Below are positions 1-34,481 of a stretch of DNA of 34,481 nucleotides, piece after piece. Source of the stretch: Nitrososphaera sp. (lineage in GTDB: Archaea > Thermoproteota > Nitrososphaeria > Nitrososphaerales > Nitrososphaeraceae). The notes below the pieces were generated by a model. The model searched no databases and was not told the origin of the DNA. It worked only from the letters and a program-made list of their open reading frames with translations. The DNA lies in contig NZ_JACAEH010000013.1 of NCBI RefSeq assembly GCF_013388945.1, positions 1 to 34,481 on the forward strand, given 5' to 3'. Every line of letters starts with the position of its first letter. Within the stretch, counting starts at the first letter, position 1. The position numbers were made by a program, and so were the translations under genes.

Positions 1-1
1 A

Positions 2-493
2 CTTTCAATCTCCGCTGCTTGGAGATTCACGTTTTAACTACAAGAAAAACTCGCTCAGCTGGCGACACTGATACCCAACTTTCAATCTCCGCTGCTTGGA
101 GATTCACGTTTTAACGCTTTTGCCGGTGTCATTTGGTATCTGCAAAGCGGCCTTTCAATCTCCGCTGCTTGGAGATTCACGTTTTAACCCTTTCTGGTTT
201 GCGTGTGTCGTAACGAGTAGCGGTTCAACTTTCAATCTCCGCTGCTTGGAGATTCACGTTTTAACTTGCTCGTTTATGCGCGGAGCCAGAATGTAGTAAT
301 TGTCCTTTCAATCTCCGCTGCTTGGAGATTCACGTTTTAACCAAGTAATCCAGTCTGTTACGGTTTACTGGAGGATCAACTTTCAATCTCCGCTGCTTGG
401 AGATTCACGTTTTAACAAACAATGCGGCATCTTTCCCAAGCCAGAAAGTTAATAGCCTTTCAATCTCCGCTGCTTGGAGATTCACGTTTTAAC
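2..493 (-). CRISPR. CRISPR array, 7 repeats and 6 spacers, truncated at left edge
   Basis: Seven identical 37-bp repeats lie at 2-38, 79-115, 152-188, 229-265, 305-341, 380-416 and 457-493. The spacers between them are 40, 36, 40, 39, 38 and 40 bp. Each repeat holds a 7-bp inverted repeat (AATCTCC and GGAGATT) around a 7-nt loop. Read on the minus strand the repeat begins GTTAAAACG and ends ATTGAAAG. That ending is the 8-nt 5' handle expected after Cas6 cleavage of type I repeats, so the array is probably transcribed leftward and its leader is on the right. All seven repeats are identical, including the one nearest the leader. No spacer visibly matches the rest of the window. The array continues beyond base 1, so its full length is unknown. 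Confidence 0.98.
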
Positions 494-547
494 TGGGCGC
501 CTTTTCGGCCGTTCTGGTTAAGCAGAGCACGAACTAAAGCCCCTGCC

Positions 548-563
548 ATCGGTAGGAACCGAT
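548..563. repeat. Leader hairpin, 6-bp stem with 4-nt loop
   Basis: Perfect inverted repeat: ATCGGT, loop AGGA, ACCGAT. It sits at the predicted transcription start of the leftward pre-crRNA, so it could be a protein-binding palindrome at the start site or a hairpin at the 5' end of the leader RNA. Function not known. Confidence 0.5.
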
Positions 564-582
564 TATGTTCTATCTGTAACTG

Positions 583-600
583 CCCTTATAAATATAATCG
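583..600 (-). promoter_or_regulatory. Putative TATA box of the pre-crRNA promoter
   Basis: On the minus strand an AT-rich box containing TTTATAAG is centred near 588. Archaeal TATA boxes lie about 26 bp upstream of the transcription start, which would place the start near 562. That gives a transcribed leader of about 70 nt before the first repeat at 493. Inferred from position and composition only. Confidence 0.45.
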
Positions 601-847
601 AAAGAAATCAATTCTACAGCCTTGCCTATCAGCAGGTCAGAACGGGAATGAAACAAGTTAGGAGGGGCATCATTGTAAGCATTCTTTGTGTCCCACACCT
701 TGTTCGCGACAATCGTCCAGCTCGTATTGCAGAAATGTCTCGAAAACTCACAATGTGCCTCATTATTTGCAAGGAATGATATATTTCATTGATATTTGAG
801 AGTTTTACATCAAAAAGCTAAAGTATTCAATTATAGTTAACAGATCA

Positions 848-1828
848 ATGTACTTCCTTTCCGGGGAAGACCGAAGAAAACTGTTCAAAGGCATAGTATC
901 ACGCGGGAGAAGCATGACGGTTGACGAAAGCCTGAGGGGATGGAACTGGGACAAGCCTCCCGTCGAGCCGCCCTACGATACAATCAAGCTGGGAGTCTAT
1001 GAGGTGGCCGGCCAGTATTGTGCATCAGGACGGGATGTTTTTGTCAGGCGGATAGACGGCATCAAAGGCACGCCCTCAAAAGACATGGTTAGGGGCCTGG
1101 TCTATCACCATGCTGTAGCTGACGAGATCTCGATAGCAAAGACATACATGTACAAACAGGGAGTCCTAGGCGCTGCAGACCTGTACGAGCATCTTGTAGC
1201 AATAGCTGAAGAGAGGTTTGCTGCGTACATGCTCACTCACGGAATGCTCTTCAAAGAGGCAGCCTTCACCGAAGCGGATATTGAAGAAGTCAAGATGAAC
1301 CTCCACAAGCTCTGGACCTATGAGGCCTCTCAGATGGCATCATCGGTCAAGAGCATACTGTCAAAGCAACCTAGGATAGGGATCGACGCGCTTGTGCATA
1401 CTGCAATACCTGTCATAGTTGAGCAGAAAATAGACGGCAACGCCCTTGGCCTCAGCACACATCTGAGCGTCGACGCCTTCAGCTTTGACTCCATAATCCT
1501 AGACCTGAAGACGGGCGAAGAGAAGGAATTTCACAAGCTCTCAACAACAGGCTACGCTCTTGTATACGAGAGCATCTTTGAATACCCCATAAACGTTGGA
1601 TGCATAGTCTACGTGAACTTTTACAACAACTCGCCTGTGCCGATAATAAAGCGAGTTCCGCACCTGATAGACGAGCCATTACGAAGAGAGTTCTTGGAAG
1701 CAAGGGATGCCAAGATGAAGATGATATACGACAGGCGCGACCCAGGGCTGCCGCGCAAATGCTACGCAAACTGCCAGTTTTTGAAGCACTGCGGAGCGGG
1801 ACCGGAGCAGATTGAAGTTAGTGCTTAG
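848..1828 (+). CDS. csa1: CRISPR-associated Csa1, Cas4-like nuclease
   Basis: A 326-residue RecB/Cas4-superfamily protein of the Csa1 type, thought to work with Cas1, Cas2 and Cas4 in spacer selection and trimming. Seen: one N-terminal Cys (C58 in QYCASGRD) and three C-terminal Cys (C305, C309, C315), the arrangement that holds the iron-sulfur cluster in this superfamily. The likely nuclease residues are H87/H88 in motif I, D209, and D219-x-K221 in LDLKTG. The length is close to what is usual for Csa1. The ATG start at 848 is the first gene position after the leader. It overlaps cas1 by 17 bp, so the two are translationally coupled. Csa1 is typical of I-A adaptation modules, which makes its pairing here with an I-B-type effector notable. 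A divergent Cas4 is the alternative name. Confidence 0.85.
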   Translation: MYFLSGEDRRKLFKGIVSRGRSMTVDESLRGWNWDKPPVEPPYDTIKLGVYEVAGQYCASGRDVFVRRIDGIKGTPSKDMVRGLVYHHAVADEISIAKTYMYKQGVLGAADLYEHLVAIAEERFAAYMLTHGMLFKEAAFTEADIEEVKMNLHKLWTYEASQMASSVKSILSKQPRIGIDALVHTAIPVIVEQKIDGNALGLSTHLSVDAFSFDSIILDLKTGEEKEFHKLSTTGYALVYESIFEYPINVGCIVYVNFYNNSPVPIIKRVPHLIDEPLRREFLEARDAKMKMIYDRRDPGLPRKCYANCQFLKHCGAGPEQIEVSA

Positions 1829-2849
1829 CGAATTTGGGCTGTTCCTTGGAAGGAAGCGGAACAGGTATGTTGTAAGGAACAGCAAGGAGAAAAAGGAGAT
1901 ACTCAGCACAGACGTAGAGCAGATCCACATACTCAACCCGGGCGTTTCTCTTTCCATAAGCGCAATGAGGCTGGCACTGACAAACCAGACCTTGGTGGTG
2001 CTCGGGAGCAGGAACGGGTGGCCACACGGCTTTGTAGTCCCTGCAAAGATATCAGGCACCATCAGGGGCAAGCGCGAGCAGTTTCTGGCCTATCAGGACT
2101 CTCGGGGCGCCACTCTGGCAAAAAGGTTCGCTTCAGGAAAAGCGTACAACCAGCGGAACCTTTTGAAGTTGTTGTGGAAGAACAGGGTAAGGACAGAGCC
2201 GTCGCTTGCAGAAATGCTGTACAAGGCCTCTGAAGAGGTGGAAAAGCTTGCAAGGGAAACAGAAGCGATCAACGGTGACAGCGTGGACAAGATCAGGACC
2301 GATGTCATGAACAGGGAGGCGCGGGCGTCAAAAGAGTACTGGACTGCAATATCAAGCCTCATTCCTGCCGAGCTTGGCTTTCCAGGCAGAAAGACAAGAG
2401 GGGCCACAGACCCTGTCAATGCCATGTTGAATTTCGGGTACAAGGCAATGCTCTTCGTGGAATGCTGGAAAGCGATTTACTATGCAGGTCTGGACCCGTA
2501 CGCTGGATACCTCCACGCGGACAGGCCCGGCAAGCCTTCCCTTGCTCTGGATTTCATGGAGGAGTTTAGACAGCATACGGTGGACCGCGTGATACTTGCC
2601 ATATTCAGCAAAAAGATGCTCAAGGCAGAAGAGATAACAGAGTTTGACGAGGCGAAAAACCAGCAGAGGTTAAGCAAGCAGACGATCCAGGTTTTGACTA
2701 AAGAAATCACTGGCCAGCTTGAAAGCGATGTTGCATACCGGGGCGAGCGCTGCCAGCTAAAGGACGCCATACAGAACCAGGCGCGTTCGCTTGTAGCCTA
2801 CCTGATGAACCCTGCAAAGGCGTACTCCACTTTTGAGCTTGCGTGGTGA
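1812..2849 (+). CDS. cas1: CRISPR-associated endonuclease/integrase Cas1
   Basis: Metal-dependent integrase that, with Cas2, inserts new spacers at the leader-proximal repeat. The 345-residue length is normal. Catalytic residues can be placed at E169 (before KEYW), H235 in GYLHADRPG and D247 in LALDFMEEFR, all intact. The start is TTG at 1812, inside the end of csa1, with GGAG at 1804-1807 just upstream as a weak Shine-Dalgarno. A later GTG at 1821 is possible. It is second in the operon csa1-cas1-cas2-cas4. Its composition is near 50% GC (32 of 60 bases at 2401-2460), well above the effector genes on the other strand. Confidence 0.97.
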   Translation: MKLVLSEFGLFLGRKRNRYVVRNSKEKKEILSTDVEQIHILNPGVSLSISAMRLALTNQTLVVLGSRNGWPHGFVVPAKISGTIRGKREQFLAYQDSRGATLAKRFASGKAYNQRNLLKLLWKNRVRTEPSLAEMLYKASEEVEKLARETEAINGDSVDKIRTDVMNREARASKEYWTAISSLIPAELGFPGRKTRGATDPVNAMLNFGYKAMLFVECWKAIYYAGLDPYAGYLHADRPGKPSLALDFMEEFRQHTVDRVILAIFSKKMLKAEEITEFDEAKNQQRLSKQTIQVLTKEITGQLESDVAYRGERCQLKDAIQNQARSLVAYLMNPAKAYSTFELAW

Positions 2850-2854
2850 GGAGC

Positions 2855-3130
2855 ATGCGGTACATAGTAGTCTACGACATAACAGACGACAACCTCCGCA
2901 CTTTAACGGCTGAGACACTGAAGGATTATGGGCTGAAGAGGATCCAGAAAAGCGCGTTTATGGGAAACCTGAAAAAGCACATACTCAACTCCCTCTTGGC
3001 AGACCTGCGGCGGATGGTGACTGTCGACAGCGTGCTTGTCTTTCCCCTTTGCGATGCAGACTTTCGCAACATGGTCTCGGTAGGAGTGGAATTCGTAGAA
3101 GAGGAAAATAAGGATGTCGAGTTCTTCTGA
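2855..3130 (+). CDS. cas2: CRISPR-associated Cas2
   Basis: Small ferredoxin-fold protein that dimerises between Cas1 dimers in the spacer-integration complex. The sequence starts MRYIVVYDIT, the usual first strand of Cas2 ending in the conserved Asp. It continues with the RIQKSAF segment and the strand VDSVLVFPLC. I chose the ATG at 2855 because the typical Cas2 N-terminus begins there and GAGGAG lies just before it. An in-frame GTG at 2843 would add four residues and overlap cas1. From 2855 the protein is 91 residues. It overlaps the start of cas4 by 17 bp. Confidence 0.95.
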   Translation: MRYIVVYDITDDNLRTLTAETLKDYGLKRIQKSAFMGNLKKHILNSLLADLRRMVTVDSVLVFPLCDADFRNMVSVGVEFVEEENKDVEFF

Positions 3131-3773
3131 CAACGACGGGAGCGAATACTCGTTTACCGATGCCGGCGAGAATACGATATCAGTTACAGATATCAAGCAT
3201 TATTTCTACTGCCCCAAGATAATCTACTTTGACAAAGTCATGCATGCTGACGCTGTCCTGAGCTCGCAGCAAGAAGTTGCAAAAAAGATTCACAAGGAAA
3301 AGGAGAAGAAGGACAAGCGTAGAAAGACTATGTTTTACGACGAGCAGTTTCCCGGCTGCCAGAAGCTGTTCAGGGTGCACATGTTTTCGGCGTCGCTCGG
3401 CCTTGAAGGGATCGCAGATTGCGTAATAGTCAACGGGCGGGAGCGTATCCCGGTGGATTACAAGAGAATGTTTTCAAAGAAGGGCGAAGCGTGGACAGAC
3501 CACAGGTTTCAGCTGACGGCCTATGCCCTTTTGCTGGAGGAACAATATTCGACCATCGTCAGGAGAGGTTTTGTCTATTACCTGCCGGAAGACCTGGCGG
3601 TAGAAGTAGAGATAACTGAGAGTATGAAGACCTATCTCAAGAAAGCTATAAGGGCAATTCACAACGTAGTCGAAGGTGGCGAAGAGCCGTCTGCCAGAAT
3701 TCCCCGGTCAAGGTGCACGGGAGGCTGCGGATATCTTTGGATATGCGGCGGGATATGGAATAGAAAGAATTGA
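3114..3773 (+). CDS. cas4: CRISPR-associated exonuclease Cas4
   Basis: A 219-residue RecB-family iron-sulfur nuclease that processes pre-spacer ends and helps select the PAM and orientation during adaptation. Seen: C33 in YFYCPK plus C201, C205 and C211 (CTGGCGYLWIC) as cluster ligands. D102 in GIADCV, D115-x-K117 in PVDYKRMF and Q133-x3-Y137 in QLTAYALL are the nuclease motifs, and H60 is a candidate motif I residue. All expected motifs are present. It is the last gene of the adaptation operon and overlaps cas2. About 100 bp separate it from the convergent end of cas3. With csa1, the operon carries two Cas4-superfamily nucleases. Confidence 0.93.
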   Translation: MSSSSDNDGSEYSFTDAGENTISVTDIKHYFYCPKIIYFDKVMHADAVLSSQQEVAKKIHKEKEKKDKRRKTMFYDEQFPGCQKLFRVHMFSASLGLEGIADCVIVNGRERIPVDYKRMFSKKGEAWTDHRFQLTAYALLLEEQYSTIVRRGFVYYLPEDLAVEVEITESMKTYLKKAIRAIHNVVEGGEEPSARIPRSRCTGGCGYLWICGGIWNRKN

Positions 3774-3873
3774 CCCTGTTTGACCAGAATCGCTCGGCCT
3801 GTCTATACACTCAAGGATGTTTCTCGTATTTACAGTACTTGTAGAGCATCGTAGCCATCGATCAGATCGGCAT

Positions 3874-6102
3874 CTATTCATCTCCATCTATATCCAGATT
3901 CAATCCAATGGTATCTGAATATGGCATTTTTATTATCCACGGATCATGTGATTTATCTACGTACTCCGCCAAGGCATACGATTTACCAGTGCGAACTGGA
4001 ACTAGGAGGTCAGCCGCTTCAATTGTGAGGCCTTCTTCTTCAAGCTTTTCATACGTTGAACGCAACGATACGGGCAAAAGGTCGATTGTTCCGTCTGCCC
4101 GGTCTATCACATCTTCTACCCAGTCATAATTGATACCAGCAATGAGGTTATTTTCAAAGTCTCTTATGAGGGGATGATTCAGAGCATTTTCATACCGGAA
4201 TTTGCTCTCGTCGCTATAACCCTGCGAGTATACCCTGTCGGCCGCCCGTACCAGATCCTGTTCTCTAAGTGGGTTAGCAAGCGATGATAGCTCTTGTAAC
4301 GACTTATCTACAAATTTTTTGTCATAGATATTGTATCTGTGTAGTTGTTTTTCGAAAATTCTTACAGGTGCAGGTTGTCGTTTTCCGTACCTGTTTATCC
4401 TCCCAAAACGCTGAACCAATGCATCTAAGGGAGCCGGCTCTAAAAAGCCTTGATCAAAATCCACATCTAGGCTTACTTCCACTACTTGAGTGGAAACAAG
4501 GATCTTTGGTAGTGACTCTCTAATTTTTTGTTCAATCCTATTTCTATCTCTCTTGCAGAATCTGCTATGCAAAAGAACTGTTTCTTTAATTCTGTTTTTA
4601 ATTTCTGCATATACCTGCTGAGCTGTGGGAACATGATTGCAAACTACTAGCGTAGACCTTGCCTTCTCGGCTTCTTTGACAATTAAATCAATATTGGACA
4701 TAATATCTCCGCCTATTATTTCATAGTTGTGACGTTTTAGCTCAAGTATCGCATTGTCCGTAGCTTCATCAGTTGAAGGCTCTAGAAATGAAATCGATGG
4801 TATTTCCCGTTCAAGAACTTGCTTTCTGAGAAATTCCGGCATAGTTGCTGAAAGGAATAAACAAGATGCATTTTTTGTTATCAAATGCTTTGCAGTAGCT
4901 ACCGTCAAACCTGTTATGCTGGGATCATAGGCATGTATTTCGTCAAATATGAAACATGAGTTTGGGAATTCTGACAACATCGTCTCCCAACCTTTGCCAT
5001 GTAAAGAATATCTGAGTACTTGGTGAGGTGTGCAGACTCTGACGGGAAACCACATTTCTCTTGCAAGTGAGCCGAGCATTCTGGCGGTACCTTGGTTACG
5101 AAGTCTTGAAGTTAAATCGCCATCACTTTCGAAGATAGAATAAAGTGAAGAAGCTGCGCGAGAATGCAAAAGACCTACATTATCGTCACCGAAATAACTC
5201 TTGAGGCGATCATGCATCGCATTAATGCTGGCTATGTTGGGAAGAACATAAAATAGCCGCCCATTTTTCTTTTGGTTCGTTTGAGCCCATAAAAGTGCAG
5301 CCACAGTCTTTCCCGACCCGGTGGGAGCTCTAAGAATCAGATGCCCATTCACTTTTCCGGCATTTCTTTGGAATGTTCTTATGTTGTGTGGAGCTATCTG
5401 ATAGCTATTCAGAAGTGGAATAGTACGGAGTGCTGATTCCAGATCTACTCTGATGTTACTGCCTATGTGGTCGCTTGAGACAAGTAAGCCGCGCAGAACC
5501 GATGCATAGTATCTTTTCTGGAATTCAATATTCCTTGATTGTTTGTTCCTCCGTAGCCAGCTTTTGTCTATCCAAAGAGGAGAGAGGCCTATATTTTCTG
5601 TATCCACTTTCCATCCTATTGCCGCAATAATTTTTTTCCATTCTTTTTTGAACGTAATTATGTTGTCGTTCCATTCTTTTGCCATCTCATTCCATACCGG
5701 TGTTAGATCCGTAGGCCAAGGAATCTCTTCATACGGTAAACAGCCTTTGTCTGGCGATACTCCATCCGTTGGGAGGGATTTGTGGTGGGTTATTACGGCA
5801 AGCAGAATCTCTTCGCCTAGACCCAAATAAGAACCGAATGCAGCAGAGAGTATTTCATGCCTGTGCGCCCACTTCCCCATATCGCGACGAAGTACTTTCT
5901 GGAAACCTGTTGCAGCCTTTCCTACATCATGCACTGCAAGTGCAATCTTCAGATCCCTTTCAAGCTTTGCAATTACATCGTCATTAAAAGGAAGCCTGCG
6001 AAGTAATATTTCAGCTGCCCGAAGACAACGCAATGTGTGTTCCGCAAGAGTCTCACCATTATCCTTAGCCAGAATAACGGCGTCGCTCATGTCTTGATCC
6101 AT
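3874..6102 (-). CDS. cas3: CRISPR-associated helicase-nuclease Cas3 (HD fused)
   Basis: A 742-residue effector nuclease recruited by Cascade to unwind and degrade target DNA. The N-terminal HD domain shows H22, H58-D59 (VHDVGKA), H80/H82 and H106/H107. The superfamily 2 helicase follows: Walker A APTGSGKT at 259-266, DEIH at 387-390, SAT at 418-420 and QRFGRINR at 564-571. HD and helicase are on one chain, as in I-B and unlike the split Cas3' and Cas3'' usual in I-A. It is the last gene of the leftward effector operon and its start overlaps cas5 by 16 bp. The gene is strikingly AT-rich (17 of 60 bases G or C at 4681-4740), suggesting a different history from the adaptation genes. Confidence 0.96.
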   Translation of the reverse strand: MDQDMSDAVILAKDNGETLAEHTLRCLRAAEILLRRLPFNDDVIAKLERDLKIALAVHDVGKAATGFQKVLRRDMGKWAHRHEILSAAFGSYLGLGEEILLAVITHHKSLPTDGVSPDKGCLPYEEIPWPTDLTPVWNEMAKEWNDNIITFKKEWKKIIAAIGWKVDTENIGLSPLWIDKSWLRRNKQSRNIEFQKRYYASVLRGLLVSSDHIGSNIRVDLESALRTIPLLNSYQIAPHNIRTFQRNAGKVNGHLILRAPTGSGKTVAALLWAQTNQKKNGRLFYVLPNIASINAMHDRLKSYFGDDNVGLLHSRAASSLYSIFESDGDLTSRLRNQGTARMLGSLAREMWFPVRVCTPHQVLRYSLHGKGWETMLSEFPNSCFIFDEIHAYDPSITGLTVATAKHLITKNASCLFLSATMPEFLRKQVLEREIPSISFLEPSTDEATDNAILELKRHNYEIIGGDIMSNIDLIVKEAEKARSTLVVCNHVPTAQQVYAEIKNRIKETVLLHSRFCKRDRNRIEQKIRESLPKILVSTQVVEVSLDVDFDQGFLEPAPLDALVQRFGRINRYGKRQPAPVRIFEKQLHRYNIYDKKFVDKSLQELSSLANPLREQDLVRAADRVYSQGYSDESKFRYENALNHPLIRDFENNLIAGINYDWVEDVIDRADGTIDLLPVSLRSTYEKLEEEGLTIEAADLLVPVRTGKSYALAEYVDKSHDPWIIKMPYSDTIGLNLDIDGDE

Positions 6103-6785
6103 TTGTGAAGGTAAATTACGTCATCAGGATCAGAACCATCTGAGGGATGGTAAAGTTCTTCTAGGGTAACTTTGAATCTAGATTCTGTAGTGGGAAGCAT
6201 TGCTTGATAACGCCCTATAGGTCCAGTAATTCGAGTCCTTTTCTGAGTACTGTTGTCAAACCACTCCGGACACCTCACTATTAGAGAAGGAATGTTCTCC
6301 TTCACTACGGGTATCATGGTAGGACCTAAATTTCCCGATTCGACTGGGGTTAACTCCACTACCTTGACGTCAGTGATCCACATTATATCTTGGGACCTTC
6401 CCAAAGTAGGAGTGTTGATAGGATTTCTAAATGCTGCAACAAGGTCAAGATTTGTCAGATATAGATCAAGCTGAGGTTTGAAATGTACATGCCTTTTCAA
6501 AATTCCTTGGCCCTCACGATGTTCCTTCAGATTGCCCTTGTCATCCAATACAAGACGATCAGTTTTTTCCAGTTCCACGTCAGTTGACATGCAGCGGAAT
6601 TCGTAGCCTATCCTCGTATCCTTATATGATATTACTTTACCCGCGCAAGTGCTGATCAGTCCAAGTATGGTACTATATGGTGGACATGGCAAAGTGAGTT
6701 GAGTTCCAGATATAGTAAGAGGGTGTTTGAAAAATGCGGTCAGCCCTTCCATGCGCACGTGCGCTGCCTGTATGCGGTCAGCCAT
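6087..6785 (-). CDS. cas5: CRISPR-associated Cas5, I-B type
   Basis: A 232-residue RAMP protein that caps the crRNA 5' handle in Cascade. The N-terminus (HVRMEGLTAFFKHPLTISG) is the usual Cas5 beginning, with hydrophobic strand, FRHP-like motif and the turn before PPYSTILGLIS. The length fits Cas5t of the Tneap branch of I-B. It lies between cas7 (22-bp gap) and cas3 (16-bp overlap), the standard order. No strong Shine-Dalgarno precedes the ATG. Its AT-rich composition matches cas3. Confidence 0.92.
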   Translation of the reverse strand: MADRIQAAHVRMEGLTAFFKHPLTISGTQLTLPCPPYSTILGLISTCAGKVISYKDTRIGYEFRCMSTDVELEKTDRLVLDDKGNLKEHREGQGILKRHVHFKPQLDLYLTNLDLVAAFRNPINTPTLGRSQDIMWITDVKVVELTPVESGNLGPTMIPVVKENIPSLIVRCPEWFDNSTQKRTRITGPIGRYQAMLPTTESRFKVTLEELYHPSDGSDPDDVIYLHKWIKT

Positions 6786-6807
6786 CGACTATTGCACGCT
6801 TCTCCGA

Positions 6808-7917
6808 TTATCCTGAACGGTTCAGTAACTTAGCAATCTGTTGTGAGGCATCAATGGGTGTAGTAACTACAAAAGACACACCATTTTCACTCAATCCCGA
6901 CAATGCAGTAACCGCATTCTCATTCTTCAGATAGCCTTTGCGGATTCCTATGTACACAGGGGTGACTATTCTGTCAGCATAATCCCTAACAATTTCTCTC
7001 AACGTATCCACTTTCATAATTGGACCGTTCCCGTCATCACTGAATAGGCCGTTGAAGATTGGATTTCCGCATGCAAGTCCTGAGACTATTAGAACCTTGG
7101 GCGAAACATCAGTTCCGAAAGCTGCCTGCTTTGCTCCACCGCGCAACCGTGATAAGGCTTTCAGTAATGCTGCTGCACGTTCTTTTCTTTTGACTTCTGC
7201 GTCGACCATTTCGTATATCTTGCCAGACTTCCCCTCATCCTTTTTTATTACGATTTTCTTGTTCTGCAAAAATTCTTGTGCCTTCTTTTCATCCAGTTCT
7301 ATTCTATCTCCAATATTCATGAACAGCCCTAGTCTCTTGTAGTTTAGACAGAATATTGCTTGCATATTGCTATTGTAAAATTCTGTCGTGTAGGGCTGAG
7401 GAGAGCCTTCTTTCAGATGCACAAAACCTTCGTCTCTTCCCTGCCAGCCCGTCTTGCGTAGCGACACAAGGATTGACGCAGAAAATGGCGAAGCACGCAT
7501 AAGGGCACGCGTCCTACTCCCTGCAATTTTCCTATCTTCTTCTGCTTCATCTTCGTCTTCTGACTTGGATTTACCTTGGCCTTTTTCTGCGCGCATGTAC
7601 CCAAAAATATCATCCTCTGGAAAGTCGACTGGATTGAACTCTCCACCAATCTTGTTTGTGTTACCTTTTTCATTTATATCTAAAGCTCTTAACTCACTCG
7701 CAGGCCATCCAGTTTCCTCGATTATAGTATTGCGGAGCCACCTTTTCCAGGCTTGTGCTGAAACATATGGAACACGATACTGACCATCTCTGAAGGTCTT
7801 TGGTACTGTGACATTCCTGTCTTCCCCCTCGCCAAGACCTGCGCCGTTTAGAAATGACGCGGGTGCCTCAATAACAAATGTTCCTGCTATGTGAGTTAAC
7901 TCTTTGGGTGTACTCAT
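6808..7917 (-). CDS. cas7: CRISPR-associated Cas7, Cst2/DevR family
   Basis: A 369-residue backbone subunit that polymerises along the crRNA spacer. The N-terminus (HIAGTFVIEAPASFLNGAG), the PKTFRDGQYRVPYVSAQAWK stretch and the Arg/Ser-rich region before SPFSASILVS match the Cst2/DevR form of Cas7, known from I-B systems. A charged Lys/Glu/Asp-rich insert sits near residues 113-132. The ATG overlaps the cas8 stop in an ATGA tetranucleotide, so translation is coupled. The match is by pattern only, but the operon position supports it strongly. Confidence 0.93.
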   Translation of the reverse strand: MSTPKELTHIAGTFVIEAPASFLNGAGLGEGEDRNVTVPKTFRDGQYRVPYVSAQAWKRWLRNTIIEETGWPASELRALDINEKGNTNKIGGEFNPVDFPEDDIFGYMRAEKGQGKSKSEDEDEAEEDRKIAGSRTRALMRASPFSASILVSLRKTGWQGRDEGFVHLKEGSPQPYTTEFYNSNMQAIFCLNYKRLGLFMNIGDRIELDEKKAQEFLQNKKIVIKKDEGKSGKIYEMVDAEVKRKERAAALLKALSRLRGGAKQAAFGTDVSPKVLIVSGLACGNPIFNGLFSDDGNGPIMKVDTLREIVRDYADRIVTPVYIGIRKGYLKNENAVTALSGLSENGVSFVVTTPIDASQQIAKLLNRSG

Positions 7918-9878
7918 TGGTGGAGAGTTTGTAACTGTTCCTTAAAAAGATGTTCTCTATAAGAATTTACCAGATATAGGCTGAGTTGAAACAACCTCAA
8001 CGTTTTGATAGAGTTACCATTTGAGTCTCTAAGGAACGCATCCCAAGTTCCGTCATCATCAAATTTCTTCTGAAACAGTGAGAGCCGTCTTCTAAACCAG
8101 AATAGGTCTTTCTCCCCTCTTTTCATTTCTTCCAAGACATGCTTTTGGAATCTTGATATTCCTTTTCTGCTCAAATAATCATTCATAATTCTTGCCAACA
8201 AGTCTTTGTGTTCTTGCAATAGGTCGGTTTCTAGATCTCTGGGCTCTGTGATTGGTACAGGTTTCCTTATCTCTGGTGCACTTTTCTTGTTTGTCCATTC
8301 GGTCCACATCAGCCGAAATCTGAAAAGTAACTCAGATACGGATTCTTTTCCCTGTTCGTTTAGACATAAACTCTTCCAATCCTCGTAAGTAAATCCCTCA
8401 TATTTCTCTGCGTTCTTGACAAACTGGCGTCTGAGCCAAGGCAAGCCGAGCTTTCCACGCGCTAATGGCTCAAGAACCGTCTGTTGAAATTTTTCTATTC
8501 CTTTGTCATTAACGATGGAGTTAAAGATTACTGCTCCGACATAAGATATCCTATCGCTATTCTCATAGTTTCTAATGATTGATTTCTGTTCTGTTTCATA
8601 GAATTCACCTATATGGTGCATATAGTATTTTACAAACTTCCAAGCATCACGGTTTATTCCGATACTTGCGTCAGAATCAGCAGAAAACAGCCCCATATAT
8701 TCTCCAAAGCTTAGAATCTTACCTTCAACCATTATGACAATCAGCCTTCTTAAGGCGTTCTGCTTTGCAAAATCTCTGTCGATGTCTTTTCCTAGACTCT
8801 CAAACTCCTTTCTATCAAATTTGGACTTGGCGTATTCTGCTATCTTGTGGGCAGTTTTCAGTGATGCGGGGTTGATATGTCTTATGTATGTCTGATAAAG
8901 GAAGAAAAGTTTTGATGATACGCCGTTAAACTTCTTGAATGGATACAAAAAGGAATAGTCAGTACCTTTTGAAATGCAGTTAAGAAACGAATATTCGGGG
9001 TTTCTATCCTTTGCTATCACATCCTCGATTTCCTTGCGGCAACCATGTTGCACAGCTTTTTGTAGAAAAACAAGAGCAGGGCTTGGAATTTCTCTGATCT
9101 CACAATCGGGGCCCGTTCCAGAATTTGAAAATCTCCACACAAAGAGCGAAGTTCCTGCGGGCAGTTCATCTTTGTGCATTTCTTCCATGACTGAGAGGAT
9201 CCTTTTTATCGCCGCGATGCTTCCCTCTTTTGATCCCAGTGTACTTGTATCTCCGGCAGATATCCTACGACGAATTTCTTCAGTAATTAACCTTACATAA
9301 TCATACCAGAAGCTTGTTGAGGTAGACTGAAAAACAGCCAAACGGCCGTTAATCAGGAGAACTCCTAAAGGAAGATAGTGAACTGCAAATAAACACGTTG
9401 CACAGATGTTCGGTGCACGCGAGCTGGCCGGTAATGCTTGGGCGTCACTACCAACACTGCCTGCTAGTGGAAACCAATCCCTACCGACATACCTTTTTGC
9501 ATCTTTATTGCCAAGTGGAACAAGAATCTCTCTAGCCAGCTTGTCAATGTCTAGGCTGTAGGTATGTCCGCAACACTCACATCTTTCTTTAATATCTTCC
9601 TTTCCTATCTTGTTCAGGATGCCTGTAGTCATTTTGCTATAGTATAGAACCCTCTTCTCATAGTCTTTGATTCCCGGATGGGTAGCAAGCGAATTTATTG
9701 TGAATATCATGCTGGTACTCTTAAGCTTGGAATTCCGTCTTGCAAGCTGCTCTCCGTTTTGATGTACTTTTTTCATATGATCAAGCGTCAAGTCATCTAT
9801 GTCTCTACAATTGGCCAGAGTAGCAAGTACTGCAAGCCCTGTATCGACAAAAGGATTTCCGGTGAGCTCGATTTTCAC
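7914..9878 (-). CDS. cas8b: CRISPR-associated Cas8, Cst1 CxxC-CxxC type
   Basis: Large Cascade subunit, 654 residues, expected to recognise the PAM and recruit Cas3. The N-terminus NPFVDTGLAVLA is typical of Cst1. Two zinc-binding pairs are visible, C100/C103 (CECC) and C159/C162 (CATC), flanking the GRDWFPLAGSVG segment; these are the pairs behind the CXXC-CXXC family name. The start codon is GTG, with a TATA-like sequence about 27 bp upstream, so the cas8-cas7-cas5-cas3 transcript may be leaderless and separate from cas6. No cas11 gene is visible; the helical C-terminus could supply one by internal initiation. Older naming calls this family Cas8a1. Confidence 0.9.
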   Translation of the reverse strand: MKIELTGNPFVDTGLAVLATLANCRDIDDLTLDHMKKVHQNGEQLARRNSKLKSTSMIFTINSLATHPGIKDYEKRVLYYSKMTTGILNKIGKEDIKERCECCGHTYSLDIDKLAREILVPLGNKDAKRYVGRDWFPLAGSVGSDAQALPASSRAPNICATCLFAVHYLPLGVLLINGRLAVFQSTSTSFWYDYVRLITEEIRRRISAGDTSTLGSKEGSIAAIKRILSVMEEMHKDELPAGTSLFVWRFSNSGTGPDCEIREIPSPALVFLQKAVQHGCRKEIEDVIAKDRNPEYSFLNCISKGTDYSFLYPFKKFNGVSSKLFFLYQTYIRHINPASLKTAHKIAEYAKSKFDRKEFESLGKDIDRDFAKQNALRRLIVIMVEGKILSFGEYMGLFSADSDASIGINRDAWKFVKYYMHHIGEFYETEQKSIIRNYENSDRISYVGAVIFNSIVNDKGIEKFQQTVLEPLARGKLGLPWLRRQFVKNAEKYEGFTYEDWKSLCLNEQGKESVSELLFRFRLMWTEWTNKKSAPEIRKPVPITEPRDLETDLLQEHKDLLARIMNDYLSRKGISRFQKHVLEEMKRGEKDLFWFRRRLSLFQKKFDDDGTWDAFLRDSNGNSIKTLRLFQLSLYLVNSYREHLFKEQLQTLHQ

Positions 9879-9894
9879 TTCATACTACTAAAAT

Positions 9895-9918
9895 AAACAC
9901 AGATTTATCTTTTTTATA
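9895..9918 (-). promoter_or_regulatory. Putative promoter of cas8-cas7-cas5-cas3
   Basis: The 35-bp gap between cas6 and cas8 is almost pure A/T. On the minus strand it contains ATAAAAAAGATAAATC, centred about 27 bp before the GTG of cas8, the distance expected for a leaderless archaeal transcript. It would let the four effector genes be expressed apart from cas6. Confidence 0.4.
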
Positions 9919-10747
9919 GATAATATCTTGCTACTCCAAACCCTGCCGTTCTTTCCATGCCGATGTTAGAGTATTCTGCAAACTTGGCAAGCTTGTTTGT
10001 AACTAGGCTAAACCCTGAATCACCCCGGCCTTCTTCGTCTATCCTGTAGGCACACCATCCCACAAACCCTATCTTCATGCTCTTGCCGGTTACAGTGAGC
10101 GTCCGCAGGTCATAGCCGGAAACTGTCATGCTCTTTTCTGTCCATGCCTTGTACTTTTCATGTGTCTCTTTTCCAAACTTGTCGGCCATGCAGGCGTCCC
10201 AAACCCTCATCAGGTGCGGGAAAATCACATTAGGCTCTGGGAATAACTGGTCAAACTTGGAGCCTATCTTTGACAGATGGGTAGGTGTGTCAAAAAGTAG
10301 CCTGAAGCGCCGGGCATCCTGCACTTTTGAGAAATCCTCGGTCCTGATAGTCAGCGAAGCTACTTTGAAGTGCGAATCGTATATCATCAGGCTTTCGTTG
10401 GAGGAAAAGAAGTCAAGTGCGCTTTTGGCTATCCTGTCGTCAAGGAACCTGATCTTCAAGATGCAGGGTGTCGATGGGTCAAGCTGGTAGCCGTCAGCAT
10501 GTTTTTTTGTAGACCTGAAGTACAGTGGCGTGACGGAGTAAGGCTTGAGCGCATTGGGCTCATGCAAGTCCTGCGAGAGTGCTGGATCGATCCTGTTAAG
10601 GATGTTCAGTGCCAAGCCCCTAGCCAAGTAACCTGTGAAGGCAGGCATCTTGACGCTCTTTTCTGCAAAGGTCTTTACTTCAAGCTCCGTAACCAAACAC
10701 CAAATCATCAAATATGCTTGTATATTAGATGAATCTATTTCTGACAT
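9914..10747 (-). CDS. cas6: CRISPR repeat endoribonuclease Cas6
   Basis: A 277-residue RAMP-fold RNase that cuts the repeat transcript 8 nt from its 3' end and so produces the ATTGAAAG handle. The C-terminus ends GMERTAGFGVARYYL, the glycine-rich loop that marks Cas6. The N-terminal half (MPAFTGYLARGLALNIL and the following DP..QDLHEP) fits archaeal Cas6 of this group. I cannot assign the catalytic residue with confidence. The gene is nearer the window average in composition than its downstream neighbours (32 of 60 G or C at 10081-10140). The ATG lies inside a 22-bp palindrome, and a TATA-like box is about 23 bp upstream, so the mRNA is probably leaderless. Confidence 0.9.
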   Translation of the reverse strand: MSEIDSSNIQAYLMIWCLVTELEVKTFAEKSVKMPAFTGYLARGLALNILNRIDPALSQDLHEPNALKPYSVTPLYFRSTKKHADGYQLDPSTPCILKIRFLDDRIAKSALDFFSSNESLMIYDSHFKVASLTIRTEDFSKVQDARRFRLLFDTPTHLSKIGSKFDQLFPEPNVIFPHLMRVWDACMADKFGKETHEKYKAWTEKSMTVSGYDLRTLTVTGKSMKIGFVGWCAYRIDEEGRGDSGFSLVTNKLAKFAEYSNIGMERTAGFGVARYYL

Positions 10748-10756
10748 CAGAAATAG
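10735..10756. repeat. 22-bp palindrome over the cas6 start codon
   Basis: Arms CTATTTCTGA and TCAGAAATAG are perfect reverse complements separated by CA. The cas6 ATG (minus strand) straddles the centre. It lies where the transcription start of a leaderless cas6 mRNA should be, just downstream of the TATA box. This is the classic place for an archaeal repressor operator; an mRNA hairpin hiding the start codon is the alternative. Confidence 0.8.
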
Positions 10757-10776
10757 CGTATAAAACTATATAATTT
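10757..10776. promoter_or_regulatory. TATA-like box upstream of cas6, possibly bidirectional
   Basis: An AT-rich block with ACTATATAAT at 10765-10774 lies about 23 bp before the cas6 ATG on the minus strand and 27 bp before an ATG at 10797 on the plus strand. It is the obvious cas6 promoter; activity in the other direction is speculative. Confidence 0.5.
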
Positions 10777-10902
10777 GCCACTCCAATAGAGCAAACATGT
10801 CCGAAATCAACCGTTTGAGTTCGGACTCGACATCTGGAGAATCAGGGAACCACCGGGCCCGCCATATTCTATTGCCACATTCGCATGTTACCGCCGCGAA
10901 AC

Positions 10903-11277
10903 CTACCGCATGGCGGCTATCATCGGAAATACTTTTTGCTCAAGGATCCTTTCATGGTCGGCTGAACGCTCGGTGGAAATGAGGAGCAAGAGCCCCTGCT
11001 TTTTTACCGGTATAGTCAGGCGCTTGACCTTTTCGTATACGGTCAGGGAATACTCTACCTTTCCCAGCTTTTCTTCAAAAGGCTCCCTCATCGTCATCTT
11101 TAATGTTGTAAGAAATGTGGACTTCTGCGCTTCTTTTTCAGTCAGCAAAGGCTCTATCCCATCGTGATATGCGTGCATAACGAGCCTCCCGTTTCTGTCT
11201 ACAAACCCTGCAAACCTTATCCCCTCGTCAGAGTCCAGTATCTGGTTCAGGACATCGTAGGTGCTATCGTGCATCAT
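10903..11277 (-). CDS. Conserved hypothetical protein, DUF6659-like
   Basis: A 124-residue protein resembling the thaumarchaeal DUF6659 family, whose members are about this size. It has no membrane segment. The sequence alternates strands and helices (IRFAGFVDRNGRLVMHAY, then a long charged stretch, then KRLTIPVKKQGLLLLIST), reminiscent of roadblock/profilin-like small domains, but I cannot prove that fold. A TATA-like TTTTATC lies about 45 bp upstream. It is not part of the cas operon: cas6 reads away from its 3' end after a 155-bp gap. Function unknown. Confidence 0.7.
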   Translation of the reverse strand: MMHDSTYDVLNQILDSDEGIRFAGFVDRNGRLVMHAYHDGIEPLLTEKEAQKSTFLTTLKMTMREPFEEKLGKVEYSLTVYEKVKRLTIPVKKQGLLLLISTERSADHERILEQKVFPMIAAMR

Positions 11278-11349
11278 TGGCCGGGTCGCTATCTCGCACG
11301 AGAACGTCGTCTGATAAAACGATTTGTAGTTATTTTTCAGGACGTACGT

Positions 11350-11925
11350 CTATTCGCGTGCCAAAAGCGCAAACGTCCCGCCGGCGCCGTACGCAAGCGC
11401 AATCAGCATCCTTGACAGCATGACTGCCACGTCCTGGTGGTCTGCAAAGAGCGACGTGTCGATTGCAAGCGCCGCAGGAAGCGCCGCAAGCGAAATGGCT
11501 GCAACTATCAGCTGCTCGCGGTTATCAAGCCTGCTGTACTTTTTCATCATAAGGTATGTGGACAGGTTGCCAAGACCTATCCCAAGCAGGATGAGGTACT
11601 GGTAGAGAGAAGGGAAGGCGGCAATACTTGCAAAGGGGCCCGCCCAGCAGATGCCGTTGAGCGCCTTTGCGCCTGCCGACCAGCGCACGCTGTTTTTCAT
11701 CCTTTCGCGGATAGCCGGCATCGCCTTTCTAAAGCGCGGCCATGCGACGCCAAAGGTGGCGCCGAAACTTCCAACCCAGATTACCGCGTAATAATAGAAA
11801 GGCGCGTTGTTCTGAAAAGCAAGCTCTGACAGCGTCGCGCCCGCAAACACGGCCGCGGAGACACCTGCAAACAGGACGCCAAACGCCCGCCTTGTTTCAA
11901 GCGCAGGGTCGGACAACGGTACCAT
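11350..11925 (-). CDS. Membrane protein of unknown function
   Basis: A 191-residue protein with about five hydrophobic segments (starting near AFGVLFAGVSAAVFAG, then YYYAVIWVGSFGATFGVAW, FASIAAFPSLYQYLILLGIG, LIVAAISLAALPAAL and MLIALAYGAGGTFAL). The frame is open to 12018, but I chose the ATG at 11925 because the longer version would run into the end of the upstream acyl-CoA ligase gene and adds an unlikely Gly/Pro-rich leader. It lies 32 bp downstream of that gene on the same strand and may be cotranscribed. I do not recognise the family. Confidence 0.7.
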   Translation of the reverse strand: MVPLSDPALETRRAFGVLFAGVSAAVFAGATLSELAFQNNAPFYYYAVIWVGSFGATFGVAWPRFRKAMPAIRERMKNSVRWSAGAKALNGICWAGPFASIAAFPSLYQYLILLGIGLGNLSTYLMMKKYSRLDNREQLIVAAISLAALPAALAIDTSLFADHQDVAVMLSRMLIALAYGAGGTFALLARE

Positions 11926-11957
11926 GTGAGACCTTTGCCAATAAAAAGGTGGAGGCC

Positions 11958-14078
11958 TTACTTGGCCTGGCCCGACACCCTGGCCCACCTTGCAAGCGAG
12001 CCTGCCGCCGTCACCCACTCAATGACAGAGTGGTACACCGGAACATTTGCCGCCTCGATGCGCTTTGAGATGTCCTTCGTGAACGGTCCGCCCATCGCGC
12101 CTATTACAATCGGCTTTTTGCCCTGCTTCTGGAACGACGCCAAGACGTCCACTATCGTCTCTTCAAGCGGGTCGTCCTGGAAGACAAACCACGGCATGAT
12201 GATGTCGATGTTGGGGTCGTCCATGAAAGCCTGTATCGCAAAGCGGTAGTCGTCGGCGTTTGCAGAGCCGGTGATGTCGCACGGGTTTCCGATGACATAA
12301 GTGGCAGGGTAGTGCTCCTTGAACGCCTTCTTTGTCTGCTCTGAAAGCTCCGCCACCTGCAGCCCCAGGCGCTCAAAGTTGTCAATCGCTGCGATAATCG
12401 GGCCCGCGCCGTTTGTCACAAGCGCGACCCTGTTGCCCTTGGGCGTCGGCTGCCAGTTGAGCGCCTTGAGCGAAGCAGTCAATTCTTCATAGCTGTCGAC
12501 TGAGATTATGCCTGCCTGCTCCATCGCGCCCTTGACGACGCCAAACGAGCCGCCAAGTGATCCCGTGTGAGACGCTGCCTGCTTGGCTCCCCTTGCGGAC
12601 CTGCCGTTTTTGAACATCACAATCGGCTTCTTGCGCTCCTTTATGACCTTCCTTGCCGTGTTCATGAACTTGCGCCCGTCGCCGAGGCCCTCAACGTACA
12701 GGCCTATCACCTTGGTGTTCGGGTCTTCTGAAAGGTACCAGATCATGTCTGCCTCGTCCACGTCGGACCTGTTGCCGTACGAGATCATCTTGGACATGCC
12801 AAACACGTCAGAGCTCTCCATGAACGCGATGCCGACGGTGCCGGACTGGGACAGGAACGCGACGTTGCCGTTCTTTGGCCTCAGCATCCTTGCATGGCCC
12901 TGGAACGCGCAGTCGAGCCTGTTTGCGCCGTTGAACATGCCGATGCAGTTTGGCCCGATTATCCTTATTTTCAGTTCAGACGAGAGGCGCTTGACTTCAG
13001 CCTCGATTGCAGCGCGCTCGCCTCCAAGCTCCTTGCCTCCTCCTGAAATCACTACAAAGTTGTGTATGTTCTTCTTTGCCGCTGACTTCAACAGCTCTGG
13101 CACAAATTTCAGGTCTACAGTCACGACGACCAGTTCCACGGGGTCTGCGATGTCGTCAAGGCTCTTGTACGCCTTGATGCCCATTATCTCCGGGTAGCCC
13201 TTGGCGTTTACGGGGTAGACCTTGCCCTTGTAGTCGTGCTTGACCATGCTCTCCAGGACGGAGTTGCCGACCTTGCCGGCCTCCGGCGACGCGCCGATGA
13301 GCGCAATAGACTTGGCGTTGAAGAACAGGTCCATGAACGACGAGTCGGGCTGCGCCTTTGAGATAGCGTTCGGGTCTGCGTTCTGGCGCAGGATTATCTT
13401 GGCGTCTACGACGTAATAGTCGCTTGGGTAGAAAATGACTGGGTTAAAGTCGATGCTCTCGTAAAACGTCGCCATGTCTGTCCCGAGCCTGCCGATGTTG
13501 ACGAGCGCGTCTGCTATCATGTTCTTGTCAATCGGCGCGGAGCCGCGGAAGCCTTCGAGGATCTTTTTGCCCTTCAGCTCCTCTATCATGGAAAGCGCGT
13601 CCTCCTTTGTTATCGGGAGCACCCTGAACGCGACGTCCTTGAAGACTTCGGTGTAGATCCCGCCGATACCTGCCATGATGATTGGGCCAAACTGCGCGTC
13701 GTTCTGCAGGCCGACAATGAGCTCGGCGCCCTGCGGCACCATCTTTTCAAGAAGCACTCCCTTGACGCTGTACTGCTTGGAAAGCCTGCCGTGCATGTCA
13801 GAGAATGCCTCCTTTACCTGCGCCTCGTTCTGCAGGCCGACCTTGACTCCCTTGACGTCGGTCTTGTGCAGGATCTGTGGCGAGACTATCTTGGCGACAA
13901 GCGGGAAGCCTATCTGCTTTGATTTGCTCTGGGCATCCGCCTCGCTTGTGACCAGGGCGTACGGGGGAACCTTGACGCCATATTCCGTCAAGACCTGTTT
14001 AGCTAGCTCCTCTGTGATTACTTTTTCCTTGGTTGAGAAAACGCCATCAAATATGCTTTGGACCTTTTGATTGGCCAT
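11958..14078 (-). CDS. Acyl-CoA synthetase (ADP-forming), probable HP/HB-cycle hydroxyacyl-CoA ligase
   Basis: A 706-residue NDP-forming acyl-CoA synthetase with the ATP-grasp domain first (about 10-235), then a CoA-binding Rossmann domain ([12 protein letters not shown] from 261) and succinyl-CoA-ligase-like domains (GPNCIGMFN at 375-383, SQSGTVG at 411-417). The phosphorylated His is H504 in [10 protein letters not shown]. Thaumarchaeota use proteins of this single-chain architecture as 3-hydroxypropionyl-CoA and 4-hydroxybutyryl-CoA synthetases, which save energy in carbon fixation. I cannot tell which substrate applies here, and acetate-CoA ligase is also possible. The ATG at 14078 has CTTTTAAAG about 31 bp upstream. 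The gene reads toward the membrane protein at 11350-11925. Confidence 0.88.
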
Positions 14079-14104
14079 TGTGTTGAAAAAAGCCTCTCAA
14101 GCTT

Positions 14105-14113
14105 CTTTTAAAG
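14105..14113 (-). promoter_or_regulatory. Putative TATA box of the acyl-CoA ligase gene
   Basis: CTTTTAAAG is centred 31 bp upstream of the ATG at 14078. The rest of the 164-bp gap up to 14242 shows no tRNA or other gene. Confidence 0.4.
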
Positions 14114-14242
14114 TTACCTAACTATCTGTGCCAAGTTTCTATACCAAATGTGAACCGCCGCTGCAAGCCAGTCGTCGCTTGTTCAGCTGGACGTACAAAC
14201 AACATTTCTTATGCTACAAAGTATATGATTAGTTGAAAAGCG

Positions 14243-14377
14243 ATGCCAGTCTTTCAATGCGTCTCGTGCGAGGTCCAGTTCGGGTCCCGTGAGGATTTTG
14301 ACAAGCACGCCCGGGAATCGGGCCACTATGTCGTGGAAGTCTTTAGCGACTACGAGGAGGCGGTGGCCATAGGCTAG
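14243..14377 (+). CDS. 44-residue C2H2 zinc-finger protein
   Basis: A short gene read directly from the sequence: ATG at 14243, TAG at 14375. The protein begins MPVFQCVSCEVQFGSREDFD and has C6-x2-C9-x12-H22-x5-H28, a single classical C2H2 finger with the aromatic residue F13 and hydrophobic F19 in the core positions. The tail is acidic and short. Single-finger proteins of this size occur in archaea and may bind DNA or partner proteins. An AT-rich stretch (TTTCTTATGCTA, about 14205-14216) could be its promoter. It converges on the amidotransferase gene with a 35-bp gap. The finger spacing is too regular to be chance; the role is unknown. Confidence 0.75.
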   Translation: MPVFQCVSCEVQFGSREDFDKHARESGHYVVEVFSDYEEAVAIG

Positions 14378-14412
14378 ACCCTCCATCTAGTCCTTCTGAC
14401 AATTCAACCTGA

Positions 14413-15093
14413 TTATAGATGGTTGATTTTTACGAAGTTGCGGTATACCTTCTGACACCTTTCAACAAGCCTTTCGATTTCGCTGGCCTTTGGAGCGACC
14501 TTTGCCCTGTCGAGCTTTTCGGCCCTGACTTCGGAATCGTACTCTTTAATCCAGGACTCTACCATCGGCCTGTCCACTTCAAGGTGGAACTGGATTCCGT
14601 AGGCGCTCCCTATCTTGAAGGCCTGCGGATACAGGTCGCTGTACGCGAGCACCTCTGCTTCCTTTGGCAGCTCGTACGTGTCGCCGTGCCACTGGAACAC
14701 CTTCATGGGCGACTCGAGGCCGGCAAAAAGCCCTTTTTTGCCCTCCCCAGACAGAGACACGTCGAACAGGCCTATCTCCTTCCTTGCGCCCTTGAACACA
14801 TGACCACCGGCGGCCTGCGCTATCAGCTGCGAGCCTAAGCATATCCCCAGAAGAGGAATATCGTTTTTGATGGCGTCGCGGATAAGTTCCTGCTCTTTTT
14901 GCAAATATGGCAGATTGTCATAGACTGCCATCGGGCCTCCAAGTATCACGATTGCAGAGTAGCCGGCAGAGCTTGCCGATTTCAGCTCCTGCGCGCTCTT
15001 GCTCTCTATTTCAAAGCCGTCGGCCTTTAGCAGCCTCTGAAGCGTGCCCAGGGTCTCGCAGGCGATGTTTTGAACAGACAGGACCTTTCTCAA
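14413..15093 (-). CDS. Class I glutamine amidotransferase-like protein
   Basis: A 226-residue stand-alone GATase1 domain of the GMP-synthase-like type. The triad is visible: C85 in LLGICLGSQ, H170 and E172 in GIQFHLEVD. The ILGGPMAVYD segment (50-59) is typical of these stand-alone hydrolases, which include gamma-glutamyl peptidases. There is no synthetase partner beside it, so the ammonia acceptor or peptide substrate is unknown. A TATA-like GGAAATAAATACC lies 27 bp upstream of the ATG on the minus strand. It is divergent from the TOPRIM gene across an 80-bp shared promoter region. Confidence 0.85.
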   Translation of the reverse strand: MRKVLSVQNIACETLGTLQRLLKADGFEIESKSAQELKSASSAGYSAIVILGGPMAVYDNLPYLQKEQELIRDAIKNDIPLLGICLGSQLIAQAAGGHVFKGARKEIGLFDVSLSGEGKKGLFAGLESPMKVFQWHGDTYELPKEAEVLAYSDLYPQAFKIGSAYGIQFHLEVDRPMVESWIKEYDSEVRAEKLDRAKVAPKASEIERLVERCQKVYRNFVKINHL

Positions 15094-15172
15094 TCAACCC
15101 GATTCTGCGAAGGCGGTATTTATTTCCCGGCAAAAGCGTTAAATCGCTCGGCCGCGAGAGTAGAGCTGCCCG
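15094..15172. promoter_or_regulatory. Divergent promoter region, amidotransferase / TOPRIM protein
   Basis: Two TATA-like boxes in 79 bp: GGAAATAAATACC on the minus strand centred near 15120 (27 bp from the ATG at 15093), and GCGTTAAATC on the plus strand centred near 15141 (32 bp from the ATG at 15173). Confidence 0.4.
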
Positions 15173-15610
15173 ATGGGCTACCCTACCTCAGATGAACTTG
15201 TGATAGAGAAGCTGAGGAGCTTTGTCGGCCAGCTCAACGAAGAATGCGAGAAAGGCTCCGTTGTGGTGGTCGAAGGCAGGCGCGACGCAGAGGCGCTCTC
15301 AAGCATAGGATTCACAGGGAGCCCTGCAGTTTTCCACAACTTCAAGGGAGTCGCCGACTTTGTCGACGCGCACGGCCATACGGGCAAAAAGATAATCCTG
15401 CTCCTTGACATGGACAGGACGGGCAAGTATCTCACGGGGAGGCTCGTGTCTCAACTGCAGACGAGACGGAACAACGTGACGCTTTTCTACAAGCACCTTC
15501 TTGCAAAGATAACAAGCGGCAAGGTGAGGCACGTCGAGGATCTGACCATCTTTGCGCCTCGGATGTCGGGCATCACAGGTGCGAGAAAAGACCTCTACTT
15601 TTACACATAA
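15173..15610 (+). CDS. Small TOPRIM-domain protein (UPF0292-like)
   Basis: A 145-residue protein that is essentially one TOPRIM domain: the Glu of VVVVEGRRDAEAL near residue 35 and the DxD of LLLDMDRTGK near residue 79. TOPRIM folds coordinate metal for phosphotransfer in primases, topoisomerases and RNase M5. The protein resembles the archaeal UPF0292 family of stand-alone TOPRIM proteins. It lies directly upstream of dnaG, which also has a TOPRIM domain, with a 73-bp gap containing a separate TATA-like box. The shared fold and position suggest a nucleic-acid role, but the substrate is unknown. Confidence 0.82.
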   Translation: MGYPTSDELVIEKLRSFVGQLNEECEKGSVVVVEGRRDAEALSSIGFTGSPAVFHNFKGVADFVDAHGHTGKKIILLLDMDRTGKYLTGRLVSQLQTRRNNVTLFYKHLLAKITSGKVRHVEDLTIFAPRMSGITGARKDLYFYT

Positions 15611-15612
15611 AA

Positions 15613-15683
15613 GCACTTATATCAGAGCAGGACTGAATTTCAACTACTAACGAACAAACCACTAACGAGGTATTGAAGAAGAA
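15613..15683 (+). promoter_or_regulatory. dnaG promoter and 5' untranslated region with direct repeat
   Basis: CACTTATATC at about 15614-15623 looks like a TATA box and would start transcription near 15645, giving a leader of about 39 nt. The octamer ACTAACGA occurs twice, at 15645-15652 and 15661-15668, 16 bp apart. Confidence 0.35.
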
Positions 15684-17090
15684 TTGCCTAGCACAGGAAT
15701 AGTAAAGTATCATGTTAAGCTAAAGTTTGAAGTTGATGGTTTGGTCGAGAAGGCCGACATAATCGGTGCGATTTTTGGACAGACCGAAGGCCTGCTCGGA
15801 CCAGAGATGAACCTCAACGAGCTGCAGAAAGTGTCAAAGGTTGGACGAATAGAGGTAAACGTCGAGACGAAGGGAAGCGTGGCAAAGGGCGACGCCCTGA
15901 TACCCATGAGCACCGACATCTCGACGGCCGCGCTCATAGCGGCAGCCATCGAGAGCATCGACAAGGTGGGGCCCTTCCAGGCCAAATTCCAGCTCGTCGG
16001 CATCGACGACATCCGCGCAATCAAGAAGAAGGTCATAGTGGACAGGGCCAAAAAGATAGTACAGGACTGGGCGACTAAGACAATCTCTGAAGGCGAGGAG
16101 ATGTTAAAAGATGTCTACGACGCAAGCAAGCCCGGGAAATTGACCTCCTACGGCAAGGCCCAGCTTGCGTGCGGGACAGGCGTTTTTGATTCAGAGTGGA
16201 TAATCCTCGTAGAAGGCAGGGCAGACGTCATCAACCTGCTGCGCGCCGGCTACGACAACGCCATTGCAATCGAAGGCGCCAGGATTGACGAGACCGTCGT
16301 CAAGCTGACCGAGGGCAAGAAGGTCATAGCCTTCCTCGACGGCGACAGGGCTGGCGACCTCATCCTGAAAGAGCTTGCCGGAGTCGTGAAAATAGACAAG
16401 GTGCTTCGCGCGCCGACCGGCAGGGAAGTCGAGGAGTGCACGCCGCTAGAGATTACCGAGATACTGAAGGACGCGTATTCCGAAGTCCCGCAGCCGCGGG
16501 TTGAAGCGCCGGTGCAAGAAGAGCGCAGGCACGAGCGCCGCGACAGGGACGACAGGGGTGACCGTGGCTATCGCGACCGCGGACGTGGCGGCAGGTACCG
16601 CGACCGCGGCGGATACCGCGACCGCGACTACCGCGGAGGAGGCGGATACCGCGACCGCGGCGGATACGGAGACCGCGAAAGGGGCGACTATGAAAGGCCA
16701 CGCGAAGAGTACGCGCCTGCACCCGAAGCCGAACCTGTGCAGGCTCCAGTCACGCCGGGCCAGCCGTCTGCAGCAGCGGCAAACGACGCGCCGGAAGTGC
16801 TGACGGCAATCCGCGACGTGTACCCGCAGATAAACGAGACGCTCGAGGCTGTGATCCTCGACGGCTCGATGAAGCAGCTGCTGAAAGTTCCGGTATCCGA
16901 GGTAATCAAGAGGCTCGACACGGCAGAAGGCGCCAAGTACCTGGTGATAGACGGAATCGTCACCCAGCGACTGGTCGATGCAGCCGACAAGGCCGGCATC
17001 GAGTACATCGTGGGGCACAGGACTACAGGCGTCACCAAGGCAGCCGAGATAAAGGTCAGGACTTTTGGCGACGTGGGCATCACGAACTAA
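15684..17090 (+). CDS. dnaG: Archaeal DnaG primase with RG-rich insert
   Basis: A 468-residue archaeal DnaG, a TOPRIM protein with primase activity that also associates with the archaeal exosome. The N-terminal region (about 1-165) and TOPRIM domain (E177 in ILVEGRADV, D219 and D221 in AFLDGDRAGD) match the family. Residues about 281-340 form an Arg/Gly/Asp/Tyr-rich low-complexity insert, followed by a Pro/Ala linker and a conserved C-terminal domain (from about 362). The insert helps explain why the protein is longer than many archaeal DnaG proteins. The start is TTG at 15684, since the next residues (STGIVKYHVKLKFEVDG) are the expected N-terminus. The stop is followed immediately by the ATG of the riboflavin kinase gene, so the two are probably cotranscribed. 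Confidence 0.93.
   Translation: MPSTGIVKYHVKLKFEVDGLVEKADIIGAIFGQTEGLLGPEMNLNELQKVSKVGRIEVNVETKGSVAKGDALIPMSTDISTAALIAAAIESIDKVGPFQAKFQLVGIDDIRAIKKKVIVDRAKKIVQDWATKTISEGEEMLKDVYDASKPGKLTSYGKAQLACGTGVFDSEWIILVEGRADVINLLRAGYDNAIAIEGARIDETVVKLTEGKKVIAFLDGDRAGDLILKELAGVVKIDKVLRAPTGREVEECTPLEITEILKDAYSEVPQPRVEAPVQEERRHERRDRDDRGDRGYRDRGRGGRYRDRGGYRDRDYRGGGGYRDRGGYGDRERGDYERPREEYAPAPEAEPVQAPVTPGQPSAAAANDAPEVLTAIRDVYPQINETLEAVILDGSMKQLLKVPVSEVIKRLDTAEGAKYLVIDGIVTQRLVDAADKAGIEYIVGHRTTGVTKAAEIKVRTFGDVGITN
16524..16703 (+). repeat. Degenerate repeat encoding the RG-rich segment of DnaG
   Basis: Inside dnaG the unit TACCGCGACCGCGGCGGA recurs imperfectly between about 16567 and 16680. It encodes repeats of the form YRDRGG (for example YRDRG, RYRDRGGYRDRD, GYRDRGGYGD). 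The DNA is very GC-rich and internally repetitive, so its copy number may vary between strains. Confidence 0.8.
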
Positions 17091-17777
17091 ATGCCGGAGA
17101 TAAAGCTTCAGCACATACTGACCCTGGTGCAGCTCCTTGCCAAGGGGGCGCGCCACAACTTTGTAGAAGTCACTACGGGCGGCCTTGGCAAGAACATCGG
17201 CAGGTCGCAGCAGGCCGCGTCAAAGCACCTGCTCGACCTGGAGACAGAAGGCTACATAGAGCGCGTCAGGCGGGGCCAAAAGTTCGCAGTCCGCGTGACT
17301 GACAAGGGCTTTTCTGAAATAGAGAACCTGTTTGCGTCGCTGAAGTCCGCGCTCGAGTCGGCGCCTGCCTCAATAGACTTTGAAGGAACAGTCGTATCGG
17401 GGATGGGCGAGGGCGCCTACTACATGTCACTTGAAGGCTACAGGAAGCAGTTCAAGGAGAAGCTGGGCTACGAGCCGTACCCCGGGACGCTCAACGTAAG
17501 GCTTGTAGACCCGCTGTACATGACTGCCCGGCGCGAGCTTGGCAGGCATCCTTCAATATTCGTCGACGGCTTTAGCGACGGCACAAGGACGTACGGCTGG
17601 GTCAAGTGCTACCGCGCTACAATCGACGGGGTGGAAAACGCTGCCGCCCTTGTGCTGGAGCGCACGCACTACGACGACAGCATGCTTGAAGTGATAGCGC
17701 CTGTTTCGATAAAAGATTCAGCCGGCATCAAGGTGGGCGATAAGGTGAAGGTGCGCGTCCAGATTCAGATGCCGTAG
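17091..17777 (+). CDS. ribK: CTP-dependent riboflavin kinase with N-terminal HTH (RibK/RbkR-like)
   Basis: A 228-residue protein converting riboflavin to FMN with CTP. Residues about 1-80 form a winged helix-turn-helix (GRSQQAASKHLLDLETEGYI then RRGQKFAVRVTDKG). The kinase domain from about 95 shows GTVVSGMGEGAYYMSLEGY and YEPYPGTLNVRL, the characteristic archaeal RibK motifs. Fused HTH-RibK proteins are known in archaea as RbkR, where the HTH also represses riboflavin genes; whether this one regulates is not shown here. The ATG follows the dnaG stop directly. The 3' end overlaps the convergent FAD synthase gene by 13 bp. Confidence 0.92.
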   Translation: MPEIKLQHILTLVQLLAKGARHNFVEVTTGGLGKNIGRSQQAASKHLLDLETEGYIERVRRGQKFAVRVTDKGFSEIENLFASLKSALESAPASIDFEGTVVSGMGEGAYYMSLEGYRKQFKEKLGYEPYPGTLNVRLVDPLYMTARRELGRHPSIFVDGFSDGTRTYGWVKCYRATIDGVENAAALVLERTHYDDSMLEVIAPVSIKDSAGIKVGDKVKVRVQIQMP

Positions 17778-18391
17778 ATGGTGTCGCCAAGCTCTTCTTT
17801 CATCTTGGAGCTTTTGGAACCCGGAATAGGCGTCGAGAGCCTTATGACCTGCACGTCGAGGTTGCGCTTCTTGCAGTTTTCAGCGACGTCCTTTTCGCTG
17901 TGCGCCTGGTCGTAGCCAAGGGCTATGACGTTTGGCCTGACGTACTCGACTGTGTCATAAAGCGTGCCCTCCCTGCCAATGAGCGCAAGGTCGACAAAGC
18001 CAAGCGACTCGACAAGCTCCTTTCGCAGCGCCTCGTCGTGGTAGATCTTGCGGTCCTTCTTGATCTTTTGCGCGGTGGCCGTCCTTGCTATTACTACCAC
18101 AAGCACGTCGCCTGCTTCTTTTGCGGCCTTGAGCGTGTGTATGTGGCCGGGGTGTATAAGGTCAAACACTCCGCCCACAAGCACGACTTTGAGCGCGTCG
18201 CGCCCTATGAATGTCAGTTTTGTATGGTCTGCCTTTTCGACCATGCCCATCTTTGCAAGCCTGGCAATCCGCTCGTCAAAGAATTCCTTGCTCACCGCAA
18301 GCTTTGACTTTAGCCGCTCGTACGCAGGTATCGAGGGCTCTAGCGCGCTTGCGTAAAGGGAAGCGAGGACTGCCTTGTCTACCGGATCCAT
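17765..18391 (-). CDS. ribL: FAD synthase RibL with N-terminal winged helix
   Basis: A 208-residue archaeal FAD synthase, a nucleotidyltransferase adenylating FMN to FAD. The catalytic HxGH motif is in GGVFDLIHPGH (H80, H83), and the second nucleotide-binding element is near STPIPGSKSSKM. The domain begins at about residue 67; residues 1-65 (AVLASLYASAL through MGMVEKADHTKL) look like a winged-helix domain, which is extra compared with the roughly 150-residue stand-alone RibL. It converges with ribK, so consecutive steps of flavin-cofactor synthesis face each other. A TATA-like TTTATAGCG lies near 18433. A cytidylyltransferase of the glycerol-3-phosphate type is the alternative. Confidence 0.88.
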   Translation of the reverse strand: MDPVDKAVLASLYASALEPSIPAYERLKSKLAVSKEFFDERIARLAKMGMVEKADHTKLTFIGRDALKVVLVGGVFDLIHPGHIHTLKAAKEAGDVLVVVIARTATAQKIKKDRKIYHDEALRKELVESLGFVDLALIGREGTLYDTVEYVRPNVIALGYDQAHSEKDVAENCKKRNLDVQVIRLSTPIPGSKSSKMKEELGDTIYGI

Positions 18392-18445
18392 CTATATCCC
18401 GTGGCAGTGGTTGTGGGTCTGCATATCGCTATAAATCATTCGCAA

Positions 18446-19483
18446 CTATTTCCTTGCAATGTAATAGTGGTTGAATATGTCGCCGTCAATGTTCTTTATC
18501 TCTACGTTGCCAAAGCCTGCCTGGCTTAGCATCTCCAATGCCTTCTGCCTGCCCCAAACTGTGCCCAGGCCATCGCCTCCGTAGGCAAGAGATACCGTCA
18601 TGCAGTGCATTGTCGAGATGGTATAGAGCGTAGGCGCGAGCGGGTTCTCCATGTTTTCATGCAGGTTGCTCGACGCGGCGATGTCTGCCATCAGAAAAAC
18701 GCCGTCCTTGCGGAGCGCCCTGCTTATCCCCTTCAGGACCTTTGCCGGCTTTGCCTGGTCGTGTATCGTGTCAAACGCTGTTATCAGGTCAAACCTGCTT
18801 TTGTCTTCGAGCTTGGCGGCGTCTGCAATCTTGAAGTGGGCGTTTGCAAGCTTCATCTTTTTTGCCTCCGCCCTTGCGGCCGCTATGCCGTCGCGCGAAA
18901 TGTCGTAGCCATAGAACCTGCTTTTTGGAAACGCCCTTGCCATGAGGTTTATGCCGTGGCCTCCGCCGCAGCCCACGTCAAGCACATCGACGCCTTCTCT
19001 CAGTCTGTCGGCCATGCCTGTGAGGGGCAGTATCTGGTCGACAAGCCTTGCGTCAAAGACGCGCGCAGTCTCTTCTGCCTGGAGCTCCTGGAATTTCGGG
19101 TACGCCGAATAGGGAACCCCGCCGCCCCTGCGGAAGCACTCCACTATCCTGTCCTCCACGTTTCCCATGAGCGCAATGTACTGCGCAAGCATGGACAGGT
19201 TGTCGATTCCTGCAGCGCGGGTCAGGACGGCAGCGTGCTCCGGCGGCAGCCTGTACTTGCCGGTTGCAGCGTCGTACTCTACAATCCTGCCAGTCACCAT
19301 GCCGCCGAGCCACTCGCGCACATAGCGCTCGTTCAGCTTTGCAGCCTTTGCAATCTCTTGGCTTGTCGCAGGCTCCATCCTGGACATGGCGTCAAAGAGG
19401 CCCGTCCTGTGGCCGATGCTTGTCATGAGGCAGAGCATGCCGTCGTTTAAAATCGAGAGCATCCTTTCGGGAAAGTTTGCCAT
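18446..19483 (-). CDS. SAM-dependent methyltransferase with N-terminal winged helix
   Basis: A 345-residue class I methyltransferase. The N-terminal part (about 1-90: LMTSIGHRTGLFDAM, TSQEIAKAAKLNERYVREWL) is the winged-helix dimerisation domain found in O-methyltransferase-like enzymes. Motif I is VLDVGCGGGHG at about 167-177, followed by FYGYDIS and the FDLITAFDTIHDQAKP acidic loop. It resembles the Rv2258c-type family, whose substrates are largely unknown. I chose the ATG at 19483 (MANFPERML); the frame runs upstream to 19531, but that extension overlaps the divergent promoter. Substrate not predictable from sequence. Confidence 0.85.
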   Translation of the reverse strand: MANFPERMLSILNDGMLCLMTSIGHRTGLFDAMSRMEPATSQEIAKAAKLNERYVREWLGGMVTGRIVEYDAATGKYRLPPEHAAVLTRAAGIDNLSMLAQYIALMGNVEDRIVECFRRGGGVPYSAYPKFQELQAEETARVFDARLVDQILPLTGMADRLREGVDVLDVGCGGGHGINLMARAFPKSRFYGYDISRDGIAAARAEAKKMKLANAHFKIADAAKLEDKSRFDLITAFDTIHDQAKPAKVLKGISRALRKDGVFLMADIAASSNLHENMENPLAPTLYTISTMHCMTVSLAYGGDGLGTVWGRQKALEMLSQAGFGNVEIKNIDGDIFNHYYIARK

Positions 19484-19550
19484 GACCTGACAGCGTCGAT
19501 TGTGGCAAATAAGCCTTAAGCAAATAAGCAACCTGCGCCATCAATATCCG

Positions 19551-20735
19551 TTGTCCACGCCGGCAGAGATAAAGCGCCGCCTTGAGCAGAACTGGCTCGA
19601 GTTTCTGAAGGCAAACTCTGCCAAGCTGTCGATGGACTCGCTTGACGGCTCAAGCCCGCCCTCGGTTTTCGTCGGAAGGTACGGCTACCCGAAGGTCAGG
19701 GTCGGGCCCATGATACCGCCCGTGCACGGCGACACCACTGCATACGACAAGAGCGAGATGTGGGTCGGAAAGAGCCTCGAAGAGATTGCCAATTTCAGGC
19801 TGTCGCTTGTCAGGGGCGTGTCAAGCCTGAGCGTGGGGCAGACTGAAGGCCGCTACATTGAACAACTGCAGGAGCTTGCCATGTCCGAGAGGCCTGCAGA
19901 GAGCGAGGCCACGTTTGAAAAGAGGCCGCTTGCAGACACCGACCTTGCACGGGAATTGAGGCTGAACAGCGAGGCCGCGCCGTTCGGGCCTGCCGCCCCG
20001 ATAAAGACGTTCAAGGCGTCGTCGCTTTCTGCAGACCAGAAGATAGAGGCCGCGTTTTACGACGGCGACATGAAGGCGGCAGACGCCGTCATCGAATTGT
20101 ATGAAAAAGGAGTCGAGTCAAGCAGGATACACAGAGTGCTTTCTGTCGGCATGCTTGGCGTGAAAAAGAACCGCAAGCTGGTGCCCACGCGCTGGAGCAT
20201 AACTGCTACCGACGACATGATATCTGCCAGGCTTGTCAAACAGAACGAGACAAACGCCGAGATAACCTTCCACGAGGTCAGGCAGTTCTCCCACCTTGGC
20301 AACTACTACTCTGTCATACTGGTGCCTGACAGCGTGTGGAGCTTTGAGATGATAGAGTCTTGGTACGCCGGCGACGGCAAGATGGCAGTTGGAGCCGACT
20401 ACGAGGACGCAAGGGGGCTTGACCACTACCCCTCTATTGCAGGCGCGTACTTTGCGGCCAGGCTTGCAGTCGCCGAGCACCTGTCAAAAAGGAACAGAAA
20501 ATCCGCCGCGCTTGTTCTTCGCGAAATCCATCCCGAGTACGTGATGCCAGTCGGTGTGTGGCAGATACGGGAGGGCGTGCGCGAAGCCATGAAAAAACCG
20601 GCGGCAAACTTTGACTCGCTTGAAAGCGCGCTTGCGTTTGCCTGCTCTACGATGTCGCAGTCAAAGACAGAAATAACACGGCACAGCCAGATGTGCAGGT
20701 CGCTCAGGTCGCAGACTAGGATAACTGATTTCTGA
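19551..20735 (+). CDS. nreA: NreA-family DNA repair protein with C-terminal PIP motif
   Basis: A 394-residue member of the archaeal Nre family. Nre proteins bind PCNA and are linked to repair of DNA damage alongside the nucleotide excision pathway. Family hallmarks seen: PSVFVGRYGYPKVRVGPM, the ALADTDLARELRLN-like stretch, a VKKNRKLVPTRWSITATDD segment, and a tail that ends QTRITDF, a PCNA-interacting (QxxIxxF) motif at the very C-terminus. I place the start at TTG 19551 (MSTPAEIKRRLEQNW), with TTAAGCAAATAAG upstream; an in-frame TTG at 19500 would add 17 residues. The Cys cluster found at the N-terminus of some euryarchaeal Nre proteins is absent. It is divergent from the methyltransferase gene. 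Confidence 0.85.
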   Translation: MSTPAEIKRRLEQNWLEFLKANSAKLSMDSLDGSSPPSVFVGRYGYPKVRVGPMIPPVHGDTTAYDKSEMWVGKSLEEIANFRLSLVRGVSSLSVGQTEGRYIEQLQELAMSERPAESEATFEKRPLADTDLARELRLNSEAAPFGPAAPIKTFKASSLSADQKIEAAFYDGDMKAADAVIELYEKGVESSRIHRVLSVGMLGVKKNRKLVPTRWSITATDDMISARLVKQNETNAEITFHEVRQFSHLGNYYSVILVPDSVWSFEMIESWYAGDGKMAVGADYEDARGLDHYPSIAGAYFAARLAVAEHLSKRNRKSAALVLREIHPEYVMPVGVWQIREGVREAMKKPAANFDSLESALAFACSTMSQSKTEITRHSQMCRSLRSQTRITDF

Positions 20736-20773
20736 CGCAAAGGGTCATATACTTCTGGAGAGAAGTCATGCCG

Positions 20774-21067
20774 ATGAGCGACACGCTTCCAGAAGGCGTC
20801 AAGTTTGTTGTCCCGATAAAGCCTGTAGAAAAGTCAGTCAAGATAACCGACAAGGCCAAGGCCGAGCTCCAGAGCTCCGGCATGATGGACGAGAAGGGCA
20901 AGCTGAAGATAAAAGGCGTGAGCCCCAAGATGATAAAGCGCATGAAGCTGGAGGCAGTCGACTGCCCGGTGCTGAAGCAGGACGTCGGGTTCCTGCAGTG
21001 CTACGTCTGCAAGAATTTCCACAGCAGGGTCTCCGGCCAGGTGTACTGCAAGGGCGAGCCGCTGTAG
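20774..21067 (+). CDS. Small hypothetical protein with four cysteines
   Basis: A 97-residue protein, lysine-rich, with the C-terminal pattern DCPVLK...CYVCKNFHSR...VYCKGEPL. Its four Cys (C-x11-C-x2-C-x12-C) could hold zinc. I chose ATG 20774 because CATATAC near 20749 is 25 bp upstream, fitting a leaderless mRNA. An in-frame ATG at 20768, six bases earlier, has GGAG at 20757-20760 and is equally possible. It lies between nreA and proS on the same strand. The family is not recognised. Confidence 0.72.
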   Translation: MSDTLPEGVKFVVPIKPVEKSVKITDKAKAELQSSGMMDEKGKLKIKGVSPKMIKRMKLEAVDCPVLKQDVGFLQCYVCKNFHSRVSGQVYCKGEPL

Positions 21068-21074
21068 CGCAAAA

Positions 21075-21084
21075 CTTCATAAAC
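21075..21084 (+). promoter_or_regulatory. Putative TATA box of proS
   Basis: CTTCATAAAC is centred about 28 bp before the TTG start of proS, which has no Shine-Dalgarno. This supports a leaderless transcript and the TTG start. Confidence 0.45.
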
Positions 21085-21107
21085 CCTCCGGCGTTGTTTG
21101 CAGTTAA

Positions 21108-22556
21108 TTGAGCTCTCCAAAGGAAGCAGTCGGCATTACGGTCAAAAAGAGCGAAGACTTTAGCGAGTGGTACACGCAGGTGGTGCTCAAGGCCGGCCTT
21201 GCCGACTATGCGCCGGTAAAGGGCTTTATCGTGCTTCGGCCTTACGGCTATGCCATCTGGGAGTCTATCCGCGACCTGCTTGACCGGCGCTTCAAGGAGA
21301 CGGGCCACCAGAACGGCTTTCTGCCTGTCCTGATACCTGAGAGCCTGCTCTCAAAGGAGGAGGACCACTTTGCCGGCTTTACTCCTGAGGTGTTCTGGGT
21401 GACAAAGGCCGGCGGAAACGACGTCGGCGAAAAACTCGCGCTGCGCCCGACATCAGAGACGCTTGCGTATTCGATATTTGCAAAGTGGATAACAAGCTAC
21501 CGCGATCTGCCGTTGAAGATAAACTTCTGGAACTCTGCTCTTCGCGCTGAGATCAAGGCCACCAAGCCGTTTGTCCGCACGTCAGAGTTCCTCTGGCAGG
21601 AAGGCCACACCGTGCACGCGACAGCACAGGAGGCCGAGCAGGAGGTCATGACCATCCTTGACATCTACCGGGAGCTGATAGAAGATTACTTGGCAGTGCC
21701 TGCAATCCGGGGCTTCAAGAGCGACAAGGAAAAGTTTGTCGGCGCAGAATACACGATGACGCTTGAGGGCATGATGGCAGACGGAAAGGCGCTGCAGATG
21801 GGCACGTCGCACCACCTAGGCCAGAACTTTTCAAAGCCTTTTGAGATAAAGTACTTGGGCAAGGACACGAAAGAGCACTTTGCCTGGCAGACTTCTTGGG
21901 GCGTTTCGTGGAGGCTGATAGGCGCGCTCATAATGGTGCACGGCGACGACAAGGGGCTGATAATCCCGCCAAGAGTCGCGCCGGTGCAGGTTGTCATAGT
22001 CCCGATACACAAGGACAAGGACGCCGCGCTTGTCAAGGGCAAGGCGGCAGAAATAGCGCAGGAGCTGAAGAAGGCAGGCATCAGGGCGCACGTCGACGAC
22101 AGGGACGAGTACACGTCGGGCTGGAAGTTCAACGAGTGGGAGATGAAAGGAGTTCCATTGCGCATCAACATAGGCACCCGCGACATCGAGAAGGGCGTGC
22201 TCGAGTTTGTGAGACGCGACAACCGGGAAAAGGCACAGCACGAGCAGTCCAAGCTGGTCGACGTTACAAACGACCTGCTCGGCAAGGTCCAGCAAAAACT
22301 CTACGAAAATGCAAGGACAATACTCAACGGGTTCATGAGCAGGCCGGCGACCTATGACGACTTTAAAGCAGCGATAGATAAAGGCGGCTTTGCCGCGGCC
22401 GGCTGGTGCACGGCGCAAGAGTGCGAGCTGAAGATAAAGGACGAAACCGGAGCGGACATTCGCGTCATACCATTTGACCAGGAAGGCAAACCTGACAGGT
22501 GCATATACTGCGGCGAGCCTGCGAAAAAGCTGGCCTTTTTCGGAAGGGCATACTAA
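21108..22556 (+). CDS. proS: Prolyl-tRNA synthetase, archaeal/eukaryotic type
   Basis: A 482-residue class II synthetase charging tRNA-Pro. Seen: the N-terminal catalytic domain (SEDFSEWYTQVVLKAGLADY, KGFIVLRPYGYAIWE), motif 2 region (LRPTSETLAYSIF, FVRTSEFLWQEGHTVHA), motif 3 (SWGVSWRLIGALIMVHGDDKG), an anticodon-binding domain, and the extra C-terminal zinc domain with Cys in WCTAQEC and DRCIYCGE, ending FFGRAY. This is the short form without the bacterial editing insert. Length and motif order are typical. It starts with TTG at 21108. Confidence 0.97.
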   Translation: MSSPKEAVGITVKKSEDFSEWYTQVVLKAGLADYAPVKGFIVLRPYGYAIWESIRDLLDRRFKETGHQNGFLPVLIPESLLSKEEDHFAGFTPEVFWVTKAGGNDVGEKLALRPTSETLAYSIFAKWITSYRDLPLKINFWNSALRAEIKATKPFVRTSEFLWQEGHTVHATAQEAEQEVMTILDIYRELIEDYLAVPAIRGFKSDKEKFVGAEYTMTLEGMMADGKALQMGTSHHLGQNFSKPFEIKYLGKDTKEHFAWQTSWGVSWRLIGALIMVHGDDKGLIIPPRVAPVQVVIVPIHKDKDAALVKGKAAEIAQELKKAGIRAHVDDRDEYTSGWKFNEWEMKGVPLRINIGTRDIEKGVLEFVRRDNREKAQHEQSKLVDVTNDLLGKVQQKLYENARTILNGFMSRPATYDDFKAAIDKGGFAAAGWCTAQECELKIKDETGADIRVIPFDQEGKPDRCIYCGEPAKKLAFFGRAY

Positions 22557-22583
22557 TAAAGGAAAGGCTTTGACCTAGTCCAG

Positions 22584-23225
22584 TTGGTCAGCATCGGGGA
22601 CCTGTTCCCCTTCGACAATGAGCTTGGGTATCTCAGCATACTGCTCATCAGCTTTGTCGGAAGCATAGTCGTGTTCATCCCAATACCGTACGCCCCGGTG
22701 CTCCTGGCTGCCGCCATCAGCGACAAGCTCGACCCGCACCTGATAGCAGTTTCAAGCGCGGCAGGCGCAGTCATAGCAAAGACGATAATCTTTTTCGCAA
22801 GCTACTATGGCCGAAACCTGCTCAGCACAAAGACAAGAAAACGCATGCTGCCGCTGCAGAGGCTTGTCAGCCGGTACGGCTGGCCCGGCGCGTTTATAGC
22901 CGCCGCGACGCCGGTCCCGGACGACGTCGTCTACATACCGCTTGGCCTTGCCAAGTACAGCCCGTGGAAGTTCGTGACTGCCACTTTTGCGGGCAAGTTT
23001 GCAATGAACGAGGCAATAGTGTGGAGCGCAATCCTGCTTGGCAGGCCGCTTGTGGAAGACGTGGTCACAAACACGCAGGACACGCTGACGCTTGTAGTTC
23101 TCACGGTGGCAAGCGTCGCCATCATGGGATTGGTGATATACTACTCGCTCAGGATAGACTGGGGCAAGATAATAGGCAAGTGGTTCCCGTGGGCCGTCAA
23201 GGACGACGACGAGGAAGAAACCTAG
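22584..23225 (+). CDS. VTT/DedA-family membrane protein
   Basis: A 213-residue membrane protein of the VTT (SNARE-associated, DedA-like) family. Hydrophobic segments occur near residues 15-35, 38-72, 100-115, 130-155 and 170-190. The sequence PIPYAPVLLAAAISDKL and the AATPVPDDVVYIPLGLAKY turn match the reentrant loops of this family, some members of which scramble or transport lipids. The C-terminus is acidic (DDDEEET). The start is TTG at 22584, 27 bp after the proS stop, possibly cotranscribed. Its stop codon overlaps that of the convergent gene in CTAG. Confidence 0.8.
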   Translation: MVSIGDLFPFDNELGYLSILLISFVGSIVVFIPIPYAPVLLAAAISDKLDPHLIAVSSAAGAVIAKTIIFFASYYGRNLLSTKTRKRMLPLQRLVSRYGWPGAFIAAATPVPDDVVYIPLGLAKYSPWKFVTATFAGKFAMNEAIVWSAILLGRPLVEDVVTNTQDTLTLVVLTVASVAIMGLVIYYSLRIDWGKIIGKWFPWAVKDDDEEET

Positions 23226-23521
23226 GCCTTTCTGTCAGAGTCTACCCCGCGCTTTAGCTCGATCTCGACATAGTCCTCTTCCATGCCAGTCACGCAGTCG
23301 GTGACCACCGGAAGCACGGGCTGGAAGCGTATCTGGCCTGCGGGGACCCTTCCTTCCTTCTGCAGCATGCGCAGCTTGCCCTCGATTCCTGCCCTGTGGT
23401 CGTCGCACACGACTGCCACCATGTACTCGCCGTCGCTGGAATGGACAGAGACAACCTGCGTCGGCGGCAGCCTGCACTCCACGCCGTCCACCTTCACGGA
23501 GCACGACTCGGGCAAAAGCAC
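23222..23521 (-). CDS. Hypothetical protein, 99 residues
   Basis: A short soluble protein not recognised as any family. It has a strand-rich pattern (VSVHSSDGEYMVAVVCDDHRAGIEGKLRMLQKEGRVPAG) and several Cys. The GTG start at 23521 has GTTTTATACC centred 25 bp upstream on the minus strand, a good archaeal promoter for a leaderless transcript, which is the main reason to believe it is real. It shares a CTAG stop overlap with the VTT protein gene. Confidence 0.62.
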   Translation of the reverse strand: MLLPESCSVKVDGVECRLPPTQVVSVHSSDGEYMVAVVCDDHRAGIEGKLRMLQKEGRVPAGQIRFQPVLPVVTDCVTGMEEDYVEIELKRGVDSDRKA

Positions 23522-23541
23522 GGATGCGACTTGTCGTGCTC

Positions 23542-23607
23542 GGTATAAAACCTGTACGACCAGTCTGCACTTTTGTCAGGTAATCTCAGAAATTTAGTTT
23601 ATAAAAC
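23542..23607. promoter_or_regulatory. Divergent TATA boxes, 23222-23521 gene / zinc-ribbon gene
   Basis: GTTTTATACC (minus strand, 23542-23551) lies 25 bp before the GTG at 23521. TTTATAAAAC (plus strand, 23598-23607) lies about 28 bp before the ATG at 23631. Both fit leaderless promoters of small genes. Confidence 0.5.
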
Positions 23608-23630
23608 GGTACTGCAGCCATGCTGGTGTA

Positions 23631-23804
23631 ATGGGGAGTCGAAGAAGAAAGACCAGCGCCCGGCCGATGAAAAAGACCGCCATGGTTGACGGCAGGTGTC
23701 CCAAGTGCACGACGATTGTCAAGTTCAAGGTTTCAGGGCCCGTGGGCGACGAGATCTACGAATGCACCGGCTGCATGTCCAAGTTCCACATAAACGACCT
23801 TTAA
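23631..23804 (+). CDS. 57-residue zinc-ribbon protein, Elf1-like
   Basis: Read directly from the sequence: ATG at 23631, TAA at 23802. The N-terminus is strongly basic (MGSRRRKTSARPMKK) and is followed by a zinc ribbon with C23-x2-C26 (RCPKC) and C45-x2-C48 (ECTGC). The basic MGxRRRK start followed by a four-Cys ribbon is the plan of the eukaryotic and archaeal elongation factor Elf1, but this protein is shorter, so the name is tentative. A strong TATA-like box lies 28 bp upstream. It converges on smc; the two stop codons overlap in TTAA. Confidence 0.78.
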   Translation: MGSRRRKTSARPMKKTAMVDGRCPKCTTIVKFKVSGPVGDEIYECTGCMSKFHINDL

Positions 23805-26800
23805 CTGCCCTCGGCGGCTATCTGCGCTAGCGGGACCTGCGAGGGGTTCCTGTATTTCACGACCTGCGAGACGCCCTGCCTCGGGTAAACGCCATAGATG
23901 AGCGACGCCTTTGCAACCGTCGAGTCCTTGAGCGTCACCATTATTATCTGGCTGTTCTGCGAGCGCTCAGTCAGCACCTTTGACAGGCGCTCAGTGTTCT
24001 GCGCGTCAAGGTGCGCGTCGACCTCGTCCATCAGGTAGAAAGGCGACGGCTTGAGCGACTGGAGCGCAAGCAGGAACACGGTGGCAGTTATCGTCTTTTC
24101 GCCGCCCGACAGCGCAGTTGACTCGCGGGCTACCTTGCCTGGAAACGCCACCAGGAGCATCACGCCTCCTGCAAACACGTCGTCCGGGTTTTCAAGCTCA
24201 AGATGTGCAGTCCCGCCGGTGAGCCTTGCAAACGTGGCGCGGATGTCAGAGTCGACCCTGTTGTAGGCCTCCATGAACATCTCCTTCTTCTCCTTGACTA
24301 TCTGCTCTATGAAAGAGACAATCGAGTTGCGCTCGCTTTCAAGCTGGTTGCGCCTGCTCGACATGCCCCTGTAGCCTTCCATGACCTGCACGTACGCCTC
24401 GTCGGCGCGCAGGTTGATGCGCGACTTGACACCCTCGTATTCTTTTGACAGTTCTATAATCGCGGCTTCGACGTCCATAGAGTCAAGCAGGCTCTTGTAG
24501 CCAAGCCATACAAGGTCGTTTGTCAGCCGCGCTTCTTTTTCTGTCAGGTCAGAAACGTCCTTTTTCAAAAGCGCCGACTCGCGCTCTAGCACGTTGTTCT
24601 CCTTTGTCAGTCTGCGCTCGTCCTCTGACCGCGTCTTTATCTTGCGCTCGTACTCCTGCAACACGCCGTACGCGTTCCCGGACGCGTCGATTATCTGCTG
24701 CTCCTGGTCCCTGAGCGATTTCAGTTCCGCCTCAAGCGACTGCGACTTTGACTGCAATTCGTCGACCTGCTTTTTCCTCTGCTCAAGCTCCATCGACAGG
24801 CGCGTCTTTTCCTCCTCCAGCTGATCGAGCTGGCGCCTGTCAAACTCGAGCTTGCTTTCGATGCCGCCAAGCGCGGTCGATATCTGGCTCAGCTCGATGT
24901 TTGCGCCGTCCGCCTGCTTGACCACCTGGTTGCGCTCCACCTGTATCGACGCAAGCTCGGCCTTTGCAGCAGACTCGTCGATGGTCGCAAGGCGCGCCGA
25001 CACGCGCTCGGCAGAAGGCGCGATGAGCTCAAGCCTCCTCCTGAAAACTGCAAGTTCTGTAGCAAGCGACTGGCCCTCCGACTCGAGCAGGCCAGCCCTT
25101 GAGACGAGCTCTGAGAGCATCCTCTCTTTTGCCCTTGCCGCTTCCTGCTCTGACGCAAGTCTGGACTCTTTGTTTGAAATGTTCAAGTCAAGCTTTATCT
25201 TTTCAGCCTCTGCGGCTGCCAGGCGCTCTGATGCTTCGCGCAGCTGGGCGTTCTTTTTCTCCACCACCTTTGCCAGCTTGCCCAGCATTTCGCGCAGGCC
25301 CTCTACAGAACTTCCAAGCAGTATCGCCTTTGTCAGGTCAGATATCTTGGAACCAAAGTCAAGCGCCATCGAGCCGCCTGCGGGCTCGAACAGCTCGCCT
25401 TCTACCGACACTGCCCGGAATCCCTGCCTTGCAAGCATGTATGCCGACGACGAGTTCTTAACAAGTATCGTGTCTGAGAACAGGAACTCGGGCAGCCTCT
25501 CGTACTCGCTGTAGACAACGCCTGACAAATTGCCTATGACGTTCCTGTCGCTTCCGGTGTTCTTGCGGCCTGACCTGTAGCGGTTGACAATGTCAAGCGG
25601 GATAATCCGCAGGCGCGGGAGCTTTTTCTCCTTTGCGTACGCCGCAACTGCTATCATGGCCCTTACGTCGTCGACCACAAAGGCCTTCATCCATTCCGCG
25701 CCGGCAGCAAGCACGGGGCGCTCGTAACTTTTTTCATAGCGTATCAGGTCCCTTACAAGGCCCCTTATGCCGAATTTCTTGCTGTCCTTTGTGAGCTCGG
25801 CTATCGCAAAGTCCTCGTTCATTGCGTGCTTGGCGATGCTCGCCCTTTCTTCGAACTTTATCGCCATGCTGTCGGCCTTTGAAAGGAGCGTGGCCGAGCC
25901 TGCAAGCTCGTGCTCCAAAGTGGTCTTGACCTCTCTCAGGCTGTCTATCTCCTTTGAAATCTCGGCCAGCCGCGCGCCGTCTGACTTGAGCGCCTGCTCC
26001 ATGTCTGAAATGCGCGTCCTTGCCGCGTCAATCTCTGCCCTGAGCGATGCCATCGCGGAATCGCCCGAGCTTGCCTTGTAGGTTATCGTGTTTATCTTTT
26101 CTTCAGTCCTTGCCGACGCAAGTTCCATCGCGCTTTTCAGCGATGACAGGCGCTTGAGCCTTGATTCGAGCTTTTGCCTTGCGCCTGTGTAGCGCGCAAT
26201 TACTGCAGTTATCCTTTCGACATCCGCGTTTATGCCATCAAGCCTTGTCTTGAGCGATTCGAGCGCTGCTTGTTTTTGCTCCTTTTCTGCGCGCAGGCGC
26301 TCTGCTTCTGTCTTCATTCCGTCGCCCCTGCCGGATATCTCCTGCCTGCCTGATTCTATCTGCGGCAGGCGCCTCTCAATGTCTGCAATCCTCCTCTGCG
26401 CCTCGCCAAGCATCGCCTTTGCGCGCTCGGAATCGTGGACGATTGCAGCAGTTCGAGTAGCTATCTGCGCCTTGGCCTTGTTTGCCGCGTCGACTTCTTC
26501 CATGAACTTGACCTTTTCAGTTTCAAGGCCCTCTATCTCCTGCCGAAGCTCGTCTATCTGCTTTGTCAGCTGCGCCGAGCGCTGGTTGTTGCCGTCAAGT
26601 ATCTGGGTGCTTGTCGCCAGCTTGTTCCTTACAATCCTAATGTTGTTTGATATCTGGACTGCCTTGAACCGCTTTAGTTCAGACCCTATCTGCTCGTAGC
26701 GCAGCTGGTCGTTGCGCTCTGCTTCAAGTTCGTCGATGCGCTTTCGGATCTCGCCCATCCTTGCAAACGCCACCTCGAGGCGCCTGTCAGCCTCGTCCAG

Positions 26801-27343
26801 CTGCTTCATCGCCTCTGCCTTTTTCTCGTCAAAGTACGACAGCCCGACGATGTCCTCTATTATCTTCCTGCGCTCTTCAGAATTGAGCTCTGATATCCTG
26901 GTAATCATGCCCTGCTGGACTATGTTCAGCTTGTTTGGCGCCGAGAGCACGACTTCGAGCAGTTCCATGATGGCGGTTTTCGATACTTTCTTGCCGTTCA
27001 GGAGGTACTGCGAGTCGCCTGTCAGCCCTTCCATCTCCCTCGTGAGGGTGACCGTGTCCTCGTCCATAGGTATCCCGCGGTCGAGGTTGTCAAACGTGAT
27101 GCTCACCCTGACAAGTCTGTGGCCCGGGTTCTGCGAGTCGTGAAATAATGATTGAAATTTGTCGACCCTCATGGCCTTGGGGCTGTTCTCGCCTATTGCA
27201 AACATGATGGCGTCAAGTATGTTGCTCTTGCCAGAGCCGTTTGGACCGGTGATAGCGACGAGCCCATTCTCAAAGTGCACGACGGTGTTGCGGAATCCAA
27301 ACGACTTGAACCCGTACACTTCTAGCTTCTTTATGTGTACCAA
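23801..27343 (-). CDS. smc: Chromosome segregation ATPase SMC
   Basis: A 1180-residue SMC protein that compacts and helps segregate the chromosome. Walker A is GPNGSGKSN at 33-41. Two long coiled coils follow, one on each side of a hinge at roughly 490-660 (KKFGIRGLVRDLIRYEKSYE, GVVYSEYERLPEFLFSD). The C-terminal head has the signature LSGGEK at 1078-1083 and Walker B ending DEVDAH at 1106-1111. The gene is full length and intact. It starts with TTG at 27343 (MVHIKKLEVYGFKSF). No scpA is visible beside it. Composition is high in G+C (37 of 60 at 24661-24720), like the rest of the right side. Confidence 0.97.
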   Translation of the reverse strand: MVHIKKLEVYGFKSFGFRNTVVHFENGLVAITGPNGSGKSNILDAIMFAIGENSPKAMRVDKFQSLFHDSQNPGHRLVRVSITFDNLDRGIPMDEDTVTLTREMEGLTGDSQYLLNGKKVSKTAIMELLEVVLSAPNKLNIVQQGMITRISELNSEERRKIIEDIVGLSYFDEKKAEAMKQLDEADRRLEVAFARMGEIRKRIDELEAERNDQLRYEQIGSELKRFKAVQISNNIRIVRNKLATSTQILDGNNQRSAQLTKQIDELRQEIEGLETEKVKFMEEVDAANKAKAQIATRTAAIVHDSERAKAMLGEAQRRIADIERRLPQIESGRQEISGRGDGMKTEAERLRAEKEQKQAALESLKTRLDGINADVERITAVIARYTGARQKLESRLKRLSSLKSAMELASARTEEKINTITYKASSGDSAMASLRAEIDAARTRISDMEQALKSDGARLAEISKEIDSLREVKTTLEHELAGSATLLSKADSMAIKFEERASIAKHAMNEDFAIAELTKDSKKFGIRGLVRDLIRYEKSYERPVLAAGAEWMKAFVVDDVRAMIAVAAYAKEKKLPRLRIIPLDIVNRYRSGRKNTGSDRNVIGNLSGVVYSEYERLPEFLFSDTILVKNSSSAYMLARQGFRAVSVEGELFEPAGGSMALDFGSKISDLTKAILLGSSVEGLREMLGKLAKVVEKKNAQLREASERLAAAEAEKIKLDLNISNKESRLASEQEAARAKERMLSELVSRAGLLESEGQSLATELAVFRRRLELIAPSAERVSARLATIDESAAKAELASIQVERNQVVKQADGANIELSQISTALGGIESKLEFDRRQLDQLEEEKTRLSMELEQRKKQVDELQSKSQSLEAELKSLRDQEQQIIDASGNAYGVLQEYERKIKTRSEDERRLTKENNVLERESALLKKDVSDLTEKEARLTNDLVWLGYKSLLDSMDVEAAIIELSKEYEGVKSRINLRADEAYVQVMEGYRGMSSRRNQLESERNSIVSFIEQIVKEKKEMFMEAYNRVDSDIRATFARLTGGTAHLELENPDDVFAGGVMLLVAFPGKVARESTALSGGEKTITATVFLLALQSLKPSPFYLMDEVDAHLDAQNTERLSKVLTERSQNSQIIMVTLKDSTVAKASLIYGVYPRQGVSQVVKYRNPSQVPLAQIAAEGS

Positions 27344-27453
27344 GCGCTACTGGGTTGAGAAGTTGCAAACGGCTAATATGCGTAGTAGCAGAGGTTACAG
27401 CTCCTTTTTGTGAATTTTTTTTAATCTCATCGTCTCAACGACGATTGCAGATG

Positions 27454-28542
27454 TTACCTTTCGCGCTTGCCCTCTACGAACTCGAGGAAGTTGGCCTTTG
27501 CCACGGAATAGGGCATCTGGATGGGCGGGTGCTTGAAGCAGTAGGCCGAGATGCTCTCAAGAGGCCCTGAAATCCCTCTGTCGATGGCTATCTTGGCACA
27601 GCGTGCAGCGTCTATCATGACGCCTGCAGAGTTGTAGGCGTCCACCACCTTCAGCTTGAGGTCAAGTTCCACCGGGATTCCACCAAAATACTGGCCCTTT
27701 ATCGAAATGTAGCACACCTTGTCGTTGTCGAGGAACTCGACGTAGTCGGACGGCCCTATCCTCATGGGCACCGGGTAAGGCGCCATTGCCGCCACTGCCG
27801 AGGTCTTGCTCACCCTCTTGTCCTCGAGCCTGTCCTCGTCGAGCATGTTGTAAAAGTCCATGTCGCCTCCTATGTTCAGCTGGTACGTCTCGTTGACCCT
27901 GACGCCCCTGTCGACGAACAGCTTCACCAGCGTCTTGTGGACGACTGTTGCCCCGAGCTGGCTCATCACGTCGTCGCCTGCGCACGCAAGCCCGCGGCCT
28001 ACAAAGGCCTGCTGCCACTTTGGAGTAGAAGCGATGAATACCGGAATGGCGTTGACAAACGCGCAGCCCGCGTCAAGGGCCGATTCGGCATAATACTGCG
28101 TCCCGCGCCTGCTCCCGACTGGGAGATAGTTCAAAAGCATCTCTGCGCCGGTGTCCTTTAGCACTTGCGCCACGTTGACTGTAGGCCCGTCTGCAACCTT
28201 GATCTTTTGCGCCAGGTGCCGGCCGATGCCGTCGTGGACCTCGCCTTTCTGCACCTTGACGTCCATCCTGTCCATCTCCTTTACGATGCGGACCGTGTTG
28301 TTGGGCTTTTCAAATATGGCGTCTGAAAGGTCCTTGCCCACCTTCTTGGCGTTCACGTCAAAGGCCGCCACAAACTCGATGTCAGATGGCTCGAGCCCTC
28401 CCAGGTTGTATGCAGTGAGCCCTATCCAGTCGCTTTCCTGCTTTTTTGCTTCGGGGTTTTCGCGGTAATAACGAGTTCCTTGGATGAGTGCAGAAGCGCA
28501 GTTGCCAATGCCTGCAACGGCAACCTTGACCTTTCTACGCAT
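27454..28542 (-). CDS. ino1: Inositol-3-phosphate synthase
   Basis: A 362-residue archaeal myo-inositol-1-phosphate synthase converting glucose 6-phosphate to inositol 3-phosphate with NAD. Seen: Rossmann motif VAVAGIGNCASAL near 7-19, FVAAFDVNAKKVGKDL, LLNYLPVGSRRGTQYYAESAL, and GDDVMSQLGATVVHKTLVKLF with its conserved Lys. Inositol is a head group of archaeal membrane lipids and a precursor of compatible solutes. The ATG at 28542 has GATATATTAAG about 28 bp upstream, overlapping the end of the radical SAM gene. A 110-bp gap with an oligo-T run separates it from smc. Confidence 0.95.
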   Translation of the reverse strand: MRRKVKVAVAGIGNCASALIQGTRYYRENPEAKKQESDWIGLTAYNLGGLEPSDIEFVAAFDVNAKKVGKDLSDAIFEKPNNTVRIVKEMDRMDVKVQKGEVHDGIGRHLAQKIKVADGPTVNVAQVLKDTGAEMLLNYLPVGSRRGTQYYAESALDAGCAFVNAIPVFIASTPKWQQAFVGRGLACAGDDVMSQLGATVVHKTLVKLFVDRGVRVNETYQLNIGGDMDFYNMLDEDRLEDKRVSKTSAVAAMAPYPVPMRIGPSDYVEFLDNDKVCYISIKGQYFGGIPVELDLKLKVVDAYNSAGVMIDAARCAKIAIDRGISGPLESISAYCFKHPPIQMPYSVAKANFLEFVEGKRER

Positions 28543-28564
28543 TGCTATTTTGCAATCTGGTCAG

Positions 28565-28575
28565 CTTAATATATC
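28565..28575 (-). promoter_or_regulatory. Putative TATA box of ino1
   Basis: GATATATTAAG on the minus strand is centred 28 bp upstream of the ATG at 28542, so ino1 can be expressed independently of the upstream radical SAM gene. Confidence 0.45.
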
Positions 28576-28577
28576 TT

Positions 28578-29654
28578 CTAGACTGCCTCTGCAAGCTCGG
28601 GCCGCTCCTTGCTTATCATCTTGCCAAGCCCGCGCATGTAGTTCCTTGCAAAAGTAGTGACAGGCTGCGACGAGTACCAGATGCAGCCAAGCACCTCGCA
28701 GTCGTGGCATGTCTTTGCGATGTCCCACTGGGGCGCGCTCCATATCTCGTCGACTGAATGCTCAAGCAGGCTGTACGTGTTTTCAGGCGAGTTGAACTTC
28801 CAGCACGGGACCATGACCGTGCCATTGCCGTTTACAAAGATGCTCTTCCACACGCCGCACTCGTCAAAGTGGCCCCTGCCGTCCTGCAGTATCTGCTGGA
28901 AATACTCTGGCGGGATCATCACCTGCGGCTCTTTCTTTTTGCCCATGTAGTCAAGGATGCTTGCACAGACCTTGTTCATGGTTTCTCTGTCTGGTAACAA
29001 CGAGTAGTCGACATCGGACCGGTCCTCGACAAAAGTGAACGAGACCGCGTTTGCGCCAAGCTCCTTTGCGCGGTCAAAATACGTCTGGTCGATGAATTCC
29101 TGAGTGTTGTATTTTGTTATGACGCTGTTGAAGTAATGGGGCACCTTGTGCTCTGTCAGCAGCTGCAGGTTGTCCATCACCCGCCTGTACGTCTGCGGCG
29201 TCACGCCGCGGACCTTGCAGTACGGCTCTTCAAACACGGAATCGATGCTGCACGTGACAAACTGGATGTACTTTTTCAGCTCGTCAAGGTCGATTGTGTG
29301 CAATAGCGAGCAGTTGGTGATGAGAGTGATGGGCATCTTTTTTGAGTGCAGGTAGCGCACAAGCTCCATAAAGTCAGGCCTGCTCGTGGGCTCGCCTCCC
29401 TCTATTATCGACCACACGCAGTGGCTAGATACCTTGTCAAACACGGTCTTCCACTGCTCAGTCGTCAGGTCCTTTCTCCTTGCAAGCACTATCTGGCCCT
29501 CCTTGTCCGCGTCGCCAAACGGGCACATGGGGCAGTAAAAGTTGCAATAGTGCGTCATTGAAAACACGGCTATCACCGGCCGCCTTCTGCCGACTGCCAT
29601 GTTTGCGCCCCACTTGCTCAGGAGCTTCAGCGTGCGGATGGTGTCGACCACCAT
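28578..29654 (-). CDS. Radical SAM protein
   Basis: A 358-residue radical SAM enzyme. The CxxxCxxC cluster motif is C37, C41, C44 in HYCNFYCPMC, followed by EGGEPTSRPDF and ITNCSLL. Additional Cys near the C-terminus (DECGVWK, PCWKF, CHDCEVLGC) suggest an auxiliary iron-sulfur cluster of the SPASM kind. I chose ATG 29654 (MVVDTIRTLKLLSKW); the frame is open to 29813, but that Arg/Pro-rich extension overlaps the divergent LysE gene. It precedes ino1 on the same strand with a 35-bp gap. Its substrate is unknown; a lipid or peptide modification is a guess. Confidence 0.87.
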   Translation of the reverse strand: MVVDTIRTLKLLSKWGANMAVGRRRPVIAVFSMTHYCNFYCPMCPFGDADKEGQIVLARRKDLTTEQWKTVFDKVSSHCVWSIIEGGEPTSRPDFMELVRYLHSKKMPITLITNCSLLHTIDLDELKKYIQFVTCSIDSVFEEPYCKVRGVTPQTYRRVMDNLQLLTEHKVPHYFNSVITKYNTQEFIDQTYFDRAKELGANAVSFTFVEDRSDVDYSLLPDRETMNKVCASILDYMGKKKEPQVMIPPEYFQQILQDGRGHFDECGVWKSIFVNGNGTVMVPCWKFNSPENTYSLLEHSVDEIWSAPQWDIAKTCHDCEVLGCIWYSSQPVTTFARNYMRGLGKMISKERPELAEAV

Positions 29655-29725
29655 TTCCCTAGACTTCAAGTCTGACGTATTTTTGCGTTGTGTGCGCAAA
29701 CTTGACAAGCAACGCCGGCGCAACC

Positions 29726-30355
29726 ATGCAGGTGGACGCGCTTTCGTTCGGGGCCGAGGTGGTGGCAGTCTCTGCGTCAGGAGTGCTTGCGCCCGGGCCG
29801 CTGTTTGTCGCAAACATGCTGTGCGGCTCGGGACAGGGAGCGATGTCCGGCGTCAAGGTGGCGCACGGCCATGCAGTGGTGGAAATAGCAGTCATTGTGG
29901 CTGTTGCCGCAGGATTGTTTTCCGCGCCGGCGTTTGTTGAGCAATATTCCGCTCCGATAGCAATCGTGGGCGGGGTCGCCGTTCTTGGCTTTGCGGCGCT
30001 CCAGGTGTATTCAGTCTTGAAACAAAGAATACAGGAACAAGCGACGCAAAAGAGGACGCCCTTTGCGATAGGCGTCGCGCTGACAGCGCTCAACCCGTTC
30101 TTTCTGGTCTGGTGGCTGACAGCGGGGCTGAAACTCGTGGCAGACTCGTCCTCGTTCGGGCCGGTCGCAGGCGTGGGCCTGCTGTTCGGGTTGCACGTCT
30201 GGATGGACTATGCCTGGCTCGGCGCCACCGCATACCTTGCGTCAAAGGGGAGCTCGGTGCTTGGCTCAAAATACTATAAAATAATGATGCTTGCACTTGC
30301 AGGCGTCCTGGCGTACTATGGCACGCAGTTTCTTGCAGGCGGCCTACGCCCTTGA
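29726..30355 (+). CDS. LysE/RhtB-family exporter
   Basis: A 209-residue membrane protein of the LysE type, which exports amino acids and other small molecules. The segment SASGVLAPGPLFVANM near the N-terminus corresponds to the family's conserved SPGP region. Further segments include VVEIAVIVAVAAGLF, IAIVGGVAVLGFAALQVY, AIGVALTALNPFFLVWWLTAG and VGLLFGLHVWMDYAWLG. The ATG at 29726 is the simplest start; in-frame TTG 29702 and GTG 29690 are alternatives, and TTG 29702 lies about 26 bp from the AT-rich GTATTTTT. It converges on alba with a 12-bp overlap. Confidence 0.82.
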   Translation: MQVDALSFGAEVVAVSASGVLAPGPLFVANMLCGSGQGAMSGVKVAHGHAVVEIAVIVAVAAGLFSAPAFVEQYSAPIAIVGGVAVLGFAALQVYSVLKQRIQEQATQKRTPFAIGVALTALNPFFLVWWLTAGLKLVADSSSFGPVAGVGLLFGLHVWMDYAWLGATAYLASKGSSVLGSKYYKIMMLALAGVLAYYGTQFLAGGLRP

Positions 30356-30649
30356 GATGGGCACTTCTATCGTAGAGACGTTTCGCATCTTGCCGTCTTC
30401 AGACGTCACCTGCTCCGAGCCGAGCTTTATCTGGCCTATCTTGTAGCCGATGGTGTCCATCCTCTTCACTATTATCTGCGCCACGTCGACAGCCCTCGTG
30501 ATGCTCTTGCCCCTTGCCTTTATCAGGACCGTCGGCTCATTTGCCAGCTGGACCAGCGTGGCCGTGACGTAGGTCATGAGCGGCTTTTTGCCGATAAAAA
30601 TTTCGTTGCTTGCTTTTGGCGGTCTCGTGGTGCTGGTGCTGGTAGACAA
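30344..30649 (-). CDS. albA: Chromatin protein Alba
   Basis: A 101-residue Alba protein, an abundant DNA- and RNA-binding chromosomal protein. The conserved double Lys is K21-K22 in FIGKKPLMTYV. The ARGKSITRAVDVAQIIVKR helix and the C-terminal strand hairpin match the fold. The N-terminal tail is Ser/Thr-rich. It starts with TTG at 30649, and CATATAAC (30675-30682) lies 29 bp upstream, so a leaderless transcript is likely. It overlaps the end of the LysE gene by 12 bp. Confidence 0.95.
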   Translation of the reverse strand: MSTSTSTTRPPKASNEIFIGKKPLMTYVTATLVQLANEPTVLIKARGKSITRAVDVAQIIVKRMDTIGYKIGQIKLGSEQVTSEDGKMRNVSTIEVPISRA

Positions 30650-30674
30650 TGGTGCCCCTTATTCGGAACGGTGG

Positions 30675-30682
30675 CATATAAC
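30675..30682 (-). promoter_or_regulatory. Putative TATA box of alba
   Basis: GTTATATG on the minus strand is centred 29 bp upstream of the TTG start of alba at 30649. Confidence 0.4.
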
Positions 30683-30703
30683 GTTTATCGAACAAAGATC
30701 AAT

Positions 30704-30940
30704 TCATAGGCCCGCGTGTTTTTTCAGTATGCTTTCTAGATCCGCGGGGTTTTCTGCGATCTCTTTGACCGCGTCGGGGTCGTCTACCTCGTAGCAGTTG
30801 AGAAGCCCGAGCTCGTCCTTGTAAAAGAGGTACACCTTGTTCTCAAAGACGCAGTGGTACAGCTTTTCCGGCTCCATGCTTTCTGCTTTTATCTTGATGC
30901 CTTCTTCATTTACTGCAACGGGATAGTCGCCGGACACCAA
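30704..30940 (-). CDS. Hypothetical protein, 78 residues
   Basis: A short acidic soluble protein, not recognised. It has strands in VAVNEEGIKIKAE and LYHCVFENKVYLFYKDE, then an acidic helix ending ESILKKHAGL. It starts with TTG at 30940, or the adjacent GTG at 30937. The AT-rich AATTAAATAC near 30965 is 25 bp upstream. A real gene is likely because it fills the space between alba and the propeller gene and has a well-placed promoter. Confidence 0.65.
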   Translation of the reverse strand: MVSGDYPVAVNEEGIKIKAESMEPEKLYHCVFENKVYLFYKDELGLLNCYEVDDPDAVKEIAENPADLESILKKHAGL

Positions 30941-30968
30941 GTGCTGATTGGTTGCGAGCCGTATTTAA

Positions 30969-32576
30969 TTATACAACGTTGACCCTGACTGCCTTGAATA
31001 CCGCAAAGTCGCCCTGGTCTGCGCCCAGCATAAGCACGTACTGCCCCGGCGCAAGGTCCGGGTCCGGTGTGAACACGTACGACACCTGCCTTGAGCCGCC
31101 CGCGTCAACGCTTACAGACTGCTGGCTGAATATCCCAGTCGAGCTGCCGAGCGTGCCGGTGCTTGTGAAGGTGCCTGCCGACACCATGCTCACGTCAAGG
31201 GCGCTTTCAGACGCAAGGTCTACTTTTATCTCGGCGCTGTCGCCCCTGCTCACCGTTATCTCTTCTGGGGCAGACACCGAGAGCGGCACCTGCGCGTTTG
31301 ACACGTTGCCTATCTTGTTCTCGGTCCACTCTGTGAACCACACCTGGCCCGACGGCCCTACCGACATCTGGAGCGTGTTTGAAAGGCCGCATTCGTCGGC
31401 GCCTTCTGCGCAGTTGGCCCACTTTGCGTTCTGCGTGGGTATCCAGTACTCGGTCATTGTCTGCGTCGACGGGTCGAACCTGTTTATCTTGTTACCCACG
31501 TGCTGGTTGAACCACAGGTTGCCGTCTGCATCTGTCTGTATCCAGTACGGCAGGGTGTACGCCCCGTCAGACGGCGTGGCGCCAAGGACCCTTGCCGAAA
31601 GCACTGACGTGGAGTACCTTGTAATGTCGCCAGTTTCAGGGTTTAGCATGAAGAATATGTTTGTCGCGTGGTCCGTGACCCAGAGGTTGCCCTCGCCGTC
31701 AACGGCGGTGCCGACAGGAGATTTCAGGTCTTCTGGCAGGTCGTACACGGAAACCTCGTTTGCCTCAACGTCGTACCTGTAGATCTGGCCCTTCTGGTCA
31801 AAAGCAAGCACAGACGTCCACACCACCTCGCGCTCGCGGTCTACTGCCAGCGAGCCCGAGACTACGCCAAATTCAATGTCTGAAAACGCGTCGAGCGGAA
31901 GTTTTATCTCTGTAAAGCCGTCCAGCGTGCCGGGGTTCATCTCTGCCACGTTGCCAAAGTACAAGGAGTTGGACCTGACACCCACAAGGTAGATGTTTCC
32001 TTCAGAATCAAAGTCAAACGATATAGGGCCGGATGCCGGCGACTTGAAGCTTGCAAACTCGCCGGTCTCTTTGTCAAACTTCCAGAGCAGGTTTTGCCTG
32101 TCGTCTGTGAACCAGATGTTGCCGTCGCTGTCAATCCTGGTGGCCCATGTCATGGAAAAGACGCCGGGGTCGGGGTTTGAGCGCGCCGGCCACGACGGGA
32201 TTGCAAACTCTTCGAACTTGCTTGTCGCAAGGCTGTAGCTGCCAAGCGTGCCCTGCTTTGTCGAGAGGTACCACACCCTGTCGCTGTCAACCGCGATGCC
32301 AAGCGGAAGCTCGCAGTCTGATGGCAGCACGTGCTCTGTTATGTAGGCGTTGGAGTTTGCCGGGCTTTCTCCACAGAACCGCGCCTTGTTGGCGGCTATG
32401 GTCTGTTCTCTTTGTTCCCGTGCAAGCTCCTCCGGTGTCTTGGCCGCCGGTCCCCTTCCAAAGGCCGTGACGGCCACGACAGAAACAGCGAGTATGCCGA
32501 TAACGACGTAAAGAATTATCCTCTTGTTTGCAGGACTGCCCTTGCGGGACAACGAACGCCGGTTTTGTTTTTCCAC
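30969..32576 (-). CDS. Membrane-anchored beta-propeller protein (Vgb-like)
   Basis: A 535-residue extracellular protein. A single N-terminal membrane segment (IILYVVIGILAVSVVAVTAF, about 20-39) follows a basic cytoplasmic stretch. The rest is a six- or seven-bladed propeller with repeated DGNLWFN-, EGNLWVTD- and DGNIWFTDD-like blades, as in virginiamycin B lyase (Vgb/SMP-30-like) propellers, then an Ig-like beta domain from about residue 430. Similar propellers are common in thaumarchaea, but lyase activity should not be assumed. I chose GTG 32576; the frame extends to 32606. Confidence 0.8.
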   Translation of the reverse strand: MEKQNRRSLSRKGSPANKRIILYVVIGILAVSVVAVTAFGRGPAAKTPEELAREQREQTIAANKARFCGESPANSNAYITEHVLPSDCELPLGIAVDSDRVWYLSTKQGTLGSYSLATSKFEEFAIPSWPARSNPDPGVFSMTWATRIDSDGNIWFTDDRQNLLWKFDKETGEFASFKSPASGPISFDFDSEGNIYLVGVRSNSLYFGNVAEMNPGTLDGFTEIKLPLDAFSDIEFGVVSGSLAVDREREVVWTSVLAFDQKGQIYRYDVEANEVSVYDLPEDLKSPVGTAVDGEGNLWVTDHATNIFFMLNPETGDITRYSTSVLSARVLGATPSDGAYTLPYWIQTDADGNLWFNQHVGNKINRFDPSTQTMTEYWIPTQNAKWANCAEGADECGLSNTLQMSVGPSGQVWFTEWTENKIGNVSNAQVPLSVSAPEEITVSRGDSAEIKVDLASESALDVSMVSAGTFTSTGTLGSSTGIFSQQSVSVDAGGSRQVSYVFTPDPDLAPGQYVLMLGADQGDFAVFKAVRVNVV

Positions 32577-32603
32577 ATATAACCCTTGTCTGGGTCCGGC
32601 AGG

Positions 32604-32612
32604 CATTAAATG
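32604..32612. promoter_or_regulatory. Shared TATA-like box between propeller and EamA genes
   Basis: CATTAAATG lies 32 bp from the GTG at 32576 (minus) and 28 bp from the TTG at 32636 (plus). Being nearly symmetric, it could serve both directions in the 59-bp intergenic space. Confidence 0.4.
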
Positions 32613-32635
32613 TGGCCTGCGTACAGGACCCCTGT

Positions 32636-33544
32636 TTGACAGAGCAGACTCCTGCGAAAAAGCAGGCCGGAAGGCACCTGTTTGGTTACCTCTCGGTGCT
32701 TGTTTCTGCCGCGCTGTTCGGCTCTGTATTCACGGTAGCCAAGGTGCCTCTTGCAACGGTGGACCCGCTTGCGCTTGCCGCCGTGATATACGTCATTTCA
32801 GGTCTTTCGCTCATACCGTTTGCCCGCGCGTCTTTCAGGCTCAAATCGCGCAGGGAGCTGCGCTACATGGTGGCGCTCACTGCGTTTGGCGGGATTGCGG
32901 CCCCGATTCTCCTGCTGTACGGACTGCAAGGGACGAGCGCGTCGGACGCGTCGATTCTCACAAACGGCGAGGTGCTCTTTACGATAGTCCTCTCGTCGCT
33001 CTTTTTCGGCGAAAGGCCAAAGGGGATGCTTGGCATGGCTGCAGTGGGCATAGTCATCGCCGGGCTTTTCATGGCAACGACTAACATGGAAGTGTCAGAC
33101 ACAATCCTGCAGTTCAACGCCGGCAACATCCTGATACTTGCGTCGATGCTGATGTGGGCAATAGACAACAACATCAGCCGCAGGCTCACCACGTTTTCAG
33201 ACATCAGCCCTGCCAAGATTGCGATGCTAAAGTCGCTCTTTGGCGGGCTCGTCCTGCTGGCGGTAGTTGTAGCTGCTGGCAAGCTGGGCGCGCTGTCCGG
33301 CCTTGAAGTCAACCTCTGGCTCATAATAACGGGTCTTGCCGTGTCAGGCTTTGGCGCCGCGCTGCTGTTCTTTTTGCAGGGCATCAAGCACATCGGCACG
33401 ATAAAGACGATGTCGGTGTTCTCGACCACGCCTGTGTTTGGAATAGCAATAGCGGCGATAGCGCTTGGCGAGTCGATAACTGTCTTTCAGGTGGTGGCAA
33501 CGGGGCTGATAATAGCCGGCATACTGATACTGAGCCGGCGCTAG
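32636..33544 (+). CDS. EamA-family (DMT) transporter
   Basis: A 302-residue membrane protein with ten predicted segments in two EamA repeats. The first begins LFGYLSVLVSAALFGSVFTV and contains FGGIAAPILLLYGLQGTSAS; the second begins AGNILILASMLMWAIDNN and contains the matching TMSVFSTTPVFGIAIAAI. Members export metabolites or amino acids; the substrate is unknown. I chose TTG 32636 (MTEQTPAKKQ), because the frame upstream to 32528 overlaps the divergent propeller gene and is rich in Cys and Pro. It shares a CTAG stop overlap with pth2. Confidence 0.84.
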   Translation: MTEQTPAKKQAGRHLFGYLSVLVSAALFGSVFTVAKVPLATVDPLALAAVIYVISGLSLIPFARASFRLKSRRELRYMVALTAFGGIAAPILLLYGLQGTSASDASILTNGEVLFTIVLSSLFFGERPKGMLGMAAVGIVIAGLFMATTNMEVSDTILQFNAGNILILASMLMWAIDNNISRRLTTFSDISPAKIAMLKSLFGGLVLLAVVVAAGKLGALSGLEVNLWLIITGLAVSGFGAALLFFLQGIKHIGTIKTMSVFSTTPVFGIAIAAIALGESITVFQVVATGLIIAGILILSRR

Positions 33545-33894
33545 AGCAGCTTTAGTTTTTCAGTGACCTTGTCTACCAGGTCTTCAGGCGCCGGCCCTAT
33601 GCCGACGCAAGTAGCGGTGCCGGGCTCTATCTGCGTGCGGCCGCTGTCGTGTACAAGTGCCACTGGCAGTTTCAGGCTGTCTGCGTGCTTTTTCACTTCC
33701 ATCAATTGCTCGAGGCTCTGCACCTTGACGACCACCTTTGCCTGGCCGCCTTCAAACCACTCTGAAAACCAGTCGGGCTTTTTCTCCTCCGCCTTTTTGG
33801 CGGCCATGAGTGACGCGTGGGCCACCTGGGCGGCAATCTTGCCCGTGCCCATGCCAAGGTCACGCCTTACCACCATCACCTGCTTGATTTCCAC
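33541..33894 (-). CDS. pth2: Peptidyl-tRNA hydrolase, Pth2 type
   Basis: A 117-residue archaeal and eukaryotic Pth2, which releases peptides from peptidyl-tRNA. The N-terminus KQVMVVRRDLGMGTGKIAAQ, the following VAHASLMA and the later VHDSGRTQIEPGTATCVGIGP are the family motifs. Length is normal. The start is GTG at 33894. It converges with the EamA gene; the two stops overlap by 4 bp. Confidence 0.97.
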   Translation of the reverse strand: MEIKQVMVVRRDLGMGTGKIAAQVAHASLMAAKKAEEKKPDWFSEWFEGGQAKVVVKVQSLEQLMEVKKHADSLKLPVALVHDSGRTQIEPGTATCVGIGPAPEDLVDKVTEKLKLL

Positions 33895-33946
33895 GCTCCT
33901 ATAGTTTAATTATCAGAGTGAGAAATACGTTGCTGGACTTTCTCTC

Positions 33947-34481
33947 ATGCCGGGCTTTCAGGTCGCAGTCGCAGGCGGAAGCATATCCGGCCTTTTGGCC
34001 GCGAGGGAGGCGGCAGCCGGCGGGGCCTCTGTCGTCGTGCTTGAAGAGGACGCCGAGATAGGGACGCCCGAGCACTGCGGCGGCCTTGTTAGCATGGAAG
34101 GCATCAAGAACCTCGGGATGGTTCCTGACGCGATAGAAAACGACAGGATAAAGAAGGCCAGGATAGTCTCGCCGTCTTCGGGGTTTGAGGTAAATGCCGA
34201 GCGACAGAAGGTGATAGTGCTTGACCGGCGCGCGCTTGACAAGCAGGCCGCGCTGCAGGCTCAGAGGGCCGGCGCAGAAGTCAGGGTAAAGTGCTCGGTG
34301 CGCTCTATCCAGCGCGACGACACAAGTTATGTTGTCAAGACTTCTGACGGCGACTTGAGGTGCGACTATTTCATCGACGCCCGCGGCGTCGCTTCAATAA
34401 TCAACCGCAACAGGGAAGGCGTGCTCTCGTCGGCGCAGTACGAGGTGTTTGCGCCCTGGATACCAAGGGACACCATAGAGG
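33947..34481 (+). CDS. Geranylgeranyl reductase-like FAD protein, cut by window end
   Basis: About 178 residues of an FAD-dependent oxidoreductase that runs off the right edge. The FAD-binding GxGxxG-like motif at the start is VAVAGGSISGLLAAREAA, followed by VVVLEEDAEIGTPEHCGGLVS, a pattern typical of archaeal digeranylgeranylglycerophospholipid reductases that saturate the isoprenoid chains of membrane lipids. TTTAATTAT near 33909 may be the TATA box, giving a leader of about 12 nt. The C-terminal half is not visible, so halogenase-like or other FAD relatives cannot be excluded. Confidence 0.82.
   Translation, partial: MPGFQVAVAGGSISGLLAAREAAAGGASVVVLEEDAEIGTPEHCGGLVSMEGIKNLGMVPDAIENDRIKKARIVSPSSGFEVNAERQKVIVLDRRALDKQAALQAQRAGAEVRVKCSVRSIQRDDTSYVVKTSDGDLRCDYFIDARGVASIINRNREGVLSSAQYEVFAPWIPRDTIE

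Follow-up and report, generated by a model that had tools for sequence, protein, structure and literature searches.

Convergent riboflavin kinase and FAD synthase genes in a Nitrososphaera species: an RbkR-type RibK and a RibL with a winged helix that probably does not read DNA

The window discussed here, the whole stretch of 34,481 nucleotides that was analysed from a contig of Nitrososphaera sp., carries two convergent genes for flavin enzymes, and the product of each appears to have a winged helix at its N-terminus. The interpretation that we favour, and think probable, is that RibK is an RbkR-type kinase/regulator and that RibL is an FAD synthase with a lineage-specific winged helix that probably does not read DNA. 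The initial annotation had proposed that the two domains are DNA-binding-like modules for cofactor sensing. For RibK homology and an invariant motif agree with that proposal, but for RibL a variable helix 3 and a non-basic wing speak against it.

Gene order

The ribK gene lies at 17091-17777 on the forward strand (228 aa) and ribL at 17765-18391 on the reverse strand (208 aa), with a tail-to-tail overlap of 13 bp (17765-17777), as had been described. ribK starts at the base after the stop of dnaG (15684-17090, forward), which encodes an archaeal DnaG-type protein and is itself preceded by a gene for a small Toprim-domain protein (15173-15610, forward). A putative TATA-like stretch (18430-18436, reverse) lies some 40 bases upstream of the start of ribL. 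Directly upstream of ribL there is a gene (18449-19531, reverse) for a methyltransferase with an Rv2258c-like winged helix (HTH_65, E 1.3e-38), a further enzyme carrying a winged helix. The organism is probably a relative of the soil ammonia-oxidising archaea.

Convergent pairing of ribK and ribL is widespread and the length of the overlap is incidental. In our nearer set the genes are convergent in all 44 loci that hold both, a count that includes repeats such as L003 and L033. The overlap is exactly 13 bp in 13 of the 44 and the spacing otherwise runs from a 27-bp overlap to a 741-bp gap, the value of 233 for L047 being false as a contig end cuts that locus. Since the length varies in this way we rejected a functional meaning for the 13-bp overlap. 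In the deeper set both genes are found in 28 of 31 genomes, as convergent neighbours in 20, as same-strand neighbours in one and apart in seven, with the separated genes on one contig in two cases and on different contigs in five.

RibK, an RbkR-type protein

Residues 101-223 of RibK match CTP-dep_RFKase (DUF120, PF01982) in Pfam with E 7.5e-41, and this and the alignment with 3cta place the CTP-dependent riboflavin kinase domain at residues 97-223 (17379-17759, forward); the MJ0056 chain 2p3m also matches the kinase (E 6.1e-17). The best solved relative is 3cta/5trd, with E 4.3e-31 over residues 22-224, and we take 3cta to be TA1064. RibK has the same order of domains as these RbkR structures, a winged helix and then the DUF120 kinase, and its SQQxxS helix aligns with that of 3cta. 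The winged helix occupies approximately residues 8-80 (17112-17330, forward), as judged from the 3cta alignment (from residue 22), the model NF010762 (from residue 8) and conservation. The score against NF010762, 'winged helix-turn-helix domain-containing protein/riboflavin kinase', is 199.9 bits, below the model cut-off of 279, and matches of the N-terminus to Pfam winged-helix models are weak, with the best (E 0.00054) under the cut-off.

The recognition helix, residues 39-53 (17205-17249, forward), was placed by the 3cta alignment and not by a model. Within it S39-Q40-Q41 is invariant in all 35 of the genomes selected for the conservation analysis described below, and S44 is present in 97% of them. 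The wing has a mean charge of +3.2 and is positive in 33 of the 35. Given the 3cta/5trd match, the invariant S39-Q40-Q41 and the positive wing, RibK is by its sequence an ordinary RbkR-type protein, with its winged helix at the N-terminus and a conserved recognition helix, and would be expected to bind DNA. The suggestion that ribK carries the HTH of RbkR regulators is thus well founded.

The DNA sites of RbkR differ from lineage to lineage, and its DNA binding is reportedly altered by CTP and FMN. PMC8305020 lists rbkR of Haloferax, described as 'bifunctional as gene regulator and enzyme', with TA1064 as its reference, and the RbkR paper of Rodionova et al. 2017 is cited both there and in PMC10746257.

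RibL, core and N-terminal fold

MJ1179 is an archaeal RibL FAD synthase. In the window protein the nucleotidyltransferase core covers residues 68-200 (17792-18190, reverse), with residues 71-196 matching CTP_transf_like in Pfam (E 3.7e-12) and residues 70-189 matching the nearest solved sequence, 3glv from Thermoplasma volcanium (E 6.2e-24). It shares with archaeal RibL (3glv) the core and the HxGH motif, here HPGH at residues 80-83, but differs in the additional N-terminal winged helix and in having C173 as its lone cysteine. Two conserved cysteines are described for archaeal RibL in PMC11423594, although the same paper has an archaeal-type enzyme that is active and does not have them.

The presence of a winged helix beyond the RibL core had been proposed with modelling of the N-terminus set beforehand as the test, and a non-winged-helix fold did not appear. 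Residues 1-68 modelled alone with AlphaFold2 form a winged helix with mean pLDDT 95 and pTM 0.82, comprising three helices (3-17, 23-30 and 35-47), a short hairpin (strand residues at 50 and 59) and a final helix (61-65). From this model and VIA-align we place the domain at residues 1-66 (18194-18391, reverse). Helix 3, residues 35-47 (18251-18289, reverse), is poorly conserved, and the junction of wing and core at residues 59-68 (18188-18217, reverse) includes G63 and R64, both invariant in the 35 selected genomes.

VIA-align gave Z of 8 or above for 41 of 574 chains, it being understood that Z under 8, or higher for helical folds, may reflect a common arrangement. The best was 8pvt (Z 9.1, rmsd 2.3, 65 aligned), followed closely by MntR 4hv6 (Z 9.0, rmsd 2.6, 67 aligned) and Rio2 6fdn (Z 8.9, rmsd 1.9, 63 residues). 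The best 50 of the 574 align over 60-68 residues with Z 7.7-9.1. Their titles are mostly those of winged-helix regulators and Rio2, and among the matches listed MntR/DtxR/MarR-type regulators and Rio2 come closest. The RbkR chains 3cta and 5trd are absent from these best 50 of 574, which is evidence neither way. In Rio2 a winged helix precedes the catalytic domain, and the order is the same in RibL, but the enzymes are unrelated and it is the fold alone that is alike.

The window protein has no Pfam match in this region, Foldseek with the model gave no E under 0.1 (best 0.1), and among 21 relatives scanned a single member or a few reach the winged-helix models, with E 0.005-0.14 and the matched stretches not displayed. 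A one-to-one hhalign comparison of the RibL and RibK winged-helix profiles aligned 47 columns with probability 94.4, and the fold assignment stands on the isolated-domain model, VIA-align and this profile comparison. The AlphaFold2 model of full-length RibL has a mean pLDDT of 61, with the core below 50 in places and the domain blocks at 74-90, and is too poor in the core to reveal how the domain packs against it. We dropped a single-domain reading drawn from it, as the core was poor and filled the VIA-align list, and for the latter reason the N-terminal domain was modelled alone.

Comparison of the two winged helices

For conservation we used 35 genomes from 132 two-gene loci, selected for near-complete starts and RibL identity under 75%, a set that leaves out short RibLs by design. 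The genomes and measures were identical for both winged helices, with RibK as the positive control. The information content of helix 3 exceeds that of 94% of windows along RibK but only 13% of those along RibL, where just I42 (2.5) and L45 (3.6) reach 2.5 bits. Mean pairwise identity in RibK is 0.419 for the winged helix and 0.489 for the kinase, whereas in RibL it is 0.253 for the winged helix and 0.524 for the core. The RibL wing has a mean charge of -0.23 and is positive in 12 of the 35. Charge over the whole domain averages +4.7 for RibK (90 residues) and +1.3 for RibL (66 residues), the latter being net positive in 18 of the 35. The charge of helix 3 does not discriminate, with means of -0.03 for RibK and -0.26 for RibL, and in the window proteins it is -1 for RibK and +1 for RibL.

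By helix 3, wing charge and identity over the 35 genomes we did not find a conserved DNA-reading surface in RibL. The residues that are conserved are L9, L45, L59 and T60, at 83-91%, and the invariant G63-R64, and we read these as residues of the fold and the junction. K6, a basic position in helix 1, is retained in 89%, and this, the net positive domains and the undiscriminating helix 3 charge tell against our interpretation.

Upstream regions of the riboflavin genes

The biosynthesis cluster ribE-ribB-ribH-arfA-arfB-arfC is elsewhere in the genome, with arfA and arfB named by their type of sequence. A search for a shared operator upstream of riboflavin genes had been proposed as a check, and we found none. 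By eye no palindrome common to the ribE upstream regions was seen in 160 bp aligned from 10 genomes, and in 110 bp upstream of ribL at 23 loci, among them some duplicates and two that a contig end truncates, agreement was confined to TATA-like and closely related blocks. When ribE-operon and ribL upstream regions were compared, no common 16-mer was above shuffles in any of seven genomes. The best 16-base match was equalled by 13 to 60 of the 60 shuffles made for each genome, these being shuffles of two-base blocks and not true dinucleotide shuffles, and the nearest to a signal were G136 (13/60) and G121 (20/60). Sites for RbkR itself did not emerge from these comparisons either, a point against our interpretation, and nothing in them supports a RibL site.

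Two other observations relate to these regions. In three close relatives (L036-L038) an inverted repeat, GGCAATAG...CTATTGCC, was seen by eye to flank the TATA-like box upstream of ribL, and it is absent from the window. Two genomes of the same genus as the window, G132 and G169 (L006, L008, L193 and L194), have no match for ribE, ribB or ribH and weaker RibD_C matches, yet retain ribL and a ribK with an intact SQQ helix, and are thus likely to be riboflavin auxotrophs; one of the two is a single contig with 99% completeness.

Distribution of the RibL domain

Full-length RibL matches recur through our sample of the class Nitrososphaeria, and relatives of RibL match in 243 of 250 genomes of the sample of the phylum Thermoproteota, presumably the GTDB names for these groups. 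By a rather rough fragment alignment of 97 distinct RibLs, 85 have 46-55 residues between two anchors, and most therefore keep a full-length domain. Over helices 2-3 the alignment is poor for four loci (L117, L123, L126 and L130), and a hand count gives them 9-18 residues fewer between helix 1 and the G-R pair; three more that were flagged, L138, L139 and L212, are not counted as short, and L047 is cut by a contig end. The G-R pair was not located in five loci, three of genus g16, L131 with a very long frame and L142, a second-copy fragment. In genus g16 the RibL winged helix is absent from all four sampled genomes, including the fourth (L200), for which no part of the domain aligned, and RibK is full. 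At L227-L230 of this genus, where RibL is without its winged helix, the upstream DUF357 frame and RibK are retained. The domain is also present in the seven of 28 genomes in which ribK is not adjacent, in a shortened form in two of them, with G096 judged solely by a profile match from position 6 onward.

Outside the class we read 37 loci, and by eye the RibL N-terminus was assigned as DUF357 type in 23, core only in 12 and winged helix in two; two of the 23 were checked in Pfam (E 2.7e-16 and 2.7e-17). The two with a winged helix are G254 (L079) and G316 (L080), and we have thus rejected the view that the domain is a trait of one class. In a tree of 84 cores (FastTree, midpoint-rooted) L079 falls together with the class (support 0.858), and L080 is among core-only RibLs (local support 0.534). 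The N-terminal domain of RibL therefore varies across Thermoproteota, being a winged helix, DUF357 or none. DUF357-RibL resembles the window protein in having an additional domain at this end, but DUF357 is a Pfam family unrelated to the winged helix; a link between DUF357 and cytidylyltransferase is given in Table 1 of PMC6393860.

We also looked at 40 loci, most of them from family f2 (probably Nitrosopumilaceae) and with some genomes counted twice, and in 38 a DUF357 frame lies near ribL; 37 of the 38 frames are 347-404 aa. The two proteins checked (L237:1477-2526 and L051:417-1451), both from this class, are diphthine synthase with a C-terminal DUF357, and one of them is from the genome of the window, where it is located elsewhere than ribL. 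DUF357 thus occurs on diphthine synthase in these two proteins and on RibL itself in many other Thermoproteota, a possible link of diphthamide and flavin.

Role of the RibL winged helix

NadR and BirA are cofactor enzymes with an N-terminal DNA-binding-type domain, and RibL is like them in architecture but differs in the lack of a conserved DNA-reading face. A NadR-like RibL would be a second flavin-sensing regulator, its winged helix acting on its own or the rib-operon promoter under the control of FMN/FAD occupancy of the core. The order of modules, with the winged helix ahead of a nucleotidyltransferase of HIGH type, is that of NadR, residues 63-124 have a weak match to the NadR model PRK08099 (E 0.062), and both the full-length RibL in most of the class sample and the retention of K6 fit such a role. 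However we regard it as unlikely. A second DNA-binding cofactor sensor is unsupported because helix 3 is variable and the wing not basic on average, because g16 has lost the domain and at least four loci have a shortened form, in lineages where RibK keeps its own, and because no shared upstream element was found, with ribE-operon/ribL matches within shuffles in 7/7 genomes. That RibL is an FAD-sensing repressor is similarly improbable, and to our knowledge no FAD synthase is a repressor. A recognition helix may change fast in step with its operators, and the divergence is thus compatible with DNA binding inside a genus, but a system of two flavin-sensing winged-helix enzymes, in which RbkR responds to FMN/CTP at the rib operon while RibL reports FAD through a fast-evolving helix and genus-specific operators, seems to us very improbable indeed.

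Two other possibilities do not involve DNA reading by RibL. Its winged helix could pair with that of RibK, in a kinase-FAD synthase complex that hands on FMN or tunes DNA binding by RibK, and it is in keeping with this that the two domains can be aligned by profile and that ribK and ribL lie side by side and converge in 20 of the 28 deeper genomes and all 44 nearer loci. We think this doubtful, as convergent genes are not co-transcribed, the domain is kept in the seven genomes with the genes apart, and g16 has the RibK domain without that of RibL. The 25% mean identity, the loss in g16 and the shortening elsewhere could also mean that the domain is left over from an earlier DNA-binding fusion and is decaying, now without function, but G63-R64 is kept in all 35 selected genomes and the usual length in 85 of 97 RibLs, and a relic is hard to credit.

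We therefore return to our preferred interpretation of an RbkR-type RibK and a RibL whose winged helix probably does not read DNA. The winged helix of RibK most likely reads DNA, and the CTP-dependent riboflavin kinase fused to it would make FMN, which RibL, as FAD synthase, would convert to FAD. In this class the RibL domain appears to keep its fold and the junction G-R without a conserved DNA-reading surface, at the end where other Thermoproteota RibLs bear the unrelated DUF357. It is probably a structural or protein-contact module, such as an oligomer interface, a lid or a docking site.

Implications

Among the matches listed in our literature search no title or abstract opening names a winged-helix RibL, from which absence in print does not follow. 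The analysis tells RbkR, a known type of regulator, apart from a similar-looking fusion in the adjoining enzyme, and RibL offers a case, open to checking, in which a metabolic enzyme has recruited a winged helix that has no conserved DNA-reading face. The differing N-terminal domains of RibL in Thermoproteota are useful to know in annotation of FAD synthases and in the choice of constructs, and to take both proteins for regulators in error would lead studies of how ammonia-oxidising archaea control vitamins in the wrong direction.
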